Origin: Brevinematales bacterium
GTDB lineage: Bacteria > Spirochaetota > Brevinematia > Brevinematales > GWF1-51-8
Assembly (NCBI GenBank): GCA_020059465.1
Contig: JAGVBZ010000008.1
Coordinates: 1 to 64,000, forward strand
DNA: 64,000 nt
Direction of reading: 5' to 3'
Shown here: positions 1-64,000 of the stretch, piece by piece
Layout: every line of letters starts with the position of its first letter
How positions within the stretch are numbered: position 1 is the first letter of the stretch
Notes under the pieces: generated by a model
The model's input: only the letters and a program-made list of their open reading frames with translations
What the model was told of the DNA's origin: nothing
The model's database searches: none
Position numbers and translations under genes: made by a program

Positions 1-59
1 AAAATAAAAACTCCTTGCGGGCATGCGAGGGGTTGATTTTAGGAACGATTTGTGACATA

Positions 60-212
60 CTATTTGCGACTAATAGGACAAAAAAAATGCGAGACGACAG
101 TAGCAAACGGATTGATCGAAATAGCAACTGCCGCATTCCCCTGTGAAGGTGTCGCAATACTGAGTGTGAAAGCAAAAGCGATCACAGCCATAAACACGAT
201 AGGTTTACGCAT
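60..212 (-). CDS. small secreted peptide (50 aa), hypothetical
   Basis: Hand translation gives MRKPIVFMAVIAFAFTLSIATPSQGNAAVAISINPFATVVSHFFCPISRK*; signal-peptide-like N-terminus; AAGGAGGG upstream of ATG. Too short for the ORF track. Confidence 0.5.
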   Translation of the reverse strand: MRKPIVFMAVIAFAFTLSIATPSQGNAAVAISINPFATVVSHFFCPISRK

Positions 213-303
213 GTAAAACCCTCCTTAAAATAGTTCCAATATCATAGTGTATGCCTATATTTTTGTCAAATTTATTTACTGAATATTTATCGTATGTTTA
301 TTA

Positions 304-1662
304 TTACTTGGCTCCCGACCACGCGCCTTCTCTCAAATCGAGAACCACGTCGTTATCGGGCGGTTCGAGGTCGACACGGAGATTCTCGATCACATACTTC
401 TGATTGTCGAACACTATGCTTCCCCATATCCCAAGCCCATCGATCTTTGCTTCGTATGTTTTGTTCGTATCCTCGCCGGCGTAATGCATTACAAATCCTT
501 CCGCGACATAGGGAGTGATCTGCTGGGCTTCCCCGGCGGTGACTCCATACTTGATCAGTTTATCGTAAATCATGGATGAGAGTCCTTCGATTACATACGC
601 CTTCGCATAGGCGGCAAGGTCACCGTTATACGCCGGGATGCTTGTGATATTCATGGTACTCACCGTCATTTTCTGATTGGCGCCGATATCGACGATCCTC
701 ATCGGGGAGGGATATGTCACAAGCGAACCCGTCTCGATATCGAACAGGAAACTTTTATTCGCGAAACTTTTCAAGGTGATATCGTTAGCGTGGTAATGCC
801 CCGTGAAAACCGCCCGAACATGATAGGCTGCGAGCATTTGTGAAATACCGGGGTATTCGTCGATGATATATTCCGGGTGCAGCTTCTCCTGTCCCTTCCA
901 ATGCGGTACCGCGCCGTGATGCATGACCGCAATTACCGCCTTGTTCTTGATTACCGCGTCGTGGAGTATTGTCTCGATCCAATCCAATGAGGGCTGGGTC
1001 AGTTTACCCGCAGTCACAGGCTCGCCGAGCTTGAAATTATCCTTGTGATCGGTAGAGTCGATACATAAGAGCCAAAGTCCGCTGACAGGCTCGACCGCGT
1101 ACGAAAGGGAATTGGTATCCCGTGCGAATGCCTCCTGATAACCGTACAGGAAATAAATCTGCGCGAATTCCTCTGCGTTGATCGTATCGACCTTTGTTAT
1201 ATTTGTACCGTTATAGCTTACTGCATGGGGATTATTGATATCGTGATTCCCGGGAACAACATAGACGGATTTCCCCGATGCTTCAATTTTCGAAAGGTAA
1301 GCCGACACCTTTTCATGACAAAGTTTTTCCCCGTCCTTCGTCAGGTCGCCGGAAATAATTACGAACCGCGCGGAAGATTGAATTATTTTTTCCACAGCGG
1401 CCTGAATAAGGCTTTCGCTTAACGTCAGCAGCTTCCTGTCGTTTAGAAGGTAATTCGAGTACGCCTGCCCCGATACACCCAGCGATTTATCGTAATAATG
1501 CAGGTCGCTCATTGTGATAAACCTTACCTCGGGAAACGCCGCGGCGGGTTTTGTCAGAAACTCTGTTTTATTGACATACTTATATTCCAGATTTTTACCG
1601 CATCCGGCAAACACAGCGAATAAACATACGACGCCTGCAAACTTTAGAAATCCCTTATTCAT
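304..1662 (-). CDS. calcineurin-like metallophosphoesterase, lipoprotein
   Basis: Lipobox-like FAGC; metallophosphoesterase motifs SDLHYY, GDLTKDGE, PGNHD, MHHG, FTGHYH. Confidence 0.9.
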   Translation of the reverse strand: MNKGFLKFAGVVCLFAVFAGCGKNLEYKYVNKTEFLTKPAAAFPEVRFITMSDLHYYDKSLGVSGQAYSNYLLNDRKLLTLSESLIQAAVEKIIQSSARFVIISGDLTKDGEKLCHEKVSAYLSKIEASGKSVYVVPGNHDINNPHAVSYNGTNITKVDTINAEEFAQIYFLYGYQEAFARDTNSLSYAVEPVSGLWLLCIDSTDHKDNFKLGEPVTAGKLTQPSLDWIETILHDAVIKNKAVIAVMHHGAVPHWKGQEKLHPEYIIDEYPGISQMLAAYHVRAVFTGHYHANDITLKSFANKSFLFDIETGSLVTYPSPMRIVDIGANQKMTVSTMNITSIPAYNGDLAAYAKAYVIEGLSSMIYDKLIKYGVTAGEAQQITPYVAEGFVMHYAGEDTNKTYEAKIDGLGIWGSIVFDNQKYVIENLRVDLEPPDNDVVLDLREGAWSGAK

Positions 1663-1685
1663 CCCTTCCTCCGGTTAGTATAAAA

Positions 1686-3689
1686 CTACTTCTTCCCCTT
1701 CATGAAATCCGTCACAATAATATATACGCCGGCGCCAAATCCCGCCATCGGGATCGCGCCCTGAAACGATTGATTTTTCTGCTCGAGCAGTTCCGGAACC
1801 AGATAGAAATTCGCCTTCGCGTTATCGACTATCCAGCGGACTATCTCGTAGGCGCGGTCTTTGTTTCCCATCATGTAATACGCCACCGCGATGCGCAGAT
1901 CGACGACAATCCATTCCTGAAGATCGTACCATGTATTATCGTCGTTGCGGAAGAATCCCGGGGACTTCTCCATCTTGAGGTATTTCTCCAACGCCGCAAG
2001 CGTCGCCGCCGCGACTTTTTTATCGACCATACCGAAATTGACCGCCTCGATTACCGACGCATCCATGTAGGAGTTCGCCCCTTTCGCTTTATCCTCAAGA
2101 TTGACAACTATCACATTATCGACAATAAAGTTCTTCAGGAATCCCGCCTTAATCGCATCCGCCTTCGCAAGATAATACTTTTTATCCTTCTTGTCGGGCG
2201 AGATATTCGCAAACTGAGTCAGTCCGTTATAAGCGTTGATAGTGGAATACGCAAAATGTTTTTTCCCGTCTACACCCTTCTCAGGCTCCCAATGCCGTTC
2301 CCATATCGAAGAATCGGGTTTGAGGTATCCCTCCGGCTCCATCAGGTGCACCAGTACATCGGCGATCAGTTCCTTCGCGACAGGGTAGTACTTCTTCAGG
2401 AACGCTTTATCCTTGCTGGCCTGCACATATTCCGAGAACGCCCACAGGAATAGACCGAAATCGTCCCATTCCAGGTTCGGCCCGGACTGGTTCAAATCGC
2501 TCTCCTCGTCACCGTTTCCGTAATAGCGGCAGACGGATATTTTATAGTCCTTTCCGACATAGTTCGCGCCGTTAAATTTCCCGTTGGGCGCGTTCAGCAT
2601 GAACTCGAGGCACGCTTTGGCTTCTTCGAGATGACCGCTTTTCACCAGCGCGACCATAGAATAGGAAGCGTCGCGGGGCCAGCAGATATTCCATTGTCCG
2701 GGAGGCATGCTCGCAAGTATCTGGCCGTAGGGTTTTCCCGGCTCGCGGCATTGCGCCATCTTCAGGACGGCGGTCGACTGCTTATAGAGCAGTTTCTCGT
2801 CCTCGGTAAGATACGACGGGATTTTCTCGACCTTGTGCCATTTATCCCACCACGCCATCTCGTCGCTCAAACACTTGTCCGCGCCGTTCTTCAGGTAGGA
2901 CGACATTTCCTTGATATATTCGTCATCCTGACCGCTCGGGCATAATGCGAATACCGCCATTACACGGACATTCTGGCCTTTCTTTATAGCGACAGGTTTA
3001 TACCGCATCGCCCCGATCAGGTCGCTTCCTTCCTCGACAACGTTATCCAGCGCTACAGTATTCTTCGAGAAATTATCCGGATAGTTTTTCTTCATTTTAT
3101 ACGCGTACGAATCCGGCGACGGCACAAGGGTCATCAGGATAGGCGAACCCTCCTTTACCTTTGACGCCGATTCGCTAAATACTATGCCGCCGTCCATATC
3201 CTTCTTCACAGCGGTCTCCTTGGAGCTCAGCGCGGCCTCGACATACAGGAACGGATTGACCGTTACGTCGCCGTCGCCGATATTGGCGAGTTCGAGCACC
3301 GCCACTATAATACGCTTATCCGACTGCATCGGCATAAAGTAATACTCGTTGACCGAGATATTCTGCAATTCGGAGTAGGATTTATTGATCTTGACTATCC
3401 CCGTACCGTTGACATACTCCGCCTGCTCCACTTTCCAGCTATCGAGCCACCCGTTATTTACACCCCATCGGATGCCGTCCTTCTTCAGGAAGCTCTGGGA
3501 CTGGCTTTTCTGGTCGTACTGTTTATATATGTGATCATAGAAATAGATCAGACTCTTGCTCTTCTTCATATCGTACACCGCCACACTCATCCCGTTCCCG
3601 AACGGCAGATAATTATAGGACGGTTTGATCGTGTACTCCGCGAATAATATTGCAGGCATCATCAACACCAATAATAGTAACGTTTTCAT
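1686..3689 (-). CDS. secreted glycoside hydrolase family 15-like (glucoamylase-type) protein
   Basis: Signal peptide; GH15-like segment QWNICWPRDASYSMVALVKSGHLEEAKACLEFM and NLEWDDFGLFLWAF. Confidence 0.8.
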   Translation of the reverse strand: MKTLLLLVLMMPAILFAEYTIKPSYNYLPFGNGMSVAVYDMKKSKSLIYFYDHIYKQYDQKSQSQSFLKKDGIRWGVNNGWLDSWKVEQAEYVNGTGIVKINKSYSELQNISVNEYYFMPMQSDKRIIVAVLELANIGDGDVTVNPFLYVEAALSSKETAVKKDMDGGIVFSESASKVKEGSPILMTLVPSPDSYAYKMKKNYPDNFSKNTVALDNVVEEGSDLIGAMRYKPVAIKKGQNVRVMAVFALCPSGQDDEYIKEMSSYLKNGADKCLSDEMAWWDKWHKVEKIPSYLTEDEKLLYKQSTAVLKMAQCREPGKPYGQILASMPPGQWNICWPRDASYSMVALVKSGHLEEAKACLEFMLNAPNGKFNGANYVGKDYKISVCRYYGNGDEESDLNQSGPNLEWDDFGLFLWAFSEYVQASKDKAFLKKYYPVAKELIADVLVHLMEPEGYLKPDSSIWERHWEPEKGVDGKKHFAYSTINAYNGLTQFANISPDKKDKKYYLAKADAIKAGFLKNFIVDNVIVVNLEDKAKGANSYMDASVIEAVNFGMVDKKVAAATLAALEKYLKMEKSPGFFRNDDNTWYDLQEWIVVDLRIAVAYYMMGNKDRAYEIVRWIVDNAKANFYLVPELLEQKNQSFQGAIPMAGFGAGVYIIVTDFMKGKK

Positions 3690-3940
3690 ATGTTACTCCC
3701 TTTATTGTTTTGTATATATCATACATTAATATCCCGTACATTTCAAATAAATAGGTACTGCGTACGGCCTGTCCTCGCCGTAAGGCGGGGGCTTGCCCGA
3801 ATTCAGGCCGGGAACATGCAATGCTTTTACCCTTGTTCGAGTGCAGATAAACGATCGGCAGTAAAATCGAACAAAGGGGCGCGCGGCAGGTTGACTAAAC
3901 TTGTTGTACCGCCTATACTTTATATGAAAGCACAATCCTG

Positions 3941-4999
3941 GTGAAATTTATGAGTAAAAAGAAGCTTAACCCTCAAACCTACAGGAAATATCTCCTGATT
4001 TACAACCCCCGTTCCGGACAGGGGAAGTACCGTCAGTATATCGACGAAACAATCCGTTACTTCCGCGAGTACGGGCTGGAACTCCGCACGCAGGGCACCG
4101 AGGAACCCGGCCACGCCACTGTTATAGCCCGCGACGCCTGCGAATCGGACTATGACGTCATAATCGGGGCCGGCGGCGACGGTACGATCAACGAGGTACT
4201 GAACGGGATGGTGGGAAGCGATAAGACCCTCGCTGTACTGCCGTGGGGCACCGGCAACGTATTCGCCGCCGAGATGAATATCCCGGCACATCCGCGGCAG
4301 GCATGCAGGGTAATTACCGACGGGTTCACCGCGCGGCTGGACGTTGGGCGTATTTCGGCTGCGCTCAATACAGGCGTCACTCAGATGCTCGACGACCGTA
4401 TCTCGATGTCGCTCAATAACCGTCATTTTCTGCTGATGTGCGGCGCAGGTTTCGACGCGTACTCGATCAAGAAAGTCGAGCAGATGAATATCAAGCGGGT
4501 ATTCGGAAAGATCGCATACGTTATGGGAAGCCTCCATGCGTTTACGATGTACGGATTCCCCGAAATCGGAATCGAGCTGGATAACGGCCGCCGCGATAAA
4601 GGCACGTTCGTCCTCGTATCGAACACCAGCCGATACGGGGTCTATTTCACTATCTCCCCGCGCGCAATCCCGACGGACGGGTTTCTCGACGTGTATGTGT
4701 TCAAGGAAGCCGGGCGGTGGAACTTTATCAAACTCGCCGCGCAGGTGTTCATGACAGCGTTCATGCCCCGCACGAGGAGAAGGAAGATTTTCTTCAAGAA
4801 GCAGGCGTTCTACCGCACGAAGTCGGTAAGACTCACTTCCGCGCAGAATGTCCCCACACAGATCGACGGCGAATTGTACCATTCCCTCCCGGTGACCGTC
4901 GAGGCGGTACCGTCGGCGCTGAACGTCATCCTGCCGAAGCGCGTATTGATGAAGGTAAGGAGATACGCTCCTGCGGGCTTAGTTCTGGGCAGGCGATAG
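3941..4999 (+). CDS. diacylglycerol/lipid kinase family protein (YegS/DagK-like)
   Basis: YLLIYNPRSGQGKY, GGDGTINEVLNGM, LPWGTGNVFA motifs; GTG start at 3941 or in-frame ATG at 3950. Confidence 0.9.
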   Translation: MKFMSKKKLNPQTYRKYLLIYNPRSGQGKYRQYIDETIRYFREYGLELRTQGTEEPGHATVIARDACESDYDVIIGAGGDGTINEVLNGMVGSDKTLAVLPWGTGNVFAAEMNIPAHPRQACRVITDGFTARLDVGRISAALNTGVTQMLDDRISMSLNNRHFLLMCGAGFDAYSIKKVEQMNIKRVFGKIAYVMGSLHAFTMYGFPEIGIELDNGRRDKGTFVLVSNTSRYGVYFTISPRAIPTDGFLDVYVFKEAGRWNFIKLAAQVFMTAFMPRTRRRKIFFKKQAFYRTKSVRLTSAQNVPTQIDGELYHSLPVTVEAVPSALNVILPKRVLMKVRRYAPAGLVLGRR

Positions 5000-5271
5000 G
5001 CCAACTCTGATAATCATTCCGAGCAAATCAAGGCTCGATCAGTATCGTCACCGCGAACAGTGAGCATTACCGAACCGGAAGCGGCTTGTTCAAATCAGAT
5101 CACTTCGTTCGCTCGCAGAGACAGCATCAAAACAGGCAGTATTTATAAATATGTATACCCACCCTTCGACTTCGCTCAGGGTGAAGGTTTATTTTCATGC
5201 CGGGCGCTTGTCTCTTAAAATGAGTGCCGGTCATAGCCGAGGTATAGGCGCAATCGATGCATCCAAATAAA

Positions 5272-5296
5272 ATCCCCCCGCTCATCACGGGGGGAT
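5272..5296 (-). terminator. rho-independent terminator of the 5312-9451 gene
   Basis: Inverted repeat ATCCCCCCG / CGGGGGGAT followed on the minus strand by a T-rich tract. Confidence 0.7.
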
Positions 5297-5311
5297 ATCA
5301 AATCAAATCTG

Positions 5312-8300
5312 TTATTTCTTCTTCGGCGGCTGCTTCGGGATAACATGGATATAGAACTCCACCCTGCGGTTCATCGCGTGCAGGCGTTCCTGCTCCACCT
5401 GCGGCAGCGTATTTAAAATATCCTTCACTAACAGTTCGCTTTCGCCCGCGCCCTTGAAGTACAGCAGCGACTTGAACACGTTGAGGTCCTTCGTCAGATA
5501 ATCGTAGACCGATGTCGCGCGGTTGATCGAGAGGGTCATATTATAGTTATCCGGCCCGCGTTCGTCGGTATGCCCGCGCACTTCGATAGTAAACGCATTC
5601 GTTATACCGTAGTTCGTCGGGTTCTGAATAAGCTTCTTGAACATATCGGCGAGCATGACGAGTTTCTTTTTATCGCTGGGGTTCAGCGCAGCGCTGTCGT
5701 AGCCGAACGTGATGCTGTCCATTATAATCATGAACCCGTCGGAAGTAGGCTTGATCAGGATACCCGATTCGAAACGGTTGGTGATCGCAGACGAATTGCC
5801 GAGCTTATCGGTCGCGGTCAGCACCAGCATGAAATCCTGCATCGATCCGACCGATTCATTCGGGCGGTCGCTCTTTCCGTCCCACGCGATCGTCGCGTTG
5901 TTCGTGACAGCCTTACCGGAGTAGCTCTTGAACGGGATATAGTCGGTATAGCTCGACGATTTCTGATAAAGCGTCAGGACTTTGTAGATCGTCATGTCCC
6001 ATTTATCGACACCGTTCTTATCGAGCACACTGTAATTCAGGTAGAGTATGTCTCCCTTCCCGTCGCCGTCGGGCGAGAAGTAATTCGGCACCGACCAGAG
6101 ATTAAGTGTGGGGGCAGTCCGGTCGAGAACGATGTTCTGTATCTTTCCGGATATCTGGTTTCCGCTGTCGAACACAAAGTACACGTTAGCGGAATAAACC
6201 CCGTCCGGAGCAAACCCGCTGCCGTAGTCGCTCTCGCCGTTCCATGAAATATTGGAATAATTGTTCTTATCCATTTTGTAGGTCTTGACCGCGCGCCCGA
6301 CTTCGTCGAAGACAACCATCTTCGCTTCGACCAGCCCGTCGGTGGACGAGAGCTTGGAGCCGAAGTTCAGCTTTTTATACTGATCTTTTCCGTTCGGAGC
6401 GAGATAGTAATCCTTTACCACAAACTCGAGCTTCTCGAATTCGCGGACAAGCTTGATATTATCGATCTTCATCTCGGTGGAATTCCCCGCGATATCGACG
6501 CCGTTGATAATAAGAGTGTACTTTCCCTGAGGAGCGGGTTTGCCCTTATCGTCGTTCCCGTTCCATTTAAGCTCAGAGGGGATGTCCTCTATGCTCTTCC
6601 ATACGAACTTCCTGATAATATTTCCGTTCGCATCCGTGATATACGCAAATACTCGGTCGCCCTTATTACCCTTCACGTTCAGGCTGAACACGATGGATTC
6701 CTTAACACCGTCGTTATTGGGCGAGAACGCGAGATAAGTATAATCCTGTCCGGGGGCGAGTTCGATCTTCGGCGGCTCGTTATCGACTATGATCTTGCGT
6801 TCAATCGAATTCGTCTTCTGCTCGACCTCCGCGAAATCCGCCACCGCGATATAGGTATAAACACCGTCCGGAACATATTTTCCGCTGTCGTCCTTTCCGT
6901 CCCATGTATAATCCATGATGAACTTCGGGCTGGATACCTTCTTAACGATGTTTCCGTTTTCGTCTTTGATTATAAACGAGAACTGGGATAGCCACTTGGT
7001 ATCCGATAAATTGAACTTGAAGCCGGCGCTCTGGCTGTTGCCGCCGCCCTGCGGAGAGATCGCGACAGTGTCCGCCTGAACAGTAACCGTCTCAAATCCC
7101 GCCTTGACAATAATCGGCTTAGCCGCGATGAATACTGCGCTGTTCCCAAGCTCGTCGTAGCTTTCTATAATAAAGCTGTACTTTCCGTCCGGCACTGGCT
7201 TCAGATCGTTGCCGCGCCCGTCCCATAGGTATTTTTTATACTTATTAGGATTACCCGGATCGGTGGGATCGCCGTTTTCATACATATCCTTCGTAAATTT
7301 ATCATACTTGACCAAACTCTCCTGCGAATCCACTATTTTTATCCGATAGGTGTCGCCCTGATCGCCCTTAACATCCGATAAAAGTATCTCCACCGGCTCG
7401 ATCTTGCCCTTATCGTTGGGCTGGATCAGCGGCTTGGGTATCTCGATCCTGATCTGGGGGGCGATCGTATCCAGCTTCACCGTCTTCTTCTGGCTGACCG
7501 GGTGGTTGCCGCTATCGTAGAATACAAGGAACTCGCCGGAATATTCGCCGTCGACCGCGGTCTTTCCCGCCGAATCCTTACCGTCCCATGAAAGTTCCTG
7601 CGGCGGATTACCCGTTCCGTCATACTTTATCACAACCTTGCCGTCGGACGACAGGACACGGAACGTCCAGTTCAGCAGTCCGGTGGAGTCCGATACCGAG
7701 GGTTTGAATATGATATCGTCCATCCATCCGTCCCCGTTGGGGGAGAATCCGTCATTTCTCAGTTTCAGCTCTACCGTCTGTATCGTACGGACAAGTTTGA
7801 ACTGATCGACTTTCGCCAGCGAACGGTTTCCCGCCAGATCGGACACGTTGATAATGAACGTATAGTCGCCTTCGGGAACCGGTTTACCGTCATCGCCGAC
7901 GCCGTTCCAAACAATCTTATCCGGCGCCTGTGACGTGTATTCGAACTTCTTTACCTCCATTCCGTAGGAGTTCCAAATCTCGGCGGAAATGATATCGCCC
8001 TGCTGAATATTCTGACCCTTGAGGGTAAATACGATCTCCTCTTTCGCGCCGTCGCCGTTGGGAGAGAAAATAGTCATATTCGGGGTGACATCCACCTTCG
8101 GCACCTTCGTATCGATAACAACCTTTCCCGTTTTATTAGTCGCGGTGTTGCCGTTCTCGTCCCAAGCGATCAGGATATAGGTATAATTCCCGTCGCCGCC
8201 CAGAATACCGAGATCGTTAACGCCTGCCCAGTTAATATACGCAGGTACATTTACCGCCTTCTTCGCGGAGAATATCTGCGTAAAGAATTTCTCGATAGTC

Positions 8301-9451
8301 AGGCTTTGTATTTTCGATTCGGGCACTCCTTCGAATACCCTTATTTTTGTCCTTTTGCTGTCGAATATCTCCAGCCTCCATCCGGCGAGAAGCGTATTAT
8401 CCGACGCTTTGAGGCCGAATTTCGCGCTGTCCTGTATACCGTCATGGTTTGGGGAAATATACGAATAATCCTGATCGACCCCCACCGTCGGCGGGACTTT
8501 ATCATAGTATCCCCACGCGATGCTGAGGTTGATCATATGGGCGAACTCGTCCGTCCCGTTGAATTTCTGCATCTGGATGGCGTACGAGAGGTCGATATCG
8601 GTGGTGGCGTCGCTGTTCTGCGCCAGCCCGAATTTCCCGCTCAGGCCCAGCCCGAACGTGAACGGCCCTACCCCGAAATTGTTGTATGTGTACCCCGCGC
8701 GGATATTGAACAGGTCGAAAAGCGTCTGTTCGATACCGATACCCGCCACAAAGTCGAGCGGCGCCCACGGCACGGTCACGTCCGCGGAAATCTTCATCTT
8801 ATAGGCTTCGTACTTAATCAGATAGAACGATGCGCCCAAACCTATCCCCATTCCGGGCATAGTGTCGGAGTTCGTCAGGTTGATATTTTTACCGATATTC
8901 TTGAACACCGCGCCCCACGAGAAGTTCAGAAACCCCAAGCCCTCCGATAAGGAATCGTCGAAATTGACGATACCCATATCGAACCCGAGCTGCCAGTCCG
9001 AGCTCTGGGGATTCAGGATAGTGTTTGCAAATCCGCCCTTCAGGCCGAAACCCCAATAAAGGGTATCGGTGATCGGTTTCGCGATTGCGATATTCAGCGC
9101 GGCGATATTTTTAACCCCGTTATCCGAGCCGTAGATATAAAGCGCGTCGAACCAGAACACTCCGCTCACGGTCGGCAGCGCGAATCCAAGCTCGCCGAGG
9201 AACTGTGAGGTGCCGAACCCACCGACGCCGAAACTGTTCGCTATGCGGCGAAGGTCTCCCAGCGCCGCGGGGTTGAACCACATACCGCTCATCCCACCCG
9301 GCGAGCTGATGCCCGTGTATCCGAGCGCGGCTTCCTTAGCGCCGACCCCGATATAATGATATTGCGCTCCGGGATAAAGTGTTATCCCGTATACCGCGGG
9401 AATCGCGGCCGCAATGATAAATAACGCGAGAATACTCTTCACAATTTTCAT
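5312..9451 (-). CDS. outer-membrane PorV/UPF0164-like protein with FlgD-type Ig repeats and C-terminal OmpA-like domain
   Basis: Start set at MKIVKSILALF (signal peptide, GGAGGG RBS); N-terminal GVGAKEAALGYTG...WFNPAAL; repeated SPNGDG/SPNNDG...W(D/N)G(K/N)DD...G.Y.F.I motifs; C-terminal ITFGYDSAAL...VRGHTDERG...NRRVEF OmpA motif. Confidence 0.85.
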   Translation of the reverse strand: MKIVKSILALFIIAAAIPAVYGITLYPGAQYHYIGVGAKEAALGYTGISSPGGMSGMWFNPAALGDLRRIANSFGVGGFGTSQFLGELGFALPTVSGVFWFDALYIYGSDNGVKNIAALNIAIAKPITDTLYWGFGLKGGFANTILNPQSSDWQLGFDMGIVNFDDSLSEGLGFLNFSWGAVFKNIGKNINLTNSDTMPGMGIGLGASFYLIKYEAYKMKISADVTVPWAPLDFVAGIGIEQTLFDLFNIRAGYTYNNFGVGPFTFGLGLSGKFGLAQNSDATTDIDLSYAIQMQKFNGTDEFAHMINLSIAWGYYDKVPPTVGVDQDYSYISPNHDGIQDSAKFGLKASDNTLLAGWRLEIFDSKRTKIRVFEGVPESKIQSLTIEKFFTQIFSAKKAVNVPAYINWAGVNDLGILGGDGNYTYILIAWDENGNTATNKTGKVVIDTKVPKVDVTPNMTIFSPNGDGAKEEIVFTLKGQNIQQGDIISAEIWNSYGMEVKKFEYTSQAPDKIVWNGVGDDGKPVPEGDYTFIINVSDLAGNRSLAKVDQFKLVRTIQTVELKLRNDGFSPNGDGWMDDIIFKPSVSDSTGLLNWTFRVLSSDGKVVIKYDGTGNPPQELSWDGKDSAGKTAVDGEYSGEFLVFYDSGNHPVSQKKTVKLDTIAPQIRIEIPKPLIQPNDKGKIEPVEILLSDVKGDQGDTYRIKIVDSQESLVKYDKFTKDMYENGDPTDPGNPNKYKKYLWDGRGNDLKPVPDGKYSFIIESYDELGNSAVFIAAKPIIVKAGFETVTVQADTVAISPQGGGNSQSAGFKFNLSDTKWLSQFSFIIKDENGNIVKKVSSPKFIMDYTWDGKDDSGKYVPDGVYTYIAVADFAEVEQKTNSIERKIIVDNEPPKIELAPGQDYTYLAFSPNNDGVKESIVFSLNVKGNKGDRVFAYITDANGNIIRKFVWKSIEDIPSELKWNGNDDKGKPAPQGKYTLIINGVDIAGNSTEMKIDNIKLVREFEKLEFVVKDYYLAPNGKDQYKKLNFGSKLSSTDGLVEAKMVVFDEVGRAVKTYKMDKNNYSNISWNGESDYGSGFAPDGVYSANVYFVFDSGNQISGKIQNIVLDRTAPTLNLWSVPNYFSPDGDGKGDILYLNYSVLDKNGVDKWDMTIYKVLTLYQKSSSYTDYIPFKSYSGKAVTNNATIAWDGKSDRPNESVGSMQDFMLVLTATDKLGNSSAITNRFESGILIKPTSDGFMIIMDSITFGYDSAALNPSDKKKLVMLADMFKKLIQNPTNYGITNAFTIEVRGHTDERGPDNYNMTLSINRATSVYDYLTKDLNVFKSLLYFKGAGESELLVKDILNTLPQVEQERLHAMNRRVEFYIHVIPKQPPKKK

Positions 9452-9585
9452 TTTTCCCTCCTGTTTATCATTCACATCCACGAATAATATCGGAATATAT
9501 CGAATTTTCCCGATTCCCTTGTTCGCGGGAATTCCAATTTTCAAAGACTTCCTTTTATTATTACGGTATTTCTACCCGAACATAA

Positions 9586-10404
9586 CTATATATTCAGCAT
9601 GAACGTGCTGTGAGAAATCGTTCCGCCGTTCACCTGTACGCGGATCACTTTACTGTTCCCGCCGTTCTCCTTAAAATCCTCGCCGACCACATACCGTACG
9701 CCGTTCACCGTCCTGTCGTCGTATGCGTGCGAATGCCCCATGAACACATAATCGACCCCATATGAGGAGAACAGGTCCATCAGGTAATAAACTTCCTCGA
9801 TATCGGTATACTGCTGTGTCTCTAAAATGGACGGGCTGAAGAACTCGAAATGGGTGAACACCACGCAAAGCGGTTCGGTATAAGTCCGCAGTATGTTTTC
9901 CAGCCATGCCCGCTGTTCCCCTCCGAGCGTACCGCTCGCGGAATCGAACGAGATAATACGGACATTCCCCGCCTTGAGCGTAAAGCACGAAGGCCCCAGG
10001 ATATCACGGTAATTCGCCCATCCCCCGAAGTAGAGGTCGTGGTTCCCCGGTGTGGAATAAAACGGAATACCCAGCCCGCTCATCAAATCGCGGTAATTCT
10101 GCATATATTGGAGCTCTCCCTGCTGGGTCAGGTCTCCGCACGCGAGGATATATTTATCGTCCGAGGTGAGCCTCGCCTTCAGCCTGTCGAAATTCCCGTT
10201 GTCCCATGAGTACACGTGCAGGTCTGCTAATACGATAAACGAATAATCATTAGTAGCGATCGCCAGATCGGGAACCGCCGGCAGCGCCCTGCTTTCGCTG
10301 AACCGTTTGTCGATATCAGCGGATGTCCCGAATAATCCGAATATATCCAGAGAACACGAGGATAAAAATAAAAACACGGCCAGCGCGGCGATATGTCTTA
10401 CCAT
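9586..10404 (-). CDS. metallophosphoesterase, lipoprotein
   Basis: FLSSCS lipobox; LADLHVY, GDLTQQGE, TPGNHD, FTHFEF, MGHSHAYD. Confidence 0.87.
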   Translation of the reverse strand: MVRHIAALAVFLFLSSCSLDIFGLFGTSADIDKRFSESRALPAVPDLAIATNDYSFIVLADLHVYSWDNGNFDRLKARLTSDDKYILACGDLTQQGELQYMQNYRDLMSGLGIPFYSTPGNHDLYFGGWANYRDILGPSCFTLKAGNVRIISFDSASGTLGGEQRAWLENILRTYTEPLCVVFTHFEFFSPSILETQQYTDIEEVYYLMDLFSSYGVDYVFMGHSHAYDDRTVNGVRYVVGEDFKENGGNSKVIRVQVNGGTISHSTFMLNI

Positions 10405-11126
10405 TTTAATGCCACCCCCATCCCGATTTTAAGCTTATAGAATACCGACGAAAGGGCGATGCTTCCGGCGTTGATCACTCCGATATCGAGAGAAATATCA
10501 AACATGTCATCGAGCGCATAAGCATTCTTCAGGTAAATCCCGTAATTGCCGAAATTCCCCGCGAACATCCGCTCGTGATTGGCAAGCTCGATAGCGAGCG
10601 TGTATTTATCCCCGAAGAAGCGGAACGCATACCCGACCGAATAATAAAGCTGTTTTTCTGTGATCGGCGTATTATAGTAGAAGATATTCCAGATATCCGC
10701 TCCGGTCACAGTAAAACGGAAGTTTACCCCGAGCCGGATATGAAACCCGCTGATCCGGTACTCGGCATACGGAATAATCGAATTCGCGGCGAAACCGTAC
10801 TCCCCGGACGGATCGCTCAGGAATTTAAGGTAAACGCCCGCGCCGCTGCCGAAGATATTTTTCCATCCCGCCCCGAAGTAATATGCGTCGGTAAACCCGT
10901 GCGTCATATCCAAACCGTACCCTGCGCCGAAAACCACTGTATCCTTCCATTGGGCGTATATCCACGCTTTCAGGAGGGATTTCCCGCCGAGCGTCCGGTT
11001 AAAAACAAACTCGGGGGAGACCCCGAGCTTGAATTGAATTTCCTGTAGAATAACCGGGTTCTCCGTGCCCTGCGCGAACACCGCCCGCGCAGTAAGTATT
11101 AGAAAAAGGGCTAAGCTTATTCTCAC
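10398..11126 (-). CDS. hypothetical secreted/outer-membrane beta-barrel-like protein
   Basis: Signal peptide and alternating aromatic beta-strand pattern; coupled to neighbours by short overlaps. Confidence 0.65.
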   Translation of the reverse strand: MRISLALFLILTARAVFAQGTENPVILQEIQFKLGVSPEFVFNRTLGGKSLLKAWIYAQWKDTVVFGAGYGLDMTHGFTDAYYFGAGWKNIFGSGAGVYLKFLSDPSGEYGFAANSIIPYAEYRISGFHIRLGVNFRFTVTGADIWNIFYYNTPITEKQLYYSVGYAFRFFGDKYTLAIELANHERMFAGNFGNYGIYLKNAYALDDMFDISLDIGVINAGSIALSSVFYKLKIGMGVALKW

Positions 11127-12979
11127 GGTTTCCTCCTGCCGGGCCTGAATCCGGAGCCCCTGTTGACCTTCGGTTTGATGGCGCCGGGGACGGGAGTTTT
11201 CTCCGTACCGTACAGCGTAAAATCGAGAAAACCCTTCTCGACATTCACACGCTTCACCTTCACCCGAACCTTGTCGCCGATGGTATAACGGTTGCGTTTA
11301 TCGCGGCCCTGAGCCGTATATTCCTTTTCGTTTGCAACATAGTAATCGTCGTCGATATCGAAGTAACGGATGAGTCCTTCGACTCCGTAATCGGAAATCT
11401 GGACGAACATTCCGAACGCGGTCACTCCGGTGATCACGCCGTCGAAAAGCCTGCCTTCCTTGTCTTTCATGAACCGTACCGACTTGATTTTGTAAAACTC
11501 GCGTTCAGCGTCCATCGCCACCCGTTCGGTGATGGATATATGTTTCGCCATTTCGTCCAGTTCCTCTTCGCTGTACGAATGCTCCTTCCTGTGGCGCAGA
11601 ACGTCCTTAATCAGGCGATGCACCAGCAGGTCGGCGTAACGGCGGATGGGCGAGGTAAAATGCGTATAAAACTCGAAGCCCAGCCCGTAATGCCCGAGGT
11701 TCTCGGTATCGTAACGCGCCTGCGTCATCGAACGCAGAAGCAATTGGCTGAGGAATTCCTTGTAGGGCTTGTCCTTTATTTCGAACAGTACCCGCTGGAT
11801 TTCCTGCGGCGTGGGCACCGGTACGCCCTGAAATTTATGCCCGAACCTGAGCGCAAGACGCACAAAGTCGGCAATTTTCTCGTTAGGCGGCTCTTCGTGA
11901 ATACGGAATATGGAATGCCCCTTCCCGGCGAGGAATTTCGCGATCACCTTATTCGCCGCGAGCATGAATTCCTCGACAATCCGTTCAGAATCGAGCCTGT
12001 CCTTGAGCCATACCCTCGACGGTTCGCCCGCCGAGTCGAGCGCGACCTTCTGCTCCTTGAAATCGAAGTCGATACTGCCGTCGGCAATACGCTTCTTATA
12101 AAGTATCTGGAAAACCTCATGCATCCTGTCGAGGGTTTCGCAAAGCTCCGGGTCTTCCGGGGTAAGTTCGCCGTCAAAGTAACGCTGGACGTCGGTATAG
12201 TTCAGGCGGTAGCGCGTACGGATTACCGTCTCCTTCACCTCGTACGACAAGACGTCGCCCTCGCGGGAGATGTCGATGAACGCCGATACGGTGAGCTTAT
12301 CCTCATGGGGATTGAGACTGCAAAGCCCGTTGGACAGCACCTCCGGGAACATGGGAACCACTTTATCGATAAAATAGTAACTGTTACCGCGTTTCAGCGC
12401 TTCCTTATCGAGCTTGGAATCGGCCGGGACATAATTGGATACGTCGGCTATATGCACTCCGAGCCGCCATCCGTCCTTCCGGACTTCAAGCGATACCGCG
12501 TCGTCCAAATCCTTCGCGTCAACCCCGTCGATAGTGACGACCATACCGTCGCGTAAATCCACCCTGCGGGCGAGCTCGGACAACGGTATCTCAGTCGGGA
12601 TACGTTCGGCCTCGACAAATACGGGGCGGGGGAATTCGGAACGGATATGGTGCTTTTCGACCACACGCGGGAAATCCTCCGACGCCTCCTTGAGGGGGGC
12701 GGATTCCGTACGCGGTTTCCCGAATAATTCGCGCTTTTTCGGTTTCTTTTCTTCATGTTTGCGGGCGCGTTCTTCCTCGACCGGTTCGACCGTCCCGCTC
12801 CATGAAATATCCCCCGTATCACGGGAAAACTTTATAATACCCTTAGTATTGTACTCATCGAGCACCAACCGGAGGCGTTTCCGCTTGTTCTTGTTATCCG
12901 CCTCGAACATTTCCTGCAGCACGGCGAATTTGGTCTCGCCCGCTTTCTTGATCGCTTCTAAAATCTCTTTACGTTTCAA
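11123..12979 (-). CDS. rnr: ribonuclease R/VacB-family exoribonuclease
   Basis: RNB domain (DGVDAKDLDDAVSLE, HIADVSNYV, YGLGFEFYTHFTSPIRRYADLLVHR) and C-terminal S1 domain (GVITGVTAFGMFVQI). Confidence 0.93.
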   Translation of the reverse strand: MKRKEILEAIKKAGETKFAVLQEMFEADNKNKRKRLRLVLDEYNTKGIIKFSRDTGDISWSGTVEPVEEERARKHEEKKPKKRELFGKPRTESAPLKEASEDFPRVVEKHHIRSEFPRPVFVEAERIPTEIPLSELARRVDLRDGMVVTIDGVDAKDLDDAVSLEVRKDGWRLGVHIADVSNYVPADSKLDKEALKRGNSYYFIDKVVPMFPEVLSNGLCSLNPHEDKLTVSAFIDISREGDVLSYEVKETVIRTRYRLNYTDVQRYFDGELTPEDPELCETLDRMHEVFQILYKKRIADGSIDFDFKEQKVALDSAGEPSRVWLKDRLDSERIVEEFMLAANKVIAKFLAGKGHSIFRIHEEPPNEKIADFVRLALRFGHKFQGVPVPTPQEIQRVLFEIKDKPYKEFLSQLLLRSMTQARYDTENLGHYGLGFEFYTHFTSPIRRYADLLVHRLIKDVLRHRKEHSYSEEELDEMAKHISITERVAMDAEREFYKIKSVRFMKDKEGRLFDGVITGVTAFGMFVQISDYGVEGLIRYFDIDDDYYVANEKEYTAQGRDKRNRYTIGDKVRVKVKRVNVEKGFLDFTLYGTEKTPVPGAIKPKVNRGSGFRPGRRKP

Positions 12980-12990
12980 CTAGATATCTC

Positions 12991-14445
12991 CTAATTGCCC
13001 TGCTTCTTGACCGCGGATTCTAACTGATTCCGCAGTTCCTTCAGGGCGTCTTCATTCCATACCAGACCGTATTTCTCGATGGAATTTGTCTGCCACTTCG
13101 TATATAACGTATCGTACTTTTCCTGCGCCAAATTCTTATAAATCATATTCGAGACCGATTCGAACGATACCGCCCCGTTGGTCGATACATAAAGCGATTT
13201 CGATTTCTCGTAATAACTCAGTACCTCCTTCGGTTTGACCGCCGAATATGCAGCCGAATAAAGCTGCGCTTTCAGATTATCCGTACAATACGTTTTTATC
13301 CATTCATCCTTGCGTTTCGCCAATTCGTTAATAAATTCCTGTTTGTTCTGCTCTCCTTTAGTATAACTCAATCCGGCGAAATATAAAAAATTCCTGAGAG
13401 ATTTCATCTCTTTTAGAAATGTATCGAAATTCAGGTTCTTCGCAAACCCCGGAGTGAAAATCTCTATCAAATCCTTACATTCCCGCCAATTGTAATCCCG
13501 TCCCCAGATATTGATGACGGGGGATTTTTCAGGAATCAATTCCAGCGTATACGGTATGCTGTTTATGACAATTCCTTTATTCTCCATGTAAATGCTGTAA
13601 AGTTCCTTCACCTGCTTTATCTTCATAATATTCTGCAGATTTTTATACTGCTGCTGAAAATTCCCGCCCGTTAACGTTTTAATTTCCTCCAATGACTTCT
13701 GCTTCGGCGTCTCGGCGATGAATACGATATGATAACCGTACTGTGTCTTCACAGGCTGGGCGAGAAGCCCCGTCGTTTTCGCGTCGAATAACGGCGCCTC
13801 GAACTCCGGGACGGTCATCCCCTCGATAATATACCCGACATCGCCGCCGCCCTTTGCGGTCAACGAGTCCTGCGAGTATTGTTTCGCGTAGTTTTCAAAT
13901 AACTGCTTCTGCGTAACAGAACTCTGAAGTCTGCCTATCATGTTGGTCGAAAGAATATAAGCCTGCGACCAGTATTCCTCGGTCAGCGCCGTGTTTGTCG
14001 AAGTTATCCCCTTCTTTTTCAGTATGGCGGGGACATCGATCAGGATATGCGAAACCCTTACAACCGGGAACTTGCTCTGCTGAAGCTCGGCTGTTTCCAG
14101 TTTCATTCCGGCCTCGTAGAGAAGCGACCAATACAGCTTTTTCATTTCCCGTTCGTAATACGGGGGGAAATCGGGCTGATTCGTAATCCCGGCATCCATC
14201 ATCTCAAGATATGCCAGTTCGGGAAGAATATAGCGTTCGAAAATCCCGATTTTCAGCCACTTCATATCGATCACAGAGTTCCCGATTTTCAGCGCCGCAT
14301 TCTCCAGATCGGTTTTTACCATTTCGCCTGTGACAACCCATTCGACCGCACCTTTTTTTACAAATCCGGCGATCCCAGCCGAGGAACACCCGGAAATCAT
14401 CCCGGTTAAAAATATGAATGCTATCCCGACTATTATATTTTTCAT
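12991..14445 (-). CDS. parvulin-type (PpiC/SurA-like) peptidyl-prolyl isomerase, lipoprotein
   Basis: Lipobox SGCS; parvulin motifs VSHILI, GGGDVGYIIEGMTVPEFEAPLFDAKTTGL, VKTQYGYHIVFI. Confidence 0.85.
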   Translation of the reverse strand: MKNIIVGIAFIFLTGMISGCSSAGIAGFVKKGAVEWVVTGEMVKTDLENAALKIGNSVIDMKWLKIGIFERYILPELAYLEMMDAGITNQPDFPPYYEREMKKLYWSLLYEAGMKLETAELQQSKFPVVRVSHILIDVPAILKKKGITSTNTALTEEYWSQAYILSTNMIGRLQSSVTQKQLFENYAKQYSQDSLTAKGGGDVGYIIEGMTVPEFEAPLFDAKTTGLLAQPVKTQYGYHIVFIAETPKQKSLEEIKTLTGGNFQQQYKNLQNIMKIKQVKELYSIYMENKGIVINSIPYTLELIPEKSPVINIWGRDYNWRECKDLIEIFTPGFAKNLNFDTFLKEMKSLRNFLYFAGLSYTKGEQNKQEFINELAKRKDEWIKTYCTDNLKAQLYSAAYSAVKPKEVLSYYEKSKSLYVSTNGAVSFESVSNMIYKNLAQEKYDTLYTKWQTNSIEKYGLVWNEDALKELRNQLESAVKKQGN

Positions 14446-14471
14446 GGCAGTTCCTTCATTAATATAATAAA

Positions 14472-14495
14472 AAAGCGGGAGCTAACTCCCGCTTT
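14472..14495 (-). terminator. rho-independent terminator
   Basis: AAAGCGGGAG / CTCCCGCTTT stem with T-rich tract on the minus strand, just downstream of the 14508-16172 gene. Confidence 0.75.
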
Positions 14496-14507
14496 ATAAA
14501 ACTTACT

Positions 14508-16172
14508 TTACTTACCAGGTTGAGGCTGAACTTGTATTTTAGGCTGCGCTTGCGGCTGCCCTTGAGGCTGCCCGCCCTGCGCTTTCTGCTGCTCCTGCAT
14601 CATTTTCTTCTGCTTCTCTTCCCATTCCTTCTTCTTCTTTTCCTGTTCCTTCATATAGTTATCGACATCTTCCTTGATGGCCTTGCTGAGAGTCTTGATG
14701 CCCTCGTCGGAAACAACGACATTGTATTTCTTGAACACGCCTTCCTTCCACTGATTAATAAGCTGCATCTGGGAGTTGTTGGCAAGCTGCATTAATACCG
14801 TATTGGAAACCTGTGTGAAGGGAAGTGTTTCCATTACAGGCATTTTGGTCGCCTTATTGGTAACAACCAAACCCTTTTTATCTTTCTTAGCCTGCTGGAA
14901 CATAGTCATTTTCACGGTATTGTAGTAATTGGTCAGTTCGGCGTATTTGATCATACCTTTGGCCTGCTCGGCAAATTCCTTATCCATCGCGCCAGCGCAG
15001 AAATCAACCATAATATTCTTCTTGTTATTTGCATATTCCTTAGCGAATTCGGGTTTCTTATCAAGCCCTTCCTTCAACGCCTTCTCGGCATAGAACATGA
15101 ACTCCTTACAATTCCTGATCTGCTCGGCAAACGACGCTACCGTAAGGTTCTGCGAGAAGCCGGGAACAAACAGGTCGATAATCTCGCGGCACTTCGCCCA
15201 TGTGTAGGGAGTGCCCCAGATCTCGACAATCTTGGTGTCGTCGGGGAGACTGGCTATCGAATAAGATTTTCCGTCAACAGTAATATTGGTGTTTTTTATA
15301 TCGAGAGTGAACAAGTCCTTCATATTCAGGGACTTTAACGAGTTTTCAATCGCATACCATGTCCGTCCGGCTTCCTGTCCGACTTCGTTCTCGAGGTCCT
15401 TGAAGCTCATCATTTTTGCGGGAGTGGTGACATAGATAATATGGTATCCGTAAGTGGTTTTTACCGGCGCGGCGATCAGGCCTTTGCCCTTCATCGCGAA
15501 CACTGCCGATGAAAACTCGGGAACCATCTGACCGTCGGGGAAATATCCCAGGTCGCCGCCGCGTGCAGCGGAACCCGGATCATGGGACATGCCCTGCGCA
15601 AGCATCGCGAACTCCTTATCGAGGTCCTTCGCCATCTTGAGGGAATCTATCGTGTTCTTTGCCATCGCTTCGTTCTCTTTCCATTTCTGGTCGACTACCG
15701 CCGCATCGAGAGTAGCGTTGGTACCGTTTGTCAAATAGGTAGAAGGCACGGAAAGAAGGATGTGAGAGGCGCGCGCCAGAAGGAACTGTCCTTCCTGAAG
15801 CTGCTTGCGGAGAAATTCGTTTCCGAAACGGTTGAGGAGAGAATAGAACATCTGCTTCTCGGCCTTCTCGTATTCCGTCTTGAATTCCGGTTTATTGGTA
15901 TAACCCGATTCGATCATATCCATAGCCTTAAGCTCCATGATGACCAAGTTTTCGGTGATAAAGCTCTTCAGCCCGTTCAAATCTTCGGGAGCGATTCTTT
16001 TCTGAACCGCATAGTAGAACAATTCCTTACGGACATCGCCTACGACGAAAGAATGTTTCTGCCCCTTGAACTCATAAGATGCCATTTCGGCGCCGTCATA
16101 ATTCGCGCAGGAAAAAAACAATCCCGCGAAAAGCACCGACAAAACGATGGCGGTGATTTTTGTCATTTTCAT
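14508..16172 (-). CDS. parvulin-type (PpiC/SurA-like) peptidyl-prolyl isomerase, lipoprotein
   Basis: Start at MKMTKITAIVLSVLFAGLFFSC (GGAG RBS); ASHILL, RGGDLGYFPDGQMVPEFSSAVFAMKGKGL, VKTTYGYHIIYV. Confidence 0.87.
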   Translation of the reverse strand: MKMTKITAIVLSVLFAGLFFSCANYDGAEMASYEFKGQKHSFVVGDVRKELFYYAVQKRIAPEDLNGLKSFITENLVIMELKAMDMIESGYTNKPEFKTEYEKAEKQMFYSLLNRFGNEFLRKQLQEGQFLLARASHILLSVPSTYLTNGTNATLDAAVVDQKWKENEAMAKNTIDSLKMAKDLDKEFAMLAQGMSHDPGSAARGGDLGYFPDGQMVPEFSSAVFAMKGKGLIAAPVKTTYGYHIIYVTTPAKMMSFKDLENEVGQEAGRTWYAIENSLKSLNMKDLFTLDIKNTNITVDGKSYSIASLPDDTKIVEIWGTPYTWAKCREIIDLFVPGFSQNLTVASFAEQIRNCKEFMFYAEKALKEGLDKKPEFAKEYANNKKNIMVDFCAGAMDKEFAEQAKGMIKYAELTNYYNTVKMTMFQQAKKDKKGLVVTNKATKMPVMETLPFTQVSNTVLMQLANNSQMQLINQWKEGVFKKYNVVVSDEGIKTLSKAIKEDVDNYMKEQEKKKKEWEEKQKKMMQEQQKAQGGQPQGQPQAQPKIQVQPQPGK

Positions 16173-16368
16173 TCGGATTCTCCTTTGTATTTTACTATTC
16201 AATAAATAGTTAACAAATACTATAATGTAAAACAAGTTTTATATCAAGAATCTTGACTGTTTTTCTGACAAATCAGGGTAATAGATAGAATTTCCCGTGT
16301 TTTCGATGCCTTTATTTTACGGATAAACAGGTTGTTAAAAATCTTCCGTGAACCCCGTTTTGCGGTTA

Positions 16369-17898
16369 TTATTTTAATTTATCCCCCAGATCTTTCTTGA
16401 CAGCGTCGAATAATACTTCCAAGCCCTTTTCGGAAAACTCGACGTGATAATTCTTCATCGCATTATTCTTCCATTCCGTATAGATATTTTTCTGATTCTG
16501 ATATATTAATTCGTCTGCTATTGCATTAGACGCTTTTTCAAATGGTATGGTCTCCATTTCCGGCTTTCCGGTCTTTTTATTCATGATGAAATCGCCCTTG
16601 ATATCCTTCTTGATCTCTACGTATTTTCCCATTTTTTTATGCTCCTGATAGTACTTCAGCACATCCGCTGGGGTAACCATTTTCGCCGCCTTCTCATGGA
16701 AAGCATCATGAAACTCATCGGCACATTGTTCGGTCAACACATCCTGAAGCTGTTTTTTATACTTCGCCTGAAAACCCGGGCTTTTATCGGCCCCGTCTGT
16801 CAGCGCTTTCTGCGCGAAGTACATGAATTCCCCGCAATTTCCGGTCTGTTCGCCGAATGAGATCAGGGTCATATTCGACGAAAACCCCGGCACAAAAATA
16901 TCGATAATCTTCCGGCATTTTTCCCATGTGTACGGCTCGCCCCAGATATCCATGAGTTTCATCCACGGCGGAAGAGTTTTCAGCGTGTAGGTATTCCCGC
17001 CGGCCAGTATCTCTGAGCTTTTATAATCGATGGAAAAATAAACGGCCAGATTCGCGTTTTTTAATCCATTCCCGACAGCCTGCCATATCCCGTTCACCGC
17101 CTCTCCCATTTTCTGCTCGACATCCCGATAGTTCATCAGTGCCGGCGGGAGAGTGACATAGATGATATGCCATCCGAATTTAGTTTTTACCGGATGGGGA
17201 ACCAGACCTTTCGTTTTCATCCCGAACACGGCGTCGGAAAACTCTTTCACCATAGTATATTCACTGAAATAACCCAGATCGCCCCCATTTTCCCCGGAGA
17301 GCGTATCGCCGGATAACTTTTTCGCCATCTCAGCGAAATCGTTCTCTAAATCCTTCGACTTCTTGAGCACTTCGAGGCTTTCCTTTGCGGCCGCCTCCTG
17401 CTTCAGCGATTTTTCCGCGAATTTCTCCGGCGACAGTTTTATCAGATGCCCGGCGACCTGAACAGTTTCCGGGACGGAGAATAAAATATGCGACGCGCCC
17501 GCGAAAAGAAATTTACCGTTAGTCAATAATGAATTTATGATGTCATTTCCGTATTCTCTGAGAAGCGTATAATAAATATAATCCTTTTTTGCCGCGAACT
17601 TGTTTTTAAATTCAGGAGTATTGGTCAATCCGGAAGCGGCGATTTCCCATTCCATCAACCGGGGTATAAGTATCTGCTCGGTAAAGCCGGATTTCAGGTT
17701 ATCCGTCGATTCGAGAATCATTTTCTGATAGTAAGCAATACCCGCCAAATCCTCACGGACATCGCCGACGGTTATTACGCTCTTCTGACCCATGCAGTCG
17801 TAGGATACGACTACCGTATTATCGACGCCGTCCGACGGGAATAGCGGCACGGTAACCATGATCGATAAAAAGACTAGATATACTTCTAAAAGTTTCAC
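16369..17898 (-). CDS. parvulin-type (PpiC/SurA-like) peptidyl-prolyl isomerase, secreted
   Basis: ASHILF, NGGDLGYFSEYTMVKEFSDAVFGMKTKGL, VKTKFGWHIIYV; paralogous to the two genes downstream. Confidence 0.87.
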   Translation of the reverse strand: MKLLEVYLVFLSIMVTVPLFPSDGVDNTVVVSYDCMGQKSVITVGDVREDLAGIAYYQKMILESTDNLKSGFTEQILIPRLMEWEIAASGLTNTPEFKNKFAAKKDYIYYTLLREYGNDIINSLLTNGKFLFAGASHILFSVPETVQVAGHLIKLSPEKFAEKSLKQEAAAKESLEVLKKSKDLENDFAEMAKKLSGDTLSGENGGDLGYFSEYTMVKEFSDAVFGMKTKGLVPHPVKTKFGWHIIYVTLPPALMNYRDVEQKMGEAVNGIWQAVGNGLKNANLAVYFSIDYKSSEILAGGNTYTLKTLPPWMKLMDIWGEPYTWEKCRKIIDIFVPGFSSNMTLISFGEQTGNCGEFMYFAQKALTDGADKSPGFQAKYKKQLQDVLTEQCADEFHDAFHEKAAKMVTPADVLKYYQEHKKMGKYVEIKKDIKGDFIMNKKTGKPEMETIPFEKASNAIADELIYQNQKNIYTEWKNNAMKNYHVEFSEKGLEVLFDAVKKDLGDKLK

Positions 17899-17985
17899 TG
17901 AACGCTCCTGCCCGGCATACCAGTATAAAGAAATAAGATATATCAGAAATAATAATATATCAAGAATTGGAAATGTAAAAAACTA

Positions 17986-18013
17986 TTGCATTAATTCACA
18001 CCCCCGCTATAAT
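17986..18013 (+). promoter_or_regulatory. predicted sigma70-type promoter (copy 1)
   Basis: TTGCAT (17986-17991), 16-nt spacer, TATAAT (18008-18013), upstream of the 18071 gene; near-identical copy at 19330. Confidence 0.6.
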
Positions 18014-18070
18014 ATTTAAGATGATTCTCAACGCGTTGTATCATAGTATTCATCCGGAGAGGAGATTTAA

Positions 18071-19300
18071 ATGTCGTCGGAAGAAAAAAAGGAATATGGG
18101 ATTCTATCTAAAAAGACATTTATTGTAATTTTTTTTATTTCAGTATTATTATTTTCTTGCTCTCAAAATGGGAATAAGAATCCCGAGTCTAACACGGAAA
18201 TTGTATTACTAACGAATACTATTAATTCTACTATTACTATTTTTGCGGATAAAGAAATCATTACACCCTTAGGGCAGAAGATTAAAAAGGGAACTTATTA
18301 TATTAAGTATTCAACGGGAATGTACAAAGGATATATTCTTGCCGAGAATTGGAAAGATACAAATTTGGGAATGGTTTTAAAAGAAAATAGTTATGTTTTA
18401 TTATATAAAAACGGTAACCCAGAAAGACTCACACTTGCTAAAAACTGGGAAGAACCTTCAACAGGAATGGTTATTAAAGCAAATAATGAAATTCAATTAT
18501 ATATAAGTGGAAACTTGAAAAAATTCATAATCGCTAATAATGCAAAAGATATAAAAAACGGGATGATTTTTAAAGCAAATTCCGAAGTGCTCTTCTTTCA
18601 AAACGGTTATCCGAATAAGTTCATACTCGTAGAAAATTGGAAAAAACCTGATAACGGAATGATTCTAAAAGCAAATACCCCTATTATTAAGTATGAAAAT
18701 GGGAATTTTCAAAAATTCACGCTTGCCAAAGAATGGAAAGACCCAAATACCGGAATGTTTCTAAGAGATAATTTTGAGTTTAATTGGTATGAAAACGGGA
18801 ATCCGGTAAATTTTGTTCTTGCTAAGGATTGGAGAGATCCAAAAAATAATATGATAATAAAAGCAGATACGGAGGTTCTGCAATATAAAAACGGTAATTT
18901 TAAAAAAATAGTACTCGGTGAGGATTGGAACGATCCAAAAACAGGAAAGATTCTTAAAGGCAATACCGAGGTTTTATGGTATGAAAATGGAGGTATCAGT
19001 AAATTTACCCTCGCAGAAAACTGGAAAGGTTCTGAATCAGGAATTGTTTTTAAAAAGAATACAGAAGTGTTCCTTTTTAAAAACGGAAGTCTTCAAAAGT
19101 TTATTATTGCTGAAAACTGGAGAAGTCCGAATATAGGAATAATAATAAAAGCAGATACAGAAGTAATAATGTATGAAAACGGAAAGTTTAAAAAACTTAT
19201 TCTTGCCGATGACTTTAATGAATTTAAAGCAGGGTCTACTATCTATATTTCACCTAGCGGAACTCCAAAAGTTTTCGATCCGGCAACGGACATTTTATAA
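18071..19300 (+). CDS. lipoprotein composed of tandem 32-aa repeats, hypothetical
   Basis: Lipobox-like LLFSCSQ; nine 32-residue units of the form LAENWKxPxxGMxxKANTEVxxYxNGNxxKFx. Confidence 0.8.
   Translation: MSSEEKKEYGILSKKTFIVIFFISVLLFSCSQNGNKNPESNTEIVLLTNTINSTITIFADKEIITPLGQKIKKGTYYIKYSTGMYKGYILAENWKDTNLGMVLKENSYVLLYKNGNPERLTLAKNWEEPSTGMVIKANNEIQLYISGNLKKFIIANNAKDIKNGMIFKANSEVLFFQNGYPNKFILVENWKKPDNGMILKANTPIIKYENGNFQKFTLAKEWKDPNTGMFLRDNFEFNWYENGNPVNFVLAKDWRDPKNNMIIKADTEVLQYKNGNFKKIVLGEDWNDPKTGKILKGNTEVLWYENGGISKFTLAENWKGSESGIVFKKNTEVFLFKNGSLQKFIIAENWRSPNIGIIIKADTEVIMYENGKFKKLILADDFNEFKAGSTIYISPSGTPKVFDPATDIL
18338..19201 (+). repeat. nine in-frame 96-bp coding repeats without indels
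   Basis: The first Leu codon of unit 1 lies at 18338 and that of the degenerate tenth unit (LADDF) at 19202: exactly 9 x 96 bp. Confidence 0.8.
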
Positions 19301-19329
19301 ATATCCCCTGCTTTCCTATTAAATATTTA

Positions 19330-19357
19330 TTGCATTAATTCACACCCCCGATATAAT
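19330..19357 (+). promoter_or_regulatory. predicted sigma70-type promoter (copy 2) of the moxR operon
   Basis: TTGCAT (19330-19335), 16-nt spacer, TATAAT (19352-19357); shares about 41/45 nt with the 17984 copy. Confidence 0.6.
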
Positions 19358-19412
19358 ATTAAAGTCGATTCTGGCGCGCCCCGAGGCGTTAAAAAATATT
19401 CAGGAGACGTGT

Positions 19413-20411
19413 ATGGAATTCGGAGAAATTCAGGTCTATTCGGAAAAGATGATCGCCAATATAGAAAAGGTCATAGTCGGCAAACGCGCCGTGATCGAGA
19501 AAGCCCTTGTCGCGCTGTTCTGCAAGGGGCATATCCTCCTGGAGGACGTGCCCGGACTCGGTAAGACCATGCTCGCGCGTTCGATCGCGAAATCGATCGA
19601 CGGGACGTTCCGGCGTATCCAGGGTACGCCCGACCTGCTGCCCGCGGATATCATCGGCGTATCCATATTCAACCCGTCCACCAAGAAGTTCGAATTCCGT
19701 CCCGGCCCCGTGTTCGCCCAGCTCGTGCTGGTGGACGAAATCAACCGCGCCACCCCGAAAACGCAGTCGGCGCTCCTCGAGGCCATGGGCGAGACCCAGA
19801 TATCCGTCGAGGGTATGGGCATCAAACTGCCCCAGCCGTTCGTGGTGTTCGCCACCCAGAACCCCATCGAGTTCGAGGGAACATTCCCGCTTCCCGAAGC
19901 GCAGATGGACCGTTTCTTCGTCAGCCTGTCGATCGGATATCCCGACCAGCAGGAGGAGGAGGAAATCATCCTTCGCCAGCAGACCCGCCACCCTATAGAA
20001 AGCCTCACCCCTGTGGTGACTCCCGACATCGTGCTGGCCATCCAACAGCAGGTGTCGAGCGTGCATGTCGATAACACATTACGCAGTTATATCATGAAAA
20101 TCATATTGGCCACCCGTACCGATTCCAACCTGATGCTCGGCTCGTCGCCCCGCGGAAGTATTTCGCTCTATAAGGCGGTGCAGGCGTTCGCGGCGTTAAA
20201 CGGAAGGGACTATGTCATCCCCGAGGATATCAAGTCCCTCGCCGTACCGGTGCTCAAGCACAGGATTATCCTGAAGTCGGAATCGAAGCTGAAGAACCTG
20301 AAACCCGAGAGTGTGATCGAACGTATCCTTTCGACTATTCCGGTACCGATGGAGGAGGAGACTCAGGGTACTGTCGATGCGAAACAATCCATGGAAATGA
20401 GGAACCAGTAG
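19413..20411 (+). CDS. MoxR-family AAA+ ATPase
   Basis: GKRAVIEKALVALFCKGHILLEDVPGLGKTMLARSIA; DEINRATPKTQSALLEAMGE; FATQNPIEFEGTFPLPEAQMDRF. Confidence 0.95.
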   Translation: MEFGEIQVYSEKMIANIEKVIVGKRAVIEKALVALFCKGHILLEDVPGLGKTMLARSIAKSIDGTFRRIQGTPDLLPADIIGVSIFNPSTKKFEFRPGPVFAQLVLVDEINRATPKTQSALLEAMGETQISVEGMGIKLPQPFVVFATQNPIEFEGTFPLPEAQMDRFFVSLSIGYPDQQEEEEIILRQQTRHPIESLTPVVTPDIVLAIQQQVSSVHVDNTLRSYIMKIILATRTDSNLMLGSSPRGSISLYKAVQAFAALNGRDYVIPEDIKSLAVPVLKHRIILKSESKLKNLKPESVIERILSTIPVPMEEETQGTVDAKQSMEMRNQ

Positions 20412-20415
20412 CCCG

Positions 20416-21597
20416 ATGAAAACCGGCAAACTTGTTCTCATCTGCCTTTTCCTGATCGCGAACTTTCTTCTTGTCGATTTCCCGGGCGCGAAAATCGTTC
20501 TCGCGCTGGCGATTGTCGTCGTAGTATTCAATTACCTTTATACGCGCGGGGTCAAACGGGAGCTTTCCGTCCGGCGTTTTATGGATACCGAAAAGGTATT
20601 CATGGGGCTGTCCGAGGACACGTCGCTTGTTTCGGCGAACAGTTTCTTCCTGCCCCTGCACGCCCTGATTATCCATGACTCCGCCGATCTGAATATTTCC
20701 ATCCAGCAGATGCATTATTTCCTATTCTCCATAGACCCCATGAGCTCGGAGCTGGCGAATTACCAGCTTTTCGGGCGGAAACGCGGGAAATACCATGTCG
20801 GGCCGACCCGCGCGAAATTCACGGACTTCATGGGCATCAATTCATTCACCCTTGAGTACGACACTATGAAAGAAATCATCGTATTCCCGAATATATATAT
20901 CGTCGCGAACATGCCGTTCAAGAGCCTCCAGCCCTACGGATCGATCCGGAACAACCTCCGTATCTTCGAAGACCCCACTATGATCGTCGGGCTGAAGGAG
21001 TACCAGTACGGCGACGAGATCAAGAAGATCAACTGGAAGGTGTCCGCCAAGTACGATAAGCTCTATATCAATACCTACCAGCCCGCCATATCCGCGGGAA
21101 GTATGCTGATCCTCAACCTTGCCGACAGCGATTACACGTTCAGGAATAAAGAGTACTATATGGAACAGTCCATAGAAATCTCCGCGTCGTTTATCCGGCA
21201 CCTTTTTATCTACCGTCAGGAGATCGCGCTCGCCGTGAACTGCCGGGTCGACCGAATCGATACGAAAATTATCTCGGAGATCAATAAGGGGGACGCGCAT
21301 TTTACCCGGCTCCTGACCAGCCTTTCGCTGATGGAGCCTGCGATGCAGACGCCGTTTTCGAGCCTGCTCGACCAGTCCGCGCTCAACCTGAAATGGGGCA
21401 CATGTATTTATATCGTGACCCCGCGCCTCGACGAGGCCTCGCTGTACAAGCTTCTCGAATTCCGGCGTACCGGGCATACGGTCACCCTCATCAACCTCGG
21501 CCCGGAAATCCAGAAGGATATGAGCCTGTGGAATATCGGATTCCAGTCCTTCTTCGCGGAAATTGAGGGTAACCTGATTAACCTATTAAGGATATGA
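20416..21597 (+). CDS. DUF58 domain-containing protein
   Basis: Two N-terminal TM segments, then KEYQYGDEIKKINWKVSAKYDKLYINTYQ (DUF58 signature); follows moxR. Confidence 0.85.
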   Translation: MKTGKLVLICLFLIANFLLVDFPGAKIVLALAIVVVVFNYLYTRGVKRELSVRRFMDTEKVFMGLSEDTSLVSANSFFLPLHALIIHDSADLNISIQQMHYFLFSIDPMSSELANYQLFGRKRGKYHVGPTRAKFTDFMGINSFTLEYDTMKEIIVFPNIYIVANMPFKSLQPYGSIRNNLRIFEDPTMIVGLKEYQYGDEIKKINWKVSAKYDKLYINTYQPAISAGSMLILNLADSDYTFRNKEYYMEQSIEISASFIRHLFIYRQEIALAVNCRVDRIDTKIISEINKGDAHFTRLLTSLSLMEPAMQTPFSSLLDQSALNLKWGTCIYIVTPRLDEASLYKLLEFRRTGHTVTLINLGPEIQKDMSLWNIGFQSFFAEIEGNLINLLRI

Positions 21598-21598
21598 T

Positions 21599-23170
21599 AT
21601 GTGGACTGCCAGCCGTAAAATATACCGCGCTTTCCTATGGTTATACACCGCCTCGGCGGTAACCATTATCTATTATACATTCTGTATCTATCTGCTCGGC
21701 ACTGGACTGCAGTACCTGTGGATCATCGGTTATATTTTCATAGCGTCCTTTTTCCTGACCGTCTTCTATCATTCGAGGAAGCTGTCCAACGTTTTCGCGA
21801 TATTCGCGGCATTCACCGCGTCGATGATCGTTATCTACGCAGTTAAATTCGCCCTGCTTTTCGCGCTCCCGCCGAAAACGTTTTATAACCTCGACGACGT
21901 CGGACTCGCTATCACCGGGGTAACCATCTTCCTCCTGATCCTCGGGATATTCCTGCTGGTCAACGGTAAATTCGATAGCCTCGACAAGATATTGGTGATG
22001 GAAGAATCGATCACCGATAAAGAAAAATATATTTCGTTTCTCAAGGAAGTGTTCGCCGGCAATAAGAAGCATATGGAAGTCGAACGGTTCGTCGGGGGCG
22101 CTGGCAACTTCGGACTCCTGTTCCTGACCATCACGCTGATCACCCTGCTCCGCGACCCTTCGGCAAAATGGATATACTCTATCGGGTTTCTGATTTTCAC
22201 AGTCAGCGCTATCGGAATATATCTCATCCTGTACCAGATGAAATCCGTGCTGGAATGGAAGCTCCTGGGATATGACGTTCCCCAGTCGATGACCCGGAAA
22301 TGGAACAAGCTCTTCGTGTGGTTCTTCATCCCGGTGATCGTTATCCCGCTCCTGATACCGTGGGACTACCAGATATTCCAGTCGAAAACGCTGAATAGTT
22401 TTATTTCCGAACAGACCGCCGGAATAAAGAAGATCGACTTTTCAGTGAAACCGGCGGTCAAGCCCCAGACTGTCACCAATACGAATCAGTCGTATATACA
22501 GGATACCAACGCCCAGTTGACGGTGACGGAAACACCTATTGAGGAGCCTGTGACCGGAATACAAACCCTGCTGCCGGTATTCTATGTATTCGCCGGGTTT
22601 ATCGGATTTTACCTGATCCTCGCGATCATCGGGGGCATACTGAGCGCCGCCTACCGTTATAAAAAACGCTCGCCGTTCATCGAGTTCATGATACGCCGTT
22701 ATAAACGAATACAGATCATCCTGCAGGTCATCGGGGGATTGTTCGTGATGATGGGCAAACTCTTCCTCGCGATCTTCGGATTCCATAAATTCAAACGCGG
22801 CCCTGCCGACCGCGAACTTTCCAGTCCGGTCGCCCAGCAATTATTCGCGCTGTTCAATATGGAAAAGGAACTGCCCGACGAAAAACAGGACGAGATCAAG
22901 ACTATTATCCGCGAGTTTGTCCGGCTGATCGACGTCCTGAACCGGTATGTCATACCCTACCGTTTCTATTACGGGCCGATGGAGTATATCGAAAAAGTAA
23001 TCAAAGAGATGCCCGAAGAAGAGAATGAACTGAAAGTAATAGTAACCATTTTTAACGAAAGCCGTTACAGCCTCCATCTTCTGGACGATGAGAAGAAAAG
23101 CCGTTACATGGTATCTACGGCAAATGTTATCAGTAATGCCGGGCAGAACCGTGAAGTACAGAATCCTTAG
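21599..23170 (+). CDS. multi-TM membrane protein of the MoxR/DUF58 operon, hypothetical
   Basis: Several hydrophobic segments; start within a few nt of the DUF58 gene stop. Confidence 0.75.
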   Translation: MWTASRKIYRAFLWLYTASAVTIIYYTFCIYLLGTGLQYLWIIGYIFIASFFLTVFYHSRKLSNVFAIFAAFTASMIVIYAVKFALLFALPPKTFYNLDDVGLAITGVTIFLLILGIFLLVNGKFDSLDKILVMEESITDKEKYISFLKEVFAGNKKHMEVERFVGGAGNFGLLFLTITLITLLRDPSAKWIYSIGFLIFTVSAIGIYLILYQMKSVLEWKLLGYDVPQSMTRKWNKLFVWFFIPVIVIPLLIPWDYQIFQSKTLNSFISEQTAGIKKIDFSVKPAVKPQTVTNTNQSYIQDTNAQLTVTETPIEEPVTGIQTLLPVFYVFAGFIGFYLILAIIGGILSAAYRYKKRSPFIEFMIRRYKRIQIILQVIGGLFVMMGKLFLAIFGFHKFKRGPADRELSSPVAQQLFALFNMEKELPDEKQDEIKTIIREFVRLIDVLNRYVIPYRFYYGPMEYIEKVIKEMPEEENELKVIVTIFNESRYSLHLLDDEKKSRYMVSTANVISNAGQNREVQNP

Positions 23171-23283
23171 CCGGATGAAGTAATCGCTGTTAAACCGATA
23201 TGGCATAGAATAATATTACTCGTTTCGATTGCGGTATTAGCGAATGTTGCTTACCGGATTGAATTATGGTTTATCAGGCGAGG

Positions 23284-23952
23284 CTAACTTTCCATAGCGA
23301 CATAAAAATCTTCGACCCTCAGGAGATTGTCCTTAAATTGAATCTGCGCGTTATGCAGAAAATCGGATTTGAGTTCCAGCGAAAGGAACTTACTGTCGGT
23401 CTTCCCCTCTTTTTCAATCTGGATTTTTATTTCGAACCGCGTCATCAGATTCGGATTATCGGCGGGCTGAGGGGCGGGCGCGAACGAATAAGCGCCGTCA
23501 TCGCCATGTTTCATCACCACCGGATTGCTCCAGTCGGAGTACTCCATCTCCGACAGCTTCCCGTTGATATACAAGTGCGCCGTGGCGTTCTCAAGCGGCA
23601 TCATCGTGCGCGAAGAAATCACCTTGCCGACGATTTTCGGAAATATAAAATAGGGTTTCGTTTTATCAAAGTCCTGCTCGCTTTGGGTGCCGATGCTGAT
23701 TTTCTTGACCAGCTTTAATCCTTCATCGACACGGATCATGATATCCGCGAGAAACTGGGGGTCGTTCTTATACTTATTAACAATATTCGTAAAGCCGCGG
23801 TCGCTGGTAATATACATCGGCGGTATCCGGTTCAGAACGAAGGAGGCGAGTTCGACCTTCTGGTTCTTGGTGATCCCTTCCTGCTTGGAATTTTCAAGAT
23901 CGTTGATAACATCCATAACGACATCTTCGAGGATGTTTTTTAATTCCAGCAT
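23284..23952 (-). CDS. ComFB-like domain protein
   Basis: N-terminal ILEDVVMDVINDL...VELASFVLNRIPPMYITSDRGF matches the ComFB pattern; additional C-terminal region. Confidence 0.65.
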   Translation of the reverse strand: MLELKNILEDVVMDVINDLENSKQEGITKNQKVELASFVLNRIPPMYITSDRGFTNIVNKYKNDPQFLADIMIRVDEGLKLVKKISIGTQSEQDFDKTKPYFIFPKIVGKVISSRTMMPLENATAHLYINGKLSEMEYSDWSNPVVMKHGDDGAYSFAPAPQPADNPNLMTRFEIKIQIEKEGKTDSKFLSLELKSDFLHNAQIQFKDNLLRVEDFYVAMES

Positions 23953-24120
23953 CTTTTCTCCTTTCTTCTATTACTAAGATATCCTAATATATCCACCCTA
24001 TATATTGTAGCAGATTGCCCGGATTTGTCAATTCCTTTTACGTATGACGGAAGCGCATTATTCCGTGTTTTGACTAAAACCGGAAAACGAGTTATTATTA
24101 TCACCGTTAAGGAGCGACGT

Positions 24121-24873
24121 GTGATAATCAAGGAATATACCGAAATACTGGAAAGTACCATCGCCGGAACTTATCTGACACTTCGGCTGAATGCACCTAA
24201 AATAGCGGCGAGCGCCCTTCCCGGTCAGTTTGTGAATATCCGTACCGGCGACGGATTCGACCCCCTTCTCCGCCGTCCGTTCGGGGTATACGATAGAAGC
24301 GGAGATACGATATCGGTGATGGTACTCCTGCGGGGCAGGGGCACCCGCGCCCTCGCGGAAAAAAACGCCGGCGACACGATCAGCGTCCTCGGCCCGCTCG
24401 GTAATCCGTTCCCCGCGCCTCATCCCGGTAAACCGCCGCTGCTGATAGCCGGAGGCGTCGGCGCGGCTCCGTTCCTGTACTTCGCAAGGGGCTTATCTAA
24501 ACCAAAAATGATTCTCGGCGCACGAGACCGTTTGCTCCTTCCGCCGCTCGAATCCTTTATGAGTGCATGCGAATTGATGATATCCACCGACGACGGCAGC
24601 AAAGGGTCGCGCGGTACTGTCATAGACGTACTCAAACAATTCGACCTATCGGCGCATACGGTTTACGCATGCGGGCCGAAGGGAATGTTTGCCGCGCTAT
24701 CGGAATACTTTTCGGCACAGCCCGTTTCTCCGCTCGCCTATTTCTCGCTCGAGACCTATATGGGATGCGGATTCGGAGCATGCAAGGGGTGCAGTGTTCC
24801 CGCGCCTGACGGCGGATTGAAGCTCTGCTGTACGGACGGTCCGACGTTTTTATGGAGTGAGGTTATGCTGTGA
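24121..24873 (+). CDS. PyrK-like dihydroorotate dehydrogenase electron-transfer subunit (FAD/2Fe-2S)
   Basis: GTG start with AAGGAG RBS; DPLLRRPFGVYD, GPLGNPF, AGGVGAAP, CGPKGM, and Cys cluster MGCGFGACKGCSVP...KLCCTDGP. Confidence 0.8.
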   Translation: MIIKEYTEILESTIAGTYLTLRLNAPKIAASALPGQFVNIRTGDGFDPLLRRPFGVYDRSGDTISVMVLLRGRGTRALAEKNAGDTISVLGPLGNPFPAPHPGKPPLLIAGGVGAAPFLYFARGLSKPKMILGARDRLLLPPLESFMSACELMISTDDGSKGSRGTVIDVLKQFDLSAHTVYACGPKGMFAALSEYFSAQPVSPLAYFSLETYMGCGFGACKGCSVPAPDGGLKLCCTDGPTFLWSEVML

Positions 24874-25343
24874 GTTTTCGTTTCTTATTTTCGCTCGGCC
24901 TTCTGCTCTCGCTCGTGAATTTCTCTCTGAACGTCGGCTCGTACGTGTTTTATTATTCCGTCCTGGGATACGGCCTCATGCTCGTCTCGTTTCTCCTAAA
25001 GGATTTCACCTTTATCGACGGGATATGGCTTTTCCTGATCGGGGGAATATTCACCGCCGTACTGCTCGACCAGAACCAGTGGTCGCTGATCTTCCTTATG
25101 ATATTCTGCATATTCTTTTCGGCCGGCCATCTGATCGGGTCACGGAAACCATGGATACGCGCCGTTTCTATAGTATCAATCGTTACAGTAATCGTTTCGC
25201 TTGGCGGACTGATCTCTCTGATAGCGGGAGTGCCGGCGTTTCTTCCGCTGATCGATCCGTTTATCATAGGCACAGTACTTATGCAGGCAATTCTTACCGT
25301 GTTCGATACGCCGGAGAACGAAATATCTGTCAGAAAAATTTGA
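24870..25343 (+). CDS. hypothetical multi-TM membrane protein
   Basis: Overlaps the pyrK-like stop by 4 nt; about five hydrophobic segments. Confidence 0.65.
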   Translation: MSFRFLFSLGLLLSLVNFSLNVGSYVFYYSVLGYGLMLVSFLLKDFTFIDGIWLFLIGGIFTAVLLDQNQWSLIFLMIFCIFFSAGHLIGSRKPWIRAVSIVSIVTVIVSLGGLISLIAGVPAFLPLIDPFIIGTVLMQAILTVFDTPENEISVRKI

Positions 25344-25394
25344 ATATTGAACGATTTATGACTATAATAGTATAAAATCAGAGAGGGTAGAAAC

Positions 25395-27017
25395 ATGCTA
25401 AGAACAATATCCGCATTACTGCTTTTCGTACTGCTGTCGGCTGTTCCGGGCCGAGCGTATATTTCGAAGTTCATCGACATCCCCGCCGATTCCAAGGAGG
25501 CACAGTTCCTCCAGAATCCCGCGCAGTTCTCGCTCGCGGAGGGCGGATTGATCGCGTCGGGCATCTACACCGAGGACAACCTCAAGAAACTGAACAATAT
25601 TATCGCAGAAAGTAAAAAGATCACCGACCCCGATAAAAAAGCGCTCGCTAAGAAAATATTCGAGTTCATGCATAAGACCGTACTCAAGAAGTATATCGCC
25701 GACGCGACAACGCTCGAAAACGTGCTGAAGAGCAGCCACTTCAACTGCGTGTCGTCCACCCTCATCTATAATATTCTCCTCGACCAGCAGGGAATTACCG
25801 CTAAGGCGGTCGTACTCCCGTCGCAGGAACACGTGTTTTCCATCCTCAAGTTCGATACCCCTGTCGAGGCAGAAGCCACATCACCCTACGGGTTTGACGC
25901 CGCGAACAACCCTGAGATACAGGCGAACCTGAAGAAACTCACCGGGGCGGTTTATTCCTCACAAGCAAAGGACCGTATCGAGGTGGACAACATCGGTCTG
26001 CTGGCGTTCCTCTATGTCAACCGCGCCTATTTCGCCAGCCAGAAGAAGGATAACTACAACGCTTTCCAATATATGCTGAAAGCCGCTGCGATTTACCCCG
26101 GCAGCGCGATTGTCGCGACCAATACCGCAAGCGCGTTCGTCAATTACTCCGCCGACCTGATCGATAAGAAGGACTTCGCCAAGGCAATGTCAATCCTCGA
26201 AGAGGCGATGGACAAACTGAATGTCGATAAGACGAAAATTATCAATAATTACCGCGCCGCGCTGGACGGATTTATCTCCCAGCTTGTCGACTCCAAGAAG
26301 TACGACGACGCATTCGCCGCGCTCGGTAAGGCTGAACAGCTCACCGGATCGAAGATGCCCGATATCGAGGAAAATGTTTATGTCCGGGTACTCTACAGCC
26401 TTGTCAATAACGAGAAGGATTTCCAGAAAGCCCTATCGCTTGCCGTCGTTGTGTCGAAGAAATATCCTGATTCCAAGTATATCCAGAACGTCGTCCTGAA
26501 CGGGTTCAACAGCGTGTACGATATGCTGATCAAGAGTATCGACGGTTATCCGGAAGGGGAAGACCTGTTCCTGAGCTGGTACAGGCTGAAATCCGGAGCA
26601 CAGTTCGACCCGATTTATGAGAACTATTACTCCAAGGCCGCAATCACAAAATTCGAGAACTCGACCACAGACGAGGGTCTCAGGATTATCGATAAGGCGA
26701 TTAAGCTCCTCCCGAAGTCGAGTGTGCTGAAGAATAACGCTATCTATATCGCGGGAAACCAGGCGAATGCATACGCCGACAAGAAGGATTACGAGAACGC
26801 TGCAAAATACCTTAAAATCGCGCTCACCTATCAGGCTGATAACAAGAATATCCTCGATAACCTCAAGGTGCTCTATATCGCGTGGATATACGCCGAGATC
26901 GACGCGGAGAAGTACGCGAGCGCTGACAAGATATGCACCGAGGCGCTCACGCGTTTCCCGGACGACAGTAAAATTCTGTATTATAGAAAGTATATCGATA
27001 AGAAGCTGAAGAAATAG
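25395..27017 (+). CDS. secreted transglutaminase-like/TPR protein
   Basis: Signal peptide; HFNCVSSTLIYNILLDQQGITAKAVVLPSQEHVFSIL (Cys...His transglutaminase-like pattern), then TPR-like helices. Confidence 0.7.
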   Translation: MLRTISALLLFVLLSAVPGRAYISKFIDIPADSKEAQFLQNPAQFSLAEGGLIASGIYTEDNLKKLNNIIAESKKITDPDKKALAKKIFEFMHKTVLKKYIADATTLENVLKSSHFNCVSSTLIYNILLDQQGITAKAVVLPSQEHVFSILKFDTPVEAEATSPYGFDAANNPEIQANLKKLTGAVYSSQAKDRIEVDNIGLLAFLYVNRAYFASQKKDNYNAFQYMLKAAAIYPGSAIVATNTASAFVNYSADLIDKKDFAKAMSILEEAMDKLNVDKTKIINNYRAALDGFISQLVDSKKYDDAFAALGKAEQLTGSKMPDIEENVYVRVLYSLVNNEKDFQKALSLAVVVSKKYPDSKYIQNVVLNGFNSVYDMLIKSIDGYPEGEDLFLSWYRLKSGAQFDPIYENYYSKAAITKFENSTTDEGLRIIDKAIKLLPKSSVLKNNAIYIAGNQANAYADKKDYENAAKYLKIALTYQADNKNILDNLKVLYIAWIYAEIDAEKYASADKICTEALTRFPDDSKILYYRKYIDKKLKK

Positions 27018-27050
27018 CTGACATTACAAGACCGAAGATCAAAGTAATCT

Positions 27051-27091
27051 ATAAACGAAAAGAGGGCCGTCTAGGCCCTCTTTTCGTTTAT
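27051..27091. terminator. bidirectional terminator between convergent genes
   Basis: Perfect 18-bp inverted repeat ATAAACGAAAAGAGGGCC - GTCTA - GGCCCTCTTTTCGTTTAT. Confidence 0.85.
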
Positions 27092-27247
27092 ACCCCGATC
27101 CACGCAGGCTGTATGCGTAAAAATCAGCATAATCCGTGACCTCCGTGTGAAAACAGGATGCAATCTACCGACCCCAATTCGACACAGATTCCGCGGATTA
27201 AGCAGATAGATGCGGATGAAAAATATGTATCAGATAATCTAAAAGAA

Positions 27248-27271
27248 GAGCCGCGTTTGTCAACGCGGCTC
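27248..27271 (-). terminator. rho-independent terminator of the glgP-like gene
   Basis: GAGCCGCGTT - TGTC - AACGCGGCTC with T-rich tract on the minus strand. Confidence 0.7.
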
Positions 27272-27310
27272 CTTATATCATTCCGATTCTTTCAATAGCT
27301 TTCGACGCAG

Positions 27311-29761
27311 TTACTTTACGGGCGTCTTTTTGATATTCCAGATCTCTTTCGCGTACTCGAGGATCGTACGGTCGCTGGAAAATCTCCCGCTCCGCGCGAC
27401 ATTGATAATCGCCTTCTTGATCCACGAATCCTTGTCGCGGAAGTTCTTATCGATCTTCTCCTGCGCCTTAACATACTCCGCGAAATCCTTGAGGACATAG
27501 TACTGGTCGGCACGGTTTCCGTCGACACCGTTCATCAGATAGTCGTACAGTTCGCGAAATATCTCATGCCCTTCGCGCGGGTTATATGTTCCGTCCACCA
27601 ATTGATCGATCACTTTATGCAGTTCGGCATTGGCGTTGTATATCTCCCACGGGTTATATCCGTTATCGTTGAGCTTTGCGACCTCTTCCGCGAGGAGTCC
27701 GAAGATGAACGCGTTATCCTGCCCGGCTTCTTCGACAATCTCGATATTCGCGCCGTCCATCGTACCGAGCGTAAGCGCGCCATTCATCATAAACTTCATA
27801 TTACCCGTGCCGCTCGCTTCTTTCCCGGCGGTGGATATTTGTTCGGACACATCCGATGCGGGGAAAATCATCTCAGCAAGGGATACACGATAATTCGCCA
27901 GGAAAACCACTTTAAGTTTCCCGTTAACAGCAGGGTCGTTATTGATCTTCTCGGCCACCGAGTTGATCAGTTTGATAATCAGCTTCGCACGGCGGTATCC
28001 CGACGCGGCTTTCGCGCTGAAAATAAACGTACGGGGATGAATATCGATTTTCGGGTTAGCCTTGATTTTATTATACAGGTACATAATATGCATGACGTTG
28101 AGGAGCTGGCGCTTGTACTCGTGCAGACGCTTGACCTGTACGTCGAAGATCGATTCGGGGTCGACGATAATCCCGTTATTTCTCTTGATATACTCGGCAA
28201 GACGTTTCTTGCTGTCGAGTTTGATATCCCAGAACTTCTTCCGGAAATCCTTATCGTCCGCGAATTCTTCAAGTTTCTTGAGCTTCGACATATCGGTAAT
28301 CCATTCGCCGCCGATCTTCTCATTGATGAGCTTCGCGAGTTCGGGATTGGACTTGAGGAGCCATCTGCGCTGGGTCACACCGTTCGTCTTATTGCAGAAT
28401 TTTTCCGGGTAAAGCTCGAACCAGTCCTTGAGGGTATCCTGCTTCAGTATGTCTGTATGCAGGGCGGCGACACCGTTGACCTTGTGGCCGCCTTCAATCG
28501 CAAGAGCCGCCATATTGATGACGCCGTTCCCGATTATCGCCATGCGCTGATGACGCGCGTAATCGTTGGGATATTTCTTCCGAAGCTTATCGGTAAGCCG
28601 GCGGTTGATTTCTTCTATAATCTGGTAGATTCGCGGCAGGAGGTTGCAGAATAGGGTCACGTCCCATTTCTCGAGCGCCTCTATCATGATGGTATGGTTC
28701 GTGAACGCGCAGGTCTTGTTCATAATGCCCCACGCCTCGTCCCATTCCATCCCCTGTACGTCCATCAGGAGACGCATCAGTTCGGGCACAGCCACTACCG
28801 GATGGGTATCGTTCATCTGTATCGCTATCTCGTCGGAGAACTTCGTAAAATCGTCCCCGTGACGCTTTTTATATTTGCGGATCAGATCCTGAAGGCTCGC
28901 CGATACGAAGAAATACTGCTGGCGGAGGCGCAGGCGTTTTCCGGGTTCGGTATGGTCGTTGGGATAAAGAACGCGCGATATATCCTTCGCTATATTAGCC
29001 TTCTCGACCGCTTTAAGGTACTGCCCGTCATTGAACAACTGAAGGTCGAAATCCTCCGGAGAGTTGGCGTCCCAGAGACGCAGGGTATTTACCGTCTTTA
29101 CGCCGAAACCCACAACCGGGGTATCGTACGGGGTCGCGCGGATCACTTCGGAATCGACCATATTGAAATGCGACCGGCCCTTCTCGTCCGGGATAATTTC
29201 AACATGCCCGCCGAAATGCACGTCGACGGCGTCGTCGTCGCAGCGGATCGACCAGGGATCGCCGAAACGGAGCCAGCGGTCGGGATACTCCACCTGATAA
29301 CCGTTGATGATCTTCTGCTCGAACATACCGTAGCGGTAACGGATGCCGTAACCGTGTCCGGGAAGCTCCAAAGTGGCAAGCGAATCGAGGAAACACGCGG
29401 CAAGACGTCCGAGTCCCCCGTTTCCGAGGCCGGCGTCAAACTCCGTGTCCTCTATTTCGTTATAATCGAACCCGATATCTTTTAATACGGCGGCGACGTC
29501 CTCCTGAATCAGGAGGTTGACCAGGTTATTACCCAGTGCGCGCCCCATCAGGTACTCCGCGGATAAGTAATATGCCTGCTTGACGTTACTCTTCTCGTAG
29601 GTCTCGCGGGTTTCGACCCAGTTATCCCCGATATACATCATGGTTGCATAGCAGGTCGCGTCGAATATCTCGCGCTTTGAGGCGTTCTCAAGAGTTTTCC
29701 CGAAACGCATTTTCAGTTTTTGGATGATTTCTTCTTTGAACTTTTTCTTATCGATTTTCAT
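27311..29761 (-). CDS. glgP: glycogen/starch/alpha-glucan phosphorylase
   Basis: LGNGGLGRLAACFLDSLATL; EASGTGNMKFMMNGALTLGTMDGANIEI pyridoxal-phosphate signature; full length of 816 aa. Confidence 0.97.
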   Translation of the reverse strand: MKIDKKKFKEEIIQKLKMRFGKTLENASKREIFDATCYATMMYIGDNWVETRETYEKSNVKQAYYLSAEYLMGRALGNNLVNLLIQEDVAAVLKDIGFDYNEIEDTEFDAGLGNGGLGRLAACFLDSLATLELPGHGYGIRYRYGMFEQKIINGYQVEYPDRWLRFGDPWSIRCDDDAVDVHFGGHVEIIPDEKGRSHFNMVDSEVIRATPYDTPVVGFGVKTVNTLRLWDANSPEDFDLQLFNDGQYLKAVEKANIAKDISRVLYPNDHTEPGKRLRLRQQYFFVSASLQDLIRKYKKRHGDDFTKFSDEIAIQMNDTHPVVAVPELMRLLMDVQGMEWDEAWGIMNKTCAFTNHTIMIEALEKWDVTLFCNLLPRIYQIIEEINRRLTDKLRKKYPNDYARHQRMAIIGNGVINMAALAIEGGHKVNGVAALHTDILKQDTLKDWFELYPEKFCNKTNGVTQRRWLLKSNPELAKLINEKIGGEWITDMSKLKKLEEFADDKDFRKKFWDIKLDSKKRLAEYIKRNNGIIVDPESIFDVQVKRLHEYKRQLLNVMHIMYLYNKIKANPKIDIHPRTFIFSAKAASGYRRAKLIIKLINSVAEKINNDPAVNGKLKVVFLANYRVSLAEMIFPASDVSEQISTAGKEASGTGNMKFMMNGALTLGTMDGANIEIVEEAGQDNAFIFGLLAEEVAKLNDNGYNPWEIYNANAELHKVIDQLVDGTYNPREGHEIFRELYDYLMNGVDGNRADQYYVLKDFAEYVKAQEKIDKNFRDKDSWIKKAIINVARSGRFSSDRTILEYAKEIWNIKKTPVK

Positions 29762-29837
29762 CTTTCAGCTCCCGATAATAAGTGAGGATTCATTATAGGA
29801 AAAGAATGAAAAAAACTCAAGGATAGCAAGAGTGAGA

Positions 29838-30692
29838 TTACGGCTGCGGTTCCGGGTTCAGCTGACTGACTATGGAGTTTTTCCCCATACATTTCGCCTG
29901 ATATAGCGCCTGATCCGCAAGTTGAACCAATTCTTCGGGCTCCTCCGAATCGGTAGGAAATTCCGCGATACCCGCACTCAACGTGATACGGAAATCTCCC
30001 TTATCGCAATGCTGTTCGATAGCCTGCTTGATTCTGTTGACACATTCCAATGCGCCTTCGCGCTGGGTCTGGGGAAGCAGCATAATAAACTCATCCCCGC
30101 CGTAGCGGCACGCTATATCCTCGGAACGCTTATGCTGACGGATAGTCTCGGCGATACATCGAAGCGCGTGGTCGCCCATCGAATGCCCGAAGTTATCGTT
30201 GACTTCCTTGAGATTATCCAGATCCATGAATACAAGGCTGAACGGCATCTTATAACGTTTGGAACGCTTCCGTTCGGCGTCGAGCGCGCGCTGGAGATAA
30301 CGGTAATTGTATAACCCCGTCAATTCGTCCATCAGCGCATTTTTCTCGGTCACCTCATAAAGGAACATTTCGATAATGATAGGGTTTTTCAGGAGCCGGT
30401 AATCCGATGTGAAATAATCGACAATTGCCAGACGGAGGCTGATATCTCGGCGCAGCAGTTTTTCAAAATAGTAATACCGGTCGAGGATTTTTTCCCAATG
30501 TTTTTTCGCCTCATCCTCTTTAAATTCAAGATGCGTCAATATGAATAGGAGCATCGAGTAAAACTGTGTTTTGTCTTTAGGTATGCAGTTATCATAAATC
30601 CGCTTGATGTCGTGAAGTATTTCACCGCCCTTCAGGTATTCCTCATTCAAAATGTTTAATAACACATCTTTAAGCATCAGATTGACTTCCAT
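29838..30692 (-). CDS. GGDEF-domain diguanylate cyclase
   Basis: LTGLYNYRYL..., MDLDNLKEVND, RSED-IACRY-GGDEF (intact A-site and RxxD I-site); likely start at MEVNLML. Confidence 0.9.
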   Translation of the reverse strand: MEVNLMLKDVLLNILNEEYLKGGEILHDIKRIYDNCIPKDKTQFYSMLLFILTHLEFKEDEAKKHWEKILDRYYYFEKLLRRDISLRLAIVDYFTSDYRLLKNPIIIEMFLYEVTEKNALMDELTGLYNYRYLQRALDAERKRSKRYKMPFSLVFMDLDNLKEVNDNFGHSMGDHALRCIAETIRQHKRSEDIACRYGGDEFIMLLPQTQREGALECVNRIKQAIEQHCDKGDFRITLSAGIAEFPTDSEEPEELVQLADQALYQAKCMGKNSIVSQLNPEPQP

Positions 30693-30901
30693 CCCGCCTC
30701 CTTCACCAAATCCCCGAACGATATTATAAAGTAAGATATAATAAACCACAACGTTCGGGCAGGTAAAATATTCGGGTTCCGCCTGTACTTTTTAAAGTAC
30801 TGAGTATCATCAATCTGCCTTCTCATTAACAGATAATTCCTTGATATTTTATATATCTTACTTTAAGATTATTTAACTGAAATATATGGAGGAAACATAA
30901 T

Positions 30902-31147
30902 ATGGTTCAAAGTCTCGATGAAGTAATGAATAAAATTAAATCCATTAAAGAAGAGATGGATGTAGTGGAATACCGTGTTCTGAATACCCGTACCCACATT
31001 GAAATAATTGAAGAAAGCCTGAAAAAAATCAGCAAAGAAGTTCTGGAAGGGTTTCATAGCGTTTCCCATAAAATTAACAGGCTCGAAGAAATCATCCTGC
31101 GGCTTGAAAAAGAAGTGGACGAACTTTGCAATCGGCAAAAACAATAG
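30902..31147 (+). CDS. small coiled-coil protein, hypothetical
   Basis: 81-aa heptad-rich ORF with GGAGG upstream and a hairpin terminator directly downstream. Confidence 0.65.
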   Translation: MVQSLDEVMNKIKSIKEEMDVVEYRVLNTRTHIEIIEESLKKISKEVLEGFHSVSHKINRLEEIILRLEKEVDELCNRQKQ

Positions 31148-31162
31148 TAATTGAATCGTGAT

Positions 31163-31190
31163 AAAAACAGGCTGACACCAGCCTGTTTTT
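31163..31190 (+). terminator. rho-independent terminator
   Basis: AAAAACAGGCT - GACACC - AGCCTGTTTTT followed by T's. Confidence 0.85.
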
Positions 31191-31248
31191 TTATTTACAA
31201 TCCGGATAAAAAAGGATAGAATATCAATATCAAACCACGGAGTTAATC

Positions 31249-32607
31249 ATGCTGGATATGATGAAAGATAAAATTTCCTCCATTCATTCCGACTACGGCG
31301 AACTGCATTTTGAGAAAAGCGAAAGCTGTGAGATCGCCTATTCCAATAATAACATCGAGCGTATCGGGAACGCAAAGACTTCCGGGGGAAACGCCCGCGT
31401 ATTGAAAAATAACGGATGGGGATTCGTCACGTTCAACACCCCCGACTTCGATACGTTTATCCCGTCGGCAGTGCAGAACGCCGAGCTGGTGGGACGCGGT
31501 AAATCCGAGATTTACACCGATCATCATCCGGTAATTGCCGACATCGAAACAGAGTACCAAATCGACCCGGCGTCTGTATCCCTCGAAGAAAAAAACGACC
31601 TTGTCCGGAAATACAACGATTTAATGAAACACCCTCAGATAGCGAATACGGTCGTGAAATATGTCGACAGCCGCGTCGAACGGTATTTCGTTAATACCGA
31701 AGGCTCGGCCATCAGGAGAACCCGTACATTCACAGGGATCGTATGGAAGGCGCTCGCGCGCGACGGCAGCAACGTCCAGTTCGCGTTCGATACGGTGGGC
31801 GGTTGCGCCGGCTACGAGAATGTCACCGGTCTCGACGACCGCATCTTGGAAATCAAAGAGCGCGCGCTGAAACTCCTCGACGCGAAAAAAGTGAAGGCCG
31901 GCAAGTACCGTGTCCTTTTGAATCCCATGCTCGCGGGCACATTCGTCCATGAGGCGTTCGGACACCTCTCGGAGTCGGACCGTCTCTACGAGAACCCGCG
32001 CCTCAAGGATATCCTGCTGATGGGGAAGGAGTTCGGCCCGGAATACCTGAATATCGTTGACGACGGTTCCCTTCCGGGATACGCGGGATACACTCCATAC
32101 GACGACGAGGGAATCCCCGGACGGAAAAATTACCTGATAAAAAAGGGTATCCTCACCGGCAGACTCCATTCCCGCGAAACCGCCGCGAAGATGAACGAGC
32201 CGCCGTCGGGAAACGCACGCGCGATCAGCTCGGCGTTCCAGCCCATCGTCCGTATGACGAACACGTTTATCGAGAACGGTAAGTCCCCGTTCGACGAGAT
32301 GCTCGCCTCTATCGGCGACGGTATCTACGCATGCGACGATATCGGGGGGATGACCGACGACGAGATGTTTACGTTCTCCGCGGCGTACGCATACCGCATA
32401 CGCGGCGGCAGGATCGCCGAGCTGCTTCGGGACGTAGTGCTGACGGGAAACGTATTCTCTACATTAAAAAATATCCGTATGATAGGGAACGATCTGAAGA
32501 TTTTCGGGGGATTGGGAGGATGCGGAAAGGGCGGACAGTCGCCCCTGCCCGTCGGGCTGGGAAGCCCGCACATCCTGATCGACGACGTTCTGATCGGCGG
32601 GGATTAG
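31249..32607 (+). CDS. TldD/PmbA-family metallopeptidase
   Basis: HEAFGHLSESD (HExxxH), DDGSLPGYAGYTPYDDEGIPGRKNYLIKKGILTGRLHSRETAAKM. Confidence 0.9.
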   Translation: MLDMMKDKISSIHSDYGELHFEKSESCEIAYSNNNIERIGNAKTSGGNARVLKNNGWGFVTFNTPDFDTFIPSAVQNAELVGRGKSEIYTDHHPVIADIETEYQIDPASVSLEEKNDLVRKYNDLMKHPQIANTVVKYVDSRVERYFVNTEGSAIRRTRTFTGIVWKALARDGSNVQFAFDTVGGCAGYENVTGLDDRILEIKERALKLLDAKKVKAGKYRVLLNPMLAGTFVHEAFGHLSESDRLYENPRLKDILLMGKEFGPEYLNIVDDGSLPGYAGYTPYDDEGIPGRKNYLIKKGILTGRLHSRETAAKMNEPPSGNARAISSAFQPIVRMTNTFIENGKSPFDEMLASIGDGIYACDDIGGMTDDEMFTFSAAYAYRIRGGRIAELLRDVVLTGNVFSTLKNIRMIGNDLKIFGGLGGCGKGGQSPLPVGLGSPHILIDDVLIGGD

Positions 32608-32609
32608 CT

Positions 32610-33701
32610 TTATGTCAGGATCAGTACCTGTTTTATCTGGTTCTTAAGCTCTATGGAGCGTTCCCTGAACCCCCGGTCGACATTCGACAGACTCTGCAGG
32701 AACTCGTACGCGTCTTCGAGCCGTTTACCGGAGATATAGCACGCGGTCAGATTATTCAGATTATCCGGGCGTTTTTTCAGCCTGATCGCCTCATCAAGCG
32801 ACCGCTCTGCGTCTATCAGATACCCCGCCTTCAGGTACAGCGTCCCGAGATTATAATGCGCCCGTTCGAATAACGGCGCGAATTCGATCGCCTTCTTATA
32901 ATTCTCCACCGCGCTGCCGAAGTTTTTTTGACGGAAATAAATGTTGCCGAGGTTATAGTAGAAAACCGGATTTGAGCGGAACAGTCCGGTCAGAGTTTTC
33001 AGCGCGAGTTTCGAATTTTCAATATCGCCTGCGGAGTAAAACGCCCTTGAGATCAGGTACATCACCCGGTAGTCGTTCCGCGCGTGCGTCTGCACCGCCT
33101 TATCGTATATCAGTTCTTTCAATAAATCCTTGTCACCCTTCCGTTTCATCACCTCGAACAGATCGATATAGACCTCCGGCTGACCCGGGTACTCCATGAT
33201 CAGTTTCCGTACTTCGTTCAGCGCGGAATCGTAACGCTCATGAATCATGTGGGTATAGAGCGACGCGCGCCCTTCCTCGATCCGCATTTCGTACGACAAT
33301 CCCGTCTGATGCAGGTAACGGTCGGCATGCGCCCTGTGCTCCCGCGATTTGCGGCGCTTGATGATCTCGTAGAGGGCGAACGCCCGGACAAAGTAATTAT
33401 CGCATGAAAGCATGGTATCGAGGATATCGTCCAGTTCGTAAAAGTCCCCCGTCAGGAAACGGCACCAAAAAAGGGAGTACCATGCAAACCCGCCGTGAAA
33501 CTCCCGTTCTTTCATGAGTTTTGCGATGGACTTAAAATCCGACCGGAGCAGGTGGGAGAACATGAGATATGAAAGGGCTTTCTCCGAACGCTGAGCGCTC
33601 CACGACCGTTGAAACGACTTTGCCGCATTGTTGAAATCCGCTTTATCGAAAGAATGTTTCCCGTGATTGAAGGATTTCTTCGGGTCGTGGCGAAAAATCA
33701 T
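32610..33701 (-). CDS. TPR-repeat protein
   Basis: NPVFYYNLGNIYFRQKNFGSAVENYKKAIEFAPLFERAHYNLGTLYLKAG tetratricopeptide repeats. Confidence 0.8.
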   Translation of the reverse strand: MIFRHDPKKSFNHGKHSFDKADFNNAAKSFQRSWSAQRSEKALSYLMFSHLLRSDFKSIAKLMKEREFHGGFAWYSLFWCRFLTGDFYELDDILDTMLSCDNYFVRAFALYEIIKRRKSREHRAHADRYLHQTGLSYEMRIEEGRASLYTHMIHERYDSALNEVRKLIMEYPGQPEVYIDLFEVMKRKGDKDLLKELIYDKAVQTHARNDYRVMYLISRAFYSAGDIENSKLALKTLTGLFRSNPVFYYNLGNIYFRQKNFGSAVENYKKAIEFAPLFERAHYNLGTLYLKAGYLIDAERSLDEAIRLKKRPDNLNNLTACYISGKRLEDAYEFLQSLSNVDRGFRERSIELKNQIKQVLILT

Positions 33702-34780
33702 AAATACCCCTTAATTATTACGTCTCCTTCTATATTTTCGACAGAAATGTCCTTTAGTTTTAGGGCGCGGCTCATCGGATTTTTCGTTTCTCCCTCGAAG
33801 GGCTGAATGCCCTTTCCGCCGAGAATCTTCGGAGCCACTATCGCAAACACTTTATCGATTATCCCCGCCTGAAGCGCGCTGTAAAAAAGGCGGCCGCCTC
33901 CCTCGATGAACAGCGACTCTATCCCTTCCGTTTTGCCGAGGTATTCCGTCACCGATTTCATATCGAACGGCGCGGGGAATTCCACGAAACGTTTGCCGCG
34001 GTGTTCGCAGGTATCCCGGAATTCCTGCGGCGCATCAGGGGAAATCACAAACAGGGTCTGCCCCTCGTCGGCCATAACATGGGAGCCGGAAGGAGTTTCC
34101 CCTTTGGGGTCGATAATCACCCTCAGGGGATTCTTTATTACCGGGACGAGCCGGACGTTCAGACGCGGATTGTCTTTCAGGACAGTACCGATCCCGATCA
34201 TAATCGCGTCGACGCGGTTCCGGAAATTATGCACCCATTTCAGGCTTTCCTCCCCGCTCACCCATTGGGAGTCCCCATCAATATTAGCGATATTCCCATC
34301 GAGAGTCATCGCGTACTTAGCATAGGTATACGGAATACCTGTACTGATAAATTTAAAGAAATCCTCGTTCAGCTCGCGAAGCTCACTTTCGCGCTCGTGC
34401 AGGATTTTCGTAGACACCCCCGCCTTTTCGAGAAGCTCGATACCCTTTCCGTTGATGTGGGGATTGGGGTCGCGCATCCCGATAATCACCTCCGCAATTC
34501 CCGCATCGATAATCGCCTGCGCGCAGGACGCGGTATGCTTGCCGGGGAACATGACGCAGGGTTCGAGCGTGACATACATCGTGGATCCGTGACACTTATT
34601 TCCGGCGTCGCGGATAGCGAGAATCTCCGCATGCTCCTGTCCCGCCTTCCGAGTGGCGCCTCTGCCTACAATCGTGTCATCCCGCACAACAACAGCCCCT
34701 ACCGCGGGGTTCGGCGAAGTCGATCCTTTTACCGTATGCGCGAGTTTAAGCGCCTCTTCAAAATATATTCTCTCAAACAT
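33698..34780 (-). CDS. ribD: bifunctional riboflavin biosynthesis deaminase/reductase RibD
   Basis: HAEILAIRDAG, TMYVTLEPCVMFPGKHTASCAQAII deaminase zinc motifs; reductase IEGGGRLFYSAL. Confidence 0.93.
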   Translation of the reverse strand: MFERIYFEEALKLAHTVKGSTSPNPAVGAVVVRDDTIVGRGATRKAGQEHAEILAIRDAGNKCHGSTMYVTLEPCVMFPGKHTASCAQAIIDAGIAEVIIGMRDPNPHINGKGIELLEKAGVSTKILHERESELRELNEDFFKFISTGIPYTYAKYAMTLDGNIANIDGDSQWVSGEESLKWVHNFRNRVDAIMIGIGTVLKDNPRLNVRLVPVIKNPLRVIIDPKGETPSGSHVMADEGQTLFVISPDAPQEFRDTCEHRGKRFVEFPAPFDMKSVTEYLGKTEGIESLFIEGGGRLFYSALQAGIIDKVFAIVAPKILGGKGIQPFEGETKNPMSRALKLKDISVENIEGDVIIKGYL

Positions 34781-35155
34781 AAAAAAAATTCTCCTTTATT
34801 CCGAAATTCATAATGCACAGCGTGTGCGTTGTTGTGCGAAACGATAAAATGAGCGATACATTTTCTAAAGCTATATATTTTAAGAAATTATCTTTTTTTT
34901 AGCAATAAACGGACGAGGAAAATGTTCGGGAAAAAAGTTAAGTGCTTATAGGTTAAGCATATACAAGGTGTTTATATTTCTTTACAGTACATAGAGTTAG
35001 AGAGTGAGGTTTTGCTCAGTTTTTTACGCCCTCTAACTGCTTACCCTGTAACGACATTACATTTCTTTGCGTTAGGCTTGCAAAAAGGATTATAATTATT
35101 GCGGTTAACGTGGGAAAAGAGGTTGGGATAAATCAATACTTCATGAGAGGGGATT

Positions 35156-36496
35156 ATGGAAATTTGGCCGAGCATTTACAGCGAGTTATCAAAATCCACC
35201 GATTCTCAATTAAACAGCGCGATTCTAGGCAAGATCGAGTTCCGGGAAATTTTGAACGACGATACAATCGTATTATGCGCGCCAGACGAATTCACCAAGG
35301 GCTGGTTCAGCGAGAATTTTCTTCATTCAGCGCAGGTGATTTCAAAAACACTGTTCGAGAAAAATTACCAGTTCCGTATCGAGGTGGTGAACGAAAAATC
35401 GTTTACCGAAGTTAAGGAGCGCGGAAAGAAGGCTCAGAAGCCGAGCATCTACTCCATGAACCTGAACCCGAAATATACGTTTGAACACTACGTAGTCGGT
35501 AACTCCAACGACTTCGCCCATGCGGCGGCGCTCAATGTCGCCAAATTCCCCGGCGGAAGCTATAACCCGTTATTCATCTACGGCAACGTCGCGCTCGGAA
35601 AAACCCATCTCCTCCAGGCTATCGCGCACAGAATACTCGGCGAGAAGCCCGACCTGAAAATCCTCTATATCACTAGCGAAGCGTTTACCAACGAATTCGT
35701 CGAAGCCGTACGCGACGACAAACAATCCAGCCGAAGCCGTTTCCGTGAAAAATACCGCAATATAGACGTTCTCCTGATGGACGATATCCAGTTCCTCCAG
35801 AATAAGGCCTCCACGCTCAGCGAACTGTTCCATACGTTCAACGAACTGTTCCATGACCGTAAGCAGATGGTGTTCGCGTGCGACCAGCCCCCGAAGAGTC
35901 TTCAGGCTATCGAGGAACGTCTCCGCACACGTTTCGACTCGGGACTGACTGTCGAGATAAAAATCCCCGATTACGAGACCCGCAAGGCCATCCTGCTCGA
36001 GAAGGCCAAGGACGATAATATCGAAATTCCCGACAATGTTGTGGATTATATCTCCGAGCATATCGATTCTGACATCCGTACGCTCGAAGGCTCGCTGACT
36101 AAGGTCATCGCCTATTCCAGCCTGAAAAAGAAACAGATCTCGCTTGACCTAACCAAGGACATCCTGCGCGATAAGATAAAAATCGAAGCCCCGAAAAACC
36201 TGACGATCACCGATATCCAGAAGGTGGTCAGCAAATTCTTCGGAGTCAGTATTAACGATCTCAAGTCGCCTAAACGAATGGAGAGTATCACTTATCCGCG
36301 GCAGATCGCCATGTATCTCGCCACGGAATATACCTCGCTCTCGCTCACCGAAATCGGGCAGTTTTTCGGAGGGAAAGCTCATACTACAGTCATGCGGTCG
36401 TCCCAGAAGATCGGCGGGCTCCTGAAGAGCCGTAAAAAGGTCAAACGGGAGATCGAGGACATTATCTCGCAATTTTACAACAGCGCGCGAAGATAG
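35156..36496 (+). CDS. dnaA: chromosomal replication initiator DnaA
   Basis: NPLFIYGNVALGKTHLLQAIAHRI, VLLMDDIQFLQNKAST, RLRTRFDSGLTVEI, SLTEIGQFFGGKAHTTVMRSSQKI. Confidence 0.97.
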   Translation: MEIWPSIYSELSKSTDSQLNSAILGKIEFREILNDDTIVLCAPDEFTKGWFSENFLHSAQVISKTLFEKNYQFRIEVVNEKSFTEVKERGKKAQKPSIYSMNLNPKYTFEHYVVGNSNDFAHAAALNVAKFPGGSYNPLFIYGNVALGKTHLLQAIAHRILGEKPDLKILYITSEAFTNEFVEAVRDDKQSSRSRFREKYRNIDVLLMDDIQFLQNKASTLSELFHTFNELFHDRKQMVFACDQPPKSLQAIEERLRTRFDSGLTVEIKIPDYETRKAILLEKAKDDNIEIPDNVVDYISEHIDSDIRTLEGSLTKVIAYSSLKKKQISLDLTKDILRDKIKIEAPKNLTITDIQKVVSKFFGVSINDLKSPKRMESITYPRQIAMYLATEYTSLSLTEIGQFFGGKAHTTVMRSSQKIGGLLKSRKKVKREIEDIISQFYNSARR

Positions 36497-36627
36497 CCGC
36501 TGAGCGGGCTAACCCCGATATGTATCAAATGATCGGGGTGATGATATTGCCCATGCCGGGAGAGGATTACCCACTGACGCTGTTCCGCGCAATGATGCGG
36601 GATTAAGACTATACCGCCCAAATCCAT

Positions 36628-36660
36628 AAAAAAGAGGGCTGCTCTATGCAGTCCTCTTTT
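36628..36660. terminator. probable terminator hairpin
   Basis: AAAAGAGGGCTGC - TCTAT - GCAGTCCTCTTTT imperfect stem. Confidence 0.6.
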
Positions 36661-36673
36661 CCGTTCTTATCCA

Positions 36674-36708
36674 ATAAAAAAGAGGGCCTAAAAGGCCCTC
36701 TTTTTTAT
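36674..36708. terminator. terminator hairpin (convergent genes)
   Basis: Perfect ATAAAAAAGAGGGCC - TAAAA - GGCCCTCTTTTTTAT. Confidence 0.8.
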
Positions 36709-36719
36709 TACTTAACCGT

Positions 36720-37481
36720 TTATTGCTGAGGCATCGGCTGCTGAGGCATTGCCTGAGAAGGCAGCATCTGTCCGCCACCCATTCCGCCGCTCATGCCCAT
36801 CTCGGTAATACCGAGGGTCTTCATCGCATCGAAATTGCGTTCGATTTTATAGCCTTCTTTGATGTGGCTGATAAAACTCATCATCCACTGCTGGAGTTTC
36901 ATTTTCTTCACGTTCTCTGTGGCGACCTGCTTGATCTGCTCGGCGTTGTATCCCGACTTCTTGAATTCGTTCTTATACTGCTGATAGAATTGTTCGATCT
37001 CCTGGGGCGTCGGGTTGAAACTGCTCTCGACAGGAAGATTGTCCTTTAAATAAAGGGTGTAGATCGACTGCCGAGCGGATGAATTGATCAGAAGATTCGC
37101 CGTCTTCACGTTCATATTGCCCTTATTGACCGCCTGAAGGGTAACAATATACTCGTCGATCATGCTTTCAAAATACTGCCATTTCAGCTTGGCTTCGTCC
37201 TGAGGCGATAATCCGGCGAACTGAGGAGAGGTGCTTTTCAGCAGATTATATGAATCCTCAAATTCGGCTTTCGATATCGCGTAATCGTCGATTTTTACCA
37301 GCCAATTATTCCCGACTTCGGATGCCTTATTCAATTGAACCATGATTTTATCCGATTTGACTATACCGCCGCTTGTGGACGACCCCCCGAATAGCCTAGC
37401 GCCGAGAAATCCCACTGCGGCACCCACCGCAAAAGCGATGATGATAAAGACAATCGCGCCGGCACCCTTGTTCTCTGACAT
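36720..37481 (-). CDS. membrane-anchored SurA-N/PpiC-associated-like chaperone protein, hypothetical
   Basis: Start MSENKGAGAIVFI with GGAG RBS; single N-terminal TM; WLVKIDDYAISKAEFEDSYNLL...EQIKQVATENVKKMKLQQWM SurA-N-like; Gly/Met/Pro/Gln-rich tail. Confidence 0.65.
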   Translation of the reverse strand: MSENKGAGAIVFIIIAFAVGAAVGFLGARLFGGSSTSGGIVKSDKIMVQLNKASEVGNNWLVKIDDYAISKAEFEDSYNLLKSTSPQFAGLSPQDEAKLKWQYFESMIDEYIVTLQAVNKGNMNVKTANLLINSSARQSIYTLYLKDNLPVESSFNPTPQEIEQFYQQYKNEFKKSGYNAEQIKQVATENVKKMKLQQWMMSFISHIKEGYKIERNFDAMKTLGITEMGMSGGMGGGQMLPSQAMPQQPMPQQ

Positions 37482-37599
37482 AAAGTTCTCCTTGCATAAT
37501 AATTTTTCACCTAATACTTTATTATTTTCCGCTTGAAAAATCAAGTTTTTGATAATAAATTCGATATAGAGAATAACGAAAAGGTTTTAGGAGTTACAA

Positions 37600-38091
37600 A
37601 TGAATTTTAGAAGAATTTCCATCTCCCTGATGATTATTGCGATTTTCCCCGCTTTGGTATACCTGAAGATAAAAGAAAAGATCGATTACGATTCCTCCAG
37701 CCCGACCAGTGTCGTCAAGGCTGCCAATAAAATGCTCGCAAACAGCGATTTCGAGCAGCTCCTTGAAATAACGGAATTTTCCGAGAAGAAACGGACTCAG
37801 ATGACGATCGACATGATAAAAACCAATATCAACGCGCTGAGTATTATTATGAGCGAGGCAAAGAAAATAGAGTTTTTCGAAGTGCTGAAGGAATCAATCT
37901 ACACGAACAATGCCGATATTCTCGCGATTGTTTATACCAAATGGCGCGTTAAAATCGATCAGTCCAAACTTTCCGGTAAAACGGTTCTTCCCTCGGGCGG
38001 AGGTCAGAAACCTTACTCTGAGGTGCTAGTGAACTATCTCCTGAGACTTTTCGACGGAAAATGGAAGATCATATCTAAAAAATCGATGTAA
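37600..38091 (+). CDS. hypothetical membrane-anchored/secreted protein
   Basis: Signal anchor MNFRRISISLMIIAIFPALVYL; ends 13 nt before panB. Confidence 0.6.
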   Translation: MNFRRISISLMIIAIFPALVYLKIKEKIDYDSSSPTSVVKAANKMLANSDFEQLLEITEFSEKKRTQMTIDMIKTNINALSIIMSEAKKIEFFEVLKESIYTNNADILAIVYTKWRVKIDQSKLSGKTVLPSGGGQKPYSEVLVNYLLRLFDGKWKIISKKSM

Positions 38092-38104
38092 TAAGGATAA
38101 ACCC

Positions 38105-38896
38105 TTGACAGTATCGAAAATCCTCGCCTCAAAAAATAAAGAAAAAATCGTCATGCTGACCGTGTACGATTTCCTCACTGCAAAAATTCTGGAAAGCGCC
38201 GGCGTGGATATTCTTCTCGTGGGTGATTCCCTCGGAACTGTCGTGATGGGTTATTCCAGCACCCTTCCAGTAACAATGGACGAGGTGATCCATCATGTCC
38301 GCGCGGTACGCAGCGGCGCTCCTAAATCGTTTATTGTCGCGGATATGCCCTTCCTCAGCTATGGTACGTCCGAGGAGGAAGGGGTATTCAACGCGGGTAA
38401 ACTGATAAAAGAGGGCGGAGCAAACGCGGTCAAGTTAGAGGGCGGCGCCGAACGCGGCGGGCTGATCGACGCGATGACGTCGATCGGTATTCCGGTGATG
38501 GGGCATCTGGGGCTTCTTCCGCAGTCCGTGAACCGTTACGGTTACCGGATAGCGGGAAAGACGGTCGAAGAGACCGATAAGCTCATCCAGGACGCCCAGA
38601 CGCTCGAAAAAGCGGGGGCGTTCGCAATCGTGATCGAAGGTACGACCGAGGAAGCTGCTAAGGCGGTTTCCGGAGCAATCAGTATCCCTACCATCGGGAT
38701 CGGCGCGGGGCGTTTTACCGACGGTCAAGTTCTGGTTATTACGGATATGCTTGGGATGGATCCCGATAACGAACTCAAACATAACAAGAAATACGCCGAT
38801 ATTCACGGCGCGGTTCTTTCCGCTGTACAAAGCTATATAGGCGATGTGAAATCCGGGAAATTTCCCGGAGAGGAACAGATTACCCACTCGTCATAG
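38105..38896 (+). CDS. panB: 3-methyl-2-oxobutanoate hydroxymethyltransferase (TTG start)
   Basis: MLTVYDFLTAKILESAGVDILLVGDSLGTVVMGYSSTLPVTMDEVIHH; GHLGLLPQSV; IGIGAG. Confidence 0.95.
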   Translation: MTVSKILASKNKEKIVMLTVYDFLTAKILESAGVDILLVGDSLGTVVMGYSSTLPVTMDEVIHHVRAVRSGAPKSFIVADMPFLSYGTSEEEGVFNAGKLIKEGGANAVKLEGGAERGGLIDAMTSIGIPVMGHLGLLPQSVNRYGYRIAGKTVEETDKLIQDAQTLEKAGAFAIVIEGTTEEAAKAVSGAISIPTIGIGAGRFTDGQVLVITDMLGMDPDNELKHNKKYADIHGAVLSAVQSYIGDVKSGKFPGEEQITHSS

Positions 38897-38903
38897 TTTG
38901 TTT

Positions 38904-39260
38904 CTATTCCTTCTTCAAACCATCCTTTTCATTTTTACTGAGACTCTTGTACACCAGATCGTACGAATGGTCGAGCATTTTTATCACTTCTTCATCGGGC
39001 ACGGTCCCGTTGCAGATTACCGTATTCCAATGCCGCTTGTTAAAATGGTATCCTGGAATTACCGACGTGTAACGTTCGCGGTAATCCTGCGCGAGATATG
39101 GATCGCATTTCAGCGAAAACCACGGCACATCACCGTCCTCCGACAATAACGCGAACATTTTCGTTCCCACCTTATACACGAGGGCCTCCGGCCCGAACGG
39201 CATCCCTTCCGTCGCGTATTCTTTCCTGAGACAAGCCTCCCTGATTTCAATGAACGTCAT
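38904..39260 (-). CDS. MmcQ/YjbR-family protein
   Basis: VYKVGTKMFALLSEDGDVPWFSLKCDP...PGYHFNKRHWNTVICNGTVPDEEVIKMLDHSYDLVYKSLSK; GGAG RBS before ATG at 39260. Confidence 0.8.
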   Translation of the reverse strand: MTFIEIREACLRKEYATEGMPFGPEALVYKVGTKMFALLSEDGDVPWFSLKCDPYLAQDYRERYTSVIPGYHFNKRHWNTVICNGTVPDEEVIKMLDHSYDLVYKSLSKNEKDGLKKE

Positions 39261-39461
39261 ACCCGTTCTCCTCAACACCCCAGAGTAATTATAAGCGCTT
39301 TTCAGGATAATGTAAATAAAAAAAACCGTCCCGGCGACGGAACGGTTTCATAGAACCCGGTTTTTATAAAAAGCCCCGGATTTATATAAAGCACCTCTGA
39401 ACAAAATGATAAATATTTTAGTATATGTTCTCGGAAATACAATACCCTAAACGGAGTATTT

Positions 39462-42212
39462 TTAGAAAACCGTGTTTAAGAAATGATAAAGATCTATCCC
39501 AAGTCCGAAATTATCCCACTTCATCGATAGGGAAATACCGAACGATTCCTCTCCGGCGTTAAAACCCTTACCCGCTGTTCCGTCCCCCCACTTTCGTTCG
39601 TACCAAACCCCGGCTGTCAGAATCTCATTCCGGTTCTTCCCCAGACCGAAGCTAAAAGACAGGTCGGTTCGCCATACCACCGGGACAATATCGGAGAATC
39701 CCAGGTACGGCTCAAAAAAGAATCCGAAACGGTAATGCAGATCGGAGGTCAGCCGGACAATGTTCTGGGAATTCCCGAAAAGATAAAACTTCGCTTCGAG
39801 CCGCGGGGTAACATCCAGATAACGATTGAGATTATCCCCGCTGTCATAGACATAGGAAAACCCGCCGCATATACCGAGGCTCAGAAAGTGCTCGAAATTA
39901 TTCAGTTCGAAGATATATAAGCTGAACATGACATCCAGCACATTGATATCATGTTTGATGCCCGGGATTATATTATAGTGCGCATCCCATAAGGTGAAAC
40001 CGAACCCGGGCAGGAACCATCCGCTATAATCGACGTCCGTCCCGCTCATCGCCTGTTCCAGCTTCAGCAGGGTGAAACGGCTTCCGTACAAGAGCGACGC
40101 CGCCGCGAATCCGCTTTCTATCGCGCCGAACGATGCATACGGCACCATCTCGTATGTCCCGATTTCCAGAAGCACGTCGTTCCGCATCGCGAAAATACCC
40201 TGATCCCCCATCTTCTGCGAGAGAAACCCCATTTTAAACCCCAGCGACAGGTAATTCTCTCCCCCTGTGCTGAAACCGGCAAACGTTATTTTTAACGGAT
40301 AAGCGTTTGATACATACGAGCCTTTCTTGCGGTATTCCACCGAGTAATTCTCGAACTCCTCTCTTATCTCGAAAGACGGGTCGGGGTCGTCGGCGTTGTT
40401 TTGTATCAGGAAAAGCCTCAGCCGGAAAATATTCCGGATGACCGTCGTTACAATCTGATTATTCGCGAGCTTCGCCTGAACTGCGGGACTGCCCAGATAG
40501 CGCTCGCGGTCGAGGGAGTAGATCATATACTTGAGCAGGAGACGCCCGGCGAGGAGAAATTCCGGCGGAAGCGCGGTGTTGTTTCCCTGTGTGTATGCGG
40601 TAGCCATATCCATATAGAGATCGGTTAACCCCTCGTACGCCTCCGCGCGGTCGATATTCGTCTCGCGCGAGACCGTATCGGCAAACAGTTTTTCGATCAT
40701 TCCGATCTGCCCGGCATCTGCGGGTAACGTGCCCGATTTCAACATCCGGATAAAGTCCTCGCGGATAATGAGGTTTTTCTGGGTCGCGAAACGCGCGATG
40801 GTGGTGTTATTCCAGAACTCGGGGTACACAAATCCCGACAGACGGTCGAGGGCGTAGAGTTTCGCGCAGAGATTGTTCGGCATCCCGAACATCTCGCCCA
40901 TCACGGCTTTCTTCCCGGCAGGGAAGACCTCGTTGACCAGATCGACGATCAGCGTTCCGCAGTTCCGGTTGAAAAACAAGTACGGCGTGCTGTACGTATT
41001 CCGCATCTCCCACATCCGCATGATCAGGTACTCGATTTCCGGCTGGGAAAGGACGAGTTTGATCCGGTAGATATGCCGTTTCTCGATCACCTTCGCGCGG
41101 GTGACGACTTCGGCGAACGTTTCCTCCTGTATCATGGACGGGTACGCCCCGAATACCCCCCGGAACATAAACAGTAATCCCGTGTCTTTGGTTTTCCCGT
41201 AATGGTACACATTGGCGACAAAACTGATGCATTTCGAGATACCCTGCACGTCTCCCTCGCCCTTCTTCTGGATCAGGAGAAGGATATGCCCGGCAAGGTT
41301 GACCGCTGACGACGCCACTGGGGTGGCATAAAGAAGCTCGATATGGTCGACCTCCGCGGGGTCGATCCAGTTCGAGTAGCAGAACTCCGCCGCAAGTTCC
41401 TTCTGCGGATCGGGCATAGACGGGAAAAGCGATCGGAAATAGGCGTATTTGCACGGGAGCCTGTTGATCAGGTGCATCGCCGGATCGGGATATGCTGTCG
41501 GGAGGAAAAATTCCACAGCGAATGTCGCAAAATCTTCCCACGGACTGCTCATCCCCTCCTTGCAGACAAACCCCTCGATCTTCTGGTTTTCCGAAGAGTT
41601 GCCGAGCAGGTCGAGGCCGTTGAAACGACCTAAAATGCGCCATTCGTCCTGGTCGCTGAAATGGTGCTCGCTGTCGAGGAACTTTGTCATGCAGTACAAT
41701 AACAGCCGCTGAACAGTGGGCGCGACCACTGAGGGATCCGCCGCCGCTTCATAAACGATTGGCTCCCACCATTTATAGTACGCGATGCCGGGCGGACGGT
41801 TTGTCAGATGCACGGGATTGTCGATACTGAGGCTGAAAAATCCGCCGAGATAGATGTTGGTATCGGAGCACGGGAGAGGCAGTTCATAGAAAAGGTTAAG
41901 CTCGACAGCACGGCCCCACTGATCGACCGAGCATTTATCCTTCCAAGAATGCCCGGGTTGAAGGGGTTTGACCGTCTTTTTCAGAGTCACGGACTTCATC
42001 TCCCGGTACTCCGGGGGAAGTTTATCGAAAAGCGCAAGTACCGCCTCGAGTTCCTGCTTCGTCCACGGAAACTCCGGGTTATCGGCGATCCGTACCGGGG
42101 TATCCGCCGCGATTTTACCGATCAGACCCGGTATGTCCCATCCCTGCGGATATGCGGGAACGAACAGGCAGATCAGGAATACCCATACGCTGAAATGCAC
42201 TAGTCTATTCAA
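39462..42212 (-). CDS. DUF4105-like (Lnb N-terminal periplasmic domain type) large secreted protein
   Basis: Signal peptide; IYRIKLVLSQPEIEYLIMRMWEMRNTYSTPYLFFNRNCGTLIVDLVNEV; C-terminal barrel-like region. Confidence 0.7.
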   Translation of the reverse strand: MNRLVHFSVWVFLICLFVPAYPQGWDIPGLIGKIAADTPVRIADNPEFPWTKQELEAVLALFDKLPPEYREMKSVTLKKTVKPLQPGHSWKDKCSVDQWGRAVELNLFYELPLPCSDTNIYLGGFFSLSIDNPVHLTNRPPGIAYYKWWEPIVYEAAADPSVVAPTVQRLLLYCMTKFLDSEHHFSDQDEWRILGRFNGLDLLGNSSENQKIEGFVCKEGMSSPWEDFATFAVEFFLPTAYPDPAMHLINRLPCKYAYFRSLFPSMPDPQKELAAEFCYSNWIDPAEVDHIELLYATPVASSAVNLAGHILLLIQKKGEGDVQGISKCISFVANVYHYGKTKDTGLLFMFRGVFGAYPSMIQEETFAEVVTRAKVIEKRHIYRIKLVLSQPEIEYLIMRMWEMRNTYSTPYLFFNRNCGTLIVDLVNEVFPAGKKAVMGEMFGMPNNLCAKLYALDRLSGFVYPEFWNNTTIARFATQKNLIIREDFIRMLKSGTLPADAGQIGMIEKLFADTVSRETNIDRAEAYEGLTDLYMDMATAYTQGNNTALPPEFLLAGRLLLKYMIYSLDRERYLGSPAVQAKLANNQIVTTVIRNIFRLRLFLIQNNADDPDPSFEIREEFENYSVEYRKKGSYVSNAYPLKITFAGFSTGGENYLSLGFKMGFLSQKMGDQGIFAMRNDVLLEIGTYEMVPYASFGAIESGFAAASLLYGSRFTLLKLEQAMSGTDVDYSGWFLPGFGFTLWDAHYNIIPGIKHDINVLDVMFSLYIFELNNFEHFLSLGICGGFSYVYDSGDNLNRYLDVTPRLEAKFYLFGNSQNIVRLTSDLHYRFGFFFEPYLGFSDIVPVVWRTDLSFSFGLGKNRNEILTAGVWYERKWGDGTAGKGFNAGEESFGISLSMKWDNFGLGIDLYHFLNTVF

Positions 42213-42346
42213 AGGAGCCTCCGCATATATGATATATCAGGCCGGGAATTCCCGCAAGAACTCTTTCAGGCATTCAATATAAAATTTCATTTGACAAACA
42301 GCATCAATCGTAATATAATCACAAAAATCTTATGAAGGAAACTGCT

Positions 42347-42916
42347 ATGAGAATAGTATTATTACTTATTTCTCTCTTCATGCTGATCGGTTGTTCCGCA
42401 CCCGGGGAGGATCTGAAAAAAGTATGGGAGTTTCAGACCGGGGGATTCAGCCCGGATTTTAATATGTTTGTCTCACAGACCAATGAGGATCCCGAACTGT
42501 TCAAGCTGGCTTCGGAAACCAAGAAAGTGGTAGACAGCTACCTGAAGCCCGATAAGGACAAGGGGCTGGAGAGAATCCTTCTACAAATCGGGGGATTCGG
42601 GACAAATACCGGACCAGCTTTTCTCGGCGCGGTTACCCTTCTCTACTATTATTCCTCTCCCGGCGACGACCGGAAAATCCTCGAATTCTTCAATTCGTAC
42701 CCGGAGACATTTATTTCCGCCCTTAATTCCAAAGAATGGATTAAAAAACGCTATTATAAAGACGAATGGCTTGCACTGCTGAAAAGAGTAAAAGACATGA
42801 TCCGCGGCGACTATGAAGGTTTTATTTATTTGCAGCATAAGATGATATTTGAGGGCGATTTCTCGAGAATCCCGTCGCCTCTCGGTTTTTTAGAGGACAA
42901 TTTCTCCCTCAAATGA
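42347..42916 (+). CDS. hypothetical lipoprotein
   Basis: MRIVLLLISLFMLIGCSAPG lipobox. Confidence 0.7.
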   Translation: MRIVLLLISLFMLIGCSAPGEDLKKVWEFQTGGFSPDFNMFVSQTNEDPELFKLASETKKVVDSYLKPDKDKGLERILLQIGGFGTNTGPAFLGAVTLLYYYSSPGDDRKILEFFNSYPETFISALNSKEWIKKRYYKDEWLALLKRVKDMIRGDYEGFIYLQHKMIFEGDFSRIPSPLGFLEDNFSLK

Positions 42917-42991
42917 TTAAAATACTCCGATAGGAGTATTGAAAAATGAAATAAAACGATGATATTCTATATTATCATTTGGAGGTGAATT

Positions 42992-43630
42992 ATGATGAAG
43001 AAATGGATATCATTCGGTCTGATTCTGGGGGTTCTGAATACGGCGGTCTACCGCCCCGCGTTCGCGTTTTTCGCGGACAGTTCAGCGCAGTCTTCGGCGC
43101 AATCATCCAGTCAGTCTTCGGTAGAATCGTCCAGCCAATCGTCGAGCGACTCATCATCGAAGTCATCCGAACCGTCAGTAAGTGTGACGGTTACTTTATT
43201 GGTATTGGTAGTGCTTGCGGCGACAGGTTTGATTATTTGGGGTATCAGCACCACAACCGGAAGCGGCGGCGAAAAGAAGCCGAACCCGCAGGTGGAAGTC
43301 AGTATTCTTGTCGACGAAGCCGCGCGCATAAACGGTCATAATCTCGACGTACTCTCCAGGGTCTATGCCCTCGATAAAACGGTAATCGCGGGAATTATCA
43401 TGCAGGGGTATCTCGATCAAAAGATTTCCGCCGCCACTCCCGAATCAGCGGGCGAATCGATAGTATTTCTCTCGGAGTCATTGCTCTCGAAATCGGTCGA
43501 ACTGAACGGAACACAGCCCGCTGTTATTGAAAAACTGAAGAACGATCCGGCAAAACTTCAGGCGATTATGAGCGCGATGGAAGAAAACAAATCGCCCAGC
43601 GAGATCATGAGTATGGTTTTCGCGTTCTAA
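42992..43630 (+). CDS. Ser-rich single-TM protein, paralogue A
   Basis: Signal peptide, SSAQSSAQSSSQSSVESSSQSSSDSS tract, TM, conserved DEAARINGHNLDVLSRVY domain; GGAGG RBS. Confidence 0.75.
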   Translation: MMKKWISFGLILGVLNTAVYRPAFAFFADSSAQSSAQSSSQSSVESSSQSSSDSSSKSSEPSVSVTVTLLVLVVLAATGLIIWGISTTTGSGGEKKPNPQVEVSILVDEAARINGHNLDVLSRVYALDKTVIAGIIMQGYLDQKISAATPESAGESIVFLSESLLSKSVELNGTQPAVIEKLKNDPAKLQAIMSAMEENKSPSEIMSMVFAF

Positions 43631-43651
43631 TACCCCGATAAAAACATACCC

Positions 43652-43679
43652 GGCGGGGCATTCCAGTCCCGCCTTTTTT
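43652..43679 (+). terminator. rho-independent terminator
   Basis: GGCGGGG...TCCCGCC followed by TTTTTT. Confidence 0.7.
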
Positions 43680-43820
43680 ATTCCCCCGTCAATTCGGCAC
43701 ATCGGTTGACATTATTTTTTTACCCTGATAAAATGCTCCAAGCGTTTTTATAAATATTTTTTCGATACATTGCAATTTTGAAGTTTTAGAAACATATTAT
43801 ATGTAGAGAGTTTCGGAGGG

Positions 43821-44528
43821 ATGAAAATGAAAAAAGGAATATGCATCGGGCTAATTATTGCATTATTGAATATGTTTGCAGTCTTTCCGGGAAGTGCGTA
43901 CGGCCTGATCGGCGCGGATTCCTCGGCGCAGGCATCCTCGCAGTCATCGGTAGATAGTTCCGTGCAATCCTCATCCGAATCATCGACCGACGGCTCCAGC
44001 AGAGCGTCGAGCGAGCAGTCCAGCCAATCGTCTACCCAGGCATCGAGCGAAGCCTCATCAAAATCATCCGACTCCTCGGGCAGCGTCAGCACTACGCTTG
44101 CCGTTATCCTGGTTATCGCGGGCATCAGCTTGATTATCACCGGAATCCTTACCACATCGAAAAACGTAAAACCTAAGCAATCGCCTCAGGCGGAGATCAG
44201 CCTTTTAATAGACGAGGCCGCCCATATCAACGGACATAATATCGACGTGCTGTCAAAGGCGTACAATCTCGATAAACAGACTGTCTCGGAAGTTATCATG
44301 CGCGGTTATCTTGACGGAGAGATTAACGCGAATACGCTGCAGGCGGCGGAGCACTCCCAGAAATTTCTCAGCGAAGCCCTGCTTTCGAAGTCTATCGAGG
44401 TGAACGGGGTTACACCTGCGGTGATCGAAAAACTCCAGAACAGCCCGCAGGCCGCTGAGGCGTTGAAACAGGCGTGGGAGGAGAATAAATCCCCCGGCAT
44501 CATGATGCAGATACTGTTCGCATATTAA
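43821..44528 (+). CDS. Ser-rich single-TM protein, paralogue B
   Basis: Same architecture as 42992-43630; DEAAHINGHNIDVLSKAYNLDKQTVSEVIMRGYLDGEI. Confidence 0.75.
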   Translation: MKMKKGICIGLIIALLNMFAVFPGSAYGLIGADSSAQASSQSSVDSSVQSSSESSTDGSSRASSEQSSQSSTQASSEASSKSSDSSGSVSTTLAVILVIAGISLIITGILTTSKNVKPKQSPQAEISLLIDEAAHINGHNIDVLSKAYNLDKQTVSEVIMRGYLDGEINANTLQAAEHSQKFLSEALLSKSIEVNGVTPAVIEKLQNSPQAAEALKQAWEENKSPGIMMQILFAY

Positions 44529-44540
44529 ATACCCGCGCAT

Positions 44541-45389
44541 ATGACCGATATCACAATTTATAAAATCAATACCGGATACCTGACTATCCGGGCGGGCGAC
44601 AGGCTGAGCGAGGCCGGGCTTGCGCATTACCGGAAGACGCCGGAAGACCCGGTACGTATCCCGGTAATCGTCTACGCCGTAAAACTCGGCGGCACTGTCG
44701 TCTATATCGATTCGGGTCTCGATATCCGGCGTTTCCCGATGGGGCATGCGCGTGAAAAGCTCTACCTGCCGGAGCGGGTACATAATCTCGCTAAACTTTT
44801 CCCGAGCGCATCCCGGAATATCGTTTGCATGACGCATCTTCATTCCGACCATACCGGAAACCTCGGTATTCTGCGCCCGGTAACAGTTTTCATTCATGAG
44901 GCTGAGTTGCATGAAGCAATGCGGCCGATGAGTTCTCGGAAGGCGTATATCAAACGCCATCTTTCGGGGGAAAACATCGCTGTTCTTCAGCCTGCGCGCT
45001 TCTCGGACGGGTATTACCCGTTCCCGCATACCGAACTGCCCGGATGTCCTGAAATCACAGTCCTGTACACACCCGGTCACACGCCGGGCGGTCTGTCCTT
45101 CCTGATGCACTACGCGGGCTTCCGTCTCCTGTTCGCCGGGGATATGTTCGAGGGGTTTGCCGGAATGCGCTATCCCCCGTTCCATACCGCCTGCGATCCG
45201 TCCGAATACATCGAGCAGATCGTACTGACCGGAGCGTGGATGCGCGAGGACAGCAGCCTCTTGGTATTTCTCTCGCACGATTCCTTCATCGACGAACTAG
45301 TCCCGGACGGCGTGATCATGCCGGAACACCTTCTGCGGATTAGGCAGGCGCAGTCGGAAATGCAGGAAATCCACGCCCCGCACCGCTGA
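44541..45389 (+). CDS. metallo-beta-lactamase-fold hydrolase (N-acyl homoserine lactonase-like)
   Basis: MTHLHSDHTGNLG, TPGHTPGGLSF, FAGDMFEG, LSHDSFID. Confidence 0.88.
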   Translation: MTDITIYKINTGYLTIRAGDRLSEAGLAHYRKTPEDPVRIPVIVYAVKLGGTVVYIDSGLDIRRFPMGHAREKLYLPERVHNLAKLFPSASRNIVCMTHLHSDHTGNLGILRPVTVFIHEAELHEAMRPMSSRKAYIKRHLSGENIAVLQPARFSDGYYPFPHTELPGCPEITVLYTPGHTPGGLSFLMHYAGFRLLFAGDMFEGFAGMRYPPFHTACDPSEYIEQIVLTGAWMREDSSLLVFLSHDSFIDELVPDGVIMPEHLLRIRQAQSEMQEIHAPHR

Positions 45390-45494
45390 AAAAACTTGCC
45401 GTATACCGAATTATTGTTTATAATTATATCAGGTGTCCCCTTGAACAGGGGTTGCCATACCCGGACTTACCCAAAAGCCGCGGGGGAGGAAACT

Positions 45495-45929
45495 ATGAAT
45501 ATCAAACTTAAGCCCGCGCGTTTATCCGACGCGCCGATTTTGGCCGAACTTCGTGTATCGGAATCAGCCGATAAAGACAGCCGGATCATCCACGAAAAGG
45601 AGCTTATCGGGAAGATTATGGGCGGATGGAAAATTGTGCTTATCGAGGATAACGGCGTATTAATCGGATACAGCGTGTTTCTCGACGAGGCGGATCCTGT
45701 TCATATCGATTCGATGACGACCTTTATCAGCGATTTTTATATTCATCCGGCGTTTAATAGGCCCGGTACGCCGGAAGAGATATTCCGGAAGCTCGCAGAT
45801 AATTACCTTCCTAAACAATCCTCGCTGGTGCTGGATATTTCCGAGCATGACAAAGACGCTCACGGTTTCTGGAGCAGGATGGGATTCAAACCCAGTTCGG
45901 TCCGGATGGTGAAATCGGAGGCCCGTTAG
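45495..45929 (+). CDS. GNAT-family N-acetyltransferase
   Basis: GGGGGAGGAAACT before ATG at 45495; fold-consistent LKPARLSDAPILAELR...FISDFYIHPAFNRPGTPEEIFRKLADNYL...HGFWSRMGFK. Confidence 0.75.
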   Translation: MNIKLKPARLSDAPILAELRVSESADKDSRIIHEKELIGKIMGGWKIVLIEDNGVLIGYSVFLDEADPVHIDSMTTFISDFYIHPAFNRPGTPEEIFRKLADNYLPKQSSLVLDISEHDKDAHGFWSRMGFKPSSVRMVKSEAR

Positions 45930-45969
45930 CCCCTGTGTGAGCGACGCCCGGCTGAAATTTCAAACCTAT

Positions 45970-46398
45970 TCAATTTCCGTCGTTGATGAAAACGAGTTTA
46001 TTGCCGCGATAGACGTAATTTTTAATTATGGAGATTTTCAGATTCATATCGTTGATAAATAGACGAAGCCCGTTATCGCCGGTCTGTTCCGCAATGATAT
46101 ACGTGTACGGCGATTCGGTCTGGGTTTTCAGGTGGAGGATTTTCATCCCGAGGTCATAGATATAAGTACTGTACTCGTTTCGCCGGTCCTCATGGGGCGA
46201 CTTCAATTCGAAGCTCCGGATCAGCGTATCGACAATATCCCGATGCTCGATAGTCCGGACTCCGGATTCGTCCTTAGCGGGAAGATATGCTTTCGTACGT
46301 ATCCGGCTGAATTCCCCGAGTTCGTTATCCACCGCTTTCAATGTGGTTTCCAACAGCAATTCTCCCCTCCGCGATAACGTAGATAACCCTTTTTCCAT
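45970..46398 (-). CDS. hypothetical protein
   Basis: 142-aa ORF with GGGGG-type RBS and plausible codon usage. Confidence 0.55.
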   Translation of the reverse strand: MEKGLSTLSRRGELLLETTLKAVDNELGEFSRIRTKAYLPAKDESGVRTIEHRDIVDTLIRSFELKSPHEDRRNEYSTYIYDLGMKILHLKTQTESPYTYIIAEQTGDNGLRLFINDMNLKISIIKNYVYRGNKLVFINDGN

Positions 46399-46441
46399 TT
46401 TTCCCCCTGTTTAATTAAGCCGCCCGCATGTTCCCGGAAAA

Positions 46442-46739
46442 TTATTTCCCAAAGAAACTATTCTTATCATTCCCGCCGGAATTATTTTCTTCATAATCGT
46501 CCGTGCTCCAGTCCCATTCGTCCTCGTCCTTGATTTTGTCAATCTCGCCGCCGGAATCATCCTCGGTATCTCATATCAAAAAGCCGAACGCCTCCGCCAA
46601 GGTTGCCGCCGGTTTCTACTTTCCGCAGTAGAATACCTTGCCCGCCTTTTTTAGCTAAGCCGATCGGGAAACTCCCTGAGTTTAGCCCGGAAAATTTCCC
46701 TTCATCCCTGCCGTCAATAAAAAGTACGACCTCGTTCAT
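46442..46739 (-). pseudogene. possible frameshifted small gene with acidic C-terminal tail
   Basis: ORF 46557-46739 (MNEVVLFIDGRDEG...) is followed in the +1 frame (46442-46570) by TEDDSGGEIDKIKDEDEWDWSTDDYEENNSGGNDKNSFFGK*, which lacks its own ATG. Confidence 0.3.
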
Positions 46740-46819
46740 CGTTGCCCGAATATGATTCGGAAATATGTCTTAAGTCAGATAATACCCTTTACTAAAGATT
46801 TTGTCAAGTTCGCTCAGTA

Positions 46820-48037
46820 TCAGGGGTTTCCCATCACTCCCATGAAGAGCAAAGTACCCGTCTCACGGTCGATAATCGCATAGAGGAACGGCCTGTCGCA
46901 GATCATGCGGAACAATTTCTGAGGGGGTTCAACAGCAGTCTTTGTGATATGTATCGCGGTGACAGCTGACGCCTCGCTTCCCTTCTCATTGACGACTATC
47001 TTCGCTTTCTGCTTGATCTTGGATATAAAAAGGTTTTCCCCATCGACCATTTTATCGAATCCGCCCGCGAAGGCTGCGGGCATTCCCAGCGCGCTCATGG
47101 TTTCTTTCAGATCTATGTCGGACTCGGCTGTAAAACGGGGCATGCCCATCTCGCATTTTTCAATCACCATACCGGAGAGAAGCTTGTTCCATTTATCTGC
47201 GCCGAACGAACTCACAAACGCGGACATGTCGCTTCCCATCGCAGGCAGAACGACGACCATCGCGAATTTTTCCTTACCGTAGTCCATCATCACCGATTGG
47301 AATTCTTTTTCCTCGTAGTACGGCAGTTTCGCCTGCATATACATCATCTTTACCGTCTTTTTCGTTTTATCGAAGCATGTGAAAGGGAGATCGGCGGTCA
47401 TCACTTCCGGGAACGGTTTGACCCATGCCCCCTTAAAATAGACCGCGTTGAGAATCAGCACGCTCAGCCCGCCGGGAATCTGTTCGATAATCGATTTTAT
47501 CATTCCCTTCGTGGCCGCATCCACCCAACTGTTGATGCGCCCGACCATACCGGGATCGTCGGGATTGATTACCGCCGTCTCGGCGTTATAAAAAGTTTTT
47601 ACATTCTTCTCATACTCCTTCTGAAGAGTGTCGCCCTTCATTACCCACAGCGAATTTGCGATGGATAAAACAGTATCGGGGTCTCTGTTCAGCAGGGCGT
47701 ACATCAGGTAACCGATGTTTGTATGGATCGCCGCCAATCCGGCATCCCCAAATCCCATCACGTTTTTCATCTGGGACAGGGTGTCTCCCGACGCGCCTTC
47801 AAGAGCGCATGATACCGCGAACGAAACCGATACGGGCGATAGAATTATATTTTTCCCCGGCGATGCGGAGTAAAGTTTCTTGAGCAGGTTCCAGCCGAAA
47901 TCCTGCTGTCCTTTGAGTATCTTCGCATCCAGCTTCGCCGATTTCCACTCCGGCGAGACCGCCGACCCGTTGGCGCACCCCGCTAAAACCACTGTAAGCA
48001 TTATCGCTGTTATTATGCCCGTAGATAGCTTTTTCAT
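46820..48037 (-). CDS. serpin, lipoprotein
   Basis: MKKLSTGIITAIMLTVVLAGC lipobox; serpin motifs LILNAVYFKGAW, hinge VNEKGSEASAVTAI, CDRPFLYAIID. Confidence 0.92.
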   Translation of the reverse strand: MKKLSTGIITAIMLTVVLAGCANGSAVSPEWKSAKLDAKILKGQQDFGWNLLKKLYSASPGKNIILSPVSVSFAVSCALEGASGDTLSQMKNVMGFGDAGLAAIHTNIGYLMYALLNRDPDTVLSIANSLWVMKGDTLQKEYEKNVKTFYNAETAVINPDDPGMVGRINSWVDAATKGMIKSIIEQIPGGLSVLILNAVYFKGAWVKPFPEVMTADLPFTCFDKTKKTVKMMYMQAKLPYYEEKEFQSVMMDYGKEKFAMVVVLPAMGSDMSAFVSSFGADKWNKLLSGMVIEKCEMGMPRFTAESDIDLKETMSALGMPAAFAGGFDKMVDGENLFISKIKQKAKIVVNEKGSEASAVTAIHITKTAVEPPQKLFRMICDRPFLYAIIDRETGTLLFMGVMGNP

Positions 48038-48113
48038 AAATCCTCCAAAATCGCATGATATCAATACTACGTTATTTTCCTATGCCGATAACAAAGTTTG
48101 TTTCCTCGCAGGA

Positions 48114-49214
48114 TCAGGGGCGGGTAATCCGTGCCGCGATTAACGGTATCCCGAATACATCGTCATTTAAAATAAGGTAATATGTCCTATCGCATACCAG
48201 GGAGAATTCCGGTATGCGGGGGATGCCGCGGAATGACACCGCCGCAGCTGTTACCGATGCCGCCATCGTACCCGCTTCGTCTACCGATAAAGTGTTCCGC
48301 TGAACTATGCGGTTCACGTTCAGCATCCCGGCGGGATTAATCCCGGTAAGATCGGCGTCCCGCGAAAACAATAATTCGAGCCCTGACTTTTTCAATATCT
48401 GATCCGCGTTTATTTCATTTGAAACCGATACGCGCGGCGTAAGAAACTCCCCGAAGGAAACGGTCTTCGGGAACGGAATACCTTCGCCGAGAACCGCCGG
48501 GAAGATCTCGTCGCCGGAAACTCCCTGAGAGGGCACCAGAAACGACATAGAAAACCGGCCCCCGGTATACTTCAGCCGGACAGCTCTGTACGCTGTATTC
48601 TGACAGTATTCCATTTCGTCTCTGAGGCGCATCATATCCACCCGGGCACGCGAACCGTCGGGATAAATAAAATCACCCGGACAAGTTTCCCCGTTCCGGA
48701 ACGGCGTCTCCCATTGCCCGGCGAAAAGGATCGAATTGACCATCACCATGACTTCATCCGGCATTAGAACACGTAATACTTCCGTGATCCTGCCGTCCGT
48801 ATTTTCGGACGCCCATCTATTGATTTTCAGAAGGGTTTCTTTATCGAAGGCGGCGCAATCGGCGAAAAACCGGTAATCTCCGCGGACAGTGCCCAGGAAA
48901 TCATCGGATACCTGAAAGGAGTCTTTGATCAGAATTAGATTGGCGAGCGAAAGAAGCGATTCGCTTGCCCGCCGCGACGGGAATGATAAAAAACGGTTCA
49001 TTTCGCCTCGAAAGGATTCGGGCGAATTAATTCCGAGGAATGAACGCAGCGCACCGGCAGTCGCGCCGGCCGCGCCTTCGCTCAACGCGGATAAAAGAAC
49101 GAATATTCCGAATGGGGAAAATACCGAATTGCCGTTATCAGCACTTTGAAATAAATGACCCGCTAGAATAGACGCGGCTGACGAAACGGCGCGGAAAACC
49201 CCGGACTGATTCAC
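48114..49214 (-). CDS. serpin without evident signal peptide
   Basis: GTG start at 49214 preceded by GGGAGGTGACG; VMVNSILFAGQWETPF, hinge VDEAGTMAASVTAAAV, CDRTYYLIL. Confidence 0.85.
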   Translation of the reverse strand: MNQSGVFRAVSSAASILAGHLFQSADNGNSVFSPFGIFVLLSALSEGAAGATAGALRSFLGINSPESFRGEMNRFLSFPSRRASESLLSLANLILIKDSFQVSDDFLGTVRGDYRFFADCAAFDKETLLKINRWASENTDGRITEVLRVLMPDEVMVMVNSILFAGQWETPFRNGETCPGDFIYPDGSRARVDMMRLRDEMEYCQNTAYRAVRLKYTGGRFSMSFLVPSQGVSGDEIFPAVLGEGIPFPKTVSFGEFLTPRVSVSNEINADQILKKSGLELLFSRDADLTGINPAGMLNVNRIVQRNTLSVDEAGTMAASVTAAAVSFRGIPRIPEFSLVCDRTYYLILNDDVFGIPLIAARITRP

Positions 49215-49233
49215 TACAGCGTCACCTCCCGGC

Positions 49234-51225
49234 TCATTCCGTGATCTTCGACAGCACCTTACCCAACACTTCGGCAAAAAGCCGAAGTATCGCTATATAA
49301 TCGTCACTCCAATTCCCCGTAGAACGGGTATTGTCGACGCCGACAAAACCTACGATATTTTTTCCGCGCCGGATAGGGACAACCGCCAAGGATTTTATAT
49401 TCTGCGAATTGAGTATATTCTTCTCCGATTCGGCATCGGGAGGAAGTTTCGATACATCTTCGATGATGATATTCTCGCCCTTTTTAATACGTTCATTCCA
49501 CCAGGGAAAACTTAACGCATCAAGGTTTTTCAGATTATCGATCTGCTTTTCCACACCCGGGGCGCACCATTCGTGGGTATTATCCAAAAAGCTGCCGTCG
49601 GTATTAATCATAAATACATATACGCGGTCGGCGGTGATAAAACGGCCTAAGTCTGCCAGTGACGCATTGATGGCGGTATCGATATCGGGAACCCCGATAT
49701 AATGCGATAAAACCGAAGAAACCGTACGCTCGAAATCGAACCAATGCTTCATCGCCTCCTTTGCCTTCAGTTCATCGGTAATATCCCTGACCGCAGCCAC
49801 GCGGAGAATCCTTCCGCGGTACTTCATATTCCGGCCGTTCGCCTCAGCCCAGAATACGGAATCGTCCTTCCGGAGCAGTTTCAACTCAAACGGCTTATCA
49901 TATCCCCCTTCGATCAGCTTCTGCACCCGTTCGCGGTCGTCCTCGGCGATAATCCGGTATATATTCATACCTAATAATTCATCCAATTTGTATCCCGTCA
50001 TTCTCGCGTAACTATCGTTGACATCGATGATTTTCTGGTCCATATGCAGCACAATTCCTTCATGAGATGCCTGCGCGAGTTTCTTATAACGGTCTTCGCT
50101 ATGAAGGTAGGCGCTCCGTGTCCGCAGTTGGACGATATACAGCACTCCGAACGCGATCAGTAGGCCCAGTATCCCCGCTCCGATCAGCCAGACCAGAATT
50201 TTATTCTGTTCGTAGAACGATAGCGGACGGTTGACGATCACGCTGTTTTCAGGGATTTCGGATAACGGTATGAAGAATTTCATCAATTGCCGATAATCGA
50301 ACATATACTGGTTGATATCTTCCTGCAGCACGGGAATATTGGAAACGCTCTCCCCGTTCAGTATTTTTATCGCCATCTCGGCGGCCTTTTTTCCCTGCTG
50401 GAATCCGCTGGTCACCAATCCGCCGACTACCCCCTTTCCGAGATAGAAGTCCCACACGACATATACCGGGACAGTGCTGGCCTTGGAGATCATTTCCCCG
50501 CTTTCGGTATAGCCGTAATTAACCCCGGCTTTATCCCGGTTGAATGTCAGGAGCAGAACGAGAGTATCGGGCGTCAAACCTCCGAGTTTTTCCAGCAGGT
50601 CCTGCATTGTCAGATCGTCCATGAATAGGAATTCAACCTGATTCTCGAATAACGGAATCACCTCCTGCATTCGCTTGAGGTTTCCGATACCGGTCGTGGT
50701 TTTATCGTTCACAACAATGATTTTTTTAGCCAGAGGATGCAGTTTCAGCATTATCCTGATAGTCCCGCCGAGGTCGTACTCTTCCTCGATGCCCGTGAAT
50801 AACAGGTTATTCCGAAGTTTAGAGGGATCGAGATAATTCACACCGCAGAACACGACCGGCGTACCCGGAAACAACTTGGGCTGACGTTCCAGCAGAAAGT
50901 TAAAAGCGTCGTCGTCCGAGGAGATTATAACGTCAAAATGCTTATTCTTGAATTTTTTCTGAAATATATCATAAAGCTGGTTGAGGTATCCCGGCGAAAA
51001 ATAGCTTTTCGTATCCATATACTCGAAATGAAATAGAATATCGGAGTACTCGGAATTTGCCAGCGTATTCAGTATGCCCATCGTTATATTGTCAGTCCAT
51101 TCCAAACCCTGACTATATGAATGCAGAACAAGGATTTCCTTATGTCCCTCAGCCGCCGATGCATACCCTAAAGGATAGGTTAGAAGGAATGCGCCGATGA
51201 TTAAACGAAAGAGTTGCTGTCTCAT
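49234..51225 (-). CDS. sensor protein: periplasmic ABC-substrate-binding-like domain, TM, PAS, GAF; no output domain
   Basis: Signal peptide; KEILVLHSYSQGLEWTDNITMGIL...FCGVNYL periplasmic-binding pattern; TM LVWLIGAGILGLLIAFGVLYIV; PAS IIDVNDSYARMTGYKLDELLGMNIYRII; GAF KSLAVVPIRRGKNIVGFVGVDN; stop follows directly. Confidence 0.8.
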   Translation of the reverse strand: MRQQLFRLIIGAFLLTYPLGYASAAEGHKEILVLHSYSQGLEWTDNITMGILNTLANSEYSDILFHFEYMDTKSYFSPGYLNQLYDIFQKKFKNKHFDVIISSDDDAFNFLLERQPKLFPGTPVVFCGVNYLDPSKLRNNLLFTGIEEEYDLGGTIRIMLKLHPLAKKIIVVNDKTTTGIGNLKRMQEVIPLFENQVEFLFMDDLTMQDLLEKLGGLTPDTLVLLLTFNRDKAGVNYGYTESGEMISKASTVPVYVVWDFYLGKGVVGGLVTSGFQQGKKAAEMAIKILNGESVSNIPVLQEDINQYMFDYRQLMKFFIPLSEIPENSVIVNRPLSFYEQNKILVWLIGAGILGLLIAFGVLYIVQLRTRSAYLHSEDRYKKLAQASHEGIVLHMDQKIIDVNDSYARMTGYKLDELLGMNIYRIIAEDDRERVQKLIEGGYDKPFELKLLRKDDSVFWAEANGRNMKYRGRILRVAAVRDITDELKAKEAMKHWFDFERTVSSVLSHYIGVPDIDTAINASLADLGRFITADRVYVFMINTDGSFLDNTHEWCAPGVEKQIDNLKNLDALSFPWWNERIKKGENIIIEDVSKLPPDAESEKNILNSQNIKSLAVVPIRRGKNIVGFVGVDNTRSTGNWSDDYIAILRLFAEVLGKVLSKITE

Positions 51226-51517
51226 ATGGCCCCCAAATAGAATAATCCTATTTCATCCCTTTCTTACATACTTTAACCCCAAAGGGCTTGAAAGTCAACA
51301 TTTTTTTCGTTGTTTATAACCTGATCGACTAATAATCATCAGCTTCCCGAATAAAAGAATTCAAACCTGTTTTTATCCACTATCAAACTTTTCTCACCGA
51401 TTTCAACGGCATATTTCTGAGATTTTTTATAGGGAAATTCCAATACTGTTGTCTTGTTGTAAAACGTCCCTCCGATAGAAGGTACCGGAAAAAAACGAAA
51501 ACATAGAAATCCCGCAA

Positions 51518-53317
51518 TTAATACTGTAGGCCCTTCCAGTCGCGTTTTTCGTCGTAGAAATAGGATTCGTAGATTTCGAGCAGGTTGTGTTTCAGGTCGG
51601 TTTTAAGGACTTCCTCGATTTCCTGCGGAGTGCTCATGTTCTTCACACTGTCCCACAAGGCCCGGGTATCGTTCGTATTGGACTTGAGGACTATAGTTTT
51701 TACCAGCGGAATGTACGCCGGGTTGATACTGAACCTTCGCAGCCCCATTCCGAGCAGGAGACGGATGTAAAGAGGATTACGCGCGATCTCGCCGCAGACC
51801 GACAACGGCGTATGATTCCTGCGGGCGTTGTGGATAGTCAGGCGGATCAGGTACAATACCGCCGGATTGAGCGGCTGATAGAACTTTGCAACCGACTGGT
51901 TGTTCCTGTCCACCGCGAGCGTGTATTGAACAAGATCGTTCGTGCCGATGCTGAAAAAATCCGCTTCCTTCGCGAGCTTGTCGGAAAGAAGCGCAGCCGA
52001 CGGTATCTCGATCATAATCCCGACAGGAATATTATACTTAAACGGCTTGCCCTCGCTCTTGACTTCGCTCTCGCACTGCTTGAAAATTTCCTTCACCCTG
52101 CGTACTTCGTCTATACAGGATATCATAGGGATCATGATCTTGACATTATCGTTGAATACGCTCGCGCGGATGATCGCACGAAGCTGCTGCTTGAATTTAT
52201 CCACTTCCTTCAGGAATACGCGGGTCGAACGCCATCCGAGGAACGGGTTCGGATCACGCGCCACATTATCGTTAATAAAGAACTTATCTCCCCCGATATC
52301 GAGGGTACGGATAACCACTTCCTTTTCCTGAAAGAGAAGGAGGAATTCCTTGTAAAGCTCGAACTGTTCGACTTCCGAAAGAAACTTCTGGCTCGCGATA
52401 AACGCTAATTCCGTACGAAAAAGCCCGATCCCCTCCGCGCCGTGACGCCGGGCAATATTAAGATCCATATTATTGGATACGTTGGCATATATCTGCACAT
52501 CCTCGCCGTCGTAGGTTTTCGACGGGAGCGCGACGACCTGGAATATTTCCTTTTCTTTCGCGTTATACGCGGCCTTGATATGCTGGTAATCCCCGCGCGT
52601 GTTCTCGTCGGGGTCGATGACCACCATCCCCTTGTATCCGTCCACTACTATCTGATCTTTCTTTTTCACATAGGAAAGCAGGTCTTTGATCCCGAATACC
52701 GCCGGAATTTCCAACGATTCCGCGATGATCGCGGCATGCGACGTCGTACCGCCTGACTCGGTGGCAATCCCCATCACATAGTCCTTGGGGATATGGAGTA
52801 CTTCTGCGGCGGATACTTCCTCCGCTACCAGAATAATCGGTTCCTGTATCGCCGACAGATCGATGTCGCCGAAAAGTTTCCGCAGGATGCGGTCGGCAAT
52901 CGCCTTAAAATCGAGATAACGACTCTGGAAATACTCGTTTTCCAGCTTGTCGAATTCCCTTTTGATATTTTCAAGCTCGAATACCATCGCCACATCGGCG
53001 GGATAAAGCTGGTTCTTTATTGTCTCAGGCACCTGTTTGTTGAATAATTCTTCGTCGAGGAGGAGGGAATAAAAGGATATGATCTGGGCGTTCTGCTGAT
53101 TCATCTGCTCGGGATTTCGTTTCTTGAGGGATTCGATCTCCTCGCGCACCTTTGCGATCGCGTCCCGGTACCGCTTCACCTCAGCGTCGACCTGGGATTC
53201 GTCAATCCGTGCATTATAATGCACGCTTTTCATGACATCGTGTCGTATCAGCACATTTCCTATAGCGATTCCTTTTGAAATGGGAATACCCCGCAAGGAA
53301 TACAATGTATCCTCCAT
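51518..53317 (-). CDS. ptsI: phosphoenolpyruvate-protein phosphotransferase (PTS enzyme I)
   Basis: GIATESGGTTSHAAIIAESLEIPAVFG phosphohistidine motif; GIGLFRTE; DIGGDKF; SIGTNDLVQYTLAVDRNN; VCGEIA. Confidence 0.95.
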   Translation of the reverse strand: MEDTLYSLRGIPISKGIAIGNVLIRHDVMKSVHYNARIDESQVDAEVKRYRDAIAKVREEIESLKKRNPEQMNQQNAQIISFYSLLLDEELFNKQVPETIKNQLYPADVAMVFELENIKREFDKLENEYFQSRYLDFKAIADRILRKLFGDIDLSAIQEPIILVAEEVSAAEVLHIPKDYVMGIATESGGTTSHAAIIAESLEIPAVFGIKDLLSYVKKKDQIVVDGYKGMVVIDPDENTRGDYQHIKAAYNAKEKEIFQVVALPSKTYDGEDVQIYANVSNNMDLNIARRHGAEGIGLFRTELAFIASQKFLSEVEQFELYKEFLLLFQEKEVVIRTLDIGGDKFFINDNVARDPNPFLGWRSTRVFLKEVDKFKQQLRAIIRASVFNDNVKIMIPMISCIDEVRRVKEIFKQCESEVKSEGKPFKYNIPVGIMIEIPSAALLSDKLAKEADFFSIGTNDLVQYTLAVDRNNQSVAKFYQPLNPAVLYLIRLTIHNARRNHTPLSVCGEIARNPLYIRLLLGMGLRRFSINPAYIPLVKTIVLKSNTNDTRALWDSVKNMSTPQEIEEVLKTDLKHNLLEIYESYFYDEKRDWKGLQY

Positions 53318-53437
53318 TGTAAAAAAACACTTTGCTTATTATAACAGATTTTTACAAGAATATCAAATCCTTTATCAGGGAACTGAACTTGTAATGTTTA
53401 CAACAATATATCGTAATCCCCGTACGGCCGCCGGAAT

Positions 53438-55198
53438 TTAATGGATTAGGAACGCGATACTGAAGGTGCTTCCCCTGCCGTATTTGCTTTTTAGTCTCAC
53501 CGAACCACCGTAGTATCCGATGAATGTTTTCACCATATATAACCCAAGCCCAGCGCCCCACTCGTTGAATGACGCGGATTCCTCGGTGCGGTAGAACTGC
53601 CCGAAAATGCTCTCGAGTTCCTTCTCCTTGATTCCCTGCCCTGTATCGATGATATCCACCAACAGGTATTCGTCTTTCTTGTACCCGCGAATATCAACCA
53701 TTCCATTGGGTTTATTATAGAAGATAGCGTTGGAAATCATCTCATCGAGTATCGTCCGGATAACAGTCTCATTGCCGAGGAAATTCTGGAATTCGGGCGA
53801 GAAATTCATCGTTATTGTCACTTTGCGTTTTTCACGCTCCTCGCTGTGCCGGTCGATGATCTCGCGGCACAGCCGCGCGAAATTCACCCTGTCGGCGAAC
53901 AGGTCTTTCACTTCCTGCTCGATCGATGTAATGGTCAGCACTTTATTTACCGTGTTATCGAATTTGTTGACCTGCGCAAGTATCCTGAGAAGCCCCTTCT
54001 GTTTCATATCGGGACTCATCGTCGTATCGTCGATCAGTTTCTGAATCTGTTTCTGAATATTCGCGACCGGTTGGGCAAGGTACTCGGATACATGGCTCAT
54101 GAATTGAGTCTTTAAATTTACCAGCTTCAGCAGTTCGTCGTTCTGCTTCCGGATACGTTCATAGAGCGCGGTGTTATTCACCGATATGGACGCCTGTGAG
54201 GAAAATATCTCCGCGACTTCCAGATCGAGATGCTTAAAAGTATCGCTGTCGGAGATAGTGTCCAGGTAGATAACACCCAGCGTCTTATCCTCGTAGGTCA
54301 GAGGGATGCATATGATGGATATATTGTAGTTCTTCCGCCCGATGCGGACCTTCTGGTTGACAATCAGTTTACTTCTTTTCGAACGGATCACCTCGTCGAT
54401 CACTCCCGATGAGAAGCGGAACGATTTTTTCGCAAGGTCGCGGAGTTCCAGTTTATAGAGACTCTCGGGCTTCAGCTCAACATCGTTCGATATAAACAAG
54501 ACCCCCCGCTGCGCGTTCAGGGACTGCACAAGACTGCGGAGTATTTTATCGAACAGGATATCCTCGTCCATCAGCGAACTGATGGAATGATTGATCTCCA
54601 ATACATTTCGAAGCGCGGTATCGCGTTGGGCAAGTTCCCGCATAGTAAGTTCGGATAGATGCTCGCGCGCCTGAATAATTCTCTGAGCCTCCTGACGTTC
54701 GATATCGGTCAGGTATTGAAGATTCTCCTGCGCCTTTACCGTGTCCACCGCAGAACGCTTTTCACGGTCTGATAGCTCAAGTATCTTCTGCTGAGCTTCG
54801 ATTACCTTCTCCCGCTCAATCCTCTCCTGATCGCTCAGCATCTCGACGCTCTCGAGCGCCTTTATTGTGGCCTCGGCCTGAATTTTTTCCTTGACCGCGA
54901 GGCCGTGCAGACTCTCGTGCGCGCGGATCACATCTTCCGCGTTCTGGATCTCCTTCACCATGTACTCGCGGATCAATTCCTGCGCGCCGATGATTTCGTC
55001 CGCTTCTTTCCGTTCTTTTGCCGCCAATGTCGCGAGCGCGTTATATGCCTCGGAAACTTTTTCGAGATGTATAATATAGTCGTCCTTTGTCTTCATGATA
55101 CTGCTCAGACGCTTTATCTCGTTTTCCTGTTCCATGATTTTTTTCATTAAGTCCCTAGGACCGTTCCCAATTGTCCCGGTTTTCGACTTTTTCGGCAT
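53438..55198 (-). CDS. coiled-coil/GAF histidine-kinase-like protein with HATPase_c domain
   Basis: N-terminal helical repeats; GAF; dimerisation helix FMSHVSEYLAQPV; N box DEMISNAIFYN; G1 DTGQGIKEKEL; G2 GAGLGLYMVKTFIGYYGG. Confidence 0.88.
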   Translation of the reverse strand: MPKKSKTGTIGNGPRDLMKKIMEQENEIKRLSSIMKTKDDYIIHLEKVSEAYNALATLAAKERKEADEIIGAQELIREYMVKEIQNAEDVIRAHESLHGLAVKEKIQAEATIKALESVEMLSDQERIEREKVIEAQQKILELSDREKRSAVDTVKAQENLQYLTDIERQEAQRIIQAREHLSELTMRELAQRDTALRNVLEINHSISSLMDEDILFDKILRSLVQSLNAQRGVLFISNDVELKPESLYKLELRDLAKKSFRFSSGVIDEVIRSKRSKLIVNQKVRIGRKNYNISIICIPLTYEDKTLGVIYLDTISDSDTFKHLDLEVAEIFSSQASISVNNTALYERIRKQNDELLKLVNLKTQFMSHVSEYLAQPVANIQKQIQKLIDDTTMSPDMKQKGLLRILAQVNKFDNTVNKVLTITSIEQEVKDLFADRVNFARLCREIIDRHSEEREKRKVTITMNFSPEFQNFLGNETVIRTILDEMISNAIFYNKPNGMVDIRGYKKDEYLLVDIIDTGQGIKEKELESIFGQFYRTEESASFNEWGAGLGLYMVKTFIGYYGGSVRLKSKYGRGSTFSIAFLIH

Positions 55199-55372
55199 AA
55201 ACGCTCCTTTTGCGAAAACAAATCGGCAAATTAACTATATATCAACTCCTGACGAATGTCAATAGTCCTTTTATTTTCGGAACAAACCCTTCTATAAATT
55301 CAATTCATGCCCTGTTTTCCTTGCATTTATATAGAAAATACCCTAAAATTGGGCGAATATAAGGAGGCCGAT

Positions 55373-55576
55373 ATGCCGATTGTAAAAGTCATTGAAATTC
55401 TCGCCGAATCGAAGAAAAGCTGGGAGGACGCCGCATCCAACGCCGTCAACGAAGCATCCAAGACTGTAAAGGACATCACCGGCGTGGACGTGCTCGGATT
55501 CAAGGCCGACGTCAAGGACGGAAAGGTCGTCAATTATAAAGCCCATTGCAAGATCGCGTTTGTAGTCGCAAGATAG
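55373..55576 (+). CDS. dodecin-family flavin-binding protein
   Basis: 67 aa MPIVKVIEILAESKKSWEDAASNAVNEASKTVKDITGVDVLGFKADVKDGKVVNYKAHCKIAFVV; GGAGG RBS. Confidence 0.92.
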   Translation: MPIVKVIEILAESKKSWEDAASNAVNEASKTVKDITGVDVLGFKADVKDGKVVNYKAHCKIAFVVAR

Positions 55577-55670
55577 GGAACACCCCGCGTTTCATTGCGT
55601 AAAACAGATACTGCCGGCGAACCGCCATGATTTTGAATTCAATATCATATACTCGATAAATGCTCTTTCA

Positions 55671-56432
55671 CTACCCAATCTCTCCCCAGAATACCTGCGT
55701 CTCGTATTTCAATACGACTTTTCCGCCGGATTGACAGCGTTCGAATAGATCCCGCAGTCCCGCGAACATTTCGTCATAATGTTCCTCGCCCTTCAGCGGG
55801 GTATAGGACGCCGACAGCATCCTTCCCTCGATACCCGTGTAATCGAACTCCTGCGAATTATTGAAAAACGCTCGGTGAAATACGCCGTCCCTGAACAGCG
55901 CGGCGAAATCGTTATCCTTGAGACGCTTATGCACCAGATTATGATAACGGTAAACAAACCGCTCTAAAAGGGCGTTGTATCCCTCGCAGAACGGGTCGCC
56001 CTCGGTCACCCGGTCGTTCCAAATCAGGACGGCATTCCCGCCGGGTTTGAGGATTCGCGCGAATTCCCGTTTCGCCCCGTCGAAATCGAACCAATGGAAC
56101 GCCTGCGCGGCGGTAATAAAATCGACGCTTCGGCTATCGAGGCCTGTTTCCTCGGCGGGCGCCTGCACAGCAGTGAATCCGTCCATCCCAGCAAGGTCGT
56201 GCTCCGCCTGCGCGAGCATCTCCGGGTTCGGCTCGACCGCGTAAACCGTCGCGCCCCTGTCCAGTAGAATACGTGTAAATATTCCCGTACCCGCGCCGAG
56301 ATCCGCGACAGTCACCCCCGGCGCAAATCCGACGTCGCCGAACAGATAATCGATAGCTTCGACGGGATACGCCGGACGGTACTTCGAATAGTTTTCCACC
56401 CGGTTCGAGAACCTTGTTTTTCCGTTGTTCAT
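55671..56432 (-). CDS. class I SAM-dependent methyltransferase
   Basis: VADLGAGTGIFTRILLDRGATVYAVEPNPEM; ITAAQAFHWFD; start MNNGKTRFSNRVENYSKYRPAYP. Confidence 0.9.
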   Translation of the reverse strand: MNNGKTRFSNRVENYSKYRPAYPVEAIDYLFGDVGFAPGVTVADLGAGTGIFTRILLDRGATVYAVEPNPEMLAQAEHDLAGMDGFTAVQAPAEETGLDSRSVDFITAAQAFHWFDFDGAKREFARILKPGGNAVLIWNDRVTEGDPFCEGYNALLERFVYRYHNLVHKRLKDNDFAALFRDGVFHRAFFNNSQEFDYTGIEGRMLSASYTPLKGEEHYDEMFAGLRDLFERCQSGGKVVLKYETQVFWGEIG

Positions 56433-56448
56433 TCTCGCTCCTGTAAAA

Positions 56449-56469
56449 AAAAGCCCCAGTTCGGGGCTT
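56449..56469 (-). terminator. rho-independent terminator
   Basis: AAGCCCC - AGTTC - GGGGCTT with a T-run on the minus strand, downstream of the 56634 gene. Confidence 0.6.
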
Positions 56470-56485
56470 ATTAACAAATTGCTAT

Positions 56486-56577
56486 TGTCATTGCGAGGCA
56501 CGATCCGAAGCAATCTATTTTACTGCCGTATAAGGAATAAAACAGACTGCTTCACCGAATTGCGCCTCGCAGCGACA
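56486..56577. repeat. imperfect palindromic intergenic repeat (REP/MITE-like)
   Basis: TGTCATTGCGAGGCACGATCCGAAGCAATCT pairs with AGACTGCTTCACCGAATTGCGCCTCGCAGCGACA. Confidence 0.65.
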
Positions 56578-56633
56578 TATCATGATCGAAGTTCATTGTT
56601 CGTCATCACCCCTTCGGCCGGGGGTCTGCAGTA

Positions 56634-57857
56634 TTAGAACTGATGGTCTAATCCGATATAGACGCCCATCTGGTCTCTCCAGAATCCGAAGTCGGCGGCG
56701 ATAATAAAGTCCTCGCCCCATAAAACACGGAGTGCCGCGCCCCAAGTCACCTCTAATTCGTTGAGGTTCAATGAAGAGATATCATGCCATGTACCCCCGA
56801 TATCCGAAAACAGGACGAGTTCCAGATGCCAGATATCCCATAGGAACGGGCCGAAATCGAGGAAGCGCCACCGGATTTCCGGGGTGAATATGATTTTCAG
56901 GTTGTCGACAAAACGGAATTTCGGGATACCCCGCATCGTATCGTTCCCGCCGATCCCGTCCGCCGGCTGTACCCCGCCGACTTTCTGCGCCTTAAAGAAC
57001 GGAACCTCGCCGAATAACTGGTCGTACATCAGGCGTTCCGCGATCACGAGCCGTTTATAGGACGGGAACGGATCGAAATATGCCGAATGCTTGAACGTCA
57101 GGCGGGAGTAGTTATACATCCCCGCAAGCGCAAATTCGTACATGATCTCGTTATATGTTCCCGAATGAGGGTTCGGTTCATAGTCCCGGTTGTCGAAACG
57201 GAACCCGACCATCATCGACCAGACAGTTCCGCCGTCCAAACCGAGGGGTTTACTGTCCATCAGGTAGGACGTTTTATTCGACTGCACCGTGCTTTTTGAA
57301 AAACTGTACCCTTCGAGATAACTCCCTACCAGGAGATCGAAGGTCTTGTCATGCCCGAACGACTTACCCCATGCCAGCGGAGTACTGATGGTAAAATAGA
57401 TATACGGATGCCTCTGCTCATAGAAATAATTCGTTACGTTGGTATATCCGAGGGTTGCGGCTGGATCGACGATGGAATCAGCGTAACCGTAAAAATTCTC
57501 GGCGAGCGCGAAAATGTATTCCGCCATACCCTGCACACGAAACGGCTGGCCGGCAATCCATAACGCGGGGATATCGAAACGGATATCCGGATCCATCTGT
57601 CCCTTGGTAGTATAGGTAAATTCGGTATATATTTTCCAAAGATAATCCTTCGATTTGCCGTCATACCCGTAGAGAGAAACGCTTATCCCGAAACCCACGC
57701 CTGTATCGGTGTCGCCGTATACTAACGGAAAAGGCTTAAATGCCACACCCGCCTCGGGAATCCCCGTATTCGTGTTGGTTGTCATATTAGTGCCCTGAGC
57801 CGCCGCAACACCCGCAATCCCCGCCGTAAAGAGTACCGATAGAAGAATCCGCTTCAT
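56634..57857 (-). CDS. BamA/TamA-like (surface antigen D15) outer-membrane barrel protein lacking POTRA domains
   Basis: Signal peptide; FDNRDYEPNPHSGTYNEIMYEFA; barrel-like strands and C-terminal Phe. Confidence 0.75.
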   Translation of the reverse strand: MKRILLSVLFTAGIAGVAAAQGTNMTTNTNTGIPEAGVAFKPFPLVYGDTDTGVGFGISVSLYGYDGKSKDYLWKIYTEFTYTTKGQMDPDIRFDIPALWIAGQPFRVQGMAEYIFALAENFYGYADSIVDPAATLGYTNVTNYFYEQRHPYIYFTISTPLAWGKSFGHDKTFDLLVGSYLEGYSFSKSTVQSNKTSYLMDSKPLGLDGGTVWSMMVGFRFDNRDYEPNPHSGTYNEIMYEFALAGMYNYSRLTFKHSAYFDPFPSYKRLVIAERLMYDQLFGEVPFFKAQKVGGVQPADGIGGNDTMRGIPKFRFVDNLKIIFTPEIRWRFLDFGPFLWDIWHLELVLFSDIGGTWHDISSLNLNELEVTWGAALRVLWGEDFIIAADFGFWRDQMGVYIGLDHQF

Positions 57858-58088
57858 CTTTGCCTCCTTTTCATAGTGTTCTCATTATAATGAAGAAATC
57901 CGCCGTGTCAATCATTTATTCCGAGAAATAGCGTACAGATGCTTATTCAATATCGTCCATAGCACCGCACCTGCCCTTTCACACTCCGAAGGATATTTCC
58001 GCCCATTGTCGCCCCGGGCATGCCGAAGGGAGGTTTGCCTTTTTCGTGCAATACTGTTATAATAGAAACAAGAAAACAGGAATTACCA

Positions 58089-58910
58089 ATGAAAAAAAAT
58101 CGCGGGCTTCTTGCCCTGCTCATCACGTTCATCCTTCTCGCTGTAGGCGTGTTCTCTCTCCGTCCGTTCTGGGGCTCCGAGATGCCGAATTTTGTCATGC
58201 GTCAGGTCTCGAAATATCTCACCTACTCCAAGAATAAGAAACCGAAAAACGTCTATATCGGCGAACCCTCCGCAAAACTGGTCGTCCCGGCAGATGTTCA
58301 TTTACTGAACGTCCCTGAAGAATGGAACGGAGTTTATACCGGCAAACTGGGCGGGAAACCGATAAAGGTACTTGTCGCCAACGGAAGCATTACCTACGCG
58401 GTCGGATACTACTATAAAAAAATCCCGCATATGATCACTGTCCCGGAATACTACCTTTACCAAGGCATCCACCCTGTTATTACATACGACACCGTCACTA
58501 TTCAAGGGAAAAAAGGCCCCACCGTTTTCAGTTTTACCAACGGCCAAATAACTATTACCGAGAACGGGATCGAGACCGGGAGTTTCGTACGTGTATCGGG
58601 ATTTACGGCATATTCGGTTATCCCGTCCAAATGGAGCGGAGTATATATCGGGGTCGTGGGGTTTATGGGGATTCGCGCATGGGCGGCAGGCGGAAGTTTT
58701 ACCGTAGGCCTGGGTAATTATAACGGAAAACGCATTATCATCACCCTGCCGGAACAGGCATACTATACCGGATATCCGTTCACGGTAACTGAGGACAGAA
58801 TCACCGCGTCCATACCGCCCCTCAACGCGGAAATGGAACTGATGATCGCCTCCAACAAGGTCGCGGTATGGGGGAACGGGAAAAAGATCGGTTCGGTCAT
58901 GAAAGATTAG
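58089..58910 (+). CDS. hypothetical membrane-anchored protein with internal duplication
   Basis: N-terminal TM; two homologous halves (VPEEWNGVYTGKLGG.. / IPSKWSGVYIGVVGF..). Confidence 0.7.
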   Translation: MKKNRGLLALLITFILLAVGVFSLRPFWGSEMPNFVMRQVSKYLTYSKNKKPKNVYIGEPSAKLVVPADVHLLNVPEEWNGVYTGKLGGKPIKVLVANGSITYAVGYYYKKIPHMITVPEYYLYQGIHPVITYDTVTIQGKKGPTVFSFTNGQITITENGIETGSFVRVSGFTAYSVIPSKWSGVYIGVVGFMGIRAWAAGGSFTVGLGNYNGKRIIITLPEQAYYTGYPFTVTEDRITASIPPLNAEMELMIASNKVAVWGNGKKIGSVMKD

Positions 58911-58954
58911 TTTCTCAGAGTTTAAACAAAATATCTTTCCACGAGGGAGAGTCT

Positions 58955-60553
58955 ATGAAAAAACTCTATTTCGTCATTCTATTTCTAATTATAGTGTTTT
59001 CCGGACAGGGTTTCGCGATAATCCCGGAGGCGTACGATGATCTCTATCAAATCCTGACGACCCGGTTTGCCGGCAAGATCAAGCAGTGGTCGGACGGCGA
59101 TCCGTTATCCTTATTTTCCACCGTGTACAAGTTCGACCAACAGGGGTGGATCAATTATATCAAAGACCCGACCGGGTGTTTTACAGTGGCCTATGAAGCG
59201 GACCGTACGGTGATAACGGTCGAGGGGGAATTCTACGATAAGTCTTATTACTACTGCCGTTTCACGCTGACCACGAACCGGGATTTCCAGAACGTCATTG
59301 TAGAAAACGGCGCGTCCAGGACTAAAACGGTAATCCAATTCACCTACGGCGCCAACGGGAAACTTATCCATAAAAAGGTAATTGTTTCCAAGGATGGCAA
59401 GGATAAGACCCTCGACCTGAAATATATTTACGACGGAAAGGGAGTCCTGCTCGAGGAGAACACGTACGAGAACGGCGAAATGCTGACCTATAAGCAGGCG
59501 TATGTTTGCGACGCGAGCGGGTGTGTCCTCGAGAAAACATCGTTCTACAAGAGCCAGTTCGATAATAAACCTAAACTGACCGAAAAGAATGTGTATACCT
59601 ATGATTCAGCGTACAATGTCACGTCCAAGAAGGTATACGATTATCACGGTGTGTTGAAGGACAGTATGGGATATGCCTATAACTCGCAGAAAAATATCAT
59701 CGAGAAAACTCACTACCTTCAGGGGGGAAAGGTCGATTATTCGACCATGTACCATTACTCCGCGGACGAGATGAAACTACTCTATTCGTATACCTATAAA
59801 GGCGGGGTCTATTCGTCAGTCCAGAAATTCCTGTACGATGCGAACGGCAGCATGATCCAGAAGTACTATTTCACCCCCGAAGGGAAGCTCGACAGTTTCA
59901 TGAAAGTCACGCTCGACGCGAAAAATAGAATTACCGAGGAAGTTTACTACAACGATAAGACGCAGATCGATTATACGCTCAGATACGTCTACGATTCGAA
60001 GGGGCTGATGACCGAGCAGAACGAGGTTTATCCCGACAATAGTAAGGGATTCCGGTATGTGTATACCTACGATTCGAAGGGATACCTCACCCTCGAAACA
60101 GACTACGAGCCCGGCGGAAAGCTCGATTCTACCTATAAATATATCAACAGCCCTGCCGGTAAGGTACAGACACTGATTTGCGCCGGTCCCGACGGGAAAA
60201 TGCAGTACCGCATCGAGTATCTTTACAATCCCGACGGCAAGCTCGCCAAAGAGAAAAAGTACAATCAGGACAATATGCTGGAATACACTTACCAGTACAT
60301 TTTCAATCATATGGGACAGGTGATGGAGGAACGTAAAATCACCCCGTCGGGAAATATCATATACGGCTATCTTCTATGGTATAACAACAAGGGCAGACTT
60401 GTCACAAAGAAGGAATATTCCCCCGGATGCATGCTCGACATCCGCGAAATCTATACGTACGACTCGAAGGGAAACCTTATCCTCATCGAGACATCGGATA
60501 CCGGCGGCAATATTGTCAAAAAGCAGGAGTACCGGATTCTCTACTGGGAATAG
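58955..60553 (+). CDS. secreted YD/RHS-like repeat protein
   Basis: Signal peptide MKKLYFVILFLIIVFSGQGFA; many Y.YDSKG.L..E..Y..GGK.D repeats. Confidence 0.8.
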   Translation: MKKLYFVILFLIIVFSGQGFAIIPEAYDDLYQILTTRFAGKIKQWSDGDPLSLFSTVYKFDQQGWINYIKDPTGCFTVAYEADRTVITVEGEFYDKSYYYCRFTLTTNRDFQNVIVENGASRTKTVIQFTYGANGKLIHKKVIVSKDGKDKTLDLKYIYDGKGVLLEENTYENGEMLTYKQAYVCDASGCVLEKTSFYKSQFDNKPKLTEKNVYTYDSAYNVTSKKVYDYHGVLKDSMGYAYNSQKNIIEKTHYLQGGKVDYSTMYHYSADEMKLLYSYTYKGGVYSSVQKFLYDANGSMIQKYYFTPEGKLDSFMKVTLDAKNRITEEVYYNDKTQIDYTLRYVYDSKGLMTEQNEVYPDNSKGFRYVYTYDSKGYLTLETDYEPGGKLDSTYKYINSPAGKVQTLICAGPDGKMQYRIEYLYNPDGKLAKEKKYNQDNMLEYTYQYIFNHMGQVMEERKITPSGNIIYGYLLWYNNKGRLVTKKEYSPGCMLDIREIYTYDSKGNLILIETSDTGGNIVKKQEYRILYWE

Positions 60554-60614
60554 CCCCCGGCTTCGTTCAGGGGGACATTCCGGAGAAATACTATCTAGGA
60601 CTGATGAGGAAAAA

Positions 60615-61316
60615 ATGAATAGTCAGCAGATCAAACAGATCGCTATGGAATTAGGCGCCGATCTCTGCGGGATCGCGTCGGAGGAAAGGTTCTCCGGCGC
60701 GCCGGAAGGATTCCGCCCGCGCGATATCTACTCGAAATGCAAATCGGTAGCGGTGTTCGCGAAACGTGTGCCGTCCGAATCCCTCTACGCGGAGAACATT
60801 ATCTCCTATACGCATATCAATAACCTCGTCATGCAGGAGACCGACCGGACCGCGTTGTCGATCTCGCTCGCGCTTCAGGATAAGGGCATCCCGAATGTCA
60901 TGATTCCCACCGACGACCCGTTGGAGTACTGGGAACCGGAGAACCAGTACGCCCGCGGGATACTTTCCCTGCGTCACGCCGGATACCTGTCCGGTCTCGG
61001 ATACCTTGGGAAAAACACCCTGCTGATCAACCCGCGCTATGGGAATATGTTACAGATCGGCGCGGTGCTTCTGGGTATCGTTCTCGAACCGGATAAGATA
61101 CTCGATACGAGATGTCCCGACGGATGCAGGCTCTGTATCGACAACTGCCCGGCGGGTGCGCTTGACGGTACGACAGTCATCCAGAAACTCTGCCGCCCGC
61201 TGTCCAATTTCAAAACCGAAAAGGGCTATACCCTCAAGAAGTGCTATAGATGCCGTAATGTCTGCCCGTCTGCGGCGGGTACTGCGCGTACTTCGCACAC
61301 TAATCCCATTACATAG
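60615..61316 (+). CDS. QueG (epoxyqueuosine reductase)-like 4Fe-4S protein
   Basis: YLSGLGYLGKNTLLINPRYGNMLQIGAVL; CPDGCRLCIDNCPAGAL...CYRCRNVCP; start MNSQQIKQIAMELGADLCGIAS. Confidence 0.8.
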   Translation: MNSQQIKQIAMELGADLCGIASEERFSGAPEGFRPRDIYSKCKSVAVFAKRVPSESLYAENIISYTHINNLVMQETDRTALSISLALQDKGIPNVMIPTDDPLEYWEPENQYARGILSLRHAGYLSGLGYLGKNTLLINPRYGNMLQIGAVLLGIVLEPDKILDTRCPDGCRLCIDNCPAGALDGTTVIQKLCRPLSNFKTEKGYTLKKCYRCRNVCPSAAGTARTSHTNPIT

Positions 61317-61446
61317 TATGGTACTCAATCAGACAGTCAGCCTGCGATGAATAAACAGCATAGCCGTCGCGTACCTCGTACGCAAATCCTATTAGGTAAT
61401 ACTGCAATTATTCGGTTCAGCCAGCCTGCGGATGACAAATAGACCA

Positions 61447-61788
61447 TTATCCCCGGAATATAAAGAATACCGCGCCCATCAGGCATAACGCCGCCCACAG
61501 GTAATTCAGCTTGATCGGCTGGCCCATATAGAACACGGCGAACGGGACGAACACCGCGAGGGTAATCACTTCCTGCATGATCTTCAGTTTCGGGAGGTCA
61601 AGCACCGTATAACCGATCCGGTTCGCGGGCACCTGCAGCATATACTCGAACAGCGCGATACCCCAACTTACCAGCGCGGCGATCCACCACGGTTTATCGT
61701 GGAGATTCTTCAGGTGGGAATACCACGCGAACGTCATGAATACGTTGGAACACACGAGAAGCAGAATAGTCTGCGCGATAGGAGGCAT
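61447..61788 (-). CDS. DMT-type/DUF486 small membrane protein
   Basis: TFAWYSHLKN....WWIAALVSWGIALFEYMLQVPANRIGY...LKIMQEVITLAVFVPFAVFYMGQ. Confidence 0.88.
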   Translation of the reverse strand: MPPIAQTILLLVCSNVFMTFAWYSHLKNLHDKPWWIAALVSWGIALFEYMLQVPANRIGYTVLDLPKLKIMQEVITLAVFVPFAVFYMGQPIKLNYLWAALCLMGAVFFIFRG

Positions 61789-61869
61789 GTTTTTCTCCGG
61801 GATAATGAAGAAATCGAATCACCCAATTATCGGCAGAATTTGTTCGCGGTATCTATCTGCATCGTACTT

Positions 61870-63282
61870 TTATTTCGCCCCGGCTGCCTTCAGGAGATTG
61901 ATCATTTCTATATTTCCTTTTTTATTAGCAATACCCATCGCCGTCATGCCTTTCTTAGAAACCGCATTGATATCGGCTTTCGCCGCAATTAATACATTTA
62001 CGGCATCTGTTTGCCCGAATTCAGCCGCCAGCATCAACGCCGTCCAGCCAAAAATATCAACACTATTAATATCAGCCTTCGCCGTTATTAACGCGGTTAA
62101 TGTGCCGGAATACCCATGACCTGCCGCGATTATCAACGCAGTCGCTCCGTCTTTTTTTGCAGCATTGACATTAGCCCCCGCCGCAATCAGCGCATTTACT
62201 GCATCCGTATGCCCATTTTCCGCCGCGAACATCAACGCCGTCCAGCCATCGTTATTGCTCGCGTTAACATCAACCTTTCCCGCAATTAGCGTTTCTACTA
62301 CGTCTGTATGTCCGTTCTGCGCGGCAACCATCAAGACGGTGGTGCTGTTTTTTGTTTCCGCGTTTATATCAGCTTTCGCGGCAATCAGCGCATCTATTAT
62401 GCCCATCTTTCCGCTGGCGGCCGCTGACATTAGCGCCGTCCAGCCGGATTCGCTGACCGCGTTAACGTCAGCCTTCGCATTAATCAGCGTCTTTACAGTA
62501 TCCATATGTCCGCCATACGCCGCATTCATCAACATTGTCCATCCGGTTTTATTAACCGCGTTAATATCGGCCTTTGCTGCGATCAGCGCCTTAACCGCGT
62601 CTGTATGTCCTTTTTCAGCCGCAATCATCAATACCGTCCAGCCGTCTTTATCAACCGCGTTGACATCAGCCTTTGCCGTTATCAACGCCCTTACAATGTC
62701 CGTATATCCTTTTGCCGATGCTTTTATCAACGCCGTCGCACCACCCTTTTTAACAGCGTCAACATCGGCTTTCGCGGCAATCAGCGCCTTTACAGCGCCT
62801 GTATTCCCTGTGTCCGCCGCGATCATCAATGCAGTCCAGCCGTCTTTATCTACTGCGTTGACATCAGCCTTCGCTATAATCAGCATCTTTATTATGTCCG
62901 TACTTCCGTTCTTCGCAGCAAACATCAATGCCGTCGCGCCCTTATTATTACCCGCGTTTACATTAGCCTTCACGGCTATCAGAGCCTTCACTGTGTCCGT
63001 ATGTCCTTTTTCCGCCGCAAACATCAATGCCGTTTTATTGTACTTACTGATTATGTTTACATCAGCCTTCGCTGAAATCAGCGCATTGATTACATCAACA
63101 TTTCCTTTTTCAGCCGCAATCATCAACGCCGTTTCACCGTCCTTATTTAGTACTTCGTTTATATCCCCCTTATAATTCTTAATAAACTCGATATCCCCTT
63201 CCTTCGCCGCGTCCAGCAGATTATCCGCAGGGAATAACATCGCCGGAAATAAAAATAGTATCAACACTATGAATTTCATCAT
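61870..63282 (-). CDS. secreted ankyrin-repeat protein (about 13 repeats)
   Basis: Signal peptide MMKFIVLILFLFPAMLFPAD; repeated KDGWTALMIAAEKGHTDAVKALIAAKADVNAV units. Confidence 0.95.
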   Translation of the reverse strand: MMKFIVLILFLFPAMLFPADNLLDAAKEGDIEFIKNYKGDINEVLNKDGETALMIAAEKGNVDVINALISAKADVNIISKYNKTALMFAAEKGHTDTVKALIAVKANVNAGNNKGATALMFAAKNGSTDIIKMLIIAKADVNAVDKDGWTALMIAADTGNTGAVKALIAAKADVDAVKKGGATALIKASAKGYTDIVRALITAKADVNAVDKDGWTVLMIAAEKGHTDAVKALIAAKADINAVNKTGWTMLMNAAYGGHMDTVKTLINAKADVNAVSESGWTALMSAAASGKMGIIDALIAAKADINAETKNSTTVLMVAAQNGHTDVVETLIAGKVDVNASNNDGWTALMFAAENGHTDAVNALIAAGANVNAAKKDGATALIIAAGHGYSGTLTALITAKADINSVDIFGWTALMLAAEFGQTDAVNVLIAAKADINAVSKKGMTAMGIANKKGNIEMINLLKAAGAK

Positions 63283-63612
63283 ACGAAGCCCCCTATTAAA
63301 TCATTTAAAACTATTGTAATTCCAGTAAACTATTCTGTCAATGAATCGTTTTTTTATCCGCGTATCCGATCAATCCGCCGGCCCCATTATCACACGGATT
63401 ACACGGATTGCGCCGATTCGCGCGGAAACCGGAGGCCGAGTGCGAAGCATATCGAGGCGGGCTTATCATTCATTATCATTCGCGTTTATTCGTGTTTATT
63501 TGCCGATGGTTTCCTATTTCACTTTTTACTTTACACTTTCAACTTCCTGCTGAACAAAAAAACCGCCCGCAGGACATACCCACGGACGGCCGATTATTAC
63601 CTATATTCAGCG

Positions 63613-64000
63613 TTAAAACTCGACCTTCACCCCTTCCCGCATCGTCACCGATTCGATCTCGTAGTACGGTTTCTTTACAAACCCGCCCATACCCGCGATG
63701 ATCGCGCCGGGGAACATCTGGGTCGCATTGTTGTAATCGCGTACGACCGCGTTGTAGTAACGTCTCGAACGCTCGATCTCGGTCTCGATCTGCTGGAGCT
63801 GTTCCATCAGTTCATTGAACTGCTTGTCGGCCTTGAGATCGGGATAGCTCTCGGTGAGAGAATAGACGCTCCGGAGGGTCTGGGTCAGCATGTTCTCCGC
63901 TTCGATCTGCTTCTGGACGTCGTCGGCCTTGATATTAATCGCCTGGTTACGCGCCTGTATGACACGTTCGAGAGTTTCGCTCTCGTGTTTGGTGTACCCC
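63613..64000 (-). CDS. LemA-family protein (5' end beyond the window)
   Basis: Frame stays open to the window edge: VYTKHESETLERVIQARNQAINIKADDVQKQIEAENMLTQTLRSVYSLTESYPDLKADKQFNELMEQLQQIETEIERSRRYYNAVVRDYN. Confidence 0.9.
   Translation of the reverse strand, partial: GYTKHESETLERVIQARNQAINIKADDVQKQIEAENMLTQTLRSVYSLTESYPDLKADKQFNELMEQLQQIETEIERSRRYYNAVVRDYNNATQMFPGAIIAGMGGFVKKPYYEIESVTMREGVKVEF

Follow-up and report, generated by a model that had tools for sequence, protein, structure and literature searches.

The locus described here raises the question of which proteases two serpins might inhibit when their genes lie behind that of a sensor with no output domain. To our knowledge, few bacterial serpins have an established natural target. 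The locus was analyzed in a window of 64,000 nucleotides from a Brevinematales bacterium, a member of an uncultured genus of spirochaetes. On its minus strand, the sensor gene (49234-51225), the serpin A gene (48114-49214), and the serpin B gene (46820-48037) followed one another in this order. A preliminary description had proposed this cluster, and all of its coordinates were reproduced, including the 19-nt gap between the sensor stop (ending at 49234) and the GTG start of serpin A at 49214. GGGAGGTGACG was found within this gap. The conservation of gene order, which had been proposed as a check, was confirmed in G002 and G003, both assemblies of the same genus that span the locus, and the sensor-to-serpin A spacing was 19-22 nt in the window and these relatives. 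Furthermore, a PTS enzyme I-type protein identified by Pfam (51518-53317, minus strand) served as the synteny anchor in the neighbourhoods of all four genus genomes. The search of the 3.19-Mb genome returned serpin A and serpin B and no other serpins.

The sensor consisted of 663 residues with a signal peptide, a periplasmic ABC_sub_bind-like domain, one transmembrane segment, a PAS domain, and a GAF domain. The Pfam matches were ABC_sub_bind at 45-321 (1.6e-10), PAS at 389-484 (9.7e-15), and GAF at 514-656 (1.2e-11); the same search gave no domain past GAF and no output domain. The orthologues shared 80% (G002), 64% (G003), and 83% (G001, partial at a contig end) identity with it. The C-terminus lay at an identical position in the complete sensors of three species (the window, G002, and G003), and HisKA/HATPase was absent from all three. 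The lack of an output domain is therefore real, because the sensor stops after GAF in all three species. The earlier claim that HisKA, GGDEF, EAL, or any other output domain is missing was thus in agreement with our result, but the word truncated was not, since this output-less sensor is a stable form. An assembly error as the source of this end was ruled out by the three species, which end alike at 80% and 64% identity. No response regulator gene was adjacent to the sensor. A kinase-like gene was observed two genes upstream (53438-55198), and its H-box appeared altered by eye.

Serpin A (366 aa) matched PF00079 over nearly its full length (2.1e-60), and no signal peptide was read in its sequence. 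Its AF2 model had a pLDDT of 85, and the best PDB matches were native serpins with TM scores of 0.8-0.9; the structure of AtSerpin1 (3le2) was among the structural matches. The hinge EAGTMAASV fits the inhibitory Glu-x-Gly-Thr/Ser type, in which P12-P9 are small residues. Moreover, residues 318-330 formed the sole internal low-confidence loop of the model, and a count of 17 residues from the invariant hinge Glu placed the predicted P1 at Arg329 (codon 48228-48230, minus strand) inside this loop. From the domain, the hinge, and the mobile loop, serpin A is predicted to be an inhibitory-type serpin. The F-R-G around the predicted P1 was invariant in the three species, whose serpin A sequences were only 44-64% identical. 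Arg occupied this position in one of 20 further serpins from the phylum, and Lys in three. Arg or Lys at P1 is equally suited to trypsin-like serine proteases. The single-protein search of genome contigs with serpin A found no relative.

Serpin B, a lipoprotein of 405 residues with its ATG at 48037 and GGAGG upstream, also matched PF00079 over nearly its full length (3.6e-94), and its lipobox LAGC was read straight from the sequence. The hinge EKGSEASAV likewise fits the Glu-x-Gly-Thr/Ser type, and serpin B is predicted from domain and hinge to be of the inhibitory type. Lys was invariant at loop position 16, and the 17th position was Thr, Ser, or Gly, so that the P1 of serpin B is uncertain. 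These features support the first description of a sensor-serpin-serpin cluster, here shown to be conserved, in which one inhibitor is exported and the other apparently is not. The identity between serpins A and B was about 20-24%, and they did not group in the tree, where serpin A occupied a long branch. A recent tandem duplication was rejected on both counts.

A candidate target of the serpins was suggested by the genomes themselves. In G002 and G003, a fourth gene of the cluster, on the same strand and directly behind serpin B, encoded a caspase-family (C14) protease, of which the window has a relic only; the pairing in the two species was counted as one evolutionary event. The enzyme, predicted to be exported, carried a lipobox and matched PF00656 at 1e-12 and 3e-11. 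The family had four members per genome, and the lipobox Cys was found only in the operonic one, as in serpin B. The Gly-His-Gly, the Asp-x-Cys-Ser, and a downstream Glu were invariant in 20 homologues. In addition to the caspase fold, the architecture included a beta-domain and an acidic tail. By fold, its nearest matches were MALT1, a paracaspase specific for Arg, and a Geobacter homologue; the sequence search of the PDB gave no match. By its sequence, the protease is assigned to the bacterial C14 enzymes of the orthocaspase type, with a predicted His-Cys dyad and a p20-like domain. The acidic residue at Cys-2 was also invariant. Acidic S1 residues, including Asp at Cys-2, are used by MALT1 and metacaspases, and Arg/Lys are the residues after which C14B enzymes cleave (PMC4357240; for orthocaspases, PMC6426788). 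Cleavage after Arg/Lys was predicted from the conserved Asp-x-Cys, and the protease is probably basic-specific. PADLOC detected no described anti-phage system, and the protease gave only a weak generic caspase match (1.4e-7).

In the window, a relic of this gene was recovered at 46442-46778 (minus strand) by blastn, genome search, and tblastn. The break in blastn collinearity indicated that about 1.08 kb was deleted near 46760-46778. The C-terminal tail (46442-46730) persists with its frame broken, one piece lying at 46590-46730 and the other, in a second frame, at 46442-46570. These pieces matched the protease in the genome search at E values of 2.0e-9 and 7.8e-5, with a stop; joined, they gave a tblastn E value of 1e-19. 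This remnant also ruled out that the gene is missing through an assembly error. Judged by these alignments, the operonic protease is deleted in the window lineage, with its relic at the ancestral place. Three standalone paralogous proteases were still present elsewhere in the genome. A near-consensus sigma-70 promoter, TTGACA-17-TATTAT (46779-46807, minus strand, 11/12 matches), is retained in the window and fronts the protease gene in the relatives, where the junctions read TTGACA/TATTAT in G002 and TTGACA/TATCAT in G003 with the same spacing. Given this strong promoter of its own, the co-transcription of the protease gene with the cluster is only putative. A 142-aa ORF without assigned function (45970-46398, minus strand) lay directly downstream of the protease in G002 and had no clear homologue at the same place in G003. 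At the other end, a putative operon promoter, TTGACT-17-TAAAGT (51270-51298, minus strand), lay upstream of the sensor in a block conserved in G000 to G003. A divergent metalloprotease-like gene was present upstream of the sensor in G002 and G003 and missing from the window. The sole match to a remnant of it (E 2.7e-5) was rejected, because it was conserved promoter DNA read in the over-long 5' extension of the G003 ORF.

The sensor and both serpins remained under purifying selection after the loss of the protease. All three ORFs were intact, and in comparison with G002 their dN/dS values were 0.09-0.15 with no relative-rate excess. Since the three genes were not loosened, the operonic protease was not the sole target, unless the loss is recent. 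Other targets, perhaps the paralogous proteases, are likely.

The cluster resembles a protease gene bundled with the genes of its inhibitors, because in the sister species it ends in a caspase-like protease gene. That sensor, serpin A, serpin B, and protease form such a unit is our tentative reading, to which we give a little less than an even chance. We infer the serpin-protease pairing, the P1 specificity, and the compartments as follows. In the ancestral form, kept in G002 and G003, the genes would encode, in order on one strand, a membrane sensor, serpin A for the cytoplasm, and two lipoproteins of the envelope, namely serpin B and the protease, the last cutting its substrates behind Arg/Lys. 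Enzyme activated ahead of export would be caught by serpin A, which would thereby guard the cytoplasm, and protease in the envelope would be kept in check by serpin B. Both serpins would act in the usual manner of suicide substrates, with a basic residue as bait. We also infer the role of the sensor, which, without enzymatic output of its own, may make the expression of the inhibitors or the control of the protease depend on a ligand in the envelope, via a partner protein. In the window lineage, the operonic protease has been deleted and the serpins and sensor have been kept, probably by virtue of an additional action on the three paralogous proteases or other trypsin-like enzymes. The fuller picture, in which inhibition in two compartments under an output-less sensor makes the plant and algal serpin-metacaspase pairing self-contained in bacteria, and in which one lineage has naturally lost the protease but retained its inhibitors, is possible and on the doubtful side. 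If it is true, the control of metacaspases by serpins would have its counterpart in bacteria, and the locus would offer a simple system in which to study the function of bacterial caspase homologues. G002 and G003, with the protease, can be compared with the window, which lacks it.

Across the phylum, C14 proteases occurred more often in genomes with serpins (24/33) than in the others (150/360; Fisher p 8e-4, uncorrected for phylogeny). In other genera of the phylum, no C14 gene was found beside the single serpins at 8 loci (14-19 kb around) or at 16 further loci (1.5 kb each side). Similarly, no serpin was present within the fetched flanks of protease-family loci from Cytophagales, Ignavibacteriae, Draconibacterium, Poribacteria, and another spirochaete.

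The preliminary description had proposed a protease-defence or protease-regulation module. Its regulation half was strengthened by the ancestral protease gene in the cluster, and the generic foreign-protease defence was not favoured by the neighbourhood. A defensive sensor would detect a signal in the envelope that marks proteolytic attack, two broad serpins would be raised in response, and the caspase-family neighbour would be independent and merely adjacent. This would suit the persistence of serpins and sensor without the operonic protease and the promoter that the protease carries. However, the sensor has neither a kinase or other output domain nor an adjacent response regulator, serpin A without a signal peptide could hardly meet outside proteases, and the sole lipoprotein of the protease family stands right behind the lipoprotein serpin in both sister species. 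We regard this explanation as rather unlikely. Less probable still is that the clustering reflects shared expression only, with serpin A as a cytoplasmic housekeeping inhibitor, a role proposed for prokaryotic serpins (PMC8233489), and serpin B as an envelope inhibitor with an unrelated job. The low identity of the two serpins and their separate places in the tree are consistent with it, but the conserved order and tight spacing argue against it, as does the basic residue that both serpins conserve close to the predicted scissile bond. Decay of a functionless window locus, to which the deleted, frame-broken protease gene and the absent metalloprotease-like gene might point, is highly improbable in view of the intact, constrained ORFs and the retained P1 Arg and hinge.

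The proposed protease with cognate inhibitors can be compared with known systems. Miropin, tengpin, and other bacterial serpins have the fold and inhibitory hinge in common with the serpins here; in the literature found, none is linked to a protease of its own. Within the open-access literature searched, no paper describing a serpin/caspase-family protease pair of such a kind was found. In Bifidobacterium breve, the serpin locus adjoins a signal-sensing protein, as here (PMC8012564). However, B. breve possesses a protease-inducible two-component system, whereas an adjacent histidine kinase with a response regulator was absent here, and the locus has instead an output-less sensor, a second serpin, and a protease. 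Orthocaspases and bacterial C14 enzymes have the His-Cys dyad, the Asp-x-Cys, and the caspase fold in common with the operonic protease and its paralogues. The operonic one differs from them in being a lipoprotein that has a beta-domain, an acidic tail, and serpins encoded alongside it. In the staphopain-staphostatin, SpeB-Spi, and Bacteroides C10 operons, the gene of an exported cysteine protease likewise lies beside that of its inhibitor, whose proposed task is to inactivate, in the cytoplasm, enzyme that has become active too early (PMC3462683). Those proteases are papain-like with small dedicated inhibitors, whereas here a caspase-family protease is accompanied by two full serpins, one of them exported, and a sensor. 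In plants and algae, serpins inhibit basic-specific C14B proteases, AtSerpin1 of Arabidopsis acting on AtMC9 and AtMC1 and CrSERPIN on CrMCA-I (PMC10609998). These pairs are eukaryotic and non-operonic with measured inhibition, whereas the inhibition proposed here concerns a candidate target encoded beside its putative inhibitors.

The minus-strand genes for the sensor (49234-51225), serpin A (48114-49214, GTG start) and serpin B (46820-48037, LAGC lipobox) were reproduced with the starts and ribosome-binding sites of the preliminary description. Both serpins matched PF00079 over nearly the full model length and were the only serpins in the whole genome. Serpins were found in 33 of the 393 genomes of the phylum and are thus uncommon in it. 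Among these genomes, an intact adjacent serpin pair was seen solely in the window's genus.

Conservation of the three-gene order was confirmed in the same-genus genomes G002 and G003, with identical order and strand, the cluster standing behind ptsI and a kinase-like gene. Their sensors were 80% and 64% identical, respectively, to that of the window, which consists of an ABC_sub_bind-type periplasmic part and a TM helix, followed by single PAS and GAF domains. This sensor had been called truncated, and indeed ends after GAF without an output domain. However, its C-terminus lay just past GAF in all three species, and its paralogue in the window's genome goes on with second PAS, HisKA, HATPase and receiver domains; therefore, the short sensor is a stable form without output. 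The contig of a third relative, G001, stops inside the sensor gene, and the serpin region lies beyond its data. Upstream of the sensor, a promoter-like TTGACT-17-TAAAGT block was the conserved part of the region in all four genomes. Promoter-like sites there were no more numerous than in shuffled sequence, so the evidence for this block is its conservation, not its consensus match. Two genes upstream, 53438-55198 (minus strand) encodes a cytoplasmic coiled-coil, GAF and HATPase kinase-like protein kept in the genus, whose H-box (SEYLAQP) lacks, by eye, the usual His; this protein may be a kinase that has degenerated, or else one with which the output-less sensor works. Furthermore, G002 and G003 carried a secreted, divergently transcribed metalloprotease-like gene (HExxH, LIC13305-like; NCBIfam 2.6e-18) between ptsI and the sensor (L022:6548-7711 and L023:6697-8031 in their loci, minus strand), which was absent from this interval in G001 and in the window's genome (51226-51517).

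In G002 and G003, serpin B was followed by a lipoprotein of 459-465 aa with a caspase domain (PF00656, 1e-12 and 3e-11). The window copy of this gene is a relic. DNA collinearity with G002 was lost at 46778 and regained at 46760; relative to G002, the window lacks about 1.08 kb. The C-terminal part survived as two out-of-frame pieces, ending in NSFFGK-stop against DHFFGK-stop in the relatives. The near-consensus promoter TTGACA-17-TATTAT (TATCAT in G003), which precedes the protease in the relatives, was still at 46807-46779. Three protease paralogues, with exported-type N-termini and no lipobox Cys, were present in each of the window's genome, G002 and G003, all distant from serpins. Four caspase-family genes stood in tandem on one strand in a Poribacteria MAG (L096:9656-14593). 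In addition, 42992-43630 and 43821-44528 (plus strand) encode small exported Ser/Gln/Ala-rich proteins with SSAQSSxQSS repeats, of which the window, G002 and G003 have two or three tandem paralogues.

The serpin P1 was predicted by a 17-residue count that starts from the hinge Glu, an invariant residue. In serpin A it was Arg in 3/3 species, within a Phe-Arg-Gly that was invariant although the orthologues were only 44-64% identical; among 20 other serpins of the phylum, Arg occurred at this position in one and Lys in three. The P1 of serpin B was uncertain, because position 17 was variable (Thr/Ser/Gly) and an invariant Lys lay one position earlier. For serpin A, the AF2 prediction (pLDDT 85) had one internal low-confidence stretch, 318-330, the reactive loop with Arg329, and its best PDB matches were native serpins, tengpin and miropin among them. 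The protease model (pLDDT 72) showed a caspase core, a beta-domain and a disordered acidic tail, with MALT1 and a Geobacter homologue as best structural matches; GHG, DxCS and a downstream Glu were invariant across 20 homologues. In paracaspases and metacaspases, whose cleavage is after Arg/Lys, an Asp at Cys-2 and other acids are assigned to the S1 pocket (PMC4357240), and the orthocaspase cut follows a positively charged residue (PMC6426788). A match between serpin bait and protease pocket is therefore plausible, though inferred. Trypsin-like enzymes would suit the same bait.

A very unusual bait loop was found in G020, another genome of the phylum, which is a single contig of 3.53 Mb. Its serpin (L024:6616-8352, minus strand) has the reactive-centre loop split by a Hint/bacterial intein-like domain of about 157 aa (PF07591 2.5e-15), potentially self-cleaving or splicing, with junctions ...EEGTEAAAATKVEVG/CFPSG...GILVHN/KGAASPEPVLF... 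In seven other genomes of the class, matches covered the Hint part only, in other proteins.

A protease packaged with its own inhibitors was the best-supported reading of the cluster. Of the suggested protease-defence or protease-regulation module, regulation fits better with the protease encoded with the cluster in relatives, and generic defence against foreign proteases is the less favoured of the two. Protection of the cytoplasm would fall to serpin A, which lacks a signal peptide, whereas serpin B, like the operonic protease a lipoprotein, would work in the envelope; the sensor could set expression via a partner protein. With the window compared against G002, Nei-Gojobori dN/dS was 0.09 (sensor), 0.15 (serpin A) and 0.13 (serpin B), rough ratios because synonymous sites were near saturation. 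With G003 as outgroup, the window had not gained significantly more lineage-specific changes than G002 (41 v 30, 28 v 22 and 18 v 27). The inhibitors show no visible relaxation after loss of the protease. That serpins and sensor were kept would be accounted for best by an action of the serpins on the paralogous proteases as well. C14 proteases were commoner in serpin-bearing genomes of the phylum (24/33 v 150/360, p 8e-4), also without the serpin-bearing members of the window's genus (21/30 v 149/359, p 0.0035), both comparisons ignoring phylogeny and genome size. No serpin-C14 linkage was seen outside the genus within the flanks examined.

A search of an open-access library turned up no account of a bacterial serpin that shares its locus with a caspase-family protease. 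The pairing stands as a clearly testable hypothesis, and the window's lineage, where the protease is gone, provides a natural control. Inhibition of metacaspases by serpins is documented for plants and for one alga (PMC10609998), and such plant pairs cover part of the serpin-C14 pairing. Staphostatins and Spi, supposed to guard the cytoplasm, resemble serpin A in this proposed protection (PMC3462683). Some of this cluster's features are likewise present in protease-inhibitor operons, and some in the sensor-serpin locus of B. breve (PMC8012564).
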